A stretch of 64,000 nt of DNA, taken from the NCBI GenBank assembly GCA_903871875.1, contig CAIQIR010000158.1, positions 1-64,000 of the forward strand. Reading direction: 5' to 3'. The notes below the pieces were generated by a model that was not told the DNA's origin, did not search any database, and was given only the letters and a program-made list of their open reading frames with translations. The stretch comes from an uncultured Schlesneria sp. (lineage in GTDB: Bacteria; Planctomycetota; Planctomycetia; Planctomycetales; Planctomycetaceae). Both the position numbers and the translations under genes were made by a program. The number at the start of each line of letters is the position of its first letter. Within the stretch, counting starts at the first letter, position 1. Positions 1 to 64,000 of this stretch are shown in pieces.

Positions 1-1
1 G

Positions 2-229
2 AAGCCCCTGCTCTGCCCCTGGCCACTTCCCCGCCCGGCGGACTGGGTGTCCCGCGTGAATCGAGCGTTGACGAAAAAGCAACTCGAAGCGGTGCGGGAA
101 TCGGTAGTGCGTGGGCGTCCATTCGGATCGGAGGCATGGCAGGACCTCACGGCGAAGCAACTCGGCCTGGAGTCCACATTCCGCCCCCGCGGCCGTCCAA
201 GAAAGACAAACGGCGATGGGGAATCATAG
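2..229 (+). CDS. REP-associated tyrosine transposase (RAYT), C-terminal part only
   Basis: The frame is open from the first bases of the window and reads into a C-terminal tail typical of RAYT transposases: a PRPADWVSRVN stretch, then VVRGRPFGSEAW, a TAKQLGLES element and a basic RPRGRPRK end. The N-terminal HUH/Tyr catalytic part must lie left of the window, so nothing can be said about activity. RAYTs are single-copy Y1 transposases linked in other bacteria to REP palindromes. Here the gene lies about 2.3 kb from palindrome-rich dispersed repeats, which makes a link possible but unproven. A GTG at 47 could be mistaken for the start, but the family resemblance begins upstream of it. Confidence 0.72.
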   Translation, partial: KPLLCPWPLPRPADWVSRVNRALTKKQLEAVRESVVRGRPFGSEAWQDLTAKQLGLESTFRPRGRPRKTNGDGES

Positions 230-273
230 GAATATTGGACTTATCCCCTTTTCTTCGCCGATGGAGTAGTCCC

Positions 274-984
274 ATGAATTCATGTCTGTTGAAAGAACTG
301 CGTCAATTGAAAGATGCGAGTTTTCATCCGGGTATCGATGCCTCACTGATCGCCAGGCTTGAGAACGACCATGGCATCGTGCTTCCGAATGACCACCGAG
401 CAGCGTTGCAGGAGAGCAACGGAGTCGAGGTGCACGCAGGGTACATTCGGTTGTTCGGGGTGCGCACGACAGAGAGCATTGACGCAATTGTTTGGAACCA
501 GTCGGATTGCTGGAAGTTCGCTTGGGGAGACCGGTGTTCCGGATACTGGTGCTTTGGCGAAACGGCCTGGGGAGATCAGTACGCATATGCTCTTGAGGCG
601 TTGCGTAGTGGCGAGGCGGTCAATGTCTACTTCCTCGATGCCCTGTCCATGACCTCTCAGCTTGTGGCCTCGTCTTTCACAGAGTTTTTGGAAAAGGAGT
701 TCGTCCGATCAGCTAAAGACCCGTACGATGCCGTGATTAAACAGGCTCGCCAAAAACTAGGCCCGCTTGAGGCGACTTCTCACTTGGTCTACATCCCTTC
801 CGTTCTTCTCGGCGGTGCCGAAGACATCAACAACGTTCAGAAGATGAACGCGCGATCCGCCATGATTTGCAACGGTGACATCGCCACGCAACTAGACGCA
901 GGGCCATCCGACAGAGCCGTTAAGAGTGTACAGCCATACGAGGATGAATCAGATCGTATGCGGCTTCGGCTCGTGTGGACGTGA
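274..984 (+). CDS. SUKH / SMI1-KNR4 family protein (immunity-type)
   Basis: A 236-aa protein starting at the ATG at 274; longer frames upstream overlap the RAYT gene and show no family resemblance. The N-terminal third has the SMI1/KNR4 signature: a helical LIARLENDHGIVLPNDHRAAL segment, a SNGVEV turn, then a FGVRT strand. The middle has the aromatic WCFGETAWGDQYAY element common in this superfamily. The C-terminal third (LLGGAEDINNVQKMNA, then a VQPYEDESDRMRLRLVW end) resembles planctomycete members. SUKH proteins are best known as immunity proteins in polymorphic toxin and Rhs loci. The Rhs-core remnant just downstream fits that role, but the cognate toxin is not visible here. Confidence 0.7.
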   Translation: MNSCLLKELRQLKDASFHPGIDASLIARLENDHGIVLPNDHRAALQESNGVEVHAGYIRLFGVRTTESIDAIVWNQSDCWKFAWGDRCSGYWCFGETAWGDQYAYALEALRSGEAVNVYFLDALSMTSQLVASSFTEFLEKEFVRSAKDPYDAVIKQARQKLGPLEATSHLVYIPSVLLGGAEDINNVQKMNARSAMICNGDIATQLDAGPSDRAVKSVQPYEDESDRMRLRLVWT

Positions 985-1073
985 GTCGGGCTTGCTCAAG
1001 CTGGACGCCTGCTGATTTTGCTGGGGAATGTGCCTTTGCCGGAAACGTTCCCCGGTTCCTTTTTGTGCCCGCA

Positions 1074-1262
1074 TCACTAAACGTCACCTGCCTAGTGAAT
1101 GCGGCCGGTGACGTCCAGAAAGGATATGCGTACAGCGGATACTGGACTCTGGAAATTCTCAATCCCAGCTTCGGCGGACTGTCAGCGAGCGGCTACGCGT
1201 GGGAAACGCTGTTTCGAGGGTATCGATTTGAAAGCGGAACCCCTACCTACCGCCGAACGTAA
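1074..1262 (+). pseudogene. Rhs repeat-associated core remnant
   Basis: Translated in the frame of position 975, this stretch reads as a decayed Rhs core: an NVTCLVNAAGDVQKGYAY segment (compare the usual D-x-x-GNVTxLVN...G-x-V-x-x-RYxYxPYG), then LEILNPSFGG, SGYAWETLFRGYRFES and a TPTYRRT end. In intact planctomycete Rhs proteins the next residues would be the YHVRxRxYxPxLGRWLQRDP block. Here a stop codon follows and no continuation is seen in other frames. There is no credible start or upstream Rhs sequence, because the SUKH gene occupies it. I infer a leftover tip of a once larger Rhs/toxin gene. The assignment rests on pattern memory only. Confidence 0.45.
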
Positions 1263-2515
1263 ACGCAGCGCGGTGTGAATGGTCGGATTTTATTTGCTGC
1301 GACGGCTTAGCAGGTACTTTGGGAGCCTGGGGACACAGCACTTTGGAAACGGTTGGCGTGGTGAGGCAGCACTTTTGTCGACTCCTTTTTTCGTCCGGTC
1401 GACACCACACGCAGCCGAGTCAACCAGCAGCGGTTCCATCTGGGAAGCCGAACCAGAAAGCTGCTCGCCGCGACGAATTGAATCGTCCTGACAATCACCA
1501 ATGACCGCACGTCAGGGGCTCTCGATCACTCCTGCGGGCGGGAGCGGATGATGAACCTGTGCCGATGCTTGCCGGCGGCGGGATTGTTCGCAGTCAGCAC
1601 GCGGATCTCCTTCATCACGGCAGCTTGCCGCCCCCGTGCGCTGCGCCACTTCTGGTCACTCCGGCCACCGCAATTGTTTGCCGACAGCTTTTGTCGACTC
1701 TAGCAGTGCCTTGATCTAGCGCTGCCCAATTGTAAAGTGGTGTCCCCGTAGTCCTCACATCAAGTCCGATCCTGCGATCAATTGAAGAACGTCCCTGATT
1801 TTCTCTAAGCCGAAACACGCGGTGTCCACGATGGCGTACCCAGTTTCACTGCGGAAAATCTTCGTTTTTTGACCAATCTTCCAAACGTTTGGAAACAACA
1901 CGCGATTTCATCTTGTCGGACGTCTCGTACAATATAAAATAGAAGGTAATGCACTGTCGCATGTCAGTCGCCGTCTGCAGCGGTGAGGGAATGCGGTGGG
2001 CAGCGGGGGGAATGTGGGTTTGATCGCGATGGAACTTGTGGCGTTTCAGGCGGAAATATCAGGGGGGAACAGGATGTTAGAACTAAATTTACCAGTGAAT
2101 GCCAAACCCGAAGTCGGACGTGGTCGGATTGATTGGCCGACTCAACGGCGAACGGCACGGCCGAGGGGAATCCAGGGACGGAATTGGGCGAACGCGTTGG
2201 CTGTGATCGGTGAACGGATCGTGTGGTGGTTGTCTGCCGTGGTCAGGTCGGTGATTGCGCGTTGGGGCTGCGAACATGACAACCTATTTAATTCCCGTGG
2301 GGGTCCCGTCGGGACGGGCGGTATTGGCGTGACGAGGGGCGTCGGCTGGCCTGGTGGCAGGTGGGCTGGAGGCTGGCTGCAGAGGGCGGGTTCGCCTGGT
2401 TGTCGAAGAAGTCGTCTCACTGCCGCAGCATTCTTTGTCGGCGCGGACGAAGTGCCCGTTCCTGGCCAGTCCGAAGGAGTGTTCGGGACCGCGAATCGCC
2501 AAACTCTACGAAATA
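1263..2515. other. Gene-poor interval, no convincing gene
   Basis: About 1.25 kb between the Rhs remnant and the first dispersed repeat. Short open frames exist on both strands but none has a recognisable domain, a good ribosome-binding site or a conserved look. An AT-rich patch near 1929-1943 (TACAATATAAAATAG) resembles a -10 region but no gene clearly starts after it. A small palindrome GTCCCGTCGGGAC lies near 2307. Probably degraded accessory DNA. Confidence 0.5.
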
Positions 2516-2612
2516 GGGAACTTGGCCAACTTGGCCAACGGGAAATGTGGCTCAAACGCTACAAAACAGGGATGTTTGCCAACTTGGCCAACTTGGCCAA
2601 GCAAATTCGCAA
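2516..2612. repeat. Dispersed palindromic-arm repeat, copy A
   Basis: A 54-bp core (2547-2600) is identical to 63771-63824 at the other end of the window. On both sides of the central GTGGCTCAAACGCTACAAAA segment lie tandem TTGGCCAAC units. Each TTGGCCAA is itself a perfect 8-bp palindrome, so the arms can pair. The repeat lies in a gene-poor region. No inverted-repeat ends or transposase are attached, so it looks more like a REP- or MITE-like intergenic element than an insertion sequence. Confidence 0.75.
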
Positions 2613-2724
2613 AAATGGTCCGGTGGCCGCGGGGCAACGAGTCGGTCCTGTTAGGTCGAAGCCGCCCTTCCGTATCCGCCTCGACGATGAGGCTTCCTGG
2701 CCACCAGGCTCGGCAAAATACGGA

Positions 2725-2820
2725 TATTGATCAATGTTGATCAGCGGGCAAAAGTGGGCCAAACGCTATAAAACAGGGGTGTTTGTCAATGTTGTTCAAA
2801 CTTGCTCAATGTTGATCATC
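2725..2820. repeat. Dispersed palindromic-arm repeat, copy C (divergent)
   Basis: Same layout as copy A on the same strand, 207 bp further on. The centre (2754-2789) differs at only a few positions, but the arms are TTGATCA-based instead of TTGGCCAA-based: TTGATCAATGTTGATCA on the left, and a run of TTGTTCAA, TTGCTCAA and TTGATCA on the right. Both arms have changed while staying palindromic TTGNNCAA units, which argues that arm symmetry is under constraint. Confidence 0.6.
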
Positions 2821-3028
2821 CGATTCTCAAAAAACGTGTTCTATCCCATTTTAACATTTGCTGAGGGGCGATGAGTTGCGAAGAAGAGCTTGGGAAGGAG
2901 GGGGGGGAAATGCGGAGTTGGAAACACAGGGTCACACACGTAGAGAAAGCGGAGAAAGAAAGGGCGGGCAACTGGGGCTGTTCGATCAAGATTGAAAAAG
3001 GATCGTCGTGACTCGCCACATCAGCAGG

Positions 3029-3052
3029 TTGCCAACATTGCCCCATTGGCAA
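3029..3052. repeat. Inverted repeat TTGCCAA...TTGGCAA (possible degenerate repeat copy)
   Basis: Perfect 7-bp arms (3029-3035 and 3046-3052) separated by 10 bases. Read on the opposite strand, the segment resembles the right arm of copies A and B (TTTGCCAA followed by GCAA and TTGGCAA). It may be a fourth, inverted and decayed member of the dispersed family upstream of the macro-domain gene, or simply a hairpin. Confidence 0.35.
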
Positions 3053-3215
3053 ATGTTTCTCACCAAGTCGTCCGGCAGCGGATTCGTTCGCCCGTCTTGC
3101 GTGGACCCTTGTGTTGCTGGAGAACTGGTGTCGTTGGCATCCGTTATCATGAGTTGGTCGAATTGCAGTTGCACCGGGTTTGAGTATTGATCTTGAGCGT
3201 CGCAGGAATTTCGTC

Positions 3216-3758
3216 ATGAAGGTTCAGTTTGGTTTCAGCCGCATCGAGTTGGCTCACGGCGATATCACTCAGCAACACGTCGATGCGATCGTCAATGCGG
3301 CGAACGCGGACCTCGCGGGAGGCGGTGGAGTTGATGGTGCGATTCATCGGGCTGCCGGCCCGAGTGTGATGGAAGAAACACGGGCTCGGTATCCGCTCGG
3401 GTGTCCGCCGGGTGATGCCGTGGTCACGTCGGCAGGCCTCTTGCCGGCCAGGTATCTGTTTCATGCGGTGGGGCCGATCTGGCGTGGTGGGCAACAGCGT
3501 GAAGCCGAATTGTTGCGATCATGCGTTCGTCGATGCCTGGAACTCGCCGCAAAACATGACTGTCAGAGTTTGGCATTGCCGGCGATCAGTACGGGGGCGT
3601 ACCGATTTCCGATTGATCTCGCGGCAGAGAATTTGTTGGACGAAATCCGCAAGTTTGTGGACGGGGCTCCTCGATCGCTGATTGTGCGCGTGGTTCTGTT
3701 TGATGCCGGATCTTATGGAGCGTTCGCACGGGTGCTCGAATCATTCGTCGACCGGTAA
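3216..3758 (+). CDS. Macro-domain ADP-ribose-binding protein (YmdB/MacroD-like)
   Basis: 180 aa from the ATG at 3216; a TTG at 3180 would add 12 unmatched residues. A single macro domain fills the protein. Visible are AHGDIT near residue 13, the ligand-binding NAANADLAGGGGVDGAIHR (28-45), a second glycine-rich loop ALPAISTGAYRFP (120-132) and a FHAVGPIW strand. The Asn of NAAN and the GGGGVDGAIH loop are those used by MacroD-type enzymes that remove O-acetyl or mono-ADP-ribose groups, so a cytoplasmic deacetylase/hydrolase role is likely. It stands alone, with a strong hairpin downstream, so it is probably monocistronic. Confidence 0.9.
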   Translation: MKVQFGFSRIELAHGDITQQHVDAIVNAANADLAGGGGVDGAIHRAAGPSVMEETRARYPLGCPPGDAVVTSAGLLPARYLFHAVGPIWRGGQQREAELLRSCVRRCLELAAKHDCQSLALPAISTGAYRFPIDLAAENLLDEIRKFVDGAPRSLIVRVVLFDAGSYGAFARVLESFVDR

Positions 3759-3807
3759 TCGGTCACCGCGATCGGGTGCGCAGCGGCCTCGATCGTTCAA
3801 AAGAAAG

Positions 3808-3852
3808 ATGGCCGCAAAAGAGTCAGTGACTCTTCCCGGCCATGTTGTTTGT
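3808..3852 (+). terminator. Long hairpin after the macro-domain gene
   Basis: Nested stems: outer ATGGCCG (3808-3814) with CGGCCAT (3837-3843), inner AAGAGTCA (3818-3825) with TGACTCTT (3827-3834). A T-rich GTTGTTTGTCTT follows. It lies 50 bp past the stop codon, consistent with an intrinsic terminator. Confidence 0.55.
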
Positions 3853-3915
3853 CTTCTGGAGGAGGTTTGTCAGCAGGAGGTTTATCAGCAAGGTTGTCTT
3901 ACCGATGTCGCAGGG

Positions 3916-3982
3916 CAGCGATCAACTCAATGACAGCGATCAACCCCAGAGGCGATCGCACCAGTGAGGCGATCGCACCAGT
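3916..3982. repeat. Short tandem duplications
   Basis: A 17-bp unit GAGGCGATCGCACCAGT occurs twice head to tail (3949-3965 and 3966-3982). It is preceded by two copies of CAGCGATCAAC 16-17 bp apart. Probably slippage products in non-coding DNA between convergent genes. Confidence 0.7.
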
Positions 3983-4006
3983 GAGGGTGACCGCAGCTGA
4001 TGCGGC

Positions 4007-4366
4007 TCAACTCCAGAAATTCTGGCCGTGCCAGTTCATGGGTGGTTGGGTTTGAACTTCGACGTCGCCGTTGACTTGCATCTGACAGGCCAATCGCAAG
4101 TTGGATTCATTTCCCAACCGTGCGAAGAAGGTCAGCGGATGCATGGTCATCGAAACTTTTTCGTACAGGCCTTGGTGCGAGACGTTTTCCAGGCCCTTTT
4201 TGACCATCACACGGCAGCTGGTGCAAAGTCCGATTCCCATGCAATTCACGTAATTGTGCGGGGTTGGATACAGCTGAACGCCGGCTTTAATCGCTTCGCG
4301 TCGCAGGTTGGCTCCGGCGGGGACTTCGATCGACTTCTTTTCATTCACAAATGTCACGGTCGGCAT
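4007..4366 (-). CDS. [2Fe-2S] ferredoxin, adrenodoxin-type
   Basis: 119 aa from the ATG at 4366, preceded by GGAAGA at a good distance. The fold pattern is a beta-grasp ferredoxin: VTFVNEKKSIEVPAGANL at the N-terminus, then Cys42, Cys48 and Cys51 (C-x5-C-x2-C) and a distant Cys94 in RLACQMQV, the usual four ligands for a [2Fe-2S] cluster. It is a cytoplasmic electron carrier; its partner is unknown, since no oxygenase or Isc/Suf gene is nearby. It is transcribed in the same direction as the sugar transferase upstream, but a weak terminator-like hairpin lies in the gap. The segment between the third and fourth cysteines (x42) is slightly longer than in adrenodoxin. Confidence 0.88.
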   Translation of the reverse strand: MPTVTFVNEKKSIEVPAGANLRREAIKAGVQLYPTPHNYVNCMGIGLCTSCRVMVKKGLENVSHQGLYEKVSMTMHPLTFFARLGNESNLRLACQMQVNGDVEVQTQPPMNWHGQNFWS

Positions 4367-4474
4367 GTTGGACGATCTTCCCAAAGCGACTGGTTGACGG
4401 ATAAATCGACGTGTGCCAAATGATATTCGCCTCGGGACCGGGAACGCAATATTCCCAGATCGACATCGGTGGGC

Positions 4475-4502
4475 AAAACCTCGTTTTTCAACGAAGGTTT
4501 TT
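4475..4502 (-). terminator. Weak hairpin with flanking T/A runs, after the sugar transferase
   Basis: On the minus strand AACCTTCGTT - GAAA - AACGAGGTT forms a stem with one bulge, followed by TTTTG. It lies about 55 bp past the stop of the sugar transferase. A run of T also follows on the plus strand, so it could act in both directions. The stem is imperfect. Confidence 0.35.
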
Positions 4503-4554
4503 CAATTTTGGGAAAGACACGGGCTGGCCAGAAGGGGCACGAACGCTTTTCGCG

Positions 4555-5406
4555 TTAAAGTGCTCCGCTGCCCGTCAACACGACGCGAATCGTGCGCAGC
4601 ATGATTTTGAGATCATTCACCAGGCAGCAGTTCTGCAGATACAACAAATCCAGATTCACTTTGCGTTTGAAACTTTCAATGTCGTTGTCGTACCCGTTGA
4701 TGATCTGCGCCAGACCGGTCAGTCCCGGTTTCAATCCCAGTCGATTGATGTAGTTGGGGATCTCTTGGGTCAAATCATTGATGAATTCTGGTCGTTCTGG
4801 CCGTGGCCCCACGAACGACATCTCACCGCGCAAAACGTTCCACAATTGAGGCAATTCATCCAGACGGGTCTTCCGCAGAAAGCGACCAATCACGGTGACT
4901 CGCGTGTCGCCCTTGACGGCGAATTGAGGGCCATTTCTTTCGGCGTCGACCTTCATCGTGCGGAATTTGTACAGCGTAAATGGCTTGCCATATCCGTCGC
5001 CGCGACGACGCTGGTTTTCGGGATTACGGCGGTCGACTCCCATGGGCGGTCTGACGTCCGAATCCTGGAGACGTCGATCTCGCCGTTGTTGTCGCAGATT
5101 CAAACCGACTCGGGTTTGGCAAAAAATAATCGGGCCACGCGACGTCAGGCGGACGGCAATGGCCACCAACAACATGACCGGCGCCAAGAGGATCAAGAGG
5201 GTCAATGCCGACACAATGTCCAGCATCCGCTTGCATTGGCGTGTCGATTCGTTCATGCAATGGATGTTTCGACGTGGTCGATTCAAATGCAATTGGGTCA
5301 GCCATTCCGCCGAGGGCAGGCTTTCGTCGGCGATATAATGATCGAACAAATCTGCCAACTCATCGTTGGCCGGCATTGTTCGTTGTTCAAGAATCGACGC
5401 ACTCAT
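4555..5406 (-). CDS. Polyprenyl-phosphate sugar-phosphate transferase (bacterial sugar transferase family)
   Basis: 283 aa from the ATG at 5406, chosen because GGAG lies 7 bases upstream; an upstream start at 5433 would add 9 residues. An N-terminal soluble stretch of about 60 residues is followed by one hydrophobic helix (near MLDIVSALTLLILLAPVMLL). Then come the family motifs: SRGPIIFCQTRVG, LYKFRTM, a TRLDELPQLWNVLRGEM block, SFVGPRPERPEF and a KPGLTGLAQI segment. These enzymes are membrane-bound and put the first sugar-1-phosphate on undecaprenyl phosphate, starting exopolysaccharide or O-antigen synthesis. A charged, Arg-rich insert sits between QTRVG and LYKFRTM. No other polysaccharide genes adjoin it. 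Confidence 0.88.
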   Translation of the reverse strand: MSASILEQRTMPANDELADLFDHYIADESLPSAEWLTQLHLNRPRRNIHCMNESTRQCKRMLDIVSALTLLILLAPVMLLVAIAVRLTSRGPIIFCQTRVGLNLRQQRRDRRLQDSDVRPPMGVDRRNPENQRRRGDGYGKPFTLYKFRTMKVDAERNGPQFAVKGDTRVTVIGRFLRKTRLDELPQLWNVLRGEMSFVGPRPERPEFINDLTQEIPNYINRLGLKPGLTGLAQIINGYDNDIESFKRKVNLDLLYLQNCCLVNDLKIMLRTIRVVLTGSGAL

Positions 5407-5843
5407 CAACCGGCTCCAGCGACATTTGAGCAACGTGGAATCCGCAAGGGGTTCCGATCATCGCATTTCACCGTAACTCTGAGAGACCGACCGAAGTATA
5501 TTTCACCAACCCACGGGATACCGAAGCTCTCTCGGATTCAACCCTGCGAAGACGGGAAATCGTCTGCCGGGAATAACGACTTTGACGGTTTCGATGGAGC
5601 GGCAATCGACGGGAGCGAGCCGGACGATCAGGATTGGCTTTTCCGCGAGCAGCCGACCTTAAGGGCAGTGAGTGCGGGTCGCACTTTCGCGTCGCGTGGA
5701 AACAGGGGTTAAACATCACGAATTGAGGCCCGCGGGACGCCACAATGATCGTGGAATCGCTCTAGGGGTGCAGAACCAGAGGTCGACCGCTAACATTTCT
5801 GCGGGTTCGGGACAAACTCTGAAAATTGATGAGATCGCGAGAC
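5407..5843. other. Divergent intergenic region
   Basis: 437 bp between the divergent sugar transferase and DMT-like genes, presumably holding both promoters. A long open frame crosses it from the antisense side of the transferase but shows no domain. I see no clear hairpin, RNA gene or operator. Confidence 0.4.
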
Positions 5844-6353
5844 ATGAAAAATATGCTGCCGGTGATTTTTGCTCTTTCGACAGGTTTCTTCTGGGGAACA
5901 TACGGGCCTGTTCTGGCACAGGCGCGGATCCATGAAAAGAGTCCCTTCAAACCGTACGTGATGATCGGGGTGGCCTATTTGGTGTGGGGGATCATCGGTG
6001 GTCTGGTGGGCATGGCATCCAAAGGGGACACTTTCAGCTTCACCAAAGAGGGGACTTATTGGGGCTTTGCCGCCGGGACTCTCGGTGCGTGGGGGGCTTT
6101 AACGTTGACGCTGGCGATGTACACCGGGGGAACCGCCATTCCGCAAGTTGTGATGCCGATCGTGTTCGGGACAGCCGTTTCTGTCACCGCAATTGTCACC
6201 GTACTGACTTCCAAGACACAAGCCGATCCGCGTCTCTGGCTGGGAATCGTCGGTATGGGAATCTGTATCGTGACCGTGGCCTATTTCACGCCTCACGCAG
6301 CACCCCATTCGCCGAAACCGGCTGAGGTTCAGTCCGCCAAAGAACCTGCTTAG
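5844..6353 (+). CDS. Small five-helix membrane protein, DMT/EamA-like
   Basis: 169 aa from the ATG at 5844. Five hydrophobic segments are evident, roughly at residues 5-26, 39-61, 70-92, 98-122 and 128-150, ending in a short polar tail rich in Pro, Ala and Lys. The GFFWGTYGP and PIVFGTAVSVTAI segments recall half-size drug/metabolite transporter or sugar-uptake (GRP/RhaT-like) folds, which would need to dimerise. The substrate cannot be told. Its stop codon overlaps that of the convergent bioA gene by 3 bases, so the two ends share sequence. Confidence 0.65.
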   Translation: MKNMLPVIFALSTGFFWGTYGPVLAQARIHEKSPFKPYVMIGVAYLVWGIIGGLVGMASKGDTFSFTKEGTYWGFAAGTLGAWGALTLTLAMYTGGTAIPQVVMPIVFGTAVSVTAIVTVLTSKTQADPRLWLGIVGMGICIVTVAYFTPHAAPHSPKPAEVQSAKEPA

Positions 6354-7708
6354 CAGGCGGATGGCGGAAGGACGTCCGCGATCGAGTCTCGGACCACCTG
6401 GCACAGCTCGATCACCAGTGATTCTGGCATGGCCGGTGCTGGCATGAGCACAAGTACTTCGGCGATGTTTCTGACGACCACCCCTCGCTGGCGACAGGCG
6501 AGGGTCACGTGGTGTCCGATGCGTCGTTCGGGGCTGAATGGTTTTCCGCCGTCGCTCAATTCGATGCCGACCATCGTGCCCTGTTGTCGGATCGTTTCGA
6601 CTTGGGGGTGAGCTTTCAGGGGTTCGAGTTCACGTTTCAATGCGCATTCGAGTCGCCGAACGTTGCTCAGGACGTGGTGTTCGTCGATCAAACGTAGCGA
6701 GGCCAGGGCGGCCGCACAGGCAAGTGGATTTCCGGTATAGGTATGGCCGTGATAGAATGTGCGGCCCAACCAGGGATCGCCCAGAAACGCCTCGTAGATC
6801 GGATCGGTCACCAGGGTGGCCGCCAGGGGAAGATAACCGCCGGTCAGTCCCTTGGAGAGGATCAGAATATCGGGTGATACCGATTCTTGTTCGCAGGCGA
6901 ACAGCGTGCCTGTTCGTCCGAATCCGACCGCGATTTCGTCCGCAATCAGCAGGGTGTCGTGTTTCTTCGTGATGGCCCGCACACGGCCGAGAAATCCCGC
7001 CGCTTGAACTTTGATGCCCGCGGCCGCCTGAACGAGGGGCTCGATGACGACCCCTGCGATTGTTCCCTGGTGTAAGGTCAGCAATCGATCCAGTTCTTGC
7101 GACCAGTGATCCAATTGTTGCTGTTCCCGATCAGGATCGTCAGGTGATGCACTGGGCACACTCGTCCAAACGGCGGGAAACAACAACGGCGAGTAAAGAT
7201 TTTTGAATCGACTGATCGACCCGATACTCATCGTTCCGATCGTGTCGCCGTGATAGGCGCCGTCGAAATAGATGAACTTGTCTCGCTGCTGGGGCTGATT
7301 CGATCGTTGCTGATAATACTGATAGGCAATTTTTAAGGCGACTTCGACGCCCGCTGCACCGCAATCGGAATAAAAAACCTTGGTCAGATCGGCGGGTGTT
7401 CGCCGAACCAGTTCGTCGGCCAGTTCGATCGAGGGCTCGTTCGACAGGCCGAGCAACGTACTGTGGGCGACTCGATCAAGCTGGTTGCGAATGGCGGCGT
7501 CGATCGCGGGGACACGATGTCCGTGGATGTTGCACCAGAGCGAAGAATGGCCGTCGAGATAGCGTTTGCCATCGGCATCGGTCAAATGAAAGCCGTTTGC
7601 TTCGACGATGATGGGTGCCTGCTCGTGGCGATATTCCGACATTGCCGTGAACGGATGCCAGACCGAGGCATTGTCACGATCACGCAGTTTTTGAGAGTCC
7701 AACTTCAA
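6350..7708 (-). CDS. bioA: Adenosylmethionine-8-amino-7-oxononanoate aminotransferase
   Basis: 452 aa, full length for BioA, a PLP enzyme that moves the amino group of S-adenosylmethionine to 8-amino-7-oxononanoate (KAPA) in biotin synthesis. Class III aminotransferase features in order: WHPFTAM (17-23) and SSLWCNIHG (55-63) of the substrate pocket, FYSDCGAAGVEVALK (112-126), YFDGAYHGDT (147-156), the PLP-binding Asp in LLIADEIAVGFGRTG (253-267) and the Schiff-base Lys286 in LSKGLTGGY. The WHPFT and SLW elements distinguish BioA from ornithine-type relatives. No other bio genes are in the window, so the pathway is dispersed. The cytoplasmic role is clear. Confidence 0.93.
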   Translation of the reverse strand: MKLDSQKLRDRDNASVWHPFTAMSEYRHEQAPIIVEANGFHLTDADGKRYLDGHSSLWCNIHGHRVPAIDAAIRNQLDRVAHSTLLGLSNEPSIELADELVRRTPADLTKVFYSDCGAAGVEVALKIAYQYYQQRSNQPQQRDKFIYFDGAYHGDTIGTMSIGSISRFKNLYSPLLFPAVWTSVPSASPDDPDREQQQLDHWSQELDRLLTLHQGTIAGVVIEPLVQAAAGIKVQAAGFLGRVRAITKKHDTLLIADEIAVGFGRTGTLFACEQESVSPDILILSKGLTGGYLPLAATLVTDPIYEAFLGDPWLGRTFYHGHTYTGNPLACAAALASLRLIDEHHVLSNVRRLECALKRELEPLKAHPQVETIRQQGTMVGIELSDGGKPFSPERRIGHHVTLACRQRGVVVRNIAEVLVLMPAPAMPESLVIELCQVVRDSIADVLPPSAC

Positions 7709-7811
7709 TTTGCCCTTCGGAAAGCGGCAGGAATAGATTTGTTGATGCCCGCGAAATTTGGAGTGGGGCCGGCGATAGGAATGATGTCCCGTCGCCGGGC
7801 GTCAGCGGCCG

Positions 7812-9911
7812 CTATTTGAGTTCGGCCAATTTCTTGGTCGCTTCTTGGCGAGCTTTTGTCATGACGCTTTCCAGGGTGACACTGGCTCCGTTCTGCCGTT
7901 TGCTTTCGTCGGCCGCTTCCATGAACGCGTAGATTTCTAGTGTTTCTTCCGCGGAGACCGGCGGCTTGCCGGTGTGAAAGAATTTGACAATTTCGAAGAC
8001 TAACGGGTCATAGCCGTCGTATGCCCCCACTGCCGCTTCACCTTTTTCGCCGATGGCCTTTCCCTGATAGCCCCCCCCTTCGCGGAAGACCCCGATACGA
8101 CCACCGCTCCATTGTCCGGTCACTTCGATTTGACCCTCGGCCGTCTTGCCACGAACAACAGATTGACAGCCCGTTCCCATGACGGTGAACAGCGATTCCA
8201 CTCCGTGAATGCCATACCAGAACAGGTCGGGATGGGTCGATTCCAACTTCGCCGGGCTGCTGGTTTCGCAGCGGGTGACCAGTCCCAACGATCCGCCTCG
8301 CACGGCGAGAGTATTTTTACCGAATCGCAGCGAGGATGATGAGAAGACCGGAACCTGGTGCTTTTTGGCCACTTCGAAAATCGCTATGGCATCGGAGAGC
8401 GACGCCGCAATCGGCTTGTCGATGAAGCAGGGTTTTCCCGCTTTGAGGCACGGTAACACCTGGTCGAAGTGAGGTCGGCCATCATTGGTTTCGAGCAGAA
8501 TCACGTCGACTCGTTTCAGTAACTCATCGATCGAATCGACGATTTCGACGCCCAGTTTTTTCAGGTCTTCGGTATAGGCCGGAACTCGTTCCGTGCTGGA
8601 TGGGATGTCAGGACTTCCTTTGGGGTAGGCCGCGACAACACGAACTCCTTCTGCTCCCGCGACGGCGGGTTGTGCGTTCAGAGTTTTTGCAAACGCGGGG
8701 GCATGCGAGGTATCAAGACCGATGATGCCCGCTCGCAGGATTTTCGGGGTTGTCAGGGCGACGAGTGGTGCGTCTGCGGCCGCTTGTGCGGGGGGATTGG
8801 CCTGAGTCGCGGCGGTCGCGTCAACCGATGCCGAATCCGTCGCGGACTTCTCTGGTAAGTCGGCACACAAGAAGGCGAAGTCCCAAAGTGCGACCGATTG
8901 ATCCTGACTTCCCGTGGCGACAAGGCGTCCATTGTGAGAAATCGCCAGTGACGTGATTTTGGATTCGTGTGCTTCGATGGCGGCCACGGGCTCGCCCGTT
9001 TCGAATTCCCAGGCGATCAATTCATTCTTGCCCACGGCTCGTCCTCCACTGATGCTGACCGCAATTTTCCCATTGGGATGAACGATCACCGCATTGGTGG
9101 GACGCGAATGTCCGCCGAAGAATCCCAGCGGCTTCAGTTGGGGAACGTCGTAGACATTCACTCGTTCATCGACGCTACTCGACAAAAGAAAGTGGCCGTC
9201 GCGTGAGAATGTCACGCCAGTCGCGGCCTTTTGATGCAGTTCAAACTGATGCTTTAACGCCCCCGACACGGCGTCCCAAATACGGATTTGTCCCGGTTTT
9301 GTGGGACGCGTGTCGTCGCCTGCAGCAGTGGCGACCAGAACTCCGTCGGGCGACCAGGCCACTCCGGTGACGGGGGCACCATTGCCTTTCAGGACGATCG
9401 GCGGCTGTTCGTCGCTGACCGGCCAGATTCTGGCCAATTCGTCGTCGCAAGCGGTTGCCAGATGCTGGCCGTCTGGCGAAAACGCCACTCCGGTCACATA
9501 GCCGCGGTGGCCCTTCAATTCTCGGACAAGTTCGCCGGAATTCGCCTTAAACAGGCTGACGTTCTGGTAACTGCCGCTGGCGATCAGTTGTCCGTCGGGA
9601 GAGTAGGTGAGGCTACGGACTTGGCCGGACTTCACAGGAATCGAACGGGTCTCGGATTTCGAGCCGACATCGAATAGTTGAATTTGACCTTTGAGTCCCA
9701 CTGCCAGAGTCTTGTCGTCTGGCGAGAAGGCGAGGCTGGTTGCCCATCCGGGGCGTCCGGACCAGCGATTCAATTCCTTCGGTTCGCGGACACCCGATGC
9801 AGTCTTGAGACCTTTCAAAGCGTCCAATCCCTGCGGACCGTCGACAGCGCCGGCATCGAGGCAGATCAATGAGGTCAGGACCAGCGAAACTTGGAACAAC
9901 ACGCCACGCAT
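7812..9911 (-). CDS. Secreted WD40 propeller fused to a Gfo/Idh/MocA-type oxidoreductase
   Basis: 699 aa from the ATG at 9911, which has GAGGAG just upstream; a longer frame to 9968 adds 19 residues before the signal peptide. Residues 1-22 look like a signal peptide ending near DAGA. Residues about 50-350 form seven WD40 blades (repeated AFSPD/YSPDG/WSPDG, with IWD, LWD and YDV endings). An Ala/Pro/Gln linker (351-390) leads to a Gfo/Idh/MocA domain starting RAGIIGLDTSH, with VILLETNDGRPH, CFIDKPIAAS and a C-terminal alpha/beta domain. The usual GxGxxG is GLDTSH, so NAD(P) binding may be altered. The frame is continuous. A WD40-dehydrogenase fusion on an exported protein is unusual; the substrate is unknown. 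Confidence 0.85.
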   Translation of the reverse strand: MRGVLFQVSLVLTSLICLDAGAVDGPQGLDALKGLKTASGVREPKELNRWSGRPGWATSLAFSPDDKTLAVGLKGQIQLFDVGSKSETRSIPVKSGQVRSLTYSPDGQLIASGSYQNVSLFKANSGELVRELKGHRGYVTGVAFSPDGQHLATACDDELARIWPVSDEQPPIVLKGNGAPVTGVAWSPDGVLVATAAGDDTRPTKPGQIRIWDAVSGALKHQFELHQKAATGVTFSRDGHFLLSSSVDERVNVYDVPQLKPLGFFGGHSRPTNAVIVHPNGKIAVSISGGRAVGKNELIAWEFETGEPVAAIEAHESKITSLAISHNGRLVATGSQDQSVALWDFAFLCADLPEKSATDSASVDATAATQANPPAQAAADAPLVALTTPKILRAGIIGLDTSHAPAFAKTLNAQPAVAGAEGVRVVAAYPKGSPDIPSSTERVPAYTEDLKKLGVEIVDSIDELLKRVDVILLETNDGRPHFDQVLPCLKAGKPCFIDKPIAASLSDAIAIFEVAKKHQVPVFSSSSLRFGKNTLAVRGGSLGLVTRCETSSPAKLESTHPDLFWYGIHGVESLFTVMGTGCQSVVRGKTAEGQIEVTGQWSGGRIGVFREGGGYQGKAIGEKGEAAVGAYDGYDPLVFEIVKFFHTGKPPVSAEETLEIYAFMEAADESKRQNGASVTLESVMTKARQEATKKLAELK

Positions 9912-10066
9912 CAAAAACTCCTCGGTTGATGGAGATCGCCGGCGGGGGATGTCCGGCATCATCAGCAAAACGGATTATGTCACGGCGGTGGACAATCCGA
10001 CAACTGGACCGGAACTTTGATGCAGGCACGCACTCAATTTTCGGTCAATTGGTGAGCCAGGTATGG

Positions 10067-10088
10067 CCGAGTCGAACTGGTGACTCGG
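10067..10088 (-). terminator. Hairpin after the ABC operon
   Basis: Perfect 7-bp arms CCGAGTC (10067-10073) and GACTCGG (10082-10088), 7 bp past the stop of the permease gene. It has no T-run, so it is only a possible terminator or mRNA-end stabiliser. Confidence 0.3.
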
Positions 10089-10094
10089 TCCGAA

Positions 10095-11687
10095 TCACTT
10101 CGTTCCCAGTTCCTGTAGACGGGCGGCAATCATCATTTGAAACACGAAACAAACCAGTCCGGTCAGAATCCAGACGGTAATTGTTGCTGGCAATTCACCC
10201 CAGATGGACGCCAATCCGTTGGGGCCTGGCCCCACAACCAATAGCAATTGCCAGACGGGGCAACAGGTTGATACCGGGCCCATCAAAAAGAATGCGGCGG
10301 GCAGCGCGCCCCACTTCACAAACAGACTCAGTAGCGCGATCAGGTGCAGAAAGATCAGGAACGTCATGATCGCCGCCCACAGTCGTGGATCCAAAATACC
10401 GGTCACGAGTTTGCTGTACGTCATCCCCGTCAGCATATTTAAGCTGAGAGCAAAGCCGAGCGCGGCGGGGCCCAGTCCCATGATGCAGCCGATCGCTTTT
10501 GAATAGCCGATATAGGGGATTGAACGAGGCATCATGAGTAATGCCGACATCGTCTGCAGCCGGATTTCGTCATGAAAAATGCGTGAGGCCGAGACGCAGG
10601 CCTCCAAGGCCAAGGCCCCGAGCATGCACTGACAGTAAACCGGACCGACGTCGTTCAGCGTCCATCCGAACCAATTCTGTGGAGTCAGTGATGTGGCGAC
10701 AATTCCCAGGAATAGAGCGCCATACACGGCCAATTTTCCTGCCAGCAGCAAGTAGCCGCCACCAATAAATTGAAAGTCTTTCCAGATGAATGGATTCGAC
10801 CAACAACGGCCGGGACTGAGGAATTTCATGCGGCTGGTGGACTTCACCAAAGCTCCCCGCGATACGCCCCCCGGAGCCGCATTGTTGACGCGAGGCCCAA
10901 AAAGGAGCCAGGCCAGTCCGAAACAGAGGAGGCCACCCAATATGTTCGAACCCACCTGTCGGGTTAAAATTGGCTTGGCGAACCCTGTCGTCATCACTTC
11001 CATCAACTGATAAAAGACGCACGATTCCTCCATCCAATCAAGACAATCCAAAATGCGCGATTGCCACCAGACCGACTTTGTCCATCCCATCGCAATCAAG
11101 CTGGTCTTCTGGAACGCCGCGTATCGAGGGGCGATGGCGTAGATCAACATGAGAAGCGTGGTGTAGGCGGCGGCCGTTCCGCCTCGTTGAAAAACGACTG
11201 AACAAAGCAGCGCGACATTGGCTAGCAGAACGGTATACGCCATCAAATCGACGTACGCGGCTACGATTTGCAGAGTTGTCACTCCGCCCAGCGTTACGGC
11301 TAGCAACATAAACGGAAACTGCACCACCAACAGCAACATCACCTGGATCAACCGGCTGGTCGACTTTCCGAGCAGGATGCCCAGATGATCCAGCCCGGCC
11401 ATCTGCAGCAGGCCAATCGTTTCTTCTTCTTTTTCTTCGGTGATGGCCGAAGAAAAGAACCCGATGCCGGCGCAGGTGATGAACATCGCGTTCAACCAGG
11501 CGATCTGCGAAAAGAACGACAAGCCGGGGGCGCCAAGAAAGCCGCTTTGGATGCTGGCCCACAACAGGCAGAGATAAATGAACCCGACAAATGCCAGGCG
11601 GAACAGATGATTTCGCAGCTGCCGAGCATCCAGTCGTAACGCTCGCGTCAACAGGGCCAATAATCCGTAATACATGAACACGCTCAA
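10095..11687 (-). CDS. ABC-2 type transporter permease
   Basis: 530 aa with about a dozen hydrophobic segments over the whole length. The N-terminal half carries the ABC-2 pattern: helices around residues 29-48 and 60-80, then the cytosolic EEKEEETIGLLQMAGL coupling segment that in ABC-2 permeases contacts the ATPase (compare ExxxGTxxLL). It is last in a three-gene minus-strand unit after the ATPase and the large membrane protein, which suggests one exporter complex, perhaps related to the GldA/GldF type. The cargo is unknown. Confidence 0.82.
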   Translation of the reverse strand: MSVFMYYGLLALLTRALRLDARQLRNHLFRLAFVGFIYLCLLWASIQSGFLGAPGLSFFSQIAWLNAMFITCAGIGFFSSAITEEKEEETIGLLQMAGLDHLGILLGKSTSRLIQVMLLLVVQFPFMLLAVTLGGVTTLQIVAAYVDLMAYTVLLANVALLCSVVFQRGGTAAAYTTLLMLIYAIAPRYAAFQKTSLIAMGWTKSVWWQSRILDCLDWMEESCVFYQLMEVMTTGFAKPILTRQVGSNILGGLLCFGLAWLLFGPRVNNAAPGGVSRGALVKSTSRMKFLSPGRCWSNPFIWKDFQFIGGGYLLLAGKLAVYGALFLGIVATSLTPQNWFGWTLNDVGPVYCQCMLGALALEACVSASRIFHDEIRLQTMSALLMMPRSIPYIGYSKAIGCIMGLGPAALGFALSLNMLTGMTYSKLVTGILDPRLWAAIMTFLIFLHLIALLSLFVKWGALPAAFFLMGPVSTCCPVWQLLLVVGPGPNGLASIWGELPATITVWILTGLVCFVFQMMIAARLQELGTK

Positions 11688-11817
11688 GAGAAAATGAAGA
11701 ACAATGCCGGACGAAGGCCGTTGATACAGTGCGAAAGCGACTCTGCGGAAATTATCGCGGACAGAACAGTTTGACCTGAATTTCGAGGCGTGAAGCCGAA
11801 ATCGAAATGCTCAACCG

Positions 11818-12786
11818 TCATTTGACTCCCTTAGTCGTCAGGTCCATGAACGCATCGTTCAAATGACGTTTGTCTTCGGTGAAGCCCACGATTGGCACAT
11901 CGAGTTCCAGCAGGCTTCGCAGCAGATTGTTGGTGTCGGTTAGCGCCCAGTCATACGAGACACGATAGTCGGGGCGACCTTCCACTTGATCTGCATCGAC
12001 GACGCCACGCAGTGTCTTGATGCGATCGATGATTCCATCGACTTCCGTCGCGAGAGTCACCCGCCAGGTCGGGTACTCGTTTGTCGATGTTTGCAATCCG
12101 CTCATCGTTCCGCTGTACATCACCTTGCCCTTGTCGATGATCGTCACCGAATCACACAACTCGGCCAGTTCCGGAAGAATGTGGGAACTGATAAAAATGG
12201 TCTTGCCCATCGAACGCAGGGCTTTGAGAATGTCCATCAACTCGATACGAGCGCGAGGGTCCAGGCCGGACGCCGGTTCATCGAGCAACAGCAGGTCGGG
12301 GTCATTGACCAGCACGCGAGCCAGACTGGTGCGTTGCTGCATACCGCGAGACAAGCCGCTGATCAAATCGTTCTTTCGTCCATCCATATCGGTCAATGCC
12401 AGAACTTCGTCGATCACACGCGTTCGCTGAGCGAACGCCAGACCGTAAGCAGCCGCGAAGAAATCGAGATATTCGTAAACCGTCATCTGCCGATAGGTAC
12501 TGAAGTGATCGGGCATGAAGCCGATCTTGCGACGGACAAGCTTTTGTTCGTCGACCACATCATGACCAAAGACTTTGACAACGCCGAACTGTGGACAAAG
12601 CAGCGTGCAGATGATTTTGAGCGACGTGGTTTTACCCGCTCCGTTGGGGCCGACGAAACCATGCAGCGATTTCGGCATGACTTTGAAGCTGACGTGATCC
12701 AAGGCACGTCGACCTTTAAAGGAATGCACGACATCGTCGACTTCGATGATCGGTTGTGGTGAACTGCCATTCGTTGCGTTGCTCAT
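11818..12786 (-). CDS. ABC transporter ATP-binding protein
   Basis: 322 aa, a complete nucleotide-binding domain plus a C-terminal extension of about 100 residues. Walker A GPNGAGKTT is at 46-54, the signature LSRGMQQR at 145-152, Walker B LLLLDEPASGLDP at 165-177, and the switch His is in FISSHILPEL. The Q-loop position reads FMPDHFSTY, with Asp in place of Gln, a form I associate with planctomycete ABC-2 ATPases. The C-terminal part (after VMYSGTMSGL) resembles the regulatory tail of GldA/CcmA-like ATPases. It sits between the membrane protein upstream and the permease downstream, 68 and 130 bp away. Confidence 0.92.
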   Translation of the reverse strand: MSNATNGSSPQPIIEVDDVVHSFKGRRALDHVSFKVMPKSLHGFVGPNGAGKTTSLKIICTLLCPQFGVVKVFGHDVVDEQKLVRRKIGFMPDHFSTYRQMTVYEYLDFFAAAYGLAFAQRTRVIDEVLALTDMDGRKNDLISGLSRGMQQRTSLARVLVNDPDLLLLDEPASGLDPRARIELMDILKALRSMGKTIFISSHILPELAELCDSVTIIDKGKVMYSGTMSGLQTSTNEYPTWRVTLATEVDGIIDRIKTLRGVVDADQVEGRPDYRVSYDWALTDTNNLLRSLLELDVPIVGFTEDKRHLNDAFMDLTTKGVK

Positions 12787-12854
12787 CGAGAGATTTCCGG
12801 CATCGGAGGACGTGGATCAAATCAATTGCGGTCAGCGAAGTCGTGATTGTCGGA

Positions 12855-14792
12855 CTAGGGGGAAGTGATCTGGGTGGCCGACAGCGTGATGCAGTACAGC
12901 ACTCGGCCTTCCTGATTCAGCAGTCGTTGATTTTGAACGGCGAATTCACCGGGGATTTTTGCGTAGAGAAAGACCCGGATCATATTGGGCGGCAATCTGA
13001 GCAGCTCGGCATCTTTTTCCCGACTGATATTCAGGCTGCGCGAGAGCAGCATGTCGAACATCTGCGTGTAGCGCTCCGTAGGCGTTTGCTTCTTGTAGTC
13101 GTAACCGTACATGCCGCCGTATCCGTATTGATAGTTGCGTTTGTCTTGAACCCGCAACACGCTGACCACATTACCGGTCTCGCTTCCCAGTATGAGTTTG
13201 TCGTCCTGCCAGTTGAGGGCGTAGAACGACGTGCCGATCAGTGCGAATTGTTTTTCGACGTCTGCGGGTTTCAGTCCTTGAACGTTGAGTACGAGTTCCG
13301 ACAGCCGACCGTCGTTTGACTTCAGCGAGTCGATCGCGATCTTTGGACCGCCATAAGGAGTTTTGGTACGAGCGGCCATTTCGCGATTCGAGAAGGGGGG
13401 AATATCAACCTTGAACACCGCCTCGGCACCGTTGTTGATCTCACCTTTCACCTGTTCATGATCGTTGCAGGTGGAATACAGCGAGCCAAATGCATCGTGT
13501 CGGATTTCGTAATCGGCCCCGTTGGTCACAAAAATGTTCGACCAACTCGAAACATCCATCTGTCCATCGGGCAGCGGTTTGGCAATGGCGACGGTGTGGA
13601 CGGCCGTCGATTCCCCGTAACCACGTTGTCCGACGTACGAGAACAGGGCACTGAAGACGGCGACCGTTCCAAGTAACCCGGCATAGACCACGCGGAAGTC
13701 AGACCATCTTTTTCCCAGCAGGTAGCAGCCGGGAAACACCAGGGCGATATAGACCCAGAACATGCAGTGCAGCAAGATCCAGTTGTGATCCGGCTTCGTC
13801 ATCTGTTTGAGTTGATTCAGAAACGAATTCGATTGAAAAGGATCGCTTCCTTCACTGAAGCCATAATTGTGGGCTTGGCTGATCTGTTGTGATTCGTCGA
13901 CCCGGTCGACGATGTCATCGGATTTGTCCGAGTTGGAATGTTGATAGTTTTTCGGCAGCCCGGCACAGATTTGGCGAAGCTGGTCTTCGGTGAATTGAGC
14001 CCTGGTCTGTGGAAGCTGAATGACGCGCCCGGAACCATAAAGCTGGTCTTCCAGTGGCGTCTTCAATACGCTCATGGGGCCTGTGAAATCGGGAAACTTT
14101 CCGCTGACGTCTTGCAGCACGACAACTGTCCCTCCCAGGTACAGCCAATCCAGAAATGCTTGACGTCGCGATTCTTCCCAGCGTGGAAGATGATCGAGTA
14201 CCACGAGTTGTAAGGAGTCTGTCGCGGTGACGAATGGAGGAAACAGATTATCCGGCAGGTGAAATTTGATCGCACCGCCGGCTTTGGCGGAAACGCTGTT
14301 CGGATCATCCAGGATGATTCGCTGATATTTGGCGATACGGGGGACCGGAAGGTCATATCCTCCGCCGCGATAGCTCAGATGCCAGTTTTCATTGATGAAT
14401 CCGTTGTAGCTGTTGTCGCTGGTGATATAGACGTAGAACTGGACCCATTTCGACGAATTGGGTGAGAGGGTGATCGTTTCGACAATTGTGGCGTCGACGG
14501 TTCCAGCACCTCCCAGCGATTTACGCAGAAAGATCTCGCCGGTGAATTGCTGCGGCGTTGGATTGTTGACCAGCACGGAGAGCGTGTTAAAGCGGTGAGG
14601 GGCCACTTTTCCGTTGAAGCCCCATTTGTAATCCGAGATATCAATTGCCAAGGCTGCTGTGGTCGGCAACACACAGAAGATCACCAGCGCCAATAGCCGC
14701 AAGCCCCGGACCGCACGTCGATGTCTGGTTCCGCTGACGGCCAATCCAGCTTCGGCCAACCGAGTGATCATTTTGCTACCTCGAACAAGCAT
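12855..14792 (-). CDS. Large exported membrane protein of the ABC operon, function unknown
   Basis: 645 aa, first gene of the ABC unit. The N-terminus has a basic stretch and a signal-like hydrophobic segment (LRLLALVIFCVLPTTAALA), so residues beyond about 50 are probably extracytoplasmic. An Ig-like beta region (FNTLSVLVNNPT) follows, then a Rossmann-like part (LQLVVLDHLPRWEESRR, GGTVVVLQDVSG) resembling the glutamine-amidotransferase-like fold of GldG or DUF4350-type proteins. Two transmembrane helices follow around residues 340-395, then a C-terminal beta-rich domain. The start could also be the ATG 21 bases later (14771). By position it is likely the accessory or cargo-handling component of the exporter. 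Confidence 0.7.
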   Translation of the reverse strand: MLVRGSKMITRLAEAGLAVSGTRHRRAVRGLRLLALVIFCVLPTTAALAIDISDYKWGFNGKVAPHRFNTLSVLVNNPTPQQFTGEIFLRKSLGGAGTVDATIVETITLSPNSSKWVQFYVYITSDNSYNGFINENWHLSYRGGGYDLPVPRIAKYQRIILDDPNSVSAKAGGAIKFHLPDNLFPPFVTATDSLQLVVLDHLPRWEESRRQAFLDWLYLGGTVVVLQDVSGKFPDFTGPMSVLKTPLEDQLYGSGRVIQLPQTRAQFTEDQLRQICAGLPKNYQHSNSDKSDDIVDRVDESQQISQAHNYGFSEGSDPFQSNSFLNQLKQMTKPDHNWILLHCMFWVYIALVFPGCYLLGKRWSDFRVVYAGLLGTVAVFSALFSYVGQRGYGESTAVHTVAIAKPLPDGQMDVSSWSNIFVTNGADYEIRHDAFGSLYSTCNDHEQVKGEINNGAEAVFKVDIPPFSNREMAARTKTPYGGPKIAIDSLKSNDGRLSELVLNVQGLKPADVEKQFALIGTSFYALNWQDDKLILGSETGNVVSVLRVQDKRNYQYGYGGMYGYDYKKQTPTERYTQMFDMLLSRSLNISREKDAELLRLPPNMIRVFLYAKIPGEFAVQNQRLLNQEGRVLYCITLSATQITSP

Positions 14793-15141
14793 CGTCCCTG
14801 CGCAAATATCGGCCTGGCATCTCTTGGCCGCGTCAGACCAGACCCGAAATGTCTATTAAGGCATTCCGTCTGAAAAGTATAGAGTGCCAGCGCCAAGGAA
14901 AAAATGGAATCGAACCGGGCTTCTGTTTTTTTGTCAGAAGAATCGGAAATCCGCCTCTGAGAATCAATACTACGCAATTCTGATCGGACTGTCCGATCCA
15001 GAAATGCCAATTTTGGGGCTGGTACGACTTCGTATTCCGGCTTCCTTTCGTGTTTTTCGTCAGCTGACTATGCTGCCTTCTCCATCCGACCAATGGATGG
15101 AACAGACTTTGATTATTGGCACACAAAAAGGAACCTCGGGA
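14793..15141. other. Divergent intergenic region
   Basis: 349 bp between the ABC operon and the CaMKII-AD gene on opposite strands. It should contain both promoters. The frame upstream of 15142 is open back to 14884 but those residues look unconserved. Nothing else recognised. Confidence 0.4.
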
Positions 15142-15528
15142 ATGTCTGCTGACGTCGAACTGCTCGATCTGAGCCGAAAACTTCTCAACTCAATTGATAC
15201 CGGCGATTGGGCCACTTACGCCTCATTGTGCGACACATCAATTACGTGCTTTGAACCGGAAGCATTGGGGCATCTTGTCGAGGGAATGCCTTTCCACAAG
15301 TTCTATTTCGATCTTCCTGCTGCTACGACGAAACCGGCAAAACAATCTTCGATCGCGTCCCCCCGCGTGCGAGTGATCGGCGATGCTGCTGTTGTCACGT
15401 ACGTACGCGTTGTTCAAAAGCTGGATTCTGTTGGTGCGCCCGTCACGGCGGCAGCGATGGAAACTCGCATCTGGCAGAAAACGTCCGGCGGATGGAAACA
15501 TGTTCATTTTCATCGGACCCCCTGTTGA
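15142..15528 (+). CDS. SnoaL-like / CaMKII association-domain protein
   Basis: 128 aa from the ATG at 15142, which has AGGAA at a suitable distance. The whole protein matches the CaMKII association domain: LLNSIDTGDWATYASLCDTS, then ITCFEPEALGHLVEG, FHKFYFD, RVIGDAAVVTYVR and a WKHVHFHRT end. The domain is a NTF2-like cone that assembles into rings in animals. Bacterial stand-alone forms occur, and their ligand is mostly unknown. It is followed 77 bp later by the XdhC-like gene on the same strand. Confidence 0.85.
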   Translation: MSADVELLDLSRKLLNSIDTGDWATYASLCDTSITCFEPEALGHLVEGMPFHKFYFDLPAATTKPAKQSSIASPRVRVIGDAAVVTYVRVVQKLDSVGAPVTAAAMETRIWQKTSGGWKHVHFHRTPC

Positions 15529-15605
15529 AAAATCGATGTCGTCTCGACATCCGGGGCCGCTTCGCATTGGTTCAGAAGGTCCGTCACCAAATGACGTAAA
15601 CCGAT

Positions 15606-16721
15606 ATGTCGATATTGCTCGAACAACTTGAGCAGCTGCTGCAGACGGATCGACCAGTCTGTTTTGCGATTCTCGTCGAGACCCATGGCGCCACGCCTCA
15701 GAAGCCTGGCGTCACGGTGCTCATTTCGAATCAGGGGGCCTCGCTGGGGATTTTTCGGGGCCAAGCCGTCGATACGCACATTAAGCAGAAGGCGGCGGAA
15801 TGGTTCGAAGAAGTCCGCCAATCTGTTGACGATCGTGCTGGCCGTGCCACATTTGATGTTGGTTACCGAAACGCGGAACTTGTCACGCTGTCGTTGGACG
15901 GTGGCCAAGCGAATCGCAATCCGCCAGGCGGCAATGGGGAACTGACGATCCTGTTCGTTCCCCTCGCTCCCGTTGGCGATCGTTCGTACTTTCAATGCTT
16001 GAGAGATGAGCTTGCGGCTGGTCGCGGTTGCACCGAAGTGGCCATCGTCGATGCCATCGAAGCGGGTGGTGGGTGCGATGGTGATCTCTTTCTCGTAGAT
16101 GGCAGCGGCACGGTCGTGGCTACGCGGTCGGCGGTTGCTGGGGAATTGCCACCAGCCAATCTGATCCCCAACCTCAAGCTCTTGGCGGAACGTCCCCAGC
16201 CATTTGTTCTGGAGGGCCTTTCGTTTCTGCCCCATGTGCCGCGATGTCGATTGATTGTGATCGGCGCCGGAGATCTCGGACAGAAAGTGGCCGCGCTCGC
16301 TGCAGATGTCGACTTTGATATTTGGGTGGTCGACGATGGCCGCGATCGTTTTCATTCCAACCGATTCCCATTCGCGAAACGGGTAATTTCTGACGAATTG
16401 GGAACCGCTTTACGAAGCCTGGAAATCGATGCCCACACGTACTGCGTCATCGTCACGCGTCACTTTCCGCACGACGAACAAGCCTTGCTCGAATTGGCGG
16501 AATCTTCGGCGACTTATCTCGGCATGATTGGGAATCGTGGGAAAGTGCAGCGAATCTTTGAGAATCTGCTTCGTCAAGGAATCTCACGCGAAGCACTCGA
16601 TCGGGTCCACGCGCCGGTGGGCTTTGATATCGGTTCACAAACCGTCAATGAAATCGCCATCAGCATCGTGGCCGAATTGATTGCACATCGAAATCTTGGG
16701 CGGCGTGAGCGATCCGTTTGA
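15606..16721 (+). CDS. XdhC/CoxI family protein
   Basis: 371 aa. Two domains: an N-terminal XdhC_CoxI region (FAILVETHGATPQKPGVTVL near residues 20-40) and a C-terminal Rossmann domain starting RLIVIGAGDLGQKVA, with VTRHFPHDEQALLE, YLGMIGNRGKV and a final DIGSQTVNEIAISIVAELIA helix. XdhC proteins bind and mature the molybdenum cofactor for xanthine dehydrogenase-type enzymes. The N-terminal Gly-rich motif normally ending in GGxxE reads GIFRGQAVDTHI here, so cofactor handling may differ. No xanthine dehydrogenase or molybdopterin gene is in the window. Confidence 0.82.
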   Translation: MSILLEQLEQLLQTDRPVCFAILVETHGATPQKPGVTVLISNQGASLGIFRGQAVDTHIKQKAAEWFEEVRQSVDDRAGRATFDVGYRNAELVTLSLDGGQANRNPPGGNGELTILFVPLAPVGDRSYFQCLRDELAAGRGCTEVAIVDAIEAGGGCDGDLFLVDGSGTVVATRSAVAGELPPANLIPNLKLLAERPQPFVLEGLSFLPHVPRCRLIVIGAGDLGQKVAALAADVDFDIWVVDDGRDRFHSNRFPFAKRVISDELGTALRSLEIDAHTYCVIVTRHFPHDEQALLELAESSATYLGMIGNRGKVQRIFENLLRQGISREALDRVHAPVGFDIGSQTVNEIAISIVAELIAHRNLGRRERSV

Positions 16722-16881
16722 CAACCCTTGTTCACAGGGAACTTGCCTCAGGAATTGCTGTTGCCAAATAAATGGTGTTGGTTGGTCCATTGAATGGTCT
16801 GTTGCGATATGCTGGGTTGTCGTCCGTTCCTGGCGGACAACCTGCAGCGTACGAGGGAGTCTCTGGTTCTTGGGATCGACA

Positions 16882-18345
16882 ATGGATTCGTCTTCGTCTG
16901 ATAAACCGCCAGAAATTCTCGCGTCAAACGACTCACCTCCGGCGAAAGTCTCGCGTCCATCGGCGTGGCTCGCATGGTTTGGCATCGTCGTGACGCTCGG
17001 ATTCGCGTTATGGCCGCATGGTGGTGCTGGTGGACGACTGGATGTCGAAGAATCGTCGATCATTTTACCTGAGATTCAGGCGAAATATCTGATTGGTTCC
17101 GCCAGTCTGTCCTTCACTTCGAAAGAAAATCAGCAAGTCCAGATTCAAATGGTTTTTGGTCAAGGGCCGCCCCGACATCGATTGATCGGTGTCGTGTTGA
17201 TCGGCGAGCTTGTCGGAGTCAATCAAGCAGAGAAATCACTGAACGATCTGGATGCCCAGATTCAAAACGGGGTGATGGTTGCGACCGAGCATGACCAGGA
17301 AGTGATCGGCCTGCTGCGGAAGACGTTTGCCGCCAGACGGGACAAGCGAGACGTTGATGCCGACCTATCTGACGTCGAACGCCCGCTTTGTCACCGCCTG
17401 TTTCCCCAGTATTTGGGTTGGACTGGCCGACTGGCACTGCTACCTCCTGGTACCTCCAATCAATTTGATCGAACGACGCTATTGAATCAGGCTTTTCGTA
17501 CCGTTTTCGCCATTCTGGGCGTGTGTTTGTTGGGGCTCGGCGCGGCCATCTGCGGTATCGTGTTGCAATTGACTTGGTGGACGTTTGCCGCGACAGGACG
17601 ACTGACGTCTGGAATTGGTCCGCTACGTGGTAACCATGTGATCTATGCCGAGACTTTTGCCGTTTGGATGGCGTTGTATTTGGCATTGTCGATTCTTATC
17701 GCTCAGCGGTCGCTGCAGACTTGGGGCCTGATTGTGATCGTGATTCCACAAATCGGCGGTCTGGCCGCGCTGGCCTGGCCAATTGTGCGTGGCTTGCGAT
17801 GGAGCGATGTTCGTGACGATTTGGGACTGCATTTCGGGCCGCAGGGCTGGACCGTGCCGCTCGTTGGGGGCGGTGCCTATTTGTCGGCAATACCGCTCGT
17901 GGGTGTGGCCATGGTCGTGACACTGGCGATGATGCAAGTGGCCAGCCAATTTGCGGGTGGCGGGGATTCTGTCGCGACGCCCATGCACCCGATTGTCGAG
18001 CCGATCATTCGAGGCAGTTGGGGTGTCCGAATGCAATTACTATTTGTCGCGGTCTTCGCCGCCGTGCCCGAGGAAATCATGTTCCGCGGTGTCTTGTACC
18101 GGCACTTGCGCGAAGCCGGGGCTCGACTTGGCTATGTGGGCCGCGTGGCATTTGCGACGCTGATCAGTAGCTTTGTCTTTGCCGTGATTCATCCACAAGG
18201 ATTATTTGGAATCCCGATTTTGATGAGCGTCGCAGTCGTATTTGCCCTGGTCCGTGAGTGGCGTGGCTCTGTCGTTCCGTCGATGATTACCCACGCCCTG
18301 GTGAACGCAGGGACCACCACAATCTTGCTGTTGATCGCCGATTGA
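16882..18345 (+). CDS. CPBP family intramembrane metalloprotease
   Basis: 487 aa from the ATG at 16882; the frame is open further upstream but overlaps the XdhC-like gene. One N-terminal helix (AWLAWFGIVVTLGFALWP), a soluble part to about residue 200, then multiple helices. The CPBP/Abi signature is complete: VPEEIMFRGVLYRHLR (EExxxR), a second motif FAVIHPQGLFG with His, and a third HALVNAG. Such enzymes are integral-membrane Glu/His metalloproteases acting in protein processing or, in some bacteria, bacteriocin immunity. The extra N-terminal soluble domain is not recognised. Convergent with the PilZ gene, 8 bp apart. Confidence 0.85.
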   Translation: MDSSSSDKPPEILASNDSPPAKVSRPSAWLAWFGIVVTLGFALWPHGGAGGRLDVEESSIILPEIQAKYLIGSASLSFTSKENQQVQIQMVFGQGPPRHRLIGVVLIGELVGVNQAEKSLNDLDAQIQNGVMVATEHDQEVIGLLRKTFAARRDKRDVDADLSDVERPLCHRLFPQYLGWTGRLALLPPGTSNQFDRTTLLNQAFRTVFAILGVCLLGLGAAICGIVLQLTWWTFAATGRLTSGIGPLRGNHVIYAETFAVWMALYLALSILIAQRSLQTWGLIVIVIPQIGGLAALAWPIVRGLRWSDVRDDLGLHFGPQGWTVPLVGGGAYLSAIPLVGVAMVVTLAMMQVASQFAGGGDSVATPMHPIVEPIIRGSWGVRMQLLFVAVFAAVPEEIMFRGVLYRHLREAGARLGYVGRVAFATLISSFVFAVIHPQGLFGIPILMSVAVVFALVREWRGSVVPSMITHALVNAGTTTILLLIAD

Positions 18346-18353
18346 CGCTCGTG

Positions 18354-18725
18354 TCAATCGTCTGATTCACTGACAGAATTCGGCTTGCTCAGGAATCGGC
18401 CTCCGCTGATGAACATGCCATTTTCGCAGGGCATGCACCATTCGACCGCCACGCGATAACAGTATTCACGCGACTCGCTGGCCATCTTGACCGTGACTTC
18501 ACCCAGGGAAATCGAACCACGATGCAGCATGCCGATACCGAACCGGCTGATTTCACGAGTCATTGCGGGAACGGTGTTACCGCGTGACGTCGTGATTTCT
18601 GCCGGAACGGTCAATTCAATGCGTTCGTGTGTTCGAAGGTTGGTGACATCGAGTCGTTCGATGCTTTCCAGGACTTCACGCAAATCTCGGACACTTGGTC
18701 GACTCCAGGGGTCTGGCGTTTTCAT
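18354..18725 (-). CDS. PilZ-like domain protein
   Basis: 123 aa. After an N-terminal helix comes a small beta-barrel: RTHERIELTVPAEITT, then TREISRFGIGMLHRG, and a late VEWCMPCENGMFISGGRFL. The c-di-GMP-binding PilZ pattern RxxxR...(D/N)xSxxG is nearly met (RTHER and EISRFG), with Glu in place of Asp/Asn, so ligand binding is uncertain. Many planctomycete proteins with this look carry PilZ domains. Stand-alone, convergent with the CPBP gene. Confidence 0.65.
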   Translation of the reverse strand: MKTPDPWSRPSVRDLREVLESIERLDVTNLRTHERIELTVPAEITTSRGNTVPAMTREISRFGIGMLHRGSISLGEVTVKMASESREYCYRVAVEWCMPCENGMFISGGRFLSKPNSVSESDD

Positions 18726-18875
18726 GACGGTTCTCGCGATCTGACTGAGGGACGTTCTGATGCAGTTGTTGGGCTGCTCGCGAAACTCTAGTTCACAATT
18801 CAGAACAAAATCCGACAGTCTTCACGGATGCCGTCACAATGGCGTCGATACAATCGTCCTATTCGGCAAGGTCCG

Positions 18876-20075
18876 CTATTTGTCGTCGAGCAACTCGACG
18901 GCGACAAACTTTTTGCCTTCCAGCATTTCCAGGCTGGCACCGCCACCGGTACTGACGTGGGTGACTTTATCCGCCAGGCCGAATTCCTGGATGGCCGCGG
19001 CGCTGTCGCCCCCACCAATGATGCTGGTCGCGCCACTGGCCACGATCGCATCCGCGACAGCTCGAGTCCCTGCGTCGAAGGGTGGCATTTCGAAGACACC
19101 CATGGGGCCGTTCCAGACAACAGTTTTGGCCGATTTAATGACGTCGGCATACTTGGCGATTGTGGCTGGGCCGATATCGAATCCTTCCCATCCCCCTTCG
19201 TTCGGAATCTTGCCAGCGGGAACCACCTGCTTGTTGCAGGTTCCTTTGAAGTCGTCGCCACAATGGGTGTCGAGAGGCAGCATCAGCTTGTCGCCACCCG
19301 TCGCGATCAGCTCTTTGGCGAGTTCGACCTTATCTTTTTCGACACGGCTACGACCAACGGATCCTCCCATCGCCAGAGAGAAGGTGTAGGCCATCGCGCC
19401 GCCAATCAGAACCTTGTCGCAAATCGCTAACAGATTTTGGATGACGTTGATCTTATCCGAGACCTTGGCACCGCCGACAATCGCCACGAAGGGACGAACA
19501 GGGTTGGCGATTGCATCGGAGAGAAATGCGATTTCTTTTTCGACCAGGAATCCACAGACCTTTGGCTTACCCACCATGGCGTTGGGAACGGCGACCATCG
19601 AACCTTCGGTACGGTGACACGTTCCGAAGGCGTCGTTGCAATAGATATCGCCCATCGTTGCCAGAACGGCCGCGTAGTCCGGGTCACCCTTTTTTTCGCC
19701 CTTGTTGAATCGAACATTCTCCAGCAACAGGATTTCCCCGTTTTTGAGTCCTTTTGCTTTCGTCTTCGCATCGTCGCCGACGGTGTCCGAGGCAAAGTAA
19801 ACCGGGGTACCCAACAACTTTTTCATTCGCTCGGCGACGGGTTTAAGGCTGAATTTCGCGTCTTCGACGGGGTCTTTTCCCTCCGGGCGTCCCAGATGGC
19901 TCATCAGGATCACGCGTCCACCACGATCCAGTACGGACTTAATGGATGGCAACGCTTCGGTAATGCGTCGATCGTCAGTGATTTGCGATTGGTCGTCCAG
20001 CGGTACATTGAAGTCGCACCGCATCAGAACCGCTTTGTTCGTAACATTGACGTCCGCAATAGTCTTTTTGGCCAT
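18876..20075 (-). CDS. pgk: Phosphoglycerate kinase
   Basis: 399 aa, the normal length for bacterial PGK, which makes ATP from 1,3-bisphosphoglycerate in glycolysis. Features in order: [13 protein letters not shown] (substrate-binding Arg/Asp), [62 protein letters not shown], and the nucleotide-binding [11 protein letters not shown] and a late GGGDSAAA stretch. CHR replaces the commoner AHR in the FGTAHR motif, a small variant. It stands alone on the minus strand. Cytoplasmic. Confidence 0.97.
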
Positions 20076-20235
20076 GATCGAAAGTGCTCTGTCCTGAAAA
20101 TTTCGTTCAGAGAAGAGGCCCCATCCACACGACGAGGTCGCTCCCTCTCAATTGTGCGAATATGGTAGATTGGTCGACGGCCGAAACCAAGTGCGGGCGA
20201 CAATCTCGGCTGGGATCGATCGAAGAACGGCCTCT

Positions 20236-22479
20236 TTATTGGCCGTCGATCGGCTTGGAACCGGGCTGGTAGCGATAATACACTTCCAGGCACATGGTGC
20301 TGAGGGCGGTGGAATACAATCGACCGCCGATACCGGCCCATTTCCCCCGTGGATCCCAGCTTCCGGCCAGCGGCCCATCCTGACGCTGCAACGAAATCAA
20401 CAGATCGCGCAAGGAATTGTTCCATTCCTGCCACGATTCGTTATCGACATTGTGCATGGCCAGCGTTCCGTAGTACCAGAAGTACTCATCATAGGACGTG
20501 ATTCGCGGCAGGTTCCGTCGCAGATAATTGACCGCTTCCTGACTGGCGGCATCATTGGCACGAACCGAAAACATCTGGCGGCAAAACAACGCTTCCGCTG
20601 TCATTGCTGGAGTATGGGGATCGTTCTTTTTGTATCCGGCCAGGCCACCATGCGTGCCACGGCCGCGAGCATCTAAAAATCGCACCATGCCCCGGCGAGT
20701 CTCCTCGGGCACGGGAATCCCCGCGTTGACCGCGCTTTTTAGTGCCATCAGTTGCCATCCGAACATGCTCATGTCACTTTCGGTACCTCGGCTATAGCGC
20801 CAGCCACCATCTTCATTTTGTAAGGCCGAAATCAACCTGACGCCGCGCTTTACGGCGATGCGCAATTCAGGATAGTCTTCCGCATCTTTTTGCATGGCAT
20901 AGGCTTCGGCCAAGGCGAAGGTTGCGATGGCGTGACAATAGTTCTGGTCGTACTGTGTCGCGGTCCCTCCGAGATAGCCATTTTCCGGCTTCTGCTGGCC
21001 GATCAGCCAGTCCAGGGCATTGCGAACTTCTGTGGCATAAGGTCCGCCTTCGTGCGTGTAACCGGCCCCAAGAAATGACAGTACTACCAATCCTGTCACT
21101 CCCGAATCGGCGAATTTGCCGCCATCCAGCCGCGGTTGTCCTTGAGGGTCTTTGTCCACCGACCCACCACCGTGACGAGATGACGACCAGCGACCGTCCC
21201 GTTCCTGGACACTCGACAACCACTTCAGGCTGTTTTCGACTGCTCGCTCGGATTTTTCGGAACCCCCATGTTTCAGCACGCTGGACATTCGCTGTCCGGA
21301 TGACCGGGCCTGGTACGTTTCCGGTGCCCGGAGCGGGGCGCGTGACATGGTGCCCGACTTGGGGCGTTCGAAGTTGGGCTGAATTGATTCGTCGAGCAGC
21401 TCAAGGGAGCCCTGACCGATTGGCAGGCGATCATCGTTCGGAGGAATGTTCGTTGATTGGCTGGTGTTGGAAGACTGGTTGCTGGCGACCGAGGGGCGAA
21501 CGGAGATTTCGTCGCGGCCGTTGCCTGTCTGCAGGGCCGATCGTCCCATGCGATTTTGACGTCGGGGAGGGGTATTTCCCGAGACATTATTATTTCCATC
21601 CGGCCCCGATCCGGTTGCCGAATCCACGATTGGGCTGGGATCGGGGCTTCCTTGTCGACGAACGATCTCGTTGTTCGGAAGCCCTTGTGGTTTCGGCAAG
21701 GCGTCCAGAGCGACCTCTGCCGGAAACGTCATGATTGCGCCGTCTTCGATCAGGGGCGTCGATCGTACCGAAGCGCCGCGCGCGATATCAGGGCGTGGTG
21801 GTGCCTCAATTCCGGTGGTGGCAGGTGAAACACTGGCTCGCGAGGGAGTCGATTTGGCCGTCACTTCGGGCCGGGCTTCCAGCAATGGTTGATCTGCCGA
21901 CACCGAGCTGGTGGCTGCCGCTTTCGAGGCCGTCTCTGGCGATTGTTCAACGTCTGGCGCTTGTTCCTCCTGTTGGGCCGCAAAGTCAGGAACATCCTGA
22001 CTCACGCTCATTTCCGGCGCCTTATCAACTTGGGGCGAATCGATCTCTTCTTCCGCCATACTGGAATCGAGCCGTTTCAAGCTGCGCGTATCGCGTGTCA
22101 GCGGTCTTTCCATCGACGCTGGGCCTGCGTGCCAGATCGGCAATTTGTTCTTCCCCTCCATCGGTGCCGAGTCGACGTTGCCCGGGGAATCCACGAAATT
22201 GATCGGGGTGTTAACGACGGCCTCTTCCGCAGCCATTGGTTGGCGCGGATAGTTTTCCGCAACGGTGGCCCAGCCCAGACCGAAGCACCCGTGCAGCATC
22301 AGCGACAGAAAGAAGGATTTGGTCAATGTGTTGTGGTCTCCATAACGAGTTCCCCACAACGAAATCAGGTGGACCACGGCGAACATCGAGCAGGCGATCA
22401 GGGCCAGACGCAACAGCACGCCGCTGGCCGACAATCCGCCAGTGCTGTTCATGATCATCTCAAACAATTGCGTTGGCAT
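20236..22479 (-). CDS. Membrane-anchored protein with prenyltransferase/squalene-oxidase-type repeats
   Basis: 747 aa. Two N-terminal transmembrane helices (around residues 19-44 and 54-73), then about 330 residues of Pro/Ser/Glu-rich, low-complexity linker. The C-terminal half is an alpha/alpha toroid of the prenyltransferase and squalene-oxidase repeat type: LKWLSSVQERDGRWSS, LDWLIGQQKPENGYLG, LISALQNEDGGWRYS and LISLQRQDGPLAGSWD. A general-acid DxDD motif is not seen, so it is probably not a cyclase and may be a binding scaffold. Its ATG overlaps the stop of exbD as TGATG, which indicates translational coupling and a shared membrane complex. Confidence 0.8.
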   Translation of the reverse strand: MPTQLFEMIMNSTGGLSASGVLLRLALIACSMFAVVHLISLWGTRYGDHNTLTKSFFLSLMLHGCFGLGWATVAENYPRQPMAAEEAVVNTPINFVDSPGNVDSAPMEGKNKLPIWHAGPASMERPLTRDTRSLKRLDSSMAEEEIDSPQVDKAPEMSVSQDVPDFAAQQEEQAPDVEQSPETASKAAATSSVSADQPLLEARPEVTAKSTPSRASVSPATTGIEAPPRPDIARGASVRSTPLIEDGAIMTFPAEVALDALPKPQGLPNNEIVRRQGSPDPSPIVDSATGSGPDGNNNVSGNTPPRRQNRMGRSALQTGNGRDEISVRPSVASNQSSNTSQSTNIPPNDDRLPIGQGSLELLDESIQPNFERPKSGTMSRAPLRAPETYQARSSGQRMSSVLKHGGSEKSERAVENSLKWLSSVQERDGRWSSSRHGGGSVDKDPQGQPRLDGGKFADSGVTGLVVLSFLGAGYTHEGGPYATEVRNALDWLIGQQKPENGYLGGTATQYDQNYCHAIATFALAEAYAMQKDAEDYPELRIAVKRGVRLISALQNEDGGWRYSRGTESDMSMFGWQLMALKSAVNAGIPVPEETRRGMVRFLDARGRGTHGGLAGYKKNDPHTPAMTAEALFCRQMFSVRANDAASQEAVNYLRRNLPRITSYDEYFWYYGTLAMHNVDNESWQEWNNSLRDLLISLQRQDGPLAGSWDPRGKWAGIGGRLYSTALSTMCLEVYYRYQPGSKPIDGQ

Positions 22480-22898
22480 CAGCTCCCTTTCGGATTCGGA
22501 GTATGCGCCAACGAAACCGTCTTAATGCCAGCCGCTTTACACGTCGAGATGACATCCATCACAATTTGGTACTCGCCCCGTCCATCGCCGCGAATGACCA
22601 CCGCTTGGCCGGGGAAGACTTCCCGAGCGCCTTCGAGCATCGTCTTCAGCGATTCCAGCGAGTGTGTTTCATTGCGGACGCTGACTTTTCCATCAGCGGT
22701 GACATTAACGATGATTTCATCGGGCTGTCCCGACATCGCGAGATTGTCTGACACGGTGGGCACCTGGATGCCGGTCTGCCGTTCTTCTTCCGAGAATTTG
22801 GTTCCGACCATGAAAAAGATAATAAGCAGCATCACGACGTCCAGCATGGACGTCAGATTGATCGAGGGTTCTTCCAGCGGTTCAGTTTTGAGAGGCAT
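22479..22898 (-). CDS. exbD: ExbD/TolR-type biopolymer transport protein
   Basis: 139 aa from the ATG at 22898 (a GTG at 22931 would add 11). Single N-terminal transmembrane helix with the key Asp: INLTSMLDVVMLLIIFFMV, then a periplasmic domain (GIQVPTVSDN, DEIIVNVTADGKVSV, VVIRGDGRGEYQIVMDVI) typical of ExbD. ExbD works with the proton channel ExbB/MotA to energise envelope proteins, but no ExbB gene is adjacent in the window. The stop codon overlaps the start of the downstream toroid protein as TGATG. Confidence 0.88.
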   Translation of the reverse strand: MPLKTEPLEEPSINLTSMLDVVMLLIIFFMVGTKFSEEERQTGIQVPTVSDNLAMSGQPDEIIVNVTADGKVSVRNETHSLESLKTMLEGAREVFPGQAVVIRGDGRGEYQIVMDVISTCKAAGIKTVSLAHTPNPKGS

Positions 22899-23411
22899 CC
22901 CGATGTTCCCTCCGCTGTGAATCTGATGCACTCACCCGATGCGGATTCCCGATTCAAATCGACGGTTCAAACAGTGTTGATCTGTCCGTTGCACGTCGGT
23001 TTTCCGTCAAAGTTTATTGTCAAACAAGGATTTTGGCCTCTGAAGTCCCTCGCTGCGCTGTTTCTATCATAGCAGATCGGCAAGTCTGGCAAGAGACCGT
23101 GAGAAGCGGTGGAAAATCCCGAAACATCGGGCTAATGCTTTATCTCAATCATCCGTTGCCGATGGCTTTGATCAAATTGGTCCGATGGCTTCGCCGAGAG
23201 TTCGCTCATGGAGCAACTGCCAATCAACTCTCTGGTGCGTGCCGAACGGCATGATAGGACGGGATTCGTTTTCGCTTATGGGGCTCTATTGGCCTTCGGT
23301 CATTCGCTCAACTCAATGGATGCTCTCTTCGGAATTTCATTGTCATCCATGTGCATGGTCTCACCTTCAACCTGCCCGTTGGGCTCTCGGTGAGGGTGGT
23401 CTGACGGGCCG
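22899..23411. other. Intergenic interval without recognised gene
   Basis: 513 bp between exbD and the DUF11-type gene, all on the minus strand side. Small open frames on the plus strand have no domain or ribosome-binding site. It probably contains the exbD promoter. No ExbB or RNA gene found. Confidence 0.4.
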
Positions 23412-25400
23412 TCAGGGAAATTGATATCTCGGCTCGCTGCGGATCATGGACAATTCCTGGCAGCAGCAATTCTTGGCGGGTTGGGTTGGCACGGGAGACA
23501 CCTTCGTAGCCGGAGCGGGGCCGACGGCCGGTTGTGAACGAATCGTTTCCGGAAGCGCGGCTGGTTCTTTGCCTCGTTCGACGACGACGATTCGGGCCTG
23601 ACCTCGCGCCACGACCTGTTCGACGGCGGCCACTTGCAACACGTTGACGGCATCGCCGGCTTGTTTGGCGGACATCTTCAGGATGGTCTGATTCCGGCCG
23701 CTCACATCAAGGGTTCCTGCCTCGAAGACGACGTTTTTGCCATCGCGATGAGACAACTGATTCGGCACATCAATGCGAACCTGAACGTTATGAAGCTTCG
23801 TATCGCCCGTGTTCCGAACCGTGATCTCCAGGTCGACTTCGTCGCCGACATAGACTTTGTCGAGGTATTGGATATCGCAGGCCAGGGCCGGATGCTTTTC
23901 CGGGAGAATTTCAGGGGGTGCGGTGGGCGTCGGCTGTTCAGTCTCTGCTGGTTGACTGACTTCCGTGGTTGTTGCCACCGCGGCATGAGCGACCACGCGG
24001 GTTCGATGGAACTGATGCCGACCATCGTTTGGAATCCACTGCAGCACAAACTCTTGTCCTTGACCGGGAACAAGCTGTTGGATTTCGCGATGCAATAGAC
24101 GCTCTTCTAAACCGGTTGCGGCATCAATCACCGTTTCGATCAGGGCATCTGGATTGGCCGCCACGACGGTTTGCAGCCGCGAAATCTGATCTTTCACTTC
24201 GACTCGGGGAATACTGTCCCGGCCGGCATTGCTGATGAACAGCTTTGACTGGTGTGGTTGGCCTGCCGAAACGGAATGCGGTGTGACAAGTTCCAGCCGC
24301 AATTCGACCTCTGCCATTGCTGGCAGTGTCGGATCGATTTCATCGGAAGTGGGCAACTCGGCAGAAAGTGGATCGAAGGCGCCGACCCCCATGTAGGAAA
24401 TCAGGTCATCTCCCGGATGGTGTCGGCCGGTATGAGACCGTTGCCAGCCGGAATCACTAAACGAAACGAGTCCACTCTGAAACCGTGCATCGTCGTCGGG
24501 AAATACGCTGCGATCTGACTGGCTGATGATCCGCGAACCAGGGGGAAAATGTCCCGAGACCGACGAATGTCGTATCAATTCCAACTCAAACGAAAGATCC
24601 GGCGAAAATTTGCGGATGGGCACCATTCTCGTGTGCGGCTCGTCCGGCGGGACGGGCACAGGGCGAATGCGACGTACTGGCAACCCTGGATACTCGCGTT
24701 GATTGCATTCCGAACCGTATTCCCAGGTGGCTTGAACGAGCAATCGTGGATCGCGAGATCGAATTCGCGCCCGCGGCTGTTCGCCAATCCTCGCTGCCGA
24801 ATCGATGATCGTTCCGCCCGCGAAACGTTGATCCTGCTCTGCCTTCTTCGGGCGGTGCATTTCCAGACGGACGTCGAAGTCCCGCTTGATCCAGGAAGGT
24901 TCTGCCATCGAAGTCCTTCCGAAATCCGATGAACGGTTCGATCGGTCCGAATTGGTCAGCGGTGCCATCAAACGACTGTCGAGATGGATATTTTTGGGCT
25001 GGGGCGTGGGTTTGTTGGGCACGAACATGTGAGCCACGCGCCATCGATCCTGGGCCGACCATTCGTTGTTTCGCTCAAGCTGCTCACGGCCCGCCGCCGC
25101 CGCCGTCGTGCGGTGCTGGGCCAATTGGACATGATGACTGGGCGTGGGAACAATCATCGAGATGAATAGCAAAACGGTCAGACCGACGCTGAAGATTCCG
25201 ACCAGCGTCACAAAAAACCATCCGGGCGATTCACGCAGTACGAGCAAGGCCCGACCGGCTCGGTGATCGAGCCAATGGACGATCCGAACCAATTCCATCC
25301 CCATCCATCTCAGAGGGGTTGGTAAGATTCGCAGCAATAGTGACCACGGCCTCGACTGCACGCTTTTTGCCTTCCGTTGGCCGGCCGCCGGAATTCTCAA
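23412..25400 (-). CDS. Single-span membrane protein with DUF11/CARDB-type beta repeats
   Basis: 662 aa. One transmembrane helix near residues 60-83 (WFFVTLVGIFSVGLTVLLFI); what follows is probably periplasmic. After a long basic, disordered part (about 100-350) come two Ig-like beta domains: one with LFISNAGRDSIPRVEVKD, one with KVYVGDEVDLEITVRNTGD, VQVRIDVP and a GTLDVSGRNQ turn. That pattern fits DUF11 (PF01345) conserved repeats of planctomycete and other envelope proteins. The C-terminus is short and Cys-containing (NCCCQEL). A GCC trinucleotide run codes for an alanine stretch near residue 100. Function unknown. Confidence 0.72.
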   Translation of the reverse strand: MRIPAAGQRKAKSVQSRPWSLLLRILPTPLRWMGMELVRIVHWLDHRAGRALLVLRESPGWFFVTLVGIFSVGLTVLLFISMIVPTPSHHVQLAQHRTTAAAAGREQLERNNEWSAQDRWRVAHMFVPNKPTPQPKNIHLDSRLMAPLTNSDRSNRSSDFGRTSMAEPSWIKRDFDVRLEMHRPKKAEQDQRFAGGTIIDSAARIGEQPRARIRSRDPRLLVQATWEYGSECNQREYPGLPVRRIRPVPVPPDEPHTRMVPIRKFSPDLSFELELIRHSSVSGHFPPGSRIISQSDRSVFPDDDARFQSGLVSFSDSGWQRSHTGRHHPGDDLISYMGVGAFDPLSAELPTSDEIDPTLPAMAEVELRLELVTPHSVSAGQPHQSKLFISNAGRDSIPRVEVKDQISRLQTVVAANPDALIETVIDAATGLEERLLHREIQQLVPGQGQEFVLQWIPNDGRHQFHRTRVVAHAAVATTTEVSQPAETEQPTPTAPPEILPEKHPALACDIQYLDKVYVGDEVDLEITVRNTGDTKLHNVQVRIDVPNQLSHRDGKNVVFEAGTLDVSGRNQTILKMSAKQAGDAVNVLQVAAVEQVVARGQARIVVVERGKEPAALPETIRSQPAVGPAPATKVSPVPTQPAKNCCCQELSMIRSEPRYQFP

Positions 25401-25745
25401 ATTTTCCGTTCGGCTTTCGACTCCCTTCGAAATTTCCGCTGACCGAATCAGGCCTCATACACAACCAAATTAAACCTCGGTTTAAACGGCTCTCACGAAG
25501 TCTCATGCCAGTCGCGTCAATTCTTACTAACATTGAAATAAGTATCAGAATTCCATGACAAGGAAAAGACCGGATACGGACTTTCGAACTGCCTTGATTC
25601 GGGCCACGGGAAATGACTTGCCTTTCGCCACTCGGCGCGATCCCGGGGTACCGAATCGTGATTGTCCACGTTTCCAGTGACGTCGCGAATGTTTGAACTT
25701 CAAGGCCTGGGCTGATTGAAATGACGTAGGGAAGGTGCCAATCGC
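25401..25745. other. Divergent intergenic region
   Basis: 345 bp between the DUF11-type gene and the EamA transporter on opposite strands. It contains the inverted repeat annotated at 25470 and otherwise nothing recognised. Confidence 0.4.
25470..25485. promoter_or_regulatory. Inverted repeat TTAAACC-TC-GGTTTAA, possible operator
   Basis: Perfect 7-bp arms with a 2-bp spacer, 70 bp upstream of the minus-strand DUF11-type gene in a divergent intergenic region. The position and symmetry suit a dimeric repressor site. No regulator gene is adjacent, so this is only a candidate. Confidence 0.3.
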
Positions 25746-26627
25746 ATGCTGGTTTGGTTGTGTGTTTTTGTACGGGTTGTGGCGAACCCGTTTTCGAACG
25801 TGTTTCAGAAGTTATTGACGCGGCAGTTCGCTCATGCGTTGAGTATCGTTTGCGTCACTCACGGGCTGTTGACCGTCGCTTGCGTGCCTTTCCTGGCCGT
25901 TTCTCTGCCGCCAGTTTCATTCGAATTCTGGTCGAATATTTCGGTGAGTGCGCTGCTTTGCGTGGCAGGTAACGTCCTGATTGTCTTGGCACTTGAGAAT
26001 TCGGATCTCTCGGTCCTTGGCCCCATCAATGCCTACAAATCGGTCATCAGTCTCATTCCCGGAATGATTTTACTGGCCGAATTCCCGGGGCTGTTAGGCC
26101 TGATTGGAATCGGCCTGATCATCGTCGGTAGCTATTTCCTGCTCGATCAGAAGTCGCAGGAATCAGGGGCGACCGCGATGAAGCGGTTTTTCACCGATCG
26201 CGGTATTCAATATCGATTGGCGGCACTCGTTTTTTCCGCCCTGGAAGCCGTGTACTTGAAAAAGGCGCTGCGGGCGTCCTCGTCGACGACCGCTTTTGCC
26301 TACTGGTGTGTCTTGGGTTTTGTGATTTCGCTGGCGACGGTCGCTGTGCTGTTGCGGCGCGAACAGTCAGCTCGCAATCTTCGCATCTTCAGAAAAAACG
26401 GGCTCACTGTTTTCTTGCTGGCCGTGACCACGGGGTTAATGCAGCTCTGCACGCTGTTTGTTCTGGAGTACCTGAAAGTCGGATATGCGCTCGCGTTATT
26501 CCAGACGTCGACCCTCATTTCGGTGTTGTTGGGTTACCATCTGTTTCAAGAACCTCATTTGCTGAAACGGCTAACCGGTTCTGCGATTATGGTCATGGGG
26601 GCCATCCTGATCATTGTGGCGAAGTAG
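25746..26627 (+). CDS. EamA/DMT superfamily transporter
   Basis: 293 aa with ten hydrophobic segments in two halves, the EamA layout. The first half ends with LIGIGLIIVGSYFLL, the second with LTGSAIMVMGAILIIV, which match the closing helices of EamA repeats. Internal PINAYKSVISLIPGMILLAE and YALALFQTSTLISVLLGY segments are typical too. Inner-membrane metabolite exporter or importer; substrate unknown. The start ATG is at 25746. Stand-alone. Confidence 0.85.
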   Translation: MLVWLCVFVRVVANPFSNVFQKLLTRQFAHALSIVCVTHGLLTVACVPFLAVSLPPVSFEFWSNISVSALLCVAGNVLIVLALENSDLSVLGPINAYKSVISLIPGMILLAEFPGLLGLIGIGLIIVGSYFLLDQKSQESGATAMKRFFTDRGIQYRLAALVFSALEAVYLKKALRASSSTTAFAYWCVLGFVISLATVAVLLRREQSARNLRIFRKNGLTVFLLAVTTGLMQLCTLFVLEYLKVGYALALFQTSTLISVLLGYHLFQEPHLLKRLTGSAIMVMGAILIIVAK

Positions 26628-26851
26628 TTTCTCGACCCGTACATTCCGTCGGAATTGATTCTCGTTCTGCGTGGCGGAAATCTGACCCGAACTGAGCGGG
26701 TGAAATGGCAGCCGATTCGCAATCGACATATAACTGGCTTTCCGTTTCCGCAGTCGTCATGAATTTCAGTCTCGACAGAGAGGTCAATGATCGACGTCGT
26801 GATTCGGGGCTCTTTTATGGGGCTCCATTCCTTGTCAAATGAAAGTGATCC

Positions 26852-27640
26852 ATGCCTGTTCCCTTGGCGGCGTTCGACGCTTCCGATAAAGCAACCCAAT
26901 TACAACGACTCCGCGAGCAACTGCTGGGTCATCCCATTTATGATGCTGTTCAAACTGTGGAAAACTTGCGTTTGTTCATGCGTGAGCACGTCTTCGCCGT
27001 TTGGGACTTCATGTCGCTGCTCAAGCGGTTGCAACAGATTGTGACCTGTTGCGAAGTTCCGTGGATGCCATCAGCCGATGCGTCGCTGGCTCGATTCATC
27101 AATGAAATCGTGCTCGGTGAAGAGTGTGACGAGGATGGGTGTGGAGGCTACGCCAGCCATTTCGAGCTTTACCTGGCCGCCATGGACGAGATCGGCGCGG
27201 ACGCTCGACCGATTCGTGAGTTTCTTTCTCAATTGAGGCGCGGTGTTCCGATCGATGTGGCTCTCGATGAAGCGGCGATTCTGGACAACACGCGTGACTT
27301 CGTTCGATCAACATTACGGTTGACGAAACAGGGGTACGCGCACGAGGTGGCCGCGGCATTCTTCCACGGTCGTGAAGATATCATTCCTGACATGTTTTCT
27401 CGTTTCGTGAATTCGTTGCCACAGCAGGGGATTCGTGTGGAGAGGCTCGTCCACTATCTGCAGCGGCATATCGAATTGGATGCCAACGATCACGGTCCAT
27501 TGGCTGCGAGACTCGTGAAGCGGCTGTGTGGTGATCAGCCGTCGCGCGAAGCCGAATCGATGGCGGCGGCCGGCATGGCAATTTCTCAACGAATCGCGTT
27601 GTGGGACGGCATCCTGGCCGAAATTCGCCGCACGACCTGA
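26852..27640 (+). CDS. DUF3050 family protein (haem-oxygenase-like fold)
   Basis: 262 aa, all helical. It matches DUF3050: QLLGHPIYDAVQTVENLRLFM, EHVFAVWDFMSLLKRLQ, EIVLGEECDEDG, HFELYLAAMDEIGAD, FFHGREDIIPDMF and a late YLQRHIELDANDHGPLA. The conserved His, Glu and Asp residues sit where haem-oxygenase-like di-iron or PQQ-C-like proteins bind metal or cofactor, so a redox or cofactor role is possible, but no activity is established to my knowledge. Complete and stand-alone. Confidence 0.85.
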   Translation: MPVPLAAFDASDKATQLQRLREQLLGHPIYDAVQTVENLRLFMREHVFAVWDFMSLLKRLQQIVTCCEVPWMPSADASLARFINEIVLGEECDEDGCGGYASHFELYLAAMDEIGADARPIREFLSQLRRGVPIDVALDEAAILDNTRDFVRSTLRLTKQGYAHEVAAAFFHGREDIIPDMFSRFVNSLPQQGIRVERLVHYLQRHIELDANDHGPLAARLVKRLCGDQPSREAESMAAAGMAISQRIALWDGILAEIRRTT

Positions 27641-27885
27641 ATCTCGGTCGCGGTTAAGCGTTTGGAATGCGGCGGCGGAGCATTGCCGGTGGCGGAAGTA
27701 TCGACTTGTTAATCGAAAGCCTGTTCTGCCGGAAACTGCGGCGTCGACGTAATTGCCGCTTCTTCAATGAGATCAGTGTACGGACATCGTTTTTATGCAT
27801 CCGAGTGATCCGCGAACCACTCGGATGCGTTGTGGTTCTTTGAAGTGTTCAAGCCACTATTCAAAGAATCACAAGGTAAGAAACT

Positions 27886-28584
27886 GTGTTGATGTTCGAC
27901 CCCGTCTATCTGCTGTTTGCTGCTCCGGGGCTATTGCTGTCGCTCTGGGCCAGTTCTCGAGTGAGTTCGGCATTTTCCCACTATTCCCAGGTTGGCACGG
28001 TGAGTGGGCTTTCTGGAGCCGAGGCGGCCCGGCGCCTGCTCGACAGAGCTGGTTTGCAGGCGGTGACGATCGTGCAGACGGAAGGACATCTGTCCGATCA
28101 CTATGATCCGCTTCACCGCCAATTGGCTTTGTCGGAAGAGGTTTATCACGGGCGATCGGTCGCATCCATCGGAGTGGCGACGCACGAAGCCGGTCACGCG
28201 TTGCAACACGCCCATGGCTATGCGCCGCTGTGGTTGCGATCGGCATTGGTTCCTGTGGCAAATTTTGGCTCCAGTGCGGGCTACATTGTCATGGCGATCG
28301 GACTGTTCCTGCATCCCATGGTGGTCCTGCTAGGAGCGGTCATCTTCTCGTCAGTGCTGCTCTTTCAAGTGGTTACGTTGCCGGTCGAGTTTGATGCCTC
28401 AGCGCGAGCCAAAAAACTCGTGGTGGAAACGGGGATCATTCAGCCGGGTGAACGGCAGGGAATCGATCGAGTGCTCGATGCGGCCGCGCTGACCTACATT
28501 GCCGCAGCAGTCAGTACTTTGTCGGTCTTGCTCTATTACGTATTCCGGGCGGAAGGTGGCGACGGTTGGCGAGTTGGCCGATAA
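27886..28584 (+). CDS. YugP-type membrane zinc metallopeptidase
   Basis: 232 aa. N-terminal helix, then a soluble part with SGAEAARRLLDRAGL and the zinc-site helix VATHEAGHALQHA (HExxH), followed by three more transmembrane helices and the third-ligand region LPVEFDASARAKKLV. This is the neutral zinc metallopeptidase family of B. subtilis YugP. GTG at 27886 is preferred because AAGG lies at a workable distance; the ATG at 27892 would lose two residues. Acts in the inner membrane; target unknown. Confidence 0.9.
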   Translation: MLMFDPVYLLFAAPGLLLSLWASSRVSSAFSHYSQVGTVSGLSGAEAARRLLDRAGLQAVTIVQTEGHLSDHYDPLHRQLALSEEVYHGRSVASIGVATHEAGHALQHAHGYAPLWLRSALVPVANFGSSAGYIVMAIGLFLHPMVVLLGAVIFSSVLLFQVVTLPVEFDASARAKKLVVETGIIQPGERQGIDRVLDAAALTYIAAAVSTLSVLLYYVFRAEGGDGWRVGR

Positions 28585-29062
28585 GCGGACTTTTTGCCGT
28601 TCGTTTGAGCCGAAATCCTGGCGCTCGTCCGACCAACGAACAGAGCCTCTCCGAGAGGCGGCGGTCGTCATGTTGACTGCCGGTATGAATTGCGGAAACG
28701 ATCTACCGGCAAGTGGTCAAAGTTGCCGGTTTACGATAAGTCAGAATTCAATACCGGCCATTGGTCGGTCAGTTGTGATCAAATGTCTGAAAGACTCGTC
28801 TTGACGGTGTGACAAACGCGACATACCTTCCGCGCCTCTCTCCCCCTTAACAATTCGATGACTGAAGAATTCGTCGCAGTTCGGCGCGCCCGTTCCAGGG
28901 AACGCAGCGACGTTTGCTGATAATCCTGCATTTCACAATTCGACAAGAACCCCTCGACATGCTGCTTGGTCGCGGATGGCGGAGCCATTCGTCTGACTGA
29001 GTGATGATTTTCGTAAAAGATGGGCCATTGCCCGTCGGTTACTGCGAAAGGAGTCGCATTTC
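28585..29062. other. Intergenic interval with two hairpins
   Basis: 478 bp. GCCTCT-CCG-AGAGGC (28645-28659) is a compact GC-rich hairpin about 60 bp past the peptidase gene, without a T-run. GCCGGTA (28679-28685) and TACCGGC (28704-28710) form a second stem with an 18-base loop. No convincing gene; a short minus-strand frame with a CxxCH is discussed among the rejected items. Confidence 0.4.
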
Positions 29063-31030
29063 ATGAACGAATACAATCCCTTCCACTGTTCTCGTCGAAC
29101 CTGGCTGCAGGCAGCCGCGCTGACCGCATCGTTTCCCTTAGCGGCTTGGGGCCGCTCTGTGCCCGAGGCGAAGGACGATGAAGAGGAAGACGAGGAAGAC
29201 GACAAAAAGTACAAAACAAAGCTCGAAACCAGCCTGATCGGAGATCACACGACGTTTGCTGGACTGGACCCGGTCGTGCTCGAAGGGGTCGGTCTCGTTC
29301 GCGGACTGTCGGGAACAGGGGGCGATCCGTCTCCCTCGCAATACCGCTCGGCATTGATGGATGACCTCAAGAAAGACGGCTACAAAAACCCCAATGCCAT
29401 TCTGCAATCTCCCGATACGGCGTTGGTCATCGTTCATGCCTACCTGAGGCCGATGATTAAAAAGGGTGACCGTCTGGACGTCGAAATCGTGATTCCGGAA
29501 AGTGCCAACGCGACCAGCCTCGTGGGTGGCGAATTGATGGAGGTACGTCTGTCTGATAAGGCAGTCGTGGACGGGCGATTGATGAGGGGCCGTGACTACG
29601 CCGTTGCTCATGGGCCGGTCCTCACGGCCGGACTGGGAGCCTCATCGGCGAAAGAGCCCGCGTTGCTGAGAAAAGGACGTATTTTAGGCGGCGCCATTGT
29701 CTTGAAAGAACGAGAGCTTTCTCTCTATTTGAAAAACGATTTCCGTTCGGTCAGAAATGCAGGGCGTGTGGCGGAAGTTATCGGAAAGCGATTTCATGGT
29801 TTTGATGAACACGGAATCAAGAAGCCATTGGCGACGGCCAAGACCGATCAAAGACTGGTGTTGAAGGTCCAGGAGAAGTATCGCGATAACTTTCCGCGTT
29901 ATCTGAATGTGATTCGTCACTTGGCTTTCACGGAAACCGTGGTTCAACGACGCGTGCGGATGAATTTTCTGAAACGGGATCTTGCCGTTCCGGAAACGTC
30001 CAGTTCCAGCTCTCTGCAGTTGGAAGCGATTGGCAACGATTCAATCCCGATTTTGAAACAGGGATTGCTGTCGCCCATTCTGGAATGTCGATTTCATGCC
30101 GCCGTGGCACTGGCCTATTTGGGAGATTCGACGGGTCTTCCTGCCTTGGTCGAAGCCGCGAAGAAAGAACGTGCGTTTCGCGTATTCGCTTACGCGGCCA
30201 TGGCCGCGTTGGAAGATGCGGAAGTACACCTGGCCCTGCGCGAACTGATGAACGAATCGAACGACGAGACTCGTTACGGAGCGTTTCGCGCTTTATGGAC
30301 CCTCGATCGGAATGATCCATTTATCCGAGGTGAAACGCTTGGCTTTCGCGAAGACGCCGAAAATCACGACCACGAATTTAAGATGCATGTCGTGCGTTCG
30401 AGCGGTGCGCCTGTGGTACACGTCACCCAACGAACCCGTCCTGAGATCGTCGTGTTTGGAGCCGATCAAGAATTCTCTGCTCCGATGTACGCCTCGGCGG
30501 GCAAGCACATCATGGTTACGGCTCAACCGGGTGCGACGAAGATGTTGTTGTCGCGATTTGAAGTGGGAAAGCCCGACCAGCGCAAAGAGGTCTCGATGCG
30601 AGTGGCCGACGTCATTCGCGCCGCGGACGAATTGGGGGCAACCTATCCTGATGTATTGCAATTGCTGGCCGACGCGTCCAAGCAGAAGAATCTTCCTTCC
30701 AGCATCGCGGTCGAGCGGCTGCCCGAATCGGGGCGGGCCTATTACCGGCCGGTCGAAAATGGCACAAAGGCAGGTCCTCGCTTGATCAAGATCGGCCGTG
30801 ATAACTCGGCGCCGAACATCTTCCCCGAAGCCGATAGTCCGGATGATGCCGCACGTCGCAAAGAAGCGGAAGGTGAAGCTAATAATCCCGGTTCTGGGGG
30901 TTCGATGGCCAGTGTGTCTTCCGAGCCGCCGGAAACTCTTTCCGATGCGGACTTTAAGTCTGCGAAGGGGAGGGATCGCTCCAAGAAGAAAACGGAAAAG
31001 AAGAGCTCGTGGCCCTGGTTCGGAAAATAA
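29063..31030 (+). CDS. Tat-exported FlgI (P-ring)-like protein with HEAT repeats
   Basis: 655 aa; AAAGGAG 8 bases before the ATG. Residues 10-35 carry a twin-arginine signal (SRRTWLQAAALTASFPLAAWG), followed by an acidic run (40-50). Residues about 60-310 follow flagellar P-ring protein FlgI: VLEGVGLVRGLSGTGGD, MIKKGDRLDVEI, ATSLVGGELMEVRL, YAVAHGPVLT, and a later VRNAGRVAEVIGKRF segment. Then come HEAT-like repeats (ILECRFHAAVALAYLGD, FRVFAYAAMAALED, NDETRYGAFRALWTLD) and a basic, low-complexity C-terminus ending WPWFGK. No flagellar gene is nearby. I infer a periplasmic or envelope ring-forming protein of another kind. Confidence 0.78.
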   Translation: MNEYNPFHCSRRTWLQAAALTASFPLAAWGRSVPEAKDDEEEDEEDDKKYKTKLETSLIGDHTTFAGLDPVVLEGVGLVRGLSGTGGDPSPSQYRSALMDDLKKDGYKNPNAILQSPDTALVIVHAYLRPMIKKGDRLDVEIVIPESANATSLVGGELMEVRLSDKAVVDGRLMRGRDYAVAHGPVLTAGLGASSAKEPALLRKGRILGGAIVLKERELSLYLKNDFRSVRNAGRVAEVIGKRFHGFDEHGIKKPLATAKTDQRLVLKVQEKYRDNFPRYLNVIRHLAFTETVVQRRVRMNFLKRDLAVPETSSSSSLQLEAIGNDSIPILKQGLLSPILECRFHAAVALAYLGDSTGLPALVEAAKKERAFRVFAYAAMAALEDAEVHLALRELMNESNDETRYGAFRALWTLDRNDPFIRGETLGFREDAENHDHEFKMHVVRSSGAPVVHVTQRTRPEIVVFGADQEFSAPMYASAGKHIMVTAQPGATKMLLSRFEVGKPDQRKEVSMRVADVIRAADELGATYPDVLQLLADASKQKNLPSSIAVERLPESGRAYYRPVENGTKAGPRLIKIGRDNSAPNIFPEADSPDDAARRKEAEGEANNPGSGGSMASVSSEPPETLSDADFKSAKGRDRSKKKTEKKSSWPWFGK

Positions 31031-31088
31031 GCAACTCGTTTGTGCTTTCGCTCATTGAAATCCCTGCGTCCGTCTGTTGGTCCTTCCG

Positions 31089-34000
31089 ATGCTCAAGTCA
31101 CTCGAATTGTTCGGCTTTAAGAGCTTCGCCGACCGAACCCGATTCGATTTCTCGACAGGCATTAACTGTGTCGTCGGGCCGAACGGTAGCGGAAAGAGCA
31201 ATGTCGTTGACGCGATGAAGTGGATTCTCGGGGACCAATCGGCCAAAAGCCTGCGCGGCAAAGAGATGACCGACGTCATCTTTAACGGCTCGGCCAGCCG
31301 CAAAGCCAGTGCGTTTGCCGAAGCGACTTTGACCTTCGACAACGCCACCGGTTTGCTTCCGCTGGATATGCTGGAAGTTCAGATCGGTCGTCGGATCTGG
31401 CGCAACGGCGATGCCGAATATCTGCTGAATCGCGCTCCCGCTCGATTGAAAGATATCAAGGATCTCTTCCTGGGTACGGGCGCCGGAACTGCGGCCTATA
31501 GCATCATCGAGCAGGGACGGGTCGATCAGATTCTGCAGGGGAATTCGGCCAGTCGTCGTGCCGTTTTTGAAGAGGCCGCCGGCATTAGCCGATTCAAAGC
31601 GCGAAAAGTTGAAGCCCAGCGAAAACTGGAGCGAGTCGGTCAAAATCTGGAACGGCTCACGGATATCGTCGATGAAGTTGAGGCTCAATTAAACTCGACC
31701 CGCAGCCAGGCGGCGAAGGCGGCCAAGTTTCACGATGTTTCCACCGCTCTGAAAAAATGGTGGCTGGGTCTCGCTGCGGACGACTACCGTCATCTCACCG
31801 CGGAACTCGACGTGGTTGAGAAACGACTGGTCGAGTCGAAAACGCGGTTGGACGTGCTGGGCGAACAGCAAAAAGTCGTGGAATCGCGCGAGGCGGCGTT
31901 CGATGCCGATCTGGCGAAGCTGGATGACCAGCTGCGCGATGTCGAGCGGCGAAGTTCGGTCGGGCGCGAGGCCGTGGCAGGTCACGAAGCGACGATTCAG
32001 TTTCAATCGGCCCGCTTGCAGGAGCTGGAGTCGGAACTTTCCAGGTTGCAGAAGCAACAACTGATTCTCGGACGCCGGGCACAGGAAACTAGGTCTGAAA
32101 TCGCGTCGCTCCAAGAACAACTGGCCGAATTTGAAGCGGAATTCAACTTTAGCCGTCGTCAGGTAACAGACCACGACGAGAGTGTACGCGTCGCGGCGAG
32201 TGAGCTCGCGCAACGAAAGGAACAACTCGAACAAGACCACGCGCGGCGTCTGGAGTTGACGCGTCTCGCGTCCAATACCGCCAACGCCGTGATGATGCTG
32301 CAGGCCAACCTGGCCACGCTGAGATCGGCACAGCAAAAAGTCATTTCTCAATTGGACGCCCTCGACGGGACAATCGCCGAACGAGAATTAGAACGTGCAC
32401 GTGGACTGGAACGCGTTGAAGAAGCACTGAAGAATCAGTCCGCCGCTCAGCAGAACTTACGGGCCACACAAGCTCGCCGCACCAGTTTGCTCGGCGTTCA
32501 AGAGGATGCGAAACAGTCCATTTCGGAGTACCGGGAGCGTCGAAGTGCCGCCCAGGCTCGGAAAAGTCTGCTCGAAGATTTGGAACTGCGTCAGGAAGGA
32601 CTGGGCATCGGCGTGAAGGAGATCCTCAGCCGTGCTCGCACTTCGCCGCACGCTCCCTGGAACTCGATTGTGGGAAGCGTGGCCGAACTGTTGGACGTCG
32701 ATCTTGAACGGGCAGCCCTGCTCGAAGTGGCGCTCGGTCCTCGGGCACAGTTGATCGTGTTGCGGGAATATCAACCGCTGCTCGACTATCTGAATCAAGG
32801 CACCGTCTTGCTGACCAGCCGAGTGGGATTCATTGCCGTCCCCGATCGTGTTCATCATCAGCCACAGCTTCCTGTCCAACAAAGCGACCGATTCATCCAT
32901 CTTCAGCTTGATGCCGGATCACTACCTGATCTGACGCGAGAACCGGGCGTTGTCGCGCGTGCGGACGAACTTGTTTTGTCTGATCGAGGTACCTTCGGTC
33001 TGGCCCCCGCCGTGCTGGCTGATACCTGGATTGTGCAAACGATGGAGGTGGCAATCCGGCTCGCGACGGGCGTGGGGCGTGGTCTGCGATTTGTGACCAT
33101 GCAAGGCGAACTGCTGGAGGCCAACGGGACGTTGTTCGTCGGGGCAATTCGCAGCGAAACGTCGGTGTTGTCGCGAAAGAGCGAATTGCGACGGCTCAAA
33201 AATGATTTGACCCTTCTCGATCGGGACATTGCCGCGGCAGAGCAGTCGCTACAGGCCATGTACCAGTCACTGACAGGAGCCGATTCCGAACTCGAAGCGA
33301 TGGCGGCGGAACTCGATTATGCCAATCAACGACTGGCCGATTTGAAGGCCGAATTGGCGGCTCAGGATCAGACCTTGCAACGATTGCGTCGCGAACGCCA
33401 GCTGTTGGCCGAACAACTGTTGGCGAGCGACGAGTCGTTAACGGGCCAGGAAGCCGAACTGAAATCCGCCGAACAATTGGCCATCACAACTGAAGAAGAT
33501 CTGCAGCAACTGGTGGCCACGTTAACGTCCACCGGAGAAGACATCCTGATGCTCGAACGGCGCCACCGTGAGCTCGAGTTGCAACGCAGCGAAAATCAAC
33601 TGGACCTCGTCAAGCAGAGTGAACGGCTCGAGGGATTGCGGTCTCAATCGACTCGCCTCGAAGACGAACTGAAGCAACGGATCTCGCAGCACGATGAAGC
33701 CGAACGGCGGTTTGTTTCCTCGCACAGCAAGCGGGCACAAATCGTCTTGCAGATTCTGAACACACGCGCGACCCGTGACGAACGGATCCTCGCGGCCGAA
33801 CAGATTCAGTCTGCCGCACACGCACTCGACACGGCGAAGATGGCTTTGCGAGTCGAACGAGGACGCATTGTCGAACAGGAACTGGCGCTGCGGAAGGAGC
33901 GTCGGGAAATCGACGATCGTCATCACGCCAACGAAATCCGTGTTCGCGACATGAAGAATACGCTGCTCAACCTGAATGAAACGTTGGAAGAAGAATATCA

Positions 34001-34955
34001 GCTGAAGCTGACCGACGTTGTTGACTCGGGAGCCTCGTCGTTTACCCTGGCGATGGAAGAAAGAAGTGGTAAAGCGGCTGCTCGCAGCAAGAGCCGCAAA
34101 GAAGAAGAACCCAATCCCGCGGAATCGGGGCCGTCGGTGTCCGAATCTGCGGACACGAATCTCGAACACGATGACGCGGCGGATGAGACAGCGGATTCTT
34201 CGATCGAATCGCACAACCAGACGGCTGACGGTTCTGCGACGACGAACTTCATGGATCTGCGTCCCGAAATTGAGGCCCGCGTCAATCGATTGCGCAAACA
34301 GCTCAAGTTGATGGGAGCCGTGAATACGGACAGCCTTCGCGATCTGGAAATGCAGGAAACTCGTTTCACTCAATTGGCCGCACAACTTCAGGACCTGGTG
34401 GAGGCCAAGCAGACACTGGAAGACATCATCCGCAAAATCAATGCGGAAAGTCGTCGCTTATTCATTGAAACGTTCGACGCCATCAGAAAGAACTTTCAGG
34501 AACTGTTTCGACAGGTTTTCGGCGGTGGCGAAGGGGATATCGTGCTGGAAGATCCTGACGATGTGCTCGATTGTGGGATCGACATCGCCGCCCGGCCGCC
34601 GGGTAAGGAACTGCGGAGCATCTCGCTACTGAGCGGTGGCGAAAAGACGATGACTGCCATTGCTTTGATCATGGCCATCTTCAAGAGCAAGCCCAGTCCC
34701 TTTTGTATTCTGGACGAAGTGGACGCCGCGTTGGACGAGGCGAATGTCGAACGGTTCACCGCTGTCGTCAAGGCATTCCAGCAGACCACTCAATTCATCA
34801 TGATCACCCACCACAAACGGTCGATGACGGTCGCGGATGTGCTGTACGGCGTGACGATGGAAGAATCGGGCATTTCCAAACGCATGAGTGTCCGGTTCGA
34901 AGATGTCAGCGATGACGGCAATTTCAAGGCCCCGGCACAGTCTTCCGCCGCCTGA
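31089..34955 (+). CDS. smc: Chromosome segregation SMC ATPase
   Basis: 1288 aa from the ATG at 31089 ([13 protein letters not shown], the standard SMC start). Walker [10 protein letters not shown] at 30-38, then long coiled coils, a hinge domain around residues 520-660 ([35 protein letters not shown]), and a C-terminal head with [19 protein letters not shown] and the Walker [20 protein letters not shown]. It works as a homodimer with ScpA and ScpB to compact and separate the chromosome. An acidic, Ser/Glu/Asp-rich insert (about residues 980-1055) interrupts the returning coiled coil, absent from textbook SMCs. The pilT-type gene follows 145 bp on. Confidence 0.96.
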
Positions 34956-35100
34956 TTGATCCGCTTTTATCGCACCAGAATCCGTAATTCACGAAATTGT
35001 TCTGCCGTGAAGACTTGTCGCTGCCGCCTCTGTTTTGGTTAGAATTGCATAGCTTCAGGCAACTCGTTCGTCCTGATCTCGTTTTCGGTTGGAGATTCTC

Positions 35101-36270
35101 ATGAGTGGTCACGAAGATGCAGCACCGGTCTCGAAAGCCGGGGCCGGGATTCGACTGGGTACGAAAAAGGAAGACTTACCCGTCAATAAGTACTTTCGCG
35201 CATTGATCGACCTGGGCGGGTCCGACTTGCATATGCAGGTGGGTAAGCCTGCGATTTTGCGTGTCAAAGGCTCGCTGTCGCCACTCGATATGCCGCCCAT
35301 CGACGAAGAAAAGATGCGGGAACTGTGTTGGCCGCTGATGGACGAACGAAATCAAGAGATCTTTAACAACACCGGCGGTGCCGACTTTGCGCACGTCGTC
35401 GAACACAAAGGCGAGCCTTGGCGATTCCGTGTGAATTTGTTCATTCAAATGAGCAAAATGGGCATGGTGACTCGTAAGGTCGAACGCAGTATTCCGAACT
35501 TTGAAGGACTGTTCCTGCCGCCGATTCTGGAAAGTCTGTGTGTGTACGACCAGGGCATGGTGTTGCTGGCGGGCGTCACAGGATCCGGCAAGTCGACCAC
35601 GATTGCTTCGATGCTCGATTGGGTGAACCGCAATTTCAAAAAACACATTCTGACGATCGAGGACCCTGTCGAATTCGTGTACAAGGCGGACAAATGCCTG
35701 ATCAATCAGCGGGAGTTAGGACAGGACGTTTCCGATTTTCATACCGCCATGAAACATGCGGTACGTGAAGACCCCGACATCATGCTGGTGGGTGAAATGC
35801 GAGACCGCGAAACGTTCGAAACGGCCATGCACGCGGCCGAAACGGGGCACCTGGTGTTCGGGACGATTCACGCTTCGTCCGCGCCGTCGACTATCGGTCG
35901 TATTCTCGATTTGTTTCCACAAACGATGCACCGGGCGCTCCGCTCGTCGATGGGCTTTAATATGAAAGCCATCGTCGCACAGAAACTGTTGCCGACGATT
36001 ATGGACAAGCCGAAACGCGTCCCGATTACCGAGATCATGATTTTTAACGGCACGATCCGCAAACTGATCCTCGAAGAGCAAGACGAAAAGCTGCCTGCTG
36101 CGATCCGGATCGGCAAGGCCGAAGGGATGCAGCAGTTCAACGACAGCCTCTATCACTTTGTGACCAAAGAATTCGTCAGCCGTGCCGAGGCGTTCGAAAT
36201 CAGTCCCAACGTGGAAGAACTAAAGATGATGCTGAAGGGCATCAACGTGAAGTCTTCGGGGATTTTGTAA
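35101..36270 (+). CDS. pilT: PilT-type twitching/retraction ATPase
   Basis: 389 aa from the ATG at 35101, with GGAGA upstream. Motifs: N-terminal SDLHMQVGKPAILRVKG (41-57), Walker A GVTGSGKST (158-166), Asp box LTIEDPVEFVY (185-194), Walker B DPDIMLVGEMRD (224-235), His box HAAETGHLVFGTIH (244-257) and a QKLLP element near 300. These define the PilT/PilU branch of secretion ATPases, which depolymerise type IV pili. No PilB, PilC or PilM gene adjoins it; the DUF1559 prepilin-like gene is 19 kb away. Confidence 0.92.
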   Translation: MSGHEDAAPVSKAGAGIRLGTKKEDLPVNKYFRALIDLGGSDLHMQVGKPAILRVKGSLSPLDMPPIDEEKMRELCWPLMDERNQEIFNNTGGADFAHVVEHKGEPWRFRVNLFIQMSKMGMVTRKVERSIPNFEGLFLPPILESLCVYDQGMVLLAGVTGSGKSTTIASMLDWVNRNFKKHILTIEDPVEFVYKADKCLINQRELGQDVSDFHTAMKHAVREDPDIMLVGEMRDRETFETAMHAAETGHLVFGTIHASSAPSTIGRILDLFPQTMHRALRSSMGFNMKAIVAQKLLPTIMDKPKRVPITEIMIFNGTIRKLILEEQDEKLPAAIRIGKAEGMQQFNDSLYHFVTKEFVSRAEAFEISPNVEELKMMLKGINVKSSGIL

Positions 36271-36285
36271 GGCGGGCCCGCGAGA

Positions 36286-37554
36286 TTATTTCACGGGCAC
36301 GATCTCAAAAGCATTGGCTGTGATCGCGATCGATTTGACCACTTCGGCATCGAAGTCGGCCAATTTGTTCAGTCGATCTTGAATGATGGTCTGTTTCTTG
36401 GCTTCCAACATCTCTCGCGGGACGATGTCGTAGATCCAATCAGGCACGCTGGTCAGCACGACACCGCGGAAAATGGCATCGTGGTTGAAGTTGTTCTTGT
36501 TTTCCACGGCCAGTTTGACGGCTTTGGCTTGTTCGGCGATCGGACCGCTGGTGAGTGCGCCCGAAGCGATGTTCGCTCCGGCGGCGAGTTGTTCCGCCGT
36601 CAATTCGGCGATTTTCACTCCGCCGAGTCGCACGTCATATTTCCCTGCCGCCAAACCGGTGACCTTCAAACGATAATCGTTAAGTTCTTCCAGGATGGGA
36701 TCCCATTGCACGATCGAGACCGCATCGTGCGGGAAGAATGGCAAGGCGCCGTCCAGCCGCGAGAAGGTCAGTCCACCCTCTTTGGCTTCGATGTTTTCAA
36801 TGGTGCAATTAGTCGCGGCAACGACCTTTTTGCTGGTCGCATCAATCTCGGCCGACGAAACCAGTGACGGAAAACTCATGCCTTTGAGAATCGACGCGGC
36901 CATCAACGTCTGGCCGGGAGGGCCAGGATGGACGGCATCGCCCCCGGTGATGCGTTCGTATTTGGGATCCTTTGCGCGAGCTCGATCAAGGACTTTGACG
37001 TAGGGATGAAACTGATCCACGAACAGGCCTTCGTTCTTTTCTGCGATGACGCGGACGCCATCCGAGAATTTCTCGAGCGTCTGATTATAAAAGTCAGACA
37101 TCGCGGTTGGTCCCTGATCGGCCTTATCCAGTGGCTGCGGCGTAATCCAGGCCGTCCGCAGATTGGCGACCTTGGCCTGGTTGGCCATGCCTTGCAAGCC
37201 TTCCATAAAAGGCTTGAACGTGGCCTCGTCGAACGGGCGATAGCTGCCGTCGTTCATGCCAAAATCGACCGTCATGGCGGTCGGCTTGTGCAACAGGACA
37301 TCCCGGGCAAATCGCTTGTCGCCACCGACGGAGCGGTCGCCGCCGATGCCTGCGTTGCGGAACGTCAGCTTCCATTTCGGGAACCGCGTAATGGTCCACA
37401 TTTCGACATAGTTGGAATAAAGGCGTTGTTCGGTGATGCTGTCGCCGACCATCACGATCACGTCGCCGTCTTTGAAAAAGAAGTCCCCCGCACTGGCCGT
37501 GGCCAGACTGGATACGAACATCGCCACCACGCACCATTGCCAGATCTGTCGCAT
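36286..37554 (-). CDS. Secreted SGNH/GDSL hydrolase
   Basis: 422 aa. A signal peptide (MRQIWQWCVVAMFVSSLATASA) leads to an SGNH fold: block I MVGDSITEQ (Ser), block II NAGIGGDRSVGG, block III GMNDGSY (Asn), and block V GGDAVHPGPPG (Asp and His). All catalytic residues are present, so it is likely an exported esterase or acyl/acetyl-carbohydrate hydrolase. A C-terminal beta domain (KYDVRLGGVKIAEL) follows. Convergent with pilT, 15 bp apart; divergent from the sugar-binding lipoprotein. Confidence 0.88.
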   Translation of the reverse strand: MRQIWQWCVVAMFVSSLATASAGDFFFKDGDVIVMVGDSITEQRLYSNYVEMWTITRFPKWKLTFRNAGIGGDRSVGGDKRFARDVLLHKPTAMTVDFGMNDGSYRPFDEATFKPFMEGLQGMANQAKVANLRTAWITPQPLDKADQGPTAMSDFYNQTLEKFSDGVRVIAEKNEGLFVDQFHPYVKVLDRARAKDPKYERITGGDAVHPGPPGQTLMAASILKGMSFPSLVSSAEIDATSKKVVAATNCTIENIEAKEGGLTFSRLDGALPFFPHDAVSIVQWDPILEELNDYRLKVTGLAAGKYDVRLGGVKIAELTAEQLAAGANIASGALTSGPIAEQAKAVKLAVENKNNFNHDAIFRGVVLTSVPDWIYDIVPREMLEAKKQTIIQDRLNKLADFDAEVVKSIAITANAFEIVPVK

Positions 37555-37767
37555 CCGTCAAGCTCCTCACAGAGTAGTCTGAAACATCCGATTTGTATTC
37601 GTCGTCGGTCGTCCGCGATTGTGGAACGATTTGATCGGTTGAGCAAGTCATCGACGTCTGAAGTGGCTCTCGGACGTTTCCTGTGCGCGGCTACCCCTGA
37701 ACTTCAGCAACCGGTACGATGAGACACGATGACTTCGTGATGAGAGACAATCAATGAGGAACTAACC

Positions 37768-38820
37768 ATGACGGGATCACGACGCGACTTTCTTGGCAGT
37801 TTGGCTCTGGGATCCACCGCGGCCATTAGCGCATCCGTGGCGGGCTGCGCTCCGGGGGTGGCCGTCAATCCGGCTGGCGGTGAAGGATCGCACGCGGGAA
37901 CAAAGCCCTTGCGAGCTGCGTTTTCCAATGCCGGTTTGCAAAGTACCTGGTGTGAATTGGGGAAGAAGACCGCCGAACTGTGGGGGCGAATGCTGAACGT
38001 CGAAATCGAATGGTTCGACGGAGAATTCGATCCCGGACGACAGCGGGACAAGATCGATTCGCTGACCAATCGCGATTGGGATTTCTGTTGTTTTCAGGCG
38101 GTTCAAATCGATTCGCTGGTCGACCCATGCCTGCGGCTGAAAGAGCGAGGGATCCCCGTGATTTCGATGGACACGCTGTTGGTCAGCATGGACAAAATGC
38201 GATCGACCGGTGTCTGGTGCGAAGTGATGCCCGATCATGTCGACATGGCCGAAAAGAGCGTCGGTTATCTGATGGAAAAGATCGGTGGCAAAGGGAAAGT
38301 CATCCACATTGGTGGGCTGGACGGTCACAGCGGCGCGCAGGGACGAAAACAAGGGTTTGAGAATATCGTCAAGAAGTATCCCGGCATCGAAGTCATCGGA
38401 GGCGGGGTTCGCTGGTGCGATTGGAAGAAAGAAAAGGCTCGCAACACGTTTGAAGCGTTGCTGCAGCAGGAAACCACGCCCATCGCCGGTGCGTTCTTTC
38501 ATAGCGACGATATGGCTCTGGCTGCGGTTCCCGCGCTCAAGGGCACTATTCACGAAAAGATGCTGGTCGTCGCGGTGGATGGTCAGAAGGACGGACTCGA
38601 TGCCATCAAGAGTGGAATTCTGGCCGCATCGGCCGTAAATCCTGTTTGCCGGATCCACCAGACGGCCCTGTTTTTGGGGCAGTTTATCGCGAGAAACAAG
38701 GAAAAAATCGATTCTGTACCGCTGGAGATTGTCACTCCGGGGCCTCTCGTCACGGCCGACAATCCCCGCGTCCTCGAAGCGATGTACTATCTCGCCGATC
38801 CGCTGCACTGCATCGTTTGA
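37768..38820 (+). CDS. Periplasmic sugar-binding-like lipoprotein (LacI-type SBP fold)
   Basis: 350 aa; AGGA precedes the ATG. The N-terminus combines a twin-arginine motif (SRRDFLGSLALGS) with a lipobox (SVAGC), suggesting Tat export and lipid anchoring. The body is a type I periplasmic-binding fold: LRAAFSNAGLQSTWC, WDFCCFQAVQIDSL, IPVISMDTLLV, KVIHIGGLDGHSG, AFFHSDDMALAAVPALK, VVAVDGQKDGLDAIKSG. These match sugar-ABC (RbsB-like) receptors. No permease or ATPase gene adjoins, so it may serve a distant transporter or a sensor. It is divergent from a secreted SGNH hydrolase. Confidence 0.85.
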   Translation: MTGSRRDFLGSLALGSTAAISASVAGCAPGVAVNPAGGEGSHAGTKPLRAAFSNAGLQSTWCELGKKTAELWGRMLNVEIEWFDGEFDPGRQRDKIDSLTNRDWDFCCFQAVQIDSLVDPCLRLKERGIPVISMDTLLVSMDKMRSTGVWCEVMPDHVDMAEKSVGYLMEKIGGKGKVIHIGGLDGHSGAQGRKQGFENIVKKYPGIEVIGGGVRWCDWKKEKARNTFEALLQQETTPIAGAFFHSDDMALAAVPALKGTIHEKMLVVAVDGQKDGLDAIKSGILAASAVNPVCRIHQTALFLGQFIARNKEKIDSVPLEIVTPGPLVTADNPRVLEAMYYLADPLHCIV

Positions 38821-38840
38821 TGCATCAGATCGTTTGATGC
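38812..38840. repeat. 12-bp direct repeat spanning a stop codon
   Basis: ATCGTTTGATGC at 38812-38823 includes the end of the SBP gene and its stop codon; an exact second copy follows at 38829-38840. Probably a local duplication. Confidence 0.7.
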
Positions 38841-39356
38841 TTCGAAATGGTCGGTTCCGTGGTCCCTGTTAAGACCCCGGGACCAGACCCAAGCTGAGCA
38901 CTTTGTCTGCCACGCGAAGTGAGACCGAGCGGCGTGCTGCGCTGGGGGGCGTTTTGTCCTGTAATGCGATCGCGTCTCGTAAGGCGACCGGCGTTTCCCC
39001 GCGGTTTTGAGAAGCGGCAGCCGCAGCGACCTGGGCTTTTCTTCGGCCGCTCGAACGCCCAGCGTAAAGCTCACGTCCGCATGCATTTCCACGGGACGAC
39101 CCGTCGGAAAGCTCGTTGTTCTCATCGCAATTGGCTTATTAGTTGTATTCGTCTCAATCGACGCAAATTGTCTAAATTTACGCTAGACAGTCGCTGAATC
39201 CCCTTTTAGTATCACGCTCGTCAAGGTTTCTCCAAACTTACAAAGCCGTTAAATGCTGTTCGGGCCGTTTTGAAATTTGCTTTTTTCTGTCGGGCTGTCC
39301 GGCGGGCAAAGGTCTCAGATGGTTGCGAGTTCTAGCTCAATCGAGGGGGGATTTTC
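38821..39356. other. Leader region of the repetitive envelope gene
   Basis: 536 bp with no convincing gene. The last 200 bp are AT-richer than the surroundings, with a weak GTCTA...TAGAC dyad (39170-39188). A purine-rich GAGGGGGGA sits 6-7 bases before the ATG at 39357. A long untranslated leader or strong promoter for the following envelope gene is likely but cannot be pinned down. Confidence 0.4.
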
Positions 39357-41387
39357 ATGGTCAAACAATGGGCGATTCTGATCGCCGCAGTCGTGCTGAT
39401 GGGCGCGACGGCAGACGCCGGGTGTCGTCGCTGCTGTCAACCTTATCCAGCCACCTGCGCACCGACGCCGTGCTGCGCGAGCGTTTCCGCTTGCGGAGCG
39501 GCGAGTGTACCTGCTGGCGGATGTGCACCGCAGATGATCGAACAGACGGTAATGGAGCCGGTCATGACGACCGAGACTCGCAAGGTCGCGTCGACCGAGT
39601 ACCGTCAGGAACAACGGACGCGAAGTTTCACAGTTCAACGACAGGTGCCTCGCACGGAAACGCGGACTCGTACGGTGAACTACGCCGAAAACGAAGCCCG
39701 CACCCGCGATGAGAAGTACACCGAGAGCCGGCAAGTGACGGAAATGGTCGATGAGGCCTACACCGTCCAGGTTCCCTACACCGAAACCCGTAAGGGGACC
39801 CGCACGGTGATGAAGCCAGTCACGCGCGACGTGGTTGAGAACTTCACCGTCAACGTTCCTTACACCGAGACCCGTAAGGGGACTCGCACCGTCTACAACA
39901 CGGTGACGGAAAACGTCGAACAGCCCTACACGGTTCAGGTTCCTTACACGGAAACCCGCAAGGCCACTCGCACGATTTTCAACACGGTGACCGAGAACGT
40001 CGATCAGCCTTATACCGTTCTGGTTCCTTACACGGAAACCCGTAAGGGAACTCGTCCGGTCTACAGCACCGTGACGGAAAACGTCGTGCAGAACTTCACT
40101 GTGAATGTTCCTTACACGGAAACCCGCAAGGCAACCCGTACGGTCTACACCACCGTCGCGGAAAATGTTCAGCAAACTTTCACCGTCCAGGTTCCCTACA
40201 CGGAAACGCGGAAGGCGACTCGCCCGGTGACGACGCCTGTGACCAGAACGGTCGAACAAACCTACACGGTCACGATTCCTTACACGGAAGAACGCCAGGG
40301 CACGCGGACTGTCTGCGAAACCGTCCAAGTTCAGCAAACCCGTACGGTCTGCCAGGATCAAGGTCACTGGGAAACACGCTGTGTTCCTGTGACGAATGGT
40401 TGTCAGCCTATGGCTGTCGCGGCCAACTGTTGCTCACCTTGCGGAAACGCCGCCGGATGCTGCAATGCCGCTCCCGCTTGCGGAGTTTGCCAGACCACCG
40501 TGAATCAGCAGTTCTGGGTGCCGAACATCGTTCAAACCCAGGTGCCTTACACGGTTTGCCAGCTAGTGCCTAAGCAGGTTCCTTACACCTACACCGTGAC
40601 ACTTTGCCGTCAAGAACCACGGACCCGTCAGGTTCAGGTCTGCGACTTTGTGACGACCTCACAAGAGTACGAATACCAGGTTCAACTCTGCCGTCCAGAA
40701 CAGCGCACCTGCACCGTCCAAGTCTGCAAGCAAGTTCCTTCGCAGCAAGAGTACGAATACCAGGTTCAACTCTGTCGCCAGGAACAACGCTCGCAGACGA
40801 TCCAGGTCTGTAAGCCCGTTTGCACGATGCAAGAGTTTGAATACCAGGTTCAGCTCTGCAAGCCGGAACAACGCACCCGGACCATCCAGGTCTGCAAGCA
40901 GGTTCCTGCTCAGCAAGAGTATGAATATCAGGTTCAGCTCTGCCGTCAGGAACAACGCACGCGAACCATTCAGGTCTGCAAGCAGGTTTGTGCTCAACAA
41001 GAGTACGAATACCAGGTTCAGCTCTGCCGTCAGGAACCACGCACGCGAACCGTTCAGGTTTGCGAGCAAGTTGCCGAAACCCAGGAGTATGAATACCCGG
41101 TCCAGCTCTGCAAGCCAGAAACGCGTACACGTCAAGTGCCGGTCTGCAAGACCGTGACCGAAGAGAAGACCCGTACGGTCAACTTTACGGTTTGCGTTCC
41201 CAAGACTCGAGAAGAATCGTACCAGGTGACGGTTTGCGATACCGTGAACGAAGAGAAGTCAGAGACCTACACGGTCTGCGTTCCTGTCACGGTCGAGAAA
41301 GAAATCCAGGTTCAGGTTTGCACGATGGTGGCCAAGAAGATTCAGGTTCCTGCACCTGCTCCTTGCTGCAATCCCTGCTGTAACTGA
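39357..41387 (+). CDS. Cysteine-rich repetitive envelope protein (YTV-like)
   Basis: 676 aa. Signal peptide (MVKQWAILIAAVVLMGATADAG), a Cys-rich segment, then two repeat arrays that share a 28-residue (84-bp) period. Array 1, seven units from 39771, is built on VPYTETRKGTRTVYNTVTEN and has no Cys. After a Cys-rich spacer (about 345-395), array 2 has six units from 40662 plus a hybrid unit at 40578, built on QEYEYQVQLCRQEQRTRT with two Cys per unit (C-x11-C). The end is CCNPCCN. This resembles the planctomycete cell-wall YTV-type proteins. Likely a disulphide-crosslinked surface or wall protein. A strong RBS and a strong terminator suggest high expression. Confidence 0.85.
   Translation: MVKQWAILIAAVVLMGATADAGCRRCCQPYPATCAPTPCCASVSACGAASVPAGGCAPQMIEQTVMEPVMTTETRKVASTEYRQEQRTRSFTVQRQVPRTETRTRTVNYAENEARTRDEKYTESRQVTEMVDEAYTVQVPYTETRKGTRTVMKPVTRDVVENFTVNVPYTETRKGTRTVYNTVTENVEQPYTVQVPYTETRKATRTIFNTVTENVDQPYTVLVPYTETRKGTRPVYSTVTENVVQNFTVNVPYTETRKATRTVYTTVAENVQQTFTVQVPYTETRKATRPVTTPVTRTVEQTYTVTIPYTEERQGTRTVCETVQVQQTRTVCQDQGHWETRCVPVTNGCQPMAVAANCCSPCGNAAGCCNAAPACGVCQTTVNQQFWVPNIVQTQVPYTVCQLVPKQVPYTYTVTLCRQEPRTRQVQVCDFVTTSQEYEYQVQLCRPEQRTCTVQVCKQVPSQQEYEYQVQLCRQEQRSQTIQVCKPVCTMQEFEYQVQLCKPEQRTRTIQVCKQVPAQQEYEYQVQLCRQEQRTRTIQVCKQVCAQQEYEYQVQLCRQEPRTRTVQVCEQVAETQEYEYPVQLCKPETRTRQVPVCKTVTEEKTRTVNFTVCVPKTREESYQVTVCDTVNEEKSETYTVCVPVTVEKEIQVQVCTMVAKKIQVPAPAPCCNPCCN
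39771..40358. repeat. In-gene tandem array 1, 7 units of 84 bp
   Basis: Units start at 39771, 39855, 39939, 40023, 40107, 40191 and 40275, an exact 84-bp spacing. Each codes for VPYT(E)TRK(G/A)TR-type units; the last one (IPYTEERQGTR) is divergent. Confidence 0.9.
40578..41165. repeat. In-gene tandem array 2, 7 units of 84 bp
   Basis: Units start at 40578 (hybrid, begins VPYTYTVTLC), 40662, 40746, 40830, 40914, 40998 and 41082, again exactly 84 bp apart. Each codes for a QLC...QVC pair. The hybrid first unit links the two arrays. Confidence 0.9.
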
Positions 41388-41436
41388 ACAAATTCATCGA
41401 TCGCTGATCGTCAGCGGTTCTTGAATGAGTTAATCG

Positions 41437-41472
41437 AAAAATGCCTCGCAGTTCACTCTGCGGGGCATTTTT
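41437..41472 (+). terminator. Strong intrinsic terminator
   Basis: A 15-bp stem AAAAATGCCTCGCAG (41437-41451) pairs with CTGCGGGGCATTTTT (41458-41472) around a TTCACT loop, with one T-G pair, and ends in a T-run. It sits 50 bp after the repetitive envelope gene. The A/T-flanked stem should also work on the other strand. Confidence 0.88.
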
Positions 41473-41695
41473 CATTTCTGTCTTTCCAAATCTCCAGCAT
41501 CGGACGGCCGAAAATTGCTTTTACCGCTGAAGGCAGACGACGGAATCGGCTAAGATTAATTATCCATGCATTCCCATTGTCGTCGCGATTGCCAGCCAAC
41601 GTAAACTTGGTTCCGTGCCGTTGTGCGGGATCCATGGTAAAACCCTGTTTCTCGCTGCATTCATGGTGCGACTGCCTTTATTCGGAAATTGATCG

Positions 41696-43354
41696 ATGTC
41701 TGCCGTTTATCAGGATCTTGTGACATCTCTTCGTCAGGGCTTCCCCCAACCGGTGTCGGATCGTGTTCACGATTCGTATTTTGTGTTTTCGTTCTTGCGA
41801 GCCCTTGATCAACTCGACGGAATGAAGTCCGCGTCGCCCCTGTTGGGCACTCCGGTCACGCTCGACTACGCCGCCGCCAAACAATCGCGGATGAACGAGG
41901 GACCAATTCAACTGGAGCAAGTGACACAGCTCTTGGTCGAGCATTTGTCCGGGATGTTTATCTGGGGACATCCCCGGGCTCAGATTAATGTGATTCCGCC
42001 CCCGACCATTGCGAGCGTCATCGGTGGCCTGTTGCCTTCCATTTACAATCCCAATCTGGTCAGCGAGGAATCCTCGCGACAAGTCGCCGTCGCAGAAGTC
42101 GAAGTTTCTTCGATGACCGCGGAACTGATTGGATACGATTCGCAGCAGTCCGCCGGGTTCTTCACTTTTGGAGGAACTGGCACGCTGCTCTACGGCGTGA
42201 AGCTGGGGTTGGAGAAAGCCTGTCCTGGATCCGCTCGGCAAGGGGTGCGCGAGCGAGCGGTCATTTTCTGTTCCGAACGAGCTCACTACGCTTGCCTGAG
42301 CGTCGCGAATTGGCTGGGGATCGGACAAGAGAACGTCATTCAGATTCCCTGTTCACCCGAGAACGAAATGCGAACGTGTCTGCTGGAAACGATGGCCCGC
42401 GACGTCTTGAAAGCAGGGGGCAAGATTGCGGCCATCGTGGCGACCATGGGGACGACTGACCACTTTGGACTGGACGACCTCAAATCCATTCACGAGATCC
42501 GGGACCGACTGGTCGACGAATTTCATCTCGATTACTGTCCGCACATCCACGGCGACGCAGTAATCGGATGGGCCTGGTCGGTCTTCAATGACTACGATTT
42601 CGACAAGAATCCACTCGGCTTTCGCCATCGCACCGTCAGAGCCCTGGCGGGAACGCGCCGGCGGATCTGCGAATTGCCGCTTGCCGATTCGGTGGGCATC
42701 GATTTTCACAAAACGGGATTCACGCCGTACATCTCCAGCCTCTTTCTCGTGCGGGACGCGGCGGATCTCGAACTGATCACCCGGAAACAGTCGGATACTC
42801 CGTATCTGTTTCATGACGGTCACTATCATCCCGGCCGTTACACTCTGGAGACGTCACGCAGTGGCAGCGCGCCGATGTCCGCTCTGGCCAACCTGCGGCT
42901 CTTTGGCAAGAACGGCTTGCGCGCATTGCTCGGTCACGTCGTCTCCATGGCCGAGGTGCTGCGAGAACATCTGGAAGGTCACGCGTCGACCACGGTGGTC
43001 AATCGGGGCAATTTTGGACCAGTGACGCTCTTTCGCGTTTATCCCGATGGTGTCGATACGTTCGGTGTGGCAGACCGTGAGCAAAAAGATCCCGCCTATC
43101 GCGATCAATTGCGAGTTCACAACGAATATAACCGTCGCATTTATCAATTGGTCCAATCCGACGCGTTGCATGGCGAAGGCGTCGTGATTTCCTTGACCGA
43201 TTGCTACCGCGAAACCGACTACGGCGAACCGATCGTCGCGCTGAAGAGTTATATTCTGAGTCCCTTCGCCGAAGAACGGTACATCGATTCCGTGCTGCAA
43301 TCGCTGTGGAAAGCCCGAGCCAAGATCGCCGCCGAGAGTGCTGCCACTCCCTAG
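41696..43354 (+). CDS. PLP-dependent group II decarboxylase
   Basis: 552 aa, fold type I PLP enzyme of the glutamate/aromatic amino-acid decarboxylase group. Visible: GHPRAQINVIPPPTIAS (substrate side), FTFGGTGTLLYGVKLGLEKA (PLP phosphate loop), SERAHYACLSVANWLG (the ring-stacking His), AIVATMGTTDHFGLDD, HIHGDAVIGWAW (PLP Asp in GDA; the family norm is HVDAA), and the Schiff-base Lys in SVGIDFHKTGFTPYI. An insert around 285-320 lengthens the region before the Lys. The amino acid decarboxylated cannot be told from the sequence. Stand-alone, after a strong terminator. Confidence 0.85.
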   Translation: MSAVYQDLVTSLRQGFPQPVSDRVHDSYFVFSFLRALDQLDGMKSASPLLGTPVTLDYAAAKQSRMNEGPIQLEQVTQLLVEHLSGMFIWGHPRAQINVIPPPTIASVIGGLLPSIYNPNLVSEESSRQVAVAEVEVSSMTAELIGYDSQQSAGFFTFGGTGTLLYGVKLGLEKACPGSARQGVRERAVIFCSERAHYACLSVANWLGIGQENVIQIPCSPENEMRTCLLETMARDVLKAGGKIAAIVATMGTTDHFGLDDLKSIHEIRDRLVDEFHLDYCPHIHGDAVIGWAWSVFNDYDFDKNPLGFRHRTVRALAGTRRRICELPLADSVGIDFHKTGFTPYISSLFLVRDAADLELITRKQSDTPYLFHDGHYHPGRYTLETSRSGSAPMSALANLRLFGKNGLRALLGHVVSMAEVLREHLEGHASTTVVNRGNFGPVTLFRVYPDGVDTFGVADREQKDPAYRDQLRVHNEYNRRIYQLVQSDALHGEGVVISLTDCYRETDYGEPIVALKSYILSPFAEERYIDSVLQSLWKARAKIAAESAATP

Positions 43355-43581
43355 CGCGGCGTCACCAACTGCCAGTGAAATTGCGCGATCGTTCCTTCGA
43401 AAAAGGTCCGAGGTGATCCGAAAAATGGACCACTGCTGCTCCGAAGCAGTGCTCTTCCTTTTTTCTCTGCAGAAGTCGAACCTCTGTCCGCGTGTCCAAC
43501 GAAAGAACGGTGCTTCAGAGAAAAAGTGGCACACCAGAAGATGTCGCACGTCGCCCGATTTTGAGTTCGACAGATCCCGGC

Positions 43582-44763
43582 CTAAGCGGCAGTGGAATGG
43601 CTGTCCGTTTTGCTGGACTTGTCCAGCCACCCCAAAATGACTTCCGCCGTTCGCCGTGTCGCACCCGTGGTGTGCACGCGATGACGCAATTCATCCAGTT
43701 CCGCCGTCGCCGCGGCCAGTGAAGCCGGGTTGCCCAGCCATTCGCCGATATCGGAAACGATCGCGTCGACAACCGGCTTGGGATTCCCGACACTGAACCG
43801 TTCAGGCATGATTTTCCGTCCGGCAATCAGATTGGGCAGTGACCAGTATTTGCAGACAATCACGATGCAGCCGACGAAGTAGGTGAACCAACTGGATCGG
43901 TAGAGCGCCACAAACGGCGTTCTCCGCGCCAGCATTTCCAGGCTAACGGACCCGGACACCATGACGGCACAATCTGCGATTTCGATGATTTCGGGAGTTT
44001 TCCCCACGAAGAACGACAACGGCAGGGTCTGTTGCAGCTTTTCGTACTCGGCCACGCAGAACTGTCGTTGGGTTTCCTTATAGTTGGCGATCAGAAAGTT
44101 GACCTGCGGAAATCGGGCATGCAATTGCTGGACAATACTCAGCAGCAGCGGCCAGCAACGATGGACTTCTTGTTTGCGTGATCCGGGAAGAATGGCGACG
44201 GTGCGCGTGTCGCTGGCCGTCCATTCGCGGCAGAACGAATCGTCCAGCTGATGGTCGGCAACTTCGTCGAAAAAGGGGTGACCGACATACATGACGGGGA
44301 TGCCTCGTTCGGCGTACCAGTCGGTTTCGAACGTCAATCCCGACAGAACCAGATCGACATATTTCCGCACGCGGCTGATTCGCCACGAACCCCATGCCCA
44401 CAATTGGGGCGGCATGTAGTAGATCACGGGGATTCCCGCCGCTTTGGCCTTACGGGCGATCCACCAATTGAAGCCCGGAAAATCGACCAGCACCACCACG
44501 TCCGGTTTGTGGCGTTGGAAATAGTCTTCCGCCTGTTTCACCAGCTGATAGAACTTCCAGATCAAGGGCAGCACGGCGATCACACCCATGACGGCCATGG
44601 ATGTCAGGGGAAACAGCAGATGGCAACCGGCTTGTTCCATCGCCGAACCACCAAAGCCTGAAATCCTAAGGTCGGGACGTCGACGAGTCAGTTCGTTGAT
44701 CAAATGCGCGGCATGATGATCGCCGCTGGGTTCGCCGACCGAGAAAAAGATATGCATATTCAA
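43582..44763 (-). CDS. lpxB: Lipid-A-disaccharide synthase
   Basis: 393 aa, full length for LpxB, the GT-B glycosyltransferase (GT19) that joins UDP-diacylglucosamine and lipid X on the inner face of the membrane in lipid A synthesis. Motifs: IFFSVGEPSGDHHAAHLI at the start, ISGFGGSAMEQAGC, VVLVDFPGFNWWIARKAK, YYMPPQLWAWGSWR, VGHPFFDE, VAILPGSRKQEV, and SGSVSLEMLARRTPFVALY. Its presence supports a Gram-negative-type outer membrane. No other lpx genes adjoin. The second ATG two codons in may be the start. Confidence 0.95.
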   Translation of the reverse strand: MNMHIFFSVGEPSGDHHAAHLINELTRRRPDLRISGFGGSAMEQAGCHLLFPLTSMAVMGVIAVLPLIWKFYQLVKQAEDYFQRHKPDVVVLVDFPGFNWWIARKAKAAGIPVIYYMPPQLWAWGSWRISRVRKYVDLVLSGLTFETDWYAERGIPVMYVGHPFFDEVADHQLDDSFCREWTASDTRTVAILPGSRKQEVHRCWPLLLSIVQQLHARFPQVNFLIANYKETQRQFCVAEYEKLQQTLPLSFFVGKTPEIIEIADCAVMVSGSVSLEMLARRTPFVALYRSSWFTYFVGCIVIVCKYWSLPNLIAGRKIMPERFSVGNPKPVVDAIVSDIGEWLGNPASLAAATAELDELRHRVHTTGATRRTAEVILGWLDKSSKTDSHSTAA

Positions 44764-45091
44764 TACTCGATGCTTTTCGAGAGACTTATTCCATCGTTAC
44801 GACGGCACCGTTCTCAGAAATCGCCAACTTGGTCAAGACTGAACCTGGGATTTTGCTCGGATCTGAGAATGTTCGATTCCGGCAACCGGGCATGATTTCG
44901 GCGTCCTGTTCGGTCGCCATTGCGGAAATCGGCTGCGGGCGAGGGAAATTCGGTATTTGTCGGTCATGGAGGCAAGGCCGCAATACCCTCGCCGGGGCAT
45001 TGGCGAGGTGGATATACTTTCTTTGGCGGGTGGTCCCGCGGGGGGTGTCGACTTTCGATTTGACCGCGACCCGATCTTCAGAGGTGCAAAC
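44764..45091. other. Divergent intergenic region
   Basis: 328 bp between lpxB and the WXG-like operon, on opposite strands. It must hold the promoter of the operon. No hairpin or RNA gene recognised. Confidence 0.4.
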
Positions 45092-45364
45092 ATGTCTCAG
45101 GCTGTTGTCGATCCGATCGAACTGCGGCGCTTTGCGGCGCTACTGCGTGACTTTACTACCGAACTGCAAAGCCGGTTGAGTGCCGTTAACGGACAATTGA
45201 ACGGACTCAGTCAGAGCTGGCGCGATCAAGAACATCTCAAATTTGCCGACGAGTTTTCCCAGCACCTGAAGCTGCTCGCCCGTTTCATCGAAGCCAACGA
45301 ACAGCATGTGCCCTACTTGATGCGGAAGGCGGAACGGATCGAAGAGTATCTGTCCCAGAAATGA
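45092..45364 (+). CDS. WXG100-like small helical protein A
   Basis: 90 aa from the ATG at 45092, with AGAGG 6-7 bases upstream; the frame is open further upstream but without similarity. Size and pattern fit the WXG100 (ESAT-6-like) superfamily: a first amphipathic helix (PIELRRFAALLRDFTTELQ), a turn centred on SQSWRDQEHLKFADEF (W-R-D in the W-x-G position), then a second helix (FIEANEQHVPYLMRKAER). There is no signal peptide. WXG100 proteins form helical hairpin dimers and are secreted by FtsK/EccC ATPases; no such ATPase is seen here. It is first of three tightly packed genes; the next product shares the YWRDQEH motif. Confidence 0.72.
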   Translation: MSQAVVDPIELRRFAALLRDFTTELQSRLSAVNGQLNGLSQSWRDQEHLKFADEFSQHLKLLARFIEANEQHVPYLMRKAERIEEYLSQK

Positions 45365-45442
45365 TTCGCGGCACGTTGCCACCCAAGATCGTCGATCGTT
45401 CAGGGGCGATTGATCTCACGTGGGAAATATCGGAGACACACG

Positions 45443-46081
45443 ATGCCGGGACAACAGGGAGCCAGCGTCCAAACCGTGGATGCTTTGAAAGATGTGCGGA
45501 TGGCCCTGATCAAGTTTCAAGAGCGAGCCACGACTGCCATGGGCGATTTGCGGCAGAAGATCGATCGGACCGTGGGCTGGCTGGAACTGGATCGTCCCAG
45601 TTACTGGCGGGATCAGGAACATAAGACCTATGACCTGGTTGCGACCACGCGAGTGGCCTACGAAACCTGTCGTTTGCGGACGGTCGGTGGCCGGCGATCA
45701 GACTGTATTGAAGAAAAGAAGGCGTTTGAGCGAGCCAAAATACGGATGGAATATGTTCGCGAAAAACAACAGGCGGTCAGAAAGTGGATGGTGCAGGCCG
45801 GCCGCGAAGCGAATGAATATCGGGCTCGGACCAGTACTTTTCAGCGAACACTGGAGAATGACGTGACGTTGATGATCGCTCAATTGGGGCGCATGATCGA
45901 CGCCATCGAAGCTTACTCGGAAACCCGTGTTTCCCCCGCCGACTCAACGCCGCTCGTCGTTTCGTCAGCGGCCGCGGATCAAGCGGCGACCACGAATCCA
46001 CTCACGGCCGAAGCGTCTCGACCTGACAGTGTAGAAGCCGATCAGGCCTCGAGCCAACCGCGGACGGACTTTCATGAGTGA
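45443..46081 (+). CDS. WXG100-like helical protein B with charged C-terminal tail
   Basis: 212 aa from the ATG at 45443 (GGAG 8 bases upstream). Residues 10-70 repeat the pattern of the preceding protein: a helix (VDALKDVRMALIKFQERA), then RPSYWRDQEHKTYDL with the same WRDQEH core. A long charged helix follows (EKKAFERAKIRMEYVREKQQ), then VMLIAQLGRM-like helices and a disordered Ala/Ser/Glu tail of about 45 residues. No signal peptide or membrane segment. It lies 78 bp after protein A and overlaps the next gene by 8 bp (ATGAGTGA), so the genes are probably co-translated. The partner relationship with protein A is inferred from the shared motif. Confidence 0.7.
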   Translation: MPGQQGASVQTVDALKDVRMALIKFQERATTAMGDLRQKIDRTVGWLELDRPSYWRDQEHKTYDLVATTRVAYETCRLRTVGGRRSDCIEEKKAFERAKIRMEYVREKQQAVRKWMVQAGREANEYRARTSTFQRTLENDVTLMIAQLGRMIDAIEAYSETRVSPADSTPLVVSSAAADQAATTNPLTAEASRPDSVEADQASSQPRTDFHE

Positions 46082-47450
46082 TTCGAACCCGGTTTCCGGT
46101 CAGCCGATGACGTCGGGGCTCACGTCCTACACGTGTCCCGGTGAGCTCTATTCCATTCCTCGCGGAATCCATCTGGCGCGGTTGGCCGCTTTTTACGCAA
46201 AGTGCCAGGACTGCGAGCATCGGTTCGATACTGGTCAGGCCCTTTCCTCAAACGAGCTGCCGCGAACAGCGGAACATCGCACGGTCCGTACGACCCTCTT
46301 GACCGACGAGAGTGTTCGTGGAGTGTACTTGAACGAGTTGGATCGCAATCGGGCCTTGTTGTGGGGTGAAGCGTTGGCTTCGTCTCTCTGGGATCAGCAG
46401 CCCATGATCGGTCGCCGAGCACCGACCGACAACTCGCAGATCATCGCCGAACAAACGCGCGTCGTCCACGCCGCAATGCCCACCGTTCCCACGGTCGTCG
46501 TCGGCTTCGACGAACGGCCCTCGTCACCCGATATCGTCACGGGCGTCGTGCTGGGCCTGCGACGCATGGGGTGTCCCGTGGTCGATCTGGGACAAACGGC
46601 ATTGCCGGTTGTGGCGTTCAGCGTGCATGCGTTGCAGGCGGCCGCCGGTTTGTTTGTCACGGGCGCCGGCTGTGATCCCTCTTTGACCGGTTTCGAGTTT
46701 CTTGAACGCGGTGCCCGTCCGTTTCCAGAGGCCAGTTTGCTCGAACTGGAACGCCTGGTGAAAACGGGTGTGGGACGGCAGACCCGTCAGATTGGCTCGC
46801 ACCATCCTCAGCAAGGGCAATCGCCCTATTTCGCGACCCTGGAATCGCATTTTCATGCTTTAAGGCCCCTGCGGATTGTGTGTGGTTCAGTCACCCGTTT
46901 TCTGCCGCGAGTGCTGGATCAATTGTTCGCGAAACTGCCCTGTACGCTGACGCATGTTCCCCTGCCCACGCGGCGACGCAATCTGTTTGATGCGCGCGAT
47001 GTGGATTTGCATCGCGTGGCGACGACGGTGGTCGAAGGGAACCATCATTTGGGAATGCTGATCGACGAAGATGGGCGACACGCGGCCTTCGTCACCGATC
47101 GAGGGCGTCTGGTTTCGCCGCGGGAAGTGGCTCGATTGTTGATCGAGATCACTCAGCGAGAACAACGCGGTGCCCCCTTCGTTGTTTCCAGCTCGTTGTT
47201 CCACGATGCGGCGAAATGGCTGGAAGGTCGTGAGGCCCGTGCGATCGATGGAGGCGAGTCGGCCGCAGACCTGGTGCGACTGCTGATGGAACACGAAGCC
47301 GCGATGGCATTGTCAGCCGATGGTCGGGTCTGGTTTCGCGATGCCTATCCCGCCTGCGACGCGCTATTGGTGCTGGCACATGTCCTGCAAGCCCTCAGTT
47401 TCAGCGACACTCCGTTTTCGGACGTGGTGGCTCGCATCAGCGACGATTGA
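46074..47450 (+). CDS. Phosphohexomutase-like protein lacking catalytic motifs, with N-terminal Cys cluster
   Basis: 458 aa. The N-terminus (residues 20-60) has CPGELYSIPRGIHLARLA, then KCQDCEHRFDTG: a possible zinc-binding C...CxxCxH cluster. From residue about 75 the layout follows alpha-D-phosphohexomutases: VRGVYLNELD, TVVVGFDERPSSPDIVTGVV (normally a GxDxRxSS...), then the active-site loop, usually TASHNP, reads VTGAGCDPSLTGFEF with the phosphoserine missing. The metal loop, usually DxDGDRxxxxD, reads LIDEDGRHAAFVTDRG. The last domain (ADGRVWFRDAYPACDALLVLA) recalls the C-terminal domain that binds substrate phosphate. I infer a pseudoenzyme, perhaps a sugar-phosphate sensor or scaffold. 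Co-translated with the WXG-like genes. Confidence 0.75.
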   Translation: MSDSNPVSGQPMTSGLTSYTCPGELYSIPRGIHLARLAAFYAKCQDCEHRFDTGQALSSNELPRTAEHRTVRTTLLTDESVRGVYLNELDRNRALLWGEALASSLWDQQPMIGRRAPTDNSQIIAEQTRVVHAAMPTVPTVVVGFDERPSSPDIVTGVVLGLRRMGCPVVDLGQTALPVVAFSVHALQAAAGLFVTGAGCDPSLTGFEFLERGARPFPEASLLELERLVKTGVGRQTRQIGSHHPQQGQSPYFATLESHFHALRPLRIVCGSVTRFLPRVLDQLFAKLPCTLTHVPLPTRRRNLFDARDVDLHRVATTVVEGNHHLGMLIDEDGRHAAFVTDRGRLVSPREVARLLIEITQREQRGAPFVVSSSLFHDAAKWLEGREARAIDGGESAADLVRLLMEHEAAMALSADGRVWFRDAYPACDALLVLAHVLQALSFSDTPFSDVVARISDD

Positions 47451-47495
47451 CGATCTTCCAAAATTCTAACCTGTCACAAATTAGGACGAAAACAA

Positions 47496-48317
47496 ATGTC
47501 CCTGCTGCGTGGAAAAACATTGTTCATTACGGGGGCCAGTCGCGGGATCGGAAAAGCAATTGCACTACGAGCGGCCCGCGACGGTGCGAATGTCGCCGTG
47601 GTGGCCAAGACCGATTCGCCGCATCCGAAATTGCCAGGGACTGTGCATACGTCCGTCGAAGAGATTGTCGCTGCCGGTGGCCGGGGACTGGCCTGTGTCG
47701 CGGATATTCGTTCCGAAGAACAGGTTCAAGCGGCCGTTGATCAGACGGTGGCAACGTTTGGCGGCATCGATATCCTGGTTAACAACGCCAGCGCCATTCA
47801 ATTGACCGGCACCGTTGAGACCGAGATGAAGCGATTTGACCTGATGTATAGCGTCAATGTCCGCGGCACGTTTCTTTGCTCGAAGCTGTGTATCCCGCAT
47901 CTGCGACGCGCGGCGAATCCGCATATTCTGAATATCTCGCCACCTCCCAGTCTTGACGCACGCTGGTTCAAAAACCATGTCGCCTACACGATGTCAAAAA
48001 TGGGGATGAGTCTCTGCGTGCTGGGGATGTCGGCCGAACTGGCGGATGCCGGAATCGCCGTCAATGCGCTCTGGCCGCGAACGATCATCGCCACGGCGGC
48101 GGTGCAAAATCTGTTGGGCGGTGATCAGGTGATCGCACAGTCCCGTAAGCCCGAGATCATGGCCGACGCCGCCTATGCTATCCTGGGCCGCCCCAGTCGC
48201 AGCGAGACGGGGAAATTCTTCATTGATGACGAGGTTTTGACGAGCGAAGGCGTGACGAACTTCGCCGATTATTCTGTCGTGCCCGGTGCCACGCTGCTGA
48301 GCGATTTGTTCATTTAG
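47496..48317 (+). CDS. Short-chain dehydrogenase/reductase, HSDL2-like
   Basis: 273 aa, 45 bp after the mutase-like gene on the same strand. Classical SDR: TGASRGIGKAIALRAARDGA (cofactor GxxxGxG), then the HSDL2-type AKTDSPHPKLPGTVHT, NNASAIQLTG, a strand ILNISPPPSLD (Ser) and YTMSK (catalytic Tyr and Lys). Animal HSDL2 is peroxisomal; bacterial forms are cytoplasmic NAD(P)-dependent reductases of unknown or fatty-acid-related substrate. It ends convergently to the radical SAM gene. It may be part of the WXG/mutase operon. Confidence 0.92.
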   Translation: MSLLRGKTLFITGASRGIGKAIALRAARDGANVAVVAKTDSPHPKLPGTVHTSVEEIVAAGGRGLACVADIRSEEQVQAAVDQTVATFGGIDILVNNASAIQLTGTVETEMKRFDLMYSVNVRGTFLCSKLCIPHLRRAANPHILNISPPPSLDARWFKNHVAYTMSKMGMSLCVLGMSAELADAGIAVNALWPRTIIATAAVQNLLGGDQVIAQSRKPEIMADAAYAILGRPSRSETGKFFIDDEVLTSEGVTNFADYSVVPGATLLSDLFI

Positions 48318-48435
48318 GTCGTCGCGTGGTTGCTTTGTGATTCCGCCAAAGGCGACGGTGCCTCGCAGTAAAAACAGGGTGGGTTTTCCCAGACGATGAC
48401 GCATTCCTGGTTGACGAATGGCTGAAGGAAACGTC

Positions 48436-50076
48436 TCAGTCGGTTCCATGCACAGTCGTCTGTTTTTCCACCGCATGCCGGGCTTGGCGTTTCGGCCCCG
48501 CTTCGGCATTTTTCGTACGGCGTGCAGATTCCGCCTCGGGAGTGATAAACGGGCGCAGACAATGCGGTTTGTCGCTGCGACCGCCGCGTTGATAATCGCG
48601 CCAGAGTGGGGCTGCCACGTCGCTGGCCGGCCAGCGTTTCACCTCGGTCAAATACTCGAAAACAAGTTCGACGAGACGGTTCAGTGGGATACCGTGTGTT
48701 TTTCGCTCGCGGTCAAACAGCCAGGCGACCAGCCGACGAAACTCGGCAAAGGCCGATACCTCGCTGATCTTCATTTGATTTTCTGATCGGGAACCACAGG
48801 CCGGTGCCCACAACAGCGGCAATGTTTCGACGAAGTTGCCGCTGTTGGCGATCGCATCCCAATACTTGGCGAATCGTCGCAGTTCCTGGACGGTCGAGAA
48901 ATCGAGCAGTTTGTTGGACAGGATTTCGTACGGCGGATGGGGGCTGTAGATCATCTGCCATTTGCCGTCGTGTCGGCTGATCGGTGTACCCCGCAGTCGT
49001 TTCAGGATGCCCACCTGGATCTCGTGCGGACCCAGGCGGACCAGTCGATCGAAACCGGCCGCGAAACTTTCCAAGTCTTCACCCGGTAATCCGACGATCA
49101 GGTCCGCATGCACGTGCACACCGGTATGGTTTCGCAACCAGCCCAGATTTTGTTCGACGACATCGTTTTCCTGATGACGGCTGATCAGTTCGCAGACCTG
49201 CTCGTTGAATGTCTGGATGCCGACTTCAAACTGCAACGCCCCAGCCGGGAACTGAACGATCAATTCCTTCAGCGATTCCGGCAGCCGATCGGGAATCATT
49301 TCGAAATGCAGGAATAATCCCGCCTGATAGCGCTCCAGGAAGAATTGCAGAATCGCCCGGCCGACTCGCAGATTCAGGTTGAATGTGCGGTCGACGAATT
49401 TGAACTGGCGAGCACCCCGCTGCAGCAACGAATCCATGGCGTCCAGAAACAGTTCCAGCGAAAATTGTCGGACGGGAATATCGAGGGCCGACAGACAGAA
49501 TTCGCACGTGAACGGGCAGCCCCGTGACGCCTCGACATAAATCACACGGTGAGCGATGTCGTCATTCGTGTAGAGGTCGTAGGGAAGAGCGAGCTGGGTC
49601 AGGATCGGCAACGGGGCGGCCAGCAGTCGAGAATTGCTGATCGGAATTTGCGCTGCGGAATGGGCGACGTCAGAGATCTCTGCTTCGCCGTTCAGCTGGT
49701 GGCGGCAGAATCGCGCGAATTCCAGATCCGCTTCGCCTGAAATCACATAGTCGGCCAGCCGGACGATTTCCTGATCGTCCGTTTCGAAGCTGACTTCCGG
49801 GCCGCCCAGCACCACGACGATGTCGGGCCTCACGCGTTTCAGGTCGGCAACCAGACGCGCAGTTTCGTCGACATTCCAGATGTAGATACCAAGTCCAACG
49901 ATCTGAGGATTCTGCTCAAGAATCACGTCCAGAACTTCCAGCGTCGGCTGCTGGATCGTGAATTCCAGCAACGTGGTTTCGCTTTGCAAATCGCCCATGT
50001 TCGCCAGCAGATAGCGTAGCCCGAATGCGCAATGGGCATACCGAGCATTCAACGTGGCGAGGACGATCTGGGACAT
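48436..50076 (-). CDS. B12-binding-domain radical SAM protein (DUF4080-type)
   Basis: 546 aa. Residues 1-130 form a cobalamin-binding-like Rossmann domain ([29 protein letters not shown]). The radical SAM core begins [18 protein letters not shown] (CxxxCxxC for the [4Fe-4S] cluster), with [10 protein letters not shown], a [12 protein letters not shown] stretch and [10 protein letters not shown] downstream. A C-terminal domain of about 170 residues fits DUF4080. The final 35 residues are basic and disordered. Catalyses an S-adenosylmethionine radical reaction on an unknown substrate. It starts 6 bp after the YceH gene on the minus strand, so they are co-transcribed. Confidence 0.88.
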
Positions 50077-50082
50077 GGCGAA

Positions 50083-50856
50083 TTATCCGCCCAACTGACG
50101 GCGAAGATCCTCAAAGCGATCTTGTAATGCAAGAAAATCGGAGCGGACCGAGGACAGTTCGTCACGCAGTTCGCGAACGGTCGATTCGAGAGCCGTCATT
50201 CGTTCGTGCCCGGCATTGCCGGCGGGCGTCTCGACCACGGCCCGGCGAACCGGGGCAGCCGCAGCCGTCCCCTGGGATGACACGGGACTCTCTTGTTCTT
50301 CCGATTGGTATTCCGCCAGCGGTTCGTGATTCTCGGAATGCGGATACAGATCGTGATCGACCTCGATCCCCCGTCGTTCCAGCGATCCGTTGGCGCGAAC
50401 CAAGCCCGCGGCCATCAGGTTTTGCAATTCCCGCCGCAGATCTTCTTGCGAATCGATGGCGACCATCCGGCTGGCTCGCGTGCGAAGTTCGCCCAGTTGC
50501 TGCTTACCACGCAGCATCAGTTCGGTCATGATGGCCAGCTGTTGTTCGTTCAGCTTGGTTTTATGCCGCATGTAATGTCGGTACCGTTCGGTTCGTCCGC
50601 TCTCGGTATGCAGACAGCCGACCAGACCACGTTCCTGCAATTGCGTCAGGGTGTTGAGGACATCATCCTCATCGTAATTTGCGATCGGGTCGCGATTGTT
50701 TTTCTGGTTGCAGCCCGTCGTCGTGGCTTTCAATGTCATCGGATATTGATCGGGAACGGTGAAGGCCTTCTCCAGCAGGACGCCCAGGACGCGTCGTTGT
50801 TTGCGGGACAACTCTTTCAGCGACACTTGCTCGTCGACGGAATCGGTCACGATCAA
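50083..50856 (-). CDS. yceH: YceH/DUF480 winged-helix protein
   Basis: 257 aa. The DUF480 core is clear: LSRKQRRVLGVLLEKAFTVP, PMTLKATTTGCNQKNNRDP, LTQLQERGLVG, RYRHYM, and a second winged helix AIMTELMLRGKQQLGELRTRA. An extra C-terminal part has a Glu/Ala-rich linker and a coiled coil (VRELRDELSSVRSDFLALQ). The frame opens at a TTG (50856) with a GTG at 50850; neither has a good RBS. A DNA-binding role is assumed from the wHTH fold; the function is not known. Second gene of the peroxidase/YceH/radical SAM unit. Confidence 0.9.
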   Translation of the reverse strand: MIVTDSVDEQVSLKELSRKQRRVLGVLLEKAFTVPDQYPMTLKATTTGCNQKNNRDPIANYDEDDVLNTLTQLQERGLVGCLHTESGRTERYRHYMRHKTKLNEQQLAIMTELMLRGKQQLGELRTRASRMVAIDSQEDLRRELQNLMAAGLVRANGSLERRGIEVDHDLYPHSENHEPLAEYQSEEQESPVSSQGTAAAAPVRRAVVETPAGNAGHERMTALESTVRELRDELSSVRSDFLALQDRFEDLRRQLGG

Positions 50857-50881
50857 TACTCGTTATGAAATAGGTGGGGAA

Positions 50882-51868
50882 TTATTGAGGAAGCTCGGGA
50901 GCGGTTTGATCTGGGTATTTCGTGCTGGACAAGCCTTCTTTCAAGAACGTGACCAGATCCGAGATTTCTTCCGGCGACAATTTCAACGCGTAAAGTTCTT
51001 CGTCCAGTTGCGGATTGGGATTTCCCCCTTTGACGTAGTGGGCGACCACCTCTTCCAGTGTCTTCAGACTTCCGTCGTGCATGTACGGACCCGATTTGCC
51101 AATCTCGCGGAGCGTCGGTGTTTTGAAGGCGCCTTTGTCTCCGACCGATTTGGTCACCGCGGCGCGTCCTTCGTCATCCCCGGGCAGTCCGATGTTGTGA
51201 AAACTGTGGTCGGTGAAATGCGGTCCGACATGGCAGGCCGAACACCGGGCCTTGTTGAAGAACAACGTCATCCCACGCTGGGCCGACTCGGACATCGCTG
51301 TTTTGTCGCCCGCTTTGAAGCGGTCATAAGGCGCTTCGCCCGACACGATCGTCCGTTCGTAGGCCGCGATCGCTTTGGCCATCCCGTCCGACGTCACGTC
51401 GGTTCCAAAAATCTTCTGGAATTGATCCTTGTAGCCTTTGATGCCGTTCAGCCTGGCCACAACCGCATCCAGGGTCATATTCATTTCGATCGGGTTCTGA
51501 ACCGGTCCCAGCGCCTGGTCTTCCAGGCTTTTGGCTCGTCCGTCCCAGAACTGGAAGTTCTGAAAGGCCGTGTTCAGCACCGTGGGGGAATTCCGGCCTC
51601 CCTTTTTCCCTTCAACCCCGGTGGCGAACTGTTCACCGTTACTGAAACCCTTAGCCGGATCGTGGCACGACGCACAAGAAACTTTGTTGTCGGCCGACAA
51701 GCGGCCGTCGAAGTAAAGTTGCTTACCCAGTGCGATTTTTTCAGGAGACGAGGGATTGTCTTTCGGATGCAAGACCGTCGGCATCCCGATCGATTCTGCG
51801 GCCACCGCGAAACCGGTCGAAAACAAGGCCATTATCGTCAGAGAAGCGGTGAGCAACGTTCGAATCAT
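50882..51868 (-). CDS. Dihaem cytochrome c peroxidase (MauG/CcpA family)
   Basis: 328 aa from the ATG at 51868; a longer frame exists upstream but would precede the signal peptide. Signal peptide (MIRTLLTASLTIMALFSTGF), then two c-type haem sites: CASCH (65-69) and CSACH (209-213). Family blocks FDGRLSADN, GRNSPTVLN, FWDGRAKSLE, GAFKTPTLREI and MHDGSLKTLEEVVAHY are present. A periplasmic peroxidase reducing hydrogen peroxide with electrons from a small cytochrome. First gene of the unit; YceH follows at 25 bp. Confidence 0.93.
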   Translation of the reverse strand: MIRTLLTASLTIMALFSTGFAVAAESIGMPTVLHPKDNPSSPEKIALGKQLYFDGRLSADNKVSCASCHDPAKGFSNGEQFATGVEGKKGGRNSPTVLNTAFQNFQFWDGRAKSLEDQALGPVQNPIEMNMTLDAVVARLNGIKGYKDQFQKIFGTDVTSDGMAKAIAAYERTIVSGEAPYDRFKAGDKTAMSESAQRGMTLFFNKARCSACHVGPHFTDHSFHNIGLPGDDEGRAAVTKSVGDKGAFKTPTLREIGKSGPYMHDGSLKTLEEVVAHYVKGGNPNPQLDEELYALKLSPEEISDLVTFLKEGLSSTKYPDQTAPELPQ

Positions 51869-52245
51869 CAGCAAGTTCCCGTAAATATCGCAAGACAAAA
51901 GGATCACTCCCACTGATTCTGTGTCAGTCGGCAGGCAAATCCAGGACGTCCTCAGGCACGTCGAGCCTGTATTCTTGGAACAGTGACGCAGCCTTTCAAG
52001 AGACATCCCTTGAATTGATGGGGACTCTTGAATTCCGACCAGCAAATGGAACCTGTGAGCGGGACACACATATCGTCCGTCGTTGATGAAATTTCGCCGG
52101 TGTCGGCCAGCGGGCAACTTCCCGAAGGGGGCCTCCCAATGCGGACAAATACGACTGACGAGCTTGGTTTGCACCCACCCACATCGCTGTTACACTCGTT
52201 GCCGATAATCGCCTCGATTGAAATCACATAGTTTAGGGTAATGGA
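51869..52245. other. Divergent intergenic region
   Basis: 377 bp between the peroxidase and ppa genes on opposite strands. It should contain both promoters. Open frames here have no domain. No RNA structure recognised. Confidence 0.4.
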
Positions 52246-52788
52246 ATGACGCATGCTTGGCACGATGTGACGCCGGGAGAACACCTTCCGTCGGAATTCA
52301 CGACCGTGATCGAAATCCCGCGAGGGTCCAGTGTGAAATATGAATTGGACAAAGCCACCGGATTGATTCGTCTCGATCGCATGCTGCATTCGGCCGTGTA
52401 CTATCCGGCCAATTATGGATTCATCCCGCAAACATTGGCGGAAGATGACGATCCGCTGGACGTCCTGGTCCTTTGTCAGGAACCGGTGGACCCATTGACG
52501 CTGGTGGAAGCCCGCGCGATTGGACTGATGACCATGGTCGATTGTGGCAAACGAGATCACAAAGTGCTGGCCGTGGCCGTGCATGATCCGGAATATAACT
52601 CGTTTCATGAAGCCAGTGAGCTGCCACCGCACAAGCTGGCCATGATTCGCCGCTTTTTCCAGGACTATAAGATTCTGGAAGGAAAGGCCGTCGAAGTGGA
52701 TGATTTGACCGAAGCCAAGACTTCGTTTCCCATCATTCTGGAAGCGCTCGAACGATACAGTTTGTCGCGTCGCCGAGGATTTCGTTGA
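52246..52788 (+). CDS. ppa: Inorganic pyrophosphatase
   Basis: 180 aa, a typical family I soluble pyrophosphatase that splits diphosphate to phosphate and drives biosynthesis. Motifs: [39 protein letters not shown] (metal-binding Asp cluster), and a later FQDYK with conserved Lys. The ATG at 52246 follows GGGTAATGGA. Stand-alone. Cytoplasmic hexamer in the family. Confidence 0.96.
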
Positions 52789-53065
52789 CCGGCGGGAAAG
52801 TTCAAGTTCTATCGGCCTGGAAATTTCCATCACCCCGCTTGATGTTCAGGCCACTAAAAAAAACGGTTTCGATCCAGAATGAGCCAGGCGGCTTTGATTG
52901 ACGTCGCAACGCATACCGTGACTTCGTGTTTTCGGAATTCCGCTGGTATCACGCGGCTTTGAAACATCGAATCAAGATTCCATTCGTCTATTATCCTCTG
53001 TCCTGACGTAGCGAAGGGGAGCGACGACCTTATTCGTCGTGCCTGTTTTGAAAGGATTCATTTCC

Positions 53066-54166
53066 ATGGGATCATGCCTTCGAGTCGGTGGTTTGGCCGC
53101 AATCGTGACTGTCAGTCTGCCAGCCATGGCCTGTGCGGCCGAAAATGGCGAGGCGGCTGCCGCAGCGGTGTCATGGGGCACGATGATCCTGCTGTTTGTG
53201 TACTGTGTCTTGATTGCGCTGTCATCGATGGGCGGCGGCATCCTGCCGACGCTGATCCGACTGACGCATACCCGGATGCAGTTGCTGGTCAGTCTGATCG
53301 GCGGTTTGATGCTGGGCGTCGGAATCTTCCATCAGCTGCCACACGCCGTGGCCATTATGCCGGCAGACGGCCCCTGGGGCTCGTCCGCTTTGGATTGGTG
53401 CATGCGGTGGCTGATGTTTGGCCTGCTGATGACATTTTTTATGCTGCGGATGTTTCACTTCCACAGCCATGAACCGATCGAAGTCGATGGCGATCATGAC
53501 CATGACCAGGCGCACGACCATGATCACGACCACGCTCATGATTGTGCCCATGATCACGATCATGGCGGTCATGACCACGGACATGGTGCGGCGGTCGATT
53601 TGTCAAAACGAGCCAGTTGGATCGGGATTTTCCTGGGACTATCGCTGCATACCTTGCTGGACGGAGTGGCTTTGGCCGCCGCCGTGCAAGCGGATGCCAT
53701 TCATCAACAGGGAAACAACGCTTTCGCCCTGTTCGGGATCGGTACGTTCCTGGGTGTTGTCCTGCACAAACCGCTGGATTCACTATCGATCACGTCGCTG
53801 ATGGCGGCGGGAGGCTGGTCGCGGCGATCAATGCAATTCGTCAATTTTGGTTACGCCTTGATGTGCCCGATCGGTGCCGGCTTATTCTGTCTGGGCATTC
53901 AAAGCTTCTCTGGCACGCGTGATGTGGTGGTTGCCAGCGCTCTGGCCATGTCGGCGGGCGTGTTCCTCTGTATTTCGCTCAGCGATCTGTTGCCGGAAGT
54001 CCAGTTCCATTCCCACGATCGTTTCTGGCTGTCGGCCGTCTTGCTGCTGGGTGTCGGTTCCGCCTGGTTGATCGGGTTTCTCGAACCGGCCCACACGCAT
54101 GGTGGTCCGGCGAGTTCCGGTGCCCATCAACACGAGGGTCATCAGCACCACGGTCATGCTCATTGA
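53066..54166 (+). CDS. ZIP family metal transporter
   Basis: 366 aa from the ATG at 53066, with AAAGGA 9 bases upstream; a GTG at 53039 is the alternative. Signal-like N-terminal helix (VTVSLPAMACAAE), then eight or so helices. The metal path is visible: SLHTLLDGVALAA (H and D), VLHKPLDSLSITS (H), and a Ser/Asp in SLSDLLPEV. A large loop after helix 3 (HDHDQAHDHDHDHAHD and following) has about 13 His and as many Asp, and the C-terminus is His-rich too. Such loops bind and sense zinc in ZIP proteins. Imports zinc or related divalent metals across the inner membrane. Stand-alone. Confidence 0.9.
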   Translation: MGSCLRVGGLAAIVTVSLPAMACAAENGEAAAAAVSWGTMILLFVYCVLIALSSMGGGILPTLIRLTHTRMQLLVSLIGGLMLGVGIFHQLPHAVAIMPADGPWGSSALDWCMRWLMFGLLMTFFMLRMFHFHSHEPIEVDGDHDHDQAHDHDHDHAHDCAHDHDHGGHDHGHGAAVDLSKRASWIGIFLGLSLHTLLDGVALAAAVQADAIHQQGNNAFALFGIGTFLGVVLHKPLDSLSITSLMAAGGWSRRSMQFVNFGYALMCPIGAGLFCLGIQSFSGTRDVVVASALAMSAGVFLCISLSDLLPEVQFHSHDRFWLSAVLLLGVGSAWLIGFLEPAHTHGGPASSGAHQHEGHQHHGHAH

Positions 54167-54344
54167 AATCGACATTTTCCGTGAGTCCGCGATCGCGACC
54201 GTGCGCTGCTGAGCAGGCGATCGAGAACCCCGGCTTGGCCGACAGCGAGGACATTACCAGCTCGACTTTGGGTGGGCGTTCCTTGTTTGTTCCGTCGGTT
54301 TGAGCCCCCATGCCCGTTCAGGGCATGCTGCCAAATCGTCGTTC

Positions 54345-55286
54345 TCAAGCGGTATTCGTGGCATTTCGCCGTCCTTGGAGAAACCAGACGACAATTCCCA
54401 CGTCGACGATCACAAACGCAATTCCGAAAATGCCGGTCATGGTGTCGGACAGGAAGAATGAACGGGGCTGGTGACGAACAAAACCGCCACGCCCGCTCAG
54501 ATTTTTGCCCTGCGTCAACCAGATCGCGCGTCGGAATTCTTGCTCAAAATATTCTTCCGAGGGGCTTACCTGGTCATGAGCATCGTCGAGCATTTTCAAT
54601 AAATAGTCACGGCCGGCCCACAGCAATTGTTGCGAGACTCGATCATCACAATTGGCCGTCCGTTCGAGTCGCGCCACGATTGGCAGTACAGCACGACGGG
54701 ACTTCCCCACAAATGCCGCCCATTCCGCTGCCGTGGCTTTCGAGTTGCGCTTTTCTTTCAGTTCATTCCAGACCACCGTATAAGTTTTGATGGGATCGCC
54801 AGCAAAAAGGTCGTCCAGCGGAATGTATTTCGCGAGCACAACGGTCAGCGAACCGAAGACACCAACAAATGCGATCCATGACACCACGGAACGAGCGGAA
54901 CCCAATCGGTCTGAGCAGAGTTGAAGAACTCCGTCACGGAGTCCTTCGAGGCGATCCCGGATTGAGGAAACGAGTTTGGCCAGAAAGCCCGGTTGCTTCG
55001 GCTGTCGCACGACCGGTTTTTGCTCGACTGCGGTTTGCTGGGCTGCCATTGCTTCCACTTCGGCCACGTTGGGGAAGGGCAGGTCCTCGATGTCACCCGC
55101 TCGCACCCACTCACCCGCAGTTCCCTTGCGAACTTTGTCGTCGTGAGAGAGCTTTCCCTGATGGGCCATTTGCCTGAGGCGGCTAAAATAAACCGGACCT
55201 TGTTGCTTCGCATCAACGAGGATGTACCAAAAGGTCACCTCAATGGGGTCCTGATCCGCATGGTTGTGCCGGTTGAAATTGTTCAT
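54345..55286 (-). CDS. GYF_2-domain membrane protein
   Basis: 313 aa from the ATG at 55286 (an upstream start at 55310 adds 8). The N-terminal GYF_2 domain is clear: FWYILVDAKQQGPVYFSRLR, ending AGEWVRAGDIEDL. A Pro/Gln-rich linker leads to a transmembrane helix near residue 145 (VVSWIAFVGVFGSLTVVLA), a soluble helical domain and a C-terminal helix (GIFGIAFVIVDVGIVVWFL). GYF_2 domains probably bind short peptides. It is close to the DUF1559 gene upstream (34 bp gap), so the two may be co-expressed. Confidence 0.78.
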   Translation of the reverse strand: MNNFNRHNHADQDPIEVTFWYILVDAKQQGPVYFSRLRQMAHQGKLSHDDKVRKGTAGEWVRAGDIEDLPFPNVAEVEAMAAQQTAVEQKPVVRQPKQPGFLAKLVSSIRDRLEGLRDGVLQLCSDRLGSARSVVSWIAFVGVFGSLTVVLAKYIPLDDLFAGDPIKTYTVVWNELKEKRNSKATAAEWAAFVGKSRRAVLPIVARLERTANCDDRVSQQLLWAGRDYLLKMLDDAHDQVSPSEEYFEQEFRRAIWLTQGKNLSGRGGFVRHQPRSFFLSDTMTGIFGIAFVIVDVGIVVWFLQGRRNATNTA

Positions 55287-55320
55287 TGGGAATCGCACCC
55301 TCTCAATCATCTGGGAACGA

Positions 55321-56466
55321 TCAAAATGGCAATGTGAACGGACTGATGTTGTTGCGGCAGTGAAGTTGGAACCAGAGATTGGGATTCACATTGTCGCTGA
55401 CAAAATGAACGCCGCCATCCAGCGTCATGACATGAACGCCACCGGGATGCATGCTGCGGGATGTCGCTTCGTAATTGACTTCCGAATACAAATTGGTGCT
55501 GGAATGGCACGGCATCCTCAGCTTAAGTAACTCTTCGCCACCAATGGCCTGCTTCAATTGGGTGCAACTTTGGATGTCGTCGGCACTGTGGATTTGATTG
55601 TTCGGCCCCGCATCGTCCTCGTTGGCGCTGACGACTCCGTGTCGCACGGTTCCGCTCGCGCCGGCATACCCCAGCGCCCAAGCGCCGCGGGGATCCACGG
55701 CATGCACCCCGGCCCGAATTTCCTCGACGGCCACCAGGTTTGAGAGCCCCGTTTGCATATCGGCCAACTTGAACGAAACATTCACGCCGCCGACACCATT
55801 TCCGCTGAGTGTCGTGTTATCGACGGCCAGGTTCGTGCCATCCACAGTGAACCCATTGTCGCAGGTCGTCGGAGATCCGGGGCGTGGGATGTTGTAACAG
55901 GCGGCATTGCTGCCGATGTTCATGGCATAGTTGCCGCGAGCGTAAGTGAAACCAAGAATGCCCGACTGCAATCCACGCTCGTATAAGCTGCCGTTATAGG
56001 GGTCGCTTGGACAATTGAGAATCGGAAGCGAGACGGTCCGTGCCGCGGCGTTGGCGGGATCAACGCTCGGCAAACGGAAATTGAACTGGTTAAAGAGATT
56101 TGTTTGATCCAGTTGTGGCAAAATCATCATCAGCCAATTGGCATTCAATCGATCCGGCTCTTGATTGGGCGAAATTCCCTGAGCGACACGATCCACGATC
56201 CCCACGGGAAGAACACCGCCTCCCAGCGGTTCCCCTGGAGGACCGGACCAGATCGAAAACGGCGGCAGAACCTTGAAGTCGCTTTCGTAATTGGCCAGTG
56301 CCAGGCCGATCTGGTGCAAGCTGTTTCCGCATTTCGTTCGTCGTGCGGCTTCGCGAGAAGTTTGCACGGCCGGGAGCAGCAACGCCGCCAAAAGGCCGAT
56401 GATGCCGATCACAACCAGCAGTTCAACAATCGTAACCCCCGCTCGCCGAATTCGTTGGGTTTTCAT
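55321..56466 (-). CDS. DUF1559 protein with prepilin-type N-terminus
   Basis: 381 aa. A short basic leader, then [23 protein letters not shown], the type IV prepilin cleavage/methylation segment with Glu+5. [19 protein letters not shown] and ALANYES follow, the DUF1559 start. The rest is beta-rich with a LNCPSDP motif, [12 protein letters not shown] and a C-terminal [21 protein letters not shown]. Planctomycetes carry many of these pseudopilin-like secreted proteins; their job is unknown, though a link to type II/IV-like assembly and to PilT-type motors is possible. Confidence 0.92.
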
Positions 56467-56611
56467 GGAAGCTTTTCCCTTCGCTCGGGATTCACAAGCC
56501 GGGTTCGTTCAGGCAACCGCTGACAATTCGGATGGTGAGTCATGCGTAAGCCGCAGGCAGGCCGCATCTGTTCACAACAGATTGTTGTGCCTTTTGCCCG
56601 CTTGATACCGG

Positions 56612-57746
56612 CTACTTCTCCGGTGAAATCGGCTTCACCGCGGGGAGCGACTCGGCCGCTCCCCTGTAACGTTTGTAGACCGGCATATTGGCAATCTTCG
56701 GGTCGATCCGAATCGCTTCATCGAAGGAGTCAATCGCTTTGTCGGATTCCCCTTTCTCAGTCCAGGCGGCGCCACGACAAAGGTAAGCCATTCCGTTTTT
56801 GGGATCGAGCCGGATCGCTTCCTCATATTCGGACAACGCCTTGTCGAATTCGTGCTTATTTAACGAGGCATCCCCCCGCCATCTGTGGGCCTCGGAATGC
56901 GTCGGATCGAGCTGGATCGCTTCATCCCAGGCGGCGCTGGCTTGATCGAAATTCCCGCTCGCGAACGCATCGAAACCACGTTTGGCTGCGTCCGCAAACT
57001 TCGGACTCTGTGAGTTTGAGGGGAGTGATTTGGCCGCAGCCCTGTAGCGTTTGTAGAACGACTGGTTGACAATCTCCGGGTCGATCCGAATCGCTTCATC
57101 GAAGGCGGCAATGGCTTTCCCGGATTCCCCTTTCTCAGTCCAAGCGGCACCACGACAACAGTAAGCCATTCCATTCTTCGGATCGAGCCGGATCGCTTCG
57201 TCATATTCGGACAGCGCCTTGTCGTAATCATGCTTATTTAACGAGGCATCCCCCCGCCATCTGTGGATCTCGGAATGATTCGGATCGAGACGGATCGCTT
57301 CGTCCCAGGCGGCGATGGCCTCATCGAAATTCCTTCTCCGGAACGCGTTCGAACCACGTTCGGCTGCTGCAGCAAACTTCGGGTTCTGCGGGTTTTGGCG
57401 GAGCGACTCGGCCACTAGCCTGTAGCGTTTGTAGAACGACCTGTCGGCAATCTTCGGGTCGATCCGAATCGCTTCATCGAAGGAGGCAATGGCTTTGTCG
57501 GATTCCCCTTTCAGGGCCCAGGCGGCCCCACGACTGCTGTAAGCCATTCCATTGTACGGGTCGAGCCGGATCGCTTCGTCATATTCGGGCAGCGCCTTGT
57601 CGTACTCATGCTTGTTTAGCGAGGCATCCCCACGCCATCTGTGGATCTCGGAATTCTTCGGATCGAGCCGGATCGCTTCATCCCAGGCGACGATGGCTTG
57701 ATCGAAATTCCCGCTCTCAAACGCATCTAAGCCGCGTTTGGTTGCA
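56612..57746. repeat. Three tandem 378-bp repeats coding TPR cassettes
   Basis: A GAGGCATCCCC(C) marker recurs at 56865, 57243 and 57621, exactly 378 bp apart. Each unit codes for about three TPR hairpins plus a linker. Unit ends are approximate. Units are close to identical over long stretches, indicating recent duplication or gene conversion. Confidence 0.88.
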
Positions 57747-58621
57747 TCAGCAAACGTCAAATTCTGCGGGCTGGTAAGGTTGCCAGAGAAACGACCGCGG
57801 AACAGGTACAGGATTCCAATGTTGGCAGCCAGAAACAAGACCACCAGCGTGATCTCGATCAGTCTCTTCTTGTTCATGGGTTGAGTGCCTTGCGACTTAG
57901 GGAACTTGGAACGGGGAACAGCAACGGGGGCAGGATTCGTGATCACGGAACCTGTCCCCGTTGCTGCCGGAAACGGCAGTCGTCCGACTTCGCTGTTCGT
58001 TTCATCTCTCAAACTTGTGAGCAGCGTCAACAACTTCTCGCGTCGCTCAAGCCGCACGCGTACGCCGAGGTGATTGATGAAATACATTAATGCCGGTAAT
58101 ACGACGAACACACCTCCCAAATCGACGACGATCCCTCGCACATCGACCAGAGCGAACGACAAAACTCCTGCGGGCGATCGCAAGCCAAAAGCAACCATCA
58201 ATGCCAGAAACGAAAGGGAGGCCGGCACGACAACCCACCAGAAAACATGGCGCGCCTCGCGAATTTCCCGCTCGACCTGATTCAATGATTCCTTCACACA
58301 GTGAAGCAGCGGTTCGCCTGGTTCATTGGCCTTCTGCGAGTGATGCGAGAAACGATTTCGACACTCTCGAATGAACACGATCTCCATGACGGTGACCCAA
58401 ACAATCACGGGTACTGCCATGTACCAAACGGCGCACACATAGAGCCAAAGTGGCAGCGACAGCAGTACCATTCCGACGGCCAGACATTTCCCCCGGAAAA
58501 TCTCGGCTTCGTAGTTTCGTTGATCGCTCTGCACTTCTTTCAGCAGTAAGTCGGCATAGATCTTGACGCGCGTTTGAGACGCCTGCGCCTGCCACGCCTG
58601 CTGATAATTGTCAGGGTCCAT
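56612..58621 (-). CDS. TPR membrane protein, likely anti-sigma partner of an ECF factor
   Basis: 669 aa. Its N-terminus (MDPDNYQQAWQAQASQTR...) is of a kind I have seen next to planctomycete ECF factors and lies in the cytosol before two pairs of helices (about residues 45-90 and 125-190). A further helix near 258-276 precedes three TPR cassettes of 126 residues each (NFDQAIVAWDEAIRLDP, HEYDKALPEYDEAIRLDP, KAIASFDEAIRIDP), repeating exactly every 378 bp. The start overlaps the sigma gene stop by 11 bp, so the two are coupled. I infer membrane control of sigma activity, with the TPR part outside the membrane as a sensing or scaffolding module. Confidence 0.8.
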   Translation of the reverse strand: MDPDNYQQAWQAQASQTRVKIYADLLLKEVQSDQRNYEAEIFRGKCLAVGMVLLSLPLWLYVCAVWYMAVPVIVWVTVMEIVFIRECRNRFSHHSQKANEPGEPLLHCVKESLNQVEREIREARHVFWWVVVPASLSFLALMVAFGLRSPAGVLSFALVDVRGIVVDLGGVFVVLPALMYFINHLGVRVRLERREKLLTLLTSLRDETNSEVGRLPFPAATGTGSVITNPAPVAVPRSKFPKSQGTQPMNKKRLIEITLVVLFLAANIGILYLFRGRFSGNLTSPQNLTFADATKRGLDAFESGNFDQAIVAWDEAIRLDPKNSEIHRWRGDASLNKHEYDKALPEYDEAIRLDPYNGMAYSSRGAAWALKGESDKAIASFDEAIRIDPKIADRSFYKRYRLVAESLRQNPQNPKFAAAAERGSNAFRRRNFDEAIAAWDEAIRLDPNHSEIHRWRGDASLNKHDYDKALSEYDEAIRLDPKNGMAYCCRGAAWTEKGESGKAIAAFDEAIRIDPEIVNQSFYKRYRAAAKSLPSNSQSPKFADAAKRGFDAFASGNFDQASAAWDEAIQLDPTHSEAHRWRGDASLNKHEFDKALSEYEEAIRLDPKNGMAYLCRGAAWTEKGESDKAIDSFDEAIRIDPKIANMPVYKRYRGAAESLPAVKPISPEK

Positions 58622-59135
58622 GTGATTTCCCGTTCATCAGTTCACCGAGCGATTTTTTCGCTCGATTCAGCTTCACGCCAACGTTGCTTTCTGAGATGCC
58701 TAACACGTCCGCCATCTCCGCATAACTCAGTTCGTCCAGGTACAGCAGTACCAGCGCGGCATCGGTTTGCGGCAATTGCTTAATGGCTTGGTAAAGTTGC
58801 TCAACGGTATCCCGATGCTGAACCTGCTCGGCACTGTTCGATCCCTCCGTTGCCAAGGCTTGCACTTCCAGCAGCGGTTGCTGTCGTAATCGGCGGCGAC
58901 GATCTTTTCTGTGCCAATTCATCGCCGTGTGTAAAGCCACACGATAAAACCATGTCACGGCGTTCGCCTTACCCTCGAAATTCGGCAAGGACCGCCAAGC
59001 CTGCAGCAGAATCTCTTGTGCCAGATCTTGACATTCATCGCTGGTCAGCGTGTAAGCACGCGCCACCTTCATGACCGACGAGCCATGCTCGCCAAGCCAG
59101 GTCATGAACAGCGATTTGTGATCTTCGTCAAGCAA
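58611..59135 (-). CDS. ECF-type RNA polymerase sigma factor
   Basis: 174 aa if begun at the TTG at 59135, which has GAAGAAGG 7 bases upstream and gives the usual ECF length; ATGs at 59282/59285 add about 50 unconserved residues and lack an RBS. Region 2: SDECQDLAQEILLQAWRSLP and GKANAVTWFYRVALHTAMNW; region 4: LPQTDAALVLLYLDELSYAE, then DVLGISESNVGVKLNRAKKSL. It directs RNA polymerase to stress or envelope-type promoters. Its stop overlaps the start of the TPR membrane protein by 11 bp, the layout of a sigma/anti-sigma pair. Confidence 0.9.
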   Translation of the reverse strand: MLDEDHKSLFMTWLGEHGSSVMKVARAYTLTSDECQDLAQEILLQAWRSLPNFEGKANAVTWFYRVALHTAMNWHRKDRRRRLRQQPLLEVQALATEGSNSAEQVQHRDTVEQLYQAIKQLPQTDAALVLLYLDELSYAEMADVLGISESNVGVKLNRAKKSLGELMNGKSHGP

Positions 59136-59574
59136 TGCAAAACCTTCTTCCTGAGGTATTGGTAACTCGAACGAACGTTGACTTACAAAAAAAGCTGCAC
59201 TTTCTGGAAAATGCGTCGAGTGTACGATCGGAAGCGGGCTTCGACAGGCAAGCGACTCTTCGGGAAGACGGATGTTCGGCATCATCCGACGAATTCGTAC
59301 CGAATCAGACGGAGATTGCAAATCGTGAGAGGGAAAGGGCTCTTGGTCACGGTCGCCGTAGGCTCGGAACCGTTCTGTCAGCGAGGTGAGCCATCGAGGC
59401 GACCTGCCTGGGACAACGCTCCGCGCCGGCCGATTTCGCGGAAAAAAACACCCTGCTGCAACACCGGCGCCGCATCGCCGCATCGCCGCATCGCGATCAG
59501 CGAATCACCGGTCGAAATGCCGTAGCGGTCGGCTGTACGGGGGAGCAGTCGATCGAGGCTTTTCCACCGAAAAA
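59136..59574. other. Region upstream of the sigma gene
   Basis: 439 bp. Contains three head-to-tail copies of the 8-bp unit GCCGCATC at 59469-59492. Part of it (to 59285) would be coding if the longer sigma start were used. No terminator found for the downstream dehydrogenase. Confidence 0.45.
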
Positions 59575-62500
59575 TTACTCCGACACGCCTTTGACCGCGT
59601 TGACCGCGTTGACCGTGCGAACGTTGCTGATGCTTTTGAGGTATTCATAAAGATCGGCATGATCTGTCGGGGTTAACCCCTTCAGCAGTCCTGCCGGCAT
59701 TAGCGAAACGGGCGATTTTCGTTTTTCGTCGACCTGTGACGTTTCGATGCGAAAGGTTTGCCCGGTGCTGTTACGCAACAGGAAGCCATCGACCGATTCA
59801 TAGATGATCAGGCCGGAATAGACCTTGCCGTCTTTGGTCGTCACAACCGTCGTCTGATAGCGAGCAGACACGTCGCGGCTGGGAATGACGATCGAGGCGA
59901 ACAAATCGTCCCGCGAAAAACGACCTGCCGCTCCTGACAAATCCGGTCCCAAGGCGGTCCGGCCACCGTGACATTGGCGACAGCCCAGCCGGGTGAATAA
60001 GGCGGATCCTCGCGCGGCGTCCCCACTCGCCCAATCAGTTTCTGCCAGCACTGTTTTCAACTGTGCGATCTCGGCATTGTTGCCCCCCAATTCCGTGGCT
60101 GCTTCCTTGGGAAAACGCAGTTCGATCCACTTGGTCCATTTGTCCAAGGTGTCCGGCTGGGGACGGTGTCCCGGCTTTCCTTTTTCGAACGGGAACGAGT
60201 GCTTGTTGTTTCGCTCGAGCAGTTTGACTACCTGCTCGCGGGCCACAAATTCCCCCTCATCCGCTCCCAGGCGACGTAGCGATTTCAGCAAGGCGACCTG
60301 TTCCGCCGGCTGATCGTTGGCACCCAGTTTGTCCAGGGCCGACAGGCAAGCGGTCTGAACTTCGGTCTGCGACCATTCCAGGCCGGCGACGAATAGCTGA
60401 CGCTCGCTCGCTTCGGGCTCCCGGCTGAGGACGACCAGGACCGAGCCGCGTACGGCGAAACGCTCGAACTGCTGCCGAATCAGCGACCGCAGGGCCGGAT
60501 CATCCGATTCACCCAGTGCGAACACGACATCGTTCGTCCAGGGGTAGTTGTCGTCATTGGCGATCGTTCTCGCGAAAGCGGTGCGGGCAATCGGAAGCAG
60601 TTCGGGCGCCATCTGATTCAGAAATATCGTATGGCCCGGTCGGCCAAATTTGGGATGGCCGACAATCGCCGGAGCCAGGAAGGGATCGGCCATCGCCAGC
60701 TTGATCCACATTTCTTTGATTCGGTCGGCCCAACTGGCGTCCTGTGGTCGTTGCAGCCGCTGGATCTTTTCTTCCAGCTCAACCAGTGCCCTGACGATTT
60801 TGTCCCGTTGCCGAACGGTATGGGTCATCGGGCAGCGAGCCAGCACGACCAATTGATGAATATCGTTGATCGGATCGGAATCCTCGGTCAGGCGGTCGCA
60901 AATCGCATCGATGACCTTGCCACTGTAAGTCGTCAGCATGGCCAGTAGACGAGAAAACTCTTCGTCGAGTTCTTCTTGACCGGTGGGGAACAGTTCGGCC
61001 AGTTGGACGCGAAGTGGATCGAGTTCCCGCTCGTACTGCTCGAGATCGATACTGCTGGCATACCCATCGAAGACCGGAGGTCGTCCCGATTCCGGTCCCA
61101 TGTCACCCAGGGCCAACTGCAAGAGCCGAATGGCATCGAGTTTCAGGTCGAGGGGATGGTCTGATTTCTTCAAGACAGCGACTGCCAGTGGAGGAATGAT
61201 GCCCCGCACGCGTCGCGAGCTGTCAGTGGATCGGACAATCCAGCCGAACGCATAGCTGACGACCGCTCGAGGGCCGACCTTCGTCGCTTCCGCCGACAGA
61301 TCGGCCAGCAGCTTTTCGTCCATTCGAGTGACGACGGCAGCGGCCAGGGTCCGATTGAATCGATCCGGTCCACCTAATCGCCGTGCCAGGCTGGCGACGA
61401 TTTTCGACCAGTCGAACTCCGATTCACTGAAACCAAGGCAGGCTTCCAGGGTTGATCGTCCGACCAGGGGGCTGGGATCATCCAGATATTGCTGCACCAT
61501 CGTGGCATCGTGAGGTTCCAGCGTAGTGCGACCATAGGCCCAAATGGCCCGCGCCCGAACTTCGGCCGAACTGGAGGCCAAAACCACCTTCAGCGTGGCG
61601 GCATCCATCCCATGAAATAATTCCACCAGGATTTCGATCGCGCGGATGCGATTGGCCGCCGGCTGATTCTCGTCGAGGACCACCGCCTTAAAGGGCAGGG
61701 GGCCCATTTCCGTCGCCGCAGGCTTCCATTTGGCGCGTGACCAACTGCTCAGCGGCTGATCGGCCGTCAGAACTTTGGCGATTTGTTCGTCGCGTGTGGG
61801 GGGCTCCAGTGAGATCGGTTCGGCCAACGGAACGGCGTCACTCTTGTAACGAATTCGATACACCGTGCCGCGCGTACCGCGTCCGCCCACGCAGACGTAC
61901 ATCGAACCGTCAGGGCCGATTTCCACATCTGTCGGGGCAAACCCGTGCTGTCCGGTGCCGGACATAAACAGTTCCGGCTCGGTCGCCCAAGTGTCATTGT
62001 CCAGGCGTAAGGGTAACGCCTGAACGCGGCCGTAAGTCCAGTCGAGGACGAACAGGGCTCCGCGGTATTTTTCGGGGAACTGTGTGTGCCGATAGCAGGC
62101 GACGCCGGTCGGGGAACCGCGTCCAAACGAAGCCACCGCCGGAGGCATGTCAAAGTAGCCGTCGCGACGCATCCAGCTTTTGCTGATCCAACCATGATCG
62201 GCGGCCGTCAGCATGTGGTAAACGCGCGTCGGTCGATACCAGGGCAGTGAGATTTCCCGTTCTTCGTCGCTGTCGTAGGTGAAGAGATCGCCTTGGGGAT
62301 TGAAGGCAAAGTCGTAAGCGTTACGCAGACCGTGAGCCAGTAATTCGCCTCCTGTCAGGTCTGGCTTCAGACGGAACAAGACACCTGCGTGAGGCGTTTT
62401 GACTGGCGATGTCGGCAACGTCGCGTATTTTTCATTGATGCCGGCGGAATTCCCGGCGATGACATACCACCACCCGTCAGGACCTAGTTGAATCGAGTGC

Positions 62501-62931
62501 ACGTCATGTTCGCCGCCGGTTTTCAGCTTCAGAAAGACTTCCGGGGGGCCATCCGCTTTGTCGTCTCCGTCGACGTCTTTCAGGCGTAAGATACCTCCAT
62601 CACCGATACAGATCAGCGACCGGCCATTGAAGTACATGCCTTGAGCCCCGTTCTTGGGGAGCTCGGAAAACAGCTTGGCTGTATCCGCTTTGCCGTCGCC
62701 GTCACTGTCGATCAGGATTTTGACGTATCCGGCGCCGGCGACAACGACACGGCCTTTCGAGTCGATGGTCATCGAATAGATATTGTGAGCCAGATCGTCT
62801 CCGGCGAATTCCGTCACTTCGAACCCATCAGGAACTTGCACACCCATTTCGTCGGCGGTGACGTGGCGGGCAAGAAGCACGAAAGCGAAGACGGCGAATG
62901 TTCTGCTGGTCAAAGCCGAGAATGGGGACAT
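59575..62931 (-). CDS. PVC-type membrane-bound dehydrogenase with HEAT-like middle and c-type haem domain
   Basis: 1118 aa, secreted: signal peptide (FAVFAFVLLARHVTA). N-terminal propeller of the PVC membrane-bound dehydrogenase type (MTIDSKGRVVVAG, DSDGDGKADTAKLF, LKDVDGDDKADGPP, HDVHSIQLGPDGWWYVIAGN, HGFAPTDVEIGPDGSMYV). A helical HEAT-like middle (about 390-900) follows, then a cytochrome c-like end with CRQCH (haem), LGPDLSGAAGRF and SLMPAGLLKGL. The last residues contain a VNAVNAV duplication. It probably oxidises a sugar or polyol in the periplasm; the substrate is unknown. Such proteins are numerous in planctomycetes. Confidence 0.9.
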   Translation of the reverse strand: MSPFSALTSRTFAVFAFVLLARHVTADEMGVQVPDGFEVTEFAGDDLAHNIYSMTIDSKGRVVVAGAGYVKILIDSDGDGKADTAKLFSELPKNGAQGMYFNGRSLICIGDGGILRLKDVDGDDKADGPPEVFLKLKTGGEHDVHSIQLGPDGWWYVIAGNSAGINEKYATLPTSPVKTPHAGVLFRLKPDLTGGELLAHGLRNAYDFAFNPQGDLFTYDSDEEREISLPWYRPTRVYHMLTAADHGWISKSWMRRDGYFDMPPAVASFGRGSPTGVACYRHTQFPEKYRGALFVLDWTYGRVQALPLRLDNDTWATEPELFMSGTGQHGFAPTDVEIGPDGSMYVCVGGRGTRGTVYRIRYKSDAVPLAEPISLEPPTRDEQIAKVLTADQPLSSWSRAKWKPAATEMGPLPFKAVVLDENQPAANRIRAIEILVELFHGMDAATLKVVLASSSAEVRARAIWAYGRTTLEPHDATMVQQYLDDPSPLVGRSTLEACLGFSESEFDWSKIVASLARRLGGPDRFNRTLAAAVVTRMDEKLLADLSAEATKVGPRAVVSYAFGWIVRSTDSSRRVRGIIPPLAVAVLKKSDHPLDLKLDAIRLLQLALGDMGPESGRPPVFDGYASSIDLEQYERELDPLRVQLAELFPTGQEELDEEFSRLLAMLTTYSGKVIDAICDRLTEDSDPINDIHQLVVLARCPMTHTVRQRDKIVRALVELEEKIQRLQRPQDASWADRIKEMWIKLAMADPFLAPAIVGHPKFGRPGHTIFLNQMAPELLPIARTAFARTIANDDNYPWTNDVVFALGESDDPALRSLIRQQFERFAVRGSVLVVLSREPEASERQLFVAGLEWSQTEVQTACLSALDKLGANDQPAEQVALLKSLRRLGADEGEFVAREQVVKLLERNNKHSFPFEKGKPGHRPQPDTLDKWTKWIELRFPKEAATELGGNNAEIAQLKTVLAETDWASGDAARGSALFTRLGCRQCHGGRTALGPDLSGAAGRFSRDDLFASIVIPSRDVSARYQTTVVTTKDGKVYSGLIIYESVDGFLLRNSTGQTFRIETSQVDEKRKSPVSLMPAGLLKGLTPTDHADLYEYLKSISNVRTVNAVNAVKGVSE

Positions 62932-63760
62932 TTGACATCCGTGGTCAAGAGAAGGAACTCCATATCAAGCCGAATCTTACTCGGAGTTGACGACTTCGGG
63001 CAACGACGTTTTGACGACCCGCCAGACGTCCGTCAAAAAGCGGCGTGGGGCGTCCCGAACGATCTTTTTGGTGCTTCGGGCCGGTCGCAAGTAACGCTCA
63101 CTGGGCATTACCGACCGGCCATTCGCAGCCCAGCGAGGGGGCCTTGTTTGTGGCTCTGTTGGCTCCAACAATATTTTATGAAAAATGTGAAAAACGGCGA
63201 CAGATAGTATTGACGCCACATAGTAATGGCGATAGTATGGCGATAAGAGTGGGTGTTGGGTTCGCTTGGGAGGGAGGGGCCGATGAGCCGTCAAAGCAGA
63301 AAGTCGTTGTGTGAATCCCGATTGTCAGGTGCCGTTGAGGCTGGGCCGATGAATGGGGCTCTCGTGCCGGTGTGTCGCGAAACGTGGGGTGTGCGTGTGC
63401 ACCCCGTAGAGGCGCCGAGAGAAGAAGTGGGTCCACAGGCGTGTCGCGTTGGGCCGCCACGACAGAACGGTCAGCTCGGGCTGGTGGGACCGCCGATTCG
63501 TCTGACAGTCGTCGGTTGGTTTTTGTTCGGCCGACTGCGGAGTCTGGGAATCTTGCTCATGGCTTTTGGTCAGGCAACAGAACCGCTCGCCGGCCAGACG
63601 CGAAATCAGCGTGCCGGTCGAGGTGGGCCCATTTGGCAAAGCGAGGCAGCGGCCAGTGTTGCGGCGCGCTCAGTCTCGGCGTTGGTCGACTGCCGATCGT
63701 GTGCGAGCGCAGCGCAGTGGGGCCAAACCCAACGAACGAGGGATGTTGGCCAACTTTGCC
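62932..63760. other. Gene-poor right-hand region
   Basis: No convincing gene. One plus-strand frame runs through 63253-63876 but only because stops are rare here, and it runs into the repeat. Confidence 0.5.
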
Positions 63761-63840
63761 AACTGGCAAAGTGGCTCAAACGCTACAAAACAGGGATGTT
63801 TGCCAACTTGGCCAACTTGGCCAACGTTTTTTCACAACAT
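63740..63840. repeat. Dispersed palindromic-arm repeat, copy B
   Basis: A 54-bp core (63771-63824) is identical to 2547-2600. The left arm has TTGGCCAAC and TTTGCCAAC units, the right arm two TTGGCCAA units. Same orientation as copies A and C. Confidence 0.75.
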
Positions 63841-64000
63841 CGTCCGGCGGCGGCCCCGCTTTCGATGTTGGTGTAGAGCCTGTGGCTGAACGTGCGCCAC
63901 CGGTGTTCGGCGTAATCAACAGCCTCGGAGCGAATGAATACGGCAATTGCCGCCGCTGCTGGAAGTCGCAGGATTGGACGACATTTTTTTGTCCTTCAAA
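63841..64000. other. Window end, no gene assigned
   Basis: A short plus-strand frame beginning at the ATG near 63934 stays open to the window edge, but it is too short and unconserved to call. It could be the start of a gene lying to the right. Confidence 0.3.

What the first reader, a model, noticed from the sequence alone, without database searches (positions are those of the whole stretch)
45092..48317. Two WXG100-like proteins co-encoded with a catalytically degenerate phosphohexomutase
Sequence shows: 90- and 212-aa helical proteins share a WRDQEH core after a helix. The second overlaps by 8 bp a 458-aa protein with phosphohexomutase layout whose phosphoserine loop (VTGAGCDP instead of TASHNP) and metal loop (DEDGR instead of DxDGDR) are broken, and which carries an N-terminal C/CxxC/H cluster. 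An SDR follows at 45 bp. Known: WXG100 proteins are helical hairpins often exported by ESX-type systems, but no FtsK/EccC ATPase is here. Inference: the two small proteins form a heterodimer handled or sensed by the pseudo-mutase, possibly a planctomycete-specific secretion or regulatory system.
Basis: partly seen in the sequence, partly recalled or inferred. Interest (0 to 1): 0.72.

Follow-up and report, generated by a model that had tools for sequence, protein, structure and literature searches.

The report
Split planctomycete type-VII-like secretion cassette
The two small genes are half of a four-gene protein-export-like kit that most of these bacteria keep, here broken up and scattered around the chromosome, while the enzyme-like gene beside them is a neighbour brought in by a chromosome rearrangement.

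Summary
The genes are real. A (45092-45364, 90 aa) is a WXG100-family protein. B (45443-46081) is not WXG100: it is modelled as a long helical hairpin with a disordered tail. C (46074-47450) is a degenerate phosphohexomutase that also lacks domain IV.

The trio is not a unit. In relatives A and B belong to a cassette A-B-D-E: D is a small hairpin with an ESX-like predicted fold, E a 1274-1552-aa membrane-anchored EccC-like ATPase with one central P-loop. Of 59 genomes 44 have all four, 12 none, 3 a part. They stay co-inherited where scattered, as in this genome (D and E on other contigs).

C's usual neighbour is holA. In a Schlesneria subclade C sits beside A-B (9 of 9) and D beside holA (7 of 9), as one inversion would give.

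Plasmid relatives of the cassette carry a longer protein in place of B; one is a WHH-type nuclease with a SUKH gene. B's profile matches two of four such proteins, and B shows no toxin domain.

Best reading: a type-VII-like exporter, vertically inherited in Planctomycetia, perhaps derived from a toxin-delivery cassette. The kind is known from a table footnote (Zhang 2012); this is a new variant. Export itself is inferred.

The parts
45092..45364 (+). gene A: WXG100-family helical hairpin, 90 aa, WRD at the expected turn
   Evidence: Pfam WXG100 above cut-off; 34 sequences, the window's included, align without a gap over 90 columns, W43 R44 D45 invariant; PDB profile match HP0062 1.1e-9, then EsxB and EsxA. 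A itself was not modelled
45443..46081 (+). gene B: long helical hairpin (helices 12-78 and 89-161) with a low-confidence, disordered-looking tail 162-212; possible nuclease-less relative of the effector-slot protein of plasmid cassettes
   Evidence: AlphaFold2 model, mean pLDDT 85.8; follows A in 65 of 80 named loci; B profile matches the Rhodococcus slot protein at 2.1e-7 and the Caballeronia one at 0.0021, the other two of four not; 0 of 2909 controls at E 0.05 or better
46074..47450 (+). gene C: degenerate phosphohexomutase with N-terminal Cys/His cluster and no domain IV; neighbour by rearrangement, not judged part of the system
   Evidence: degenerate loops, alignment to PMM ends at residue 356 of 463; reciprocal junction with holA

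Best explanation
A and B are two of the four components of a type-VII-like export cassette (A-B-D-E) of Planctomycetia. [quoted passage not shown] A and D are small helical hairpins that act as targeting or co-export partners. B is a long helical hairpin, the carrier that in plasmid-borne relatives of the cassette is fused to a nuclease or other domain; in Planctomycetia it ends in a disordered tail. The likely action, by analogy with the LXG-Lap1-Lap2 complex, is that A, D and B form a helical bundle that E recognises and drives across the inner membrane. Shown: the families, the gene order, the co-inheritance, the architecture. Partly shown: the B-slot resemblance. Inferred: complex formation, transport and its direction. 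In the window's Schlesneria subclade the cassette has been split: an inversion with one breakpoint between B and D and the other between C and holA would put C next to B and D next to holA, and E lies elsewhere. C is therefore a neighbour by rearrangement, perhaps now translationally coupled to B, and not an ancestral partner.
For: Gene order over 80 named loci: ABDE 49, ABD 6 (in 4 of these the contig ends within 760 bases of D), AB 4, A alone 15, ABC 6, with the window a seventh ABC. Same 59 genomes: A 46, B 46, D 45, E at 1e-100 or better 45 (at the tool's own 1e-3 it counts 58, since other FtsK-type proteins then match); all four in 44, none in 12, partial in 3 (G004 89% complete, G028 78% complete, G037 without A). 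Three of the 12 are also under 90% complete (G016, G024, G030). Co-inherited though dispersed: single-contig genome G003 has A-B at 5.89 Mb, D at 3.74 Mb, E at 0.88 Mb; G018 has A 2.50, B-D 4.30, E 5.92 Mb. E profile against PDB: EccC 5e-35, EccC5, YukB, and only later FtsK at 1.5e-8; one P-loop in 47 of 47; two membrane-like segments in 45 of 47. D of L175 modelled with pLDDT 92.5, W31-x-D33 at the turn; its six best fold matches are all ESX proteins, though E >= 0.47. Window A finds only 2 of 72,556 plasmid records (E 0.01), and both stand among the first five listed for E. Helicobacter plasmid: A, WHH nuclease, SUKH protein, 77-aa protein, E. B against three hand-cut slot hairpins: hhalign probability 92%, P 5.6e-7. 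Inversion: C divergent from holA in 17 of the 25 C-bearing genomes of the family outside the subclade; in the subclade C beside A-B in 9 of 9 and D divergent from holA in 7 of 9.
Against: No known membrane partner was found among those sought: YukC/EssB 0 of 59 over cut-off, YukD in 8 of 59 and not beside the cassette. Window A has no YxxxD/E or HxxxD/ExxhxxxH export arm (read from P0001). No LXG protein in 59 genomes, and no effector candidate. B-slot homology is modest and coiled coils mislead: the B profile misses the Helicobacter nuclease protein and the Deinococcus one, and gives 0.045 to a Rhodococcus A-like protein that is not in the slot. The D profile misses the Caballeronia and Helicobacter proteins in D's place and gives the Rhodococcus one 0.13, while it matches the Caballeronia A-like protein (2.5e-6) and a 144-aa Deinococcus protein (2.3e-6). 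Profile links A-B, A-D and B-D within Planctomycetia are weak or nil. The 8-bp B-C overlap is kept in 6 of 9 genomes, which could mean that C does matter. D in G003 is not beside holA, G004 has no D, and C is not seen beside holA in 8 of the 25 genomes, so the inversion is the simplest of several possible histories.
Confidence: 0.66

Rival explanations
1. One reading: A and B form a dimer handled or sensed by the pseudo-mutase C as one functional unit.
For: A-B-C are adjacent in 9 of 9 genomes of the subclade and C keeps an ATG 8 bp inside the end of B in 6 of those 9.
Against: C is adjacent in only 6 of 80 named loci, is kept without A, B, D and E in six genomes of the family, and is divergent from holA in 17 of 25. 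The reciprocal D-holA junction explains the adjacency.
Confidence: 0.08
2. A-B-D-E is an intracellular machine, not an exporter: a membrane-anchored FtsK-like translocase for DNA or for envelope assembly, with A, B and D as regulatory coiled coils.
For: No secretion partners found among those sought, no LXG effectors, FtsK relatives among the weaker matches. Related ATPases without membrane segments sit in CoCoNuT restriction loci, and their authors expect a different mechanism (PMC11090510).
Against: E is far closer to EccC, EccC5 and YukB than to FtsK; A and E are both present or both absent in 56 of 59 genomes; a plasmid version carries a nuclease with an immunity-type protein.
Confidence: 0.24
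3. A mobile toxin-delivery cassette that merely happens to be common in planctomycete genomes.
For: PMC3482391 calls such solo-WXG plus ATPase sets mobile versions of T7SS; related cassettes lie on plasmids of Caballeronia, Helicobacter, Rhodococcus and Deinococcus.
Against: The E tree follows the families: f1 27 rows and f3 6 rows each on one side of a branch, all labels together 5 changes where 4 is the least possible (quick method; f2 needs 3 changes and f4 2). No confirmed relative in viral contigs. B tails look disordered by composition (65 B proteins), and a Pfam scan of 26 B proteins showed no toxin family among the 25 listed.
Confidence: 0.07

Closest known systems
Solo WXG plus three-domain YueA-like ATPase sets of diderms (Zhang et al. 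2012, PMC3482391, table footnote 6; 12 passages seen)
   Same: [quoted passage not shown] planctomycetes are named there.
   Different: Described as solo WXG and as seemingly mobile. Here the set also has B and D, its E tree follows the families, and it is split in this genome.
EssC-like ATPase plus two WXG100 proteins plus coiled-coil nuclease of type III-A CoCoNuT loci (PMC11090510, passages seen)
   Same: Central-only active ATPase with N-terminal coiled coil, two WXG100-type small proteins, and a coiled-coil protein in the set.
   Different: There the ATPase lacks membrane segments and the coiled coil carries a nuclease; here E has two membrane-like segments in 45 of 47 and B shows no nuclease.
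HP0062 and HP0066 of Helicobacter pylori (PMC3397514 and PMC4978471, passages seen)
   Same: HP0062 is the best solved relative of A, also with WRD at the bend, and is clustered with an FtsK/SpoIIIE-domain protein.
   Different: The neighbours of HP0062 were not compared here; whether B and D counterparts exist there is untested.
LXG-Lap1-Lap2 complexes of T7SSb (PMC9600955, passages seen)
   Same: A long helical carrier with two small helical partners handed to an EssC-type system.
   Different: Analogy only: no LXG domain in 59 genomes and no EssB over cut-off.

Membership tests
WXG100 (PF06013), gene A | score over the curated Pfam cut-off | tested here: met
   31.3 bits against 27.3; 34 of 34 family members match at E 0.1 or better
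WXG100 (PF06013), gene A | Trp at the turn, followed by x-Gly | tested here: inconclusive
   Trp invariant, but Asp instead of Gly in 34 of 34; HP0062, which its authors liken to the ESAT-6 family, has the same WRD. Filed by profile score, not by the literal WXG
WXG100 (PF06013), gene A | C-terminal export pattern YxxxD/E or HxxxD/ExxhxxxH | tested here: not met
   read from P0001; pattern as given in PMC3935865. Not what Pfam's score cut-off rests on
WXG100 (PF06013), gene B | profile match and Trp at a hairpin turn | tested here: not met
EccC/EssC orthologue, protein E | score over NCBIfam EccCa, EccCb or EssC equivalog cut-offs | tested here: not met
   102 bits against 509 for EccCa with G000's E; the second E tested also falls short. 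Relative, not orthologue
T7SSa or T7SSb | EssB/YukC and EsaB/YukD present with the ATPase | tested here: not met
T7SSa or T7SSb | EccB, EccD, EccE, MycP, EssA, EsaA | not tested
   no search was made for these; no further gene family lies near A in more than 14 of 80 named loci
diderm solo-WXG T7SS (Zhang 2012) | WXG protein plus three-domain ATPase active only in the middle | tested here: met
   the P-loop count was tested, the three domains are inferred from length and EccC alignment
diderm solo-WXG T7SS (Zhang 2012) | mobile, solo WXG | tested here: not met
   E tree follows the families; B and D are regular partners. Hence filed as a variant
LXG effector system | LXG domain PF04740 | tested here: not met
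   0 of 59 genomes; the control rings in Bacillus subtilis
phosphohexomutase, gene C | catalytic Ser loop, DxDGDR metal loop, domain IV | tested here: not met
   read by eye over 24 C sequences: HN of the Ser loop lost in 24, Ser itself kept in 4; third Asp of the metal loop lost in 24; the window's C ends before domain IV
protein exporter | E-dependent export of A, B or D | not testable with these tools
   needs experiment

The most novel reading that the evidence does not exclude
Planctomycetia domesticated a toxin-delivery type-VII cassette: the nuclease was lost from the carrier B, which now ends in a disordered tail, and the machine became a vertically inherited housekeeping exporter of a diderm class, kept or lost as a four-gene unit even where its genes are scattered over the chromosome.
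Probability: 0.33. Interest if true: 0.8.

Novelty: new variant of a known kind. Interest (0 to 1): 0.6.

Why it matters
The type VII papers seen here deal mostly with Gram-positive bacteria and mycobacteria. A four-gene version found in most sampled diderm planctomycetes offers a small system for asking what an EccC-like motor and WXG100 partners do without the other known parts, and whether such machines need a toxin at all. The window also shows how an operon-like overlap can arise from a rearrangement, a caution for guilt by association.

Tried and rejected
A and B as WXG100 paralogues: the iterated search that merged A, B and D was judged profile drift, because later direct comparisons were weak and B's model has another fold. 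B's PDB profile match to MHC class I (best E 1.6e-4 over 34 residues) was rejected as a chance match of a helical stretch. B's fold search listed mainly generic coiled coils, best E 0.07; LapA3/LapA4 came at rank 30. Further cassette genes: 104 other families recur in 3 or more of the 80 named loci, the largest in 14. The largest, an AMP-binding/aminotransferase fusion, is the gene just upstream of A in 14 loci; of the others identified by Pfam, DUF1501 and ABC transporters lie at scattered distances and a beta-barrel porin (BBP7) is in 9 loci. None downstream of E recurs widely. Viral origin: 21 pattern matches, none confirmed. D beside E in the window's subclade: not found; D was then located on other contigs. 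Two further loci with E-like proteins gave no clear A or B: L267 (only a weak D-profile match, 0.0022) and L268 (none), so the plasmid comparison rests on four of six loci looked at, with A-like proteins in all four (weakest 1.4e-5). In Rhodococcus the order is E, slot, small, A, and in Deinococcus E comes first, so the slot is a position only in Caballeronia and Helicobacter. The hhalign of B with slot hairpins used three hand-cut proteins and left the Helicobacter one out. The C-x(4-18)-C-x2-E motif is in 38 of 65 B, in 3 of 4 slot proteins and in 122 of 2791 background ORFs: suggestive only. G000's own E has one loose second P-loop-like match at 1021 besides the canonical one.
Full report
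What is there. The window holds A (90 aa), B (212 aa), C (458 aa) and an SDR, at the stated coordinates and with the stated 8-bp overlap and 45-bp gap. A passes the Pfam WXG100 cut-off. B matches nothing in Pfam or NCBIfam. C passes the Pfam cut-off for phosphohexomutase domain I but stays below the cut-offs of all five NCBIfam mutase models that it matches. The SDR is an ordinary PRK08278-type enzyme and fell in no shared cluster of the other neighbourhoods compared.

The family of A. 34 sequences, the window's included, align over 90 columns without a gap, with W43 R44 D45 and the C-terminal Y86 and Q89 invariant. Their profile finds, among solved structures, first HP0062 of Helicobacter pylori (1.1e-9, also WRD) and then EsxB and EsxA proteins. 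Among 59 genomes of the class the Pfam family is found in 48, in most of them once; the more exact profile finds A in 46.

The real cassette. In relatives A is followed by B, then by a 68-87-aa protein D, then by E, a 1274-1552-aa FtsK/SpoIIIE protein. Of these 80 loci 49 read A-B-D-E, 6 A-B-D, 4 A-B, 15 A alone and 6 A-B-C; the window is a seventh A-B-C. The six are Schlesneria MAGs, the nearest 96% identical in A, so the window is from a Schlesneria-like planctomycete. Over the same 59 genomes A is in 46, B in 46, D in 45, and E, at 1e-100 or better, in 45: all four in 44, none in 12, partial in 3, two of these from assemblies under 90% complete; three of the 12 are also under 90%. In the window's genome A-B are on C158, D on C166 and E on C79. 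In two single-contig genomes the parts lie more than a megabase apart (G003, G018). Joint retention without linkage argues for joint function. The number of independent losses was not counted.

What the parts look like. E's profile matches EccC (4nh0, 5e-35), EccC5 and YukB ahead of FtsK (1.5e-8), but the two E proteins tested stay under the EccC/EssC equivalog cut-offs. Each of 47 E proteins has one GxTGSGKS P-loop, at residue 761-896, and 45 of 47 have two membrane-like segments between residues 171 and 340. G000's own E is an open frame of 1402 aa, with the canonical P-loop at 787, a loose second match at 1021, and three membrane-like segments by the same measure. D, of L175, is modelled as a two-helix hairpin (pLDDT 92.5) whose six best fold matches are all ESX proteins, though with E of 0.47 or more. 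B is modelled as two long helices, 12-78 and 89-161, and a low-confidence tail; both conserved Trp lie within the first helix. A was not modelled.

Why C is next door. Outside the subclade 25 genomes of the family have C (matches of 1.6e-10 or better). In 17 it is divergent from holA (DNA polymerase III delta; Pfam): 11, and G021, G026, G030, G031, G035 and G036 from the coordinates. In the subclade G000-G007 plus G014, C is beside A-B in 9 of 9, while D is divergent from holA in 7 (G003 has D elsewhere, in G004 D was not found). One inversion with breakpoints B|D and C|holA gives both new junctions with the observed orientations; E must have been separated by a further event. The 8-bp overlap of B and C is present in 6 of 9; in G001, G005 and G014 the first in-frame ATG of C is 456-494 bp beyond B. 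C itself is a pseudo-mutase: its alignment to phosphomannomutase stops at residue 356 of 463, the Ser-loop HN is lost in 24 of 24 by eye, and C21, H33, C44 and C47 are at least 85% conserved. It is present without A, B, D and E in six genomes.

A clue to function. Window A finds two of 72,556 plasmid records at E 0.01, in Caballeronia and Helicobacter, and both are among the first five listed for a relative's E. The Helicobacter plasmid reads A, WHH/HNH nuclease, SMI1/KNR4 (SUKH) protein, 77-aa protein, E. The Caballeronia plasmid reads A, 436-aa protein, 113-aa protein, 76-aa protein, E, then a CARF protein and VWA, phosphatase and kinase genes, close to the TerY-P and CoCoNuT neighbourhoods of the literature (PMC4978471; PMC11090510). 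Rhodococcus and Deinococcus plasmids have the same kinds of genes in another order. The profile of B matches the Rhodococcus slot protein (2.1e-7) and weakly the Caballeronia one (0.0021), but not the Helicobacter or Deinococcus ones; a Rhodococcus A-like protein scores 0.045, and 0 of 2909 control sequences reach 0.05. hhalign of B with three slot hairpins, Helicobacter left out, gives 92%. The D profile misses the Caballeronia and Helicobacter proteins in D's place but matches the Caballeronia A-like protein at 2.5e-6, which fits D being WXG100-like. By eye the Rhodococcus and Caballeronia proteins have nuclease-like C-termini, but Pfam finds none. The tails of 65 B proteins are rich in disorder-type residues (median 44 aa, longest 135, lowest fraction 0.70 among tails over 20 aa); they were not each searched for domains, and the Pfam scan was of 26 B proteins.

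Mechanism. Most likely E is an inner-membrane motor that recognises a helical bundle of A, D and B, as proposed for EssC and LXG-Lap1-Lap2 (PMC9600955), and moves it out of the cytoplasm. The families, order and co-inheritance are shown; complex and export are inferred. Against it stand the lack of EssB (0 of 59 over cut-off), of YukD beside the cassette, of LXG effectors and of an export arm on A. The rival of an intracellular machine keeps 0.24.

Known and new. In what I saw, the kind is in print for planctomycetes as one footnote: they and others have solo WXG domains with an ATPase whose middle domain alone is active, seemingly mobile (PMC3482391). PMC11090510 cites an earlier study (Anantharaman 2012, not seen) for a stand-alone WXG100/FtsK-like operon. 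A 2024 survey names T7SSc-j in Bacillota and Actinomycetota only; planctomycet is not in its text (PMC11217815, passages seen). Searches for WXG100, type VII secretion, EssC, or ESAT-6 with FtsK, each with planctomycet(es), gave 1, 9, 2 and 1 papers; of these I saw passages of PMC4631099 and PMC3482391 and the rest only as listings. The library lacks most subscription journals. To my knowledge new here are the regular partners B and D, the joint inheritance despite dispersal, the E tree that follows families (quick method; G041, G055 and G019 on long branches, f2 and f4 not single), the toxin-less B, and the inversion that made the trio.

Noticed in passing
L143, L144, L145 (genomes G050, G058, G046): A second B-D-E set in three genomes of one family, without an A found beside it; its E proteins group together with G037's on a starred branch.
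   Followed up: partly
window 46074-47450 and L081, L082, L085-L088, L090, L092-L094, L096: The pseudo-mutase C with a conserved C21/H33/C44/C47 cluster is divergent from holA in 17 genomes; its function is unknown and worth its own study.
   Followed up: partly
G037, G042, G046, G050, G052, G058: YukD-like ubiquitin-fold proteins in one family (and in G006 and G026), away from the cassette; with what they work was not examined.
   Followed up: no
L233:4152-7808 and 13 other named loci: The gene just upstream of A is an AMP-binding, carrier-protein and aminotransferase fusion in 14 of 80 named loci, same strand (Pfam run on one of the 14): shared synteny that fits vertical inheritance, possibly a functional link in that group.
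   Followed up: partly
L268:2496-8484: A Rhodococcus plasmid has an EccC-like ATPase beside Hsp70, TPR and GrpE genes, with no recognisable A or B.
   Followed up: no
window 43582-44763 (-): Looks like lipid-A-disaccharide synthase LpxB by eye, as expected of a diderm; not searched.
   Followed up: no
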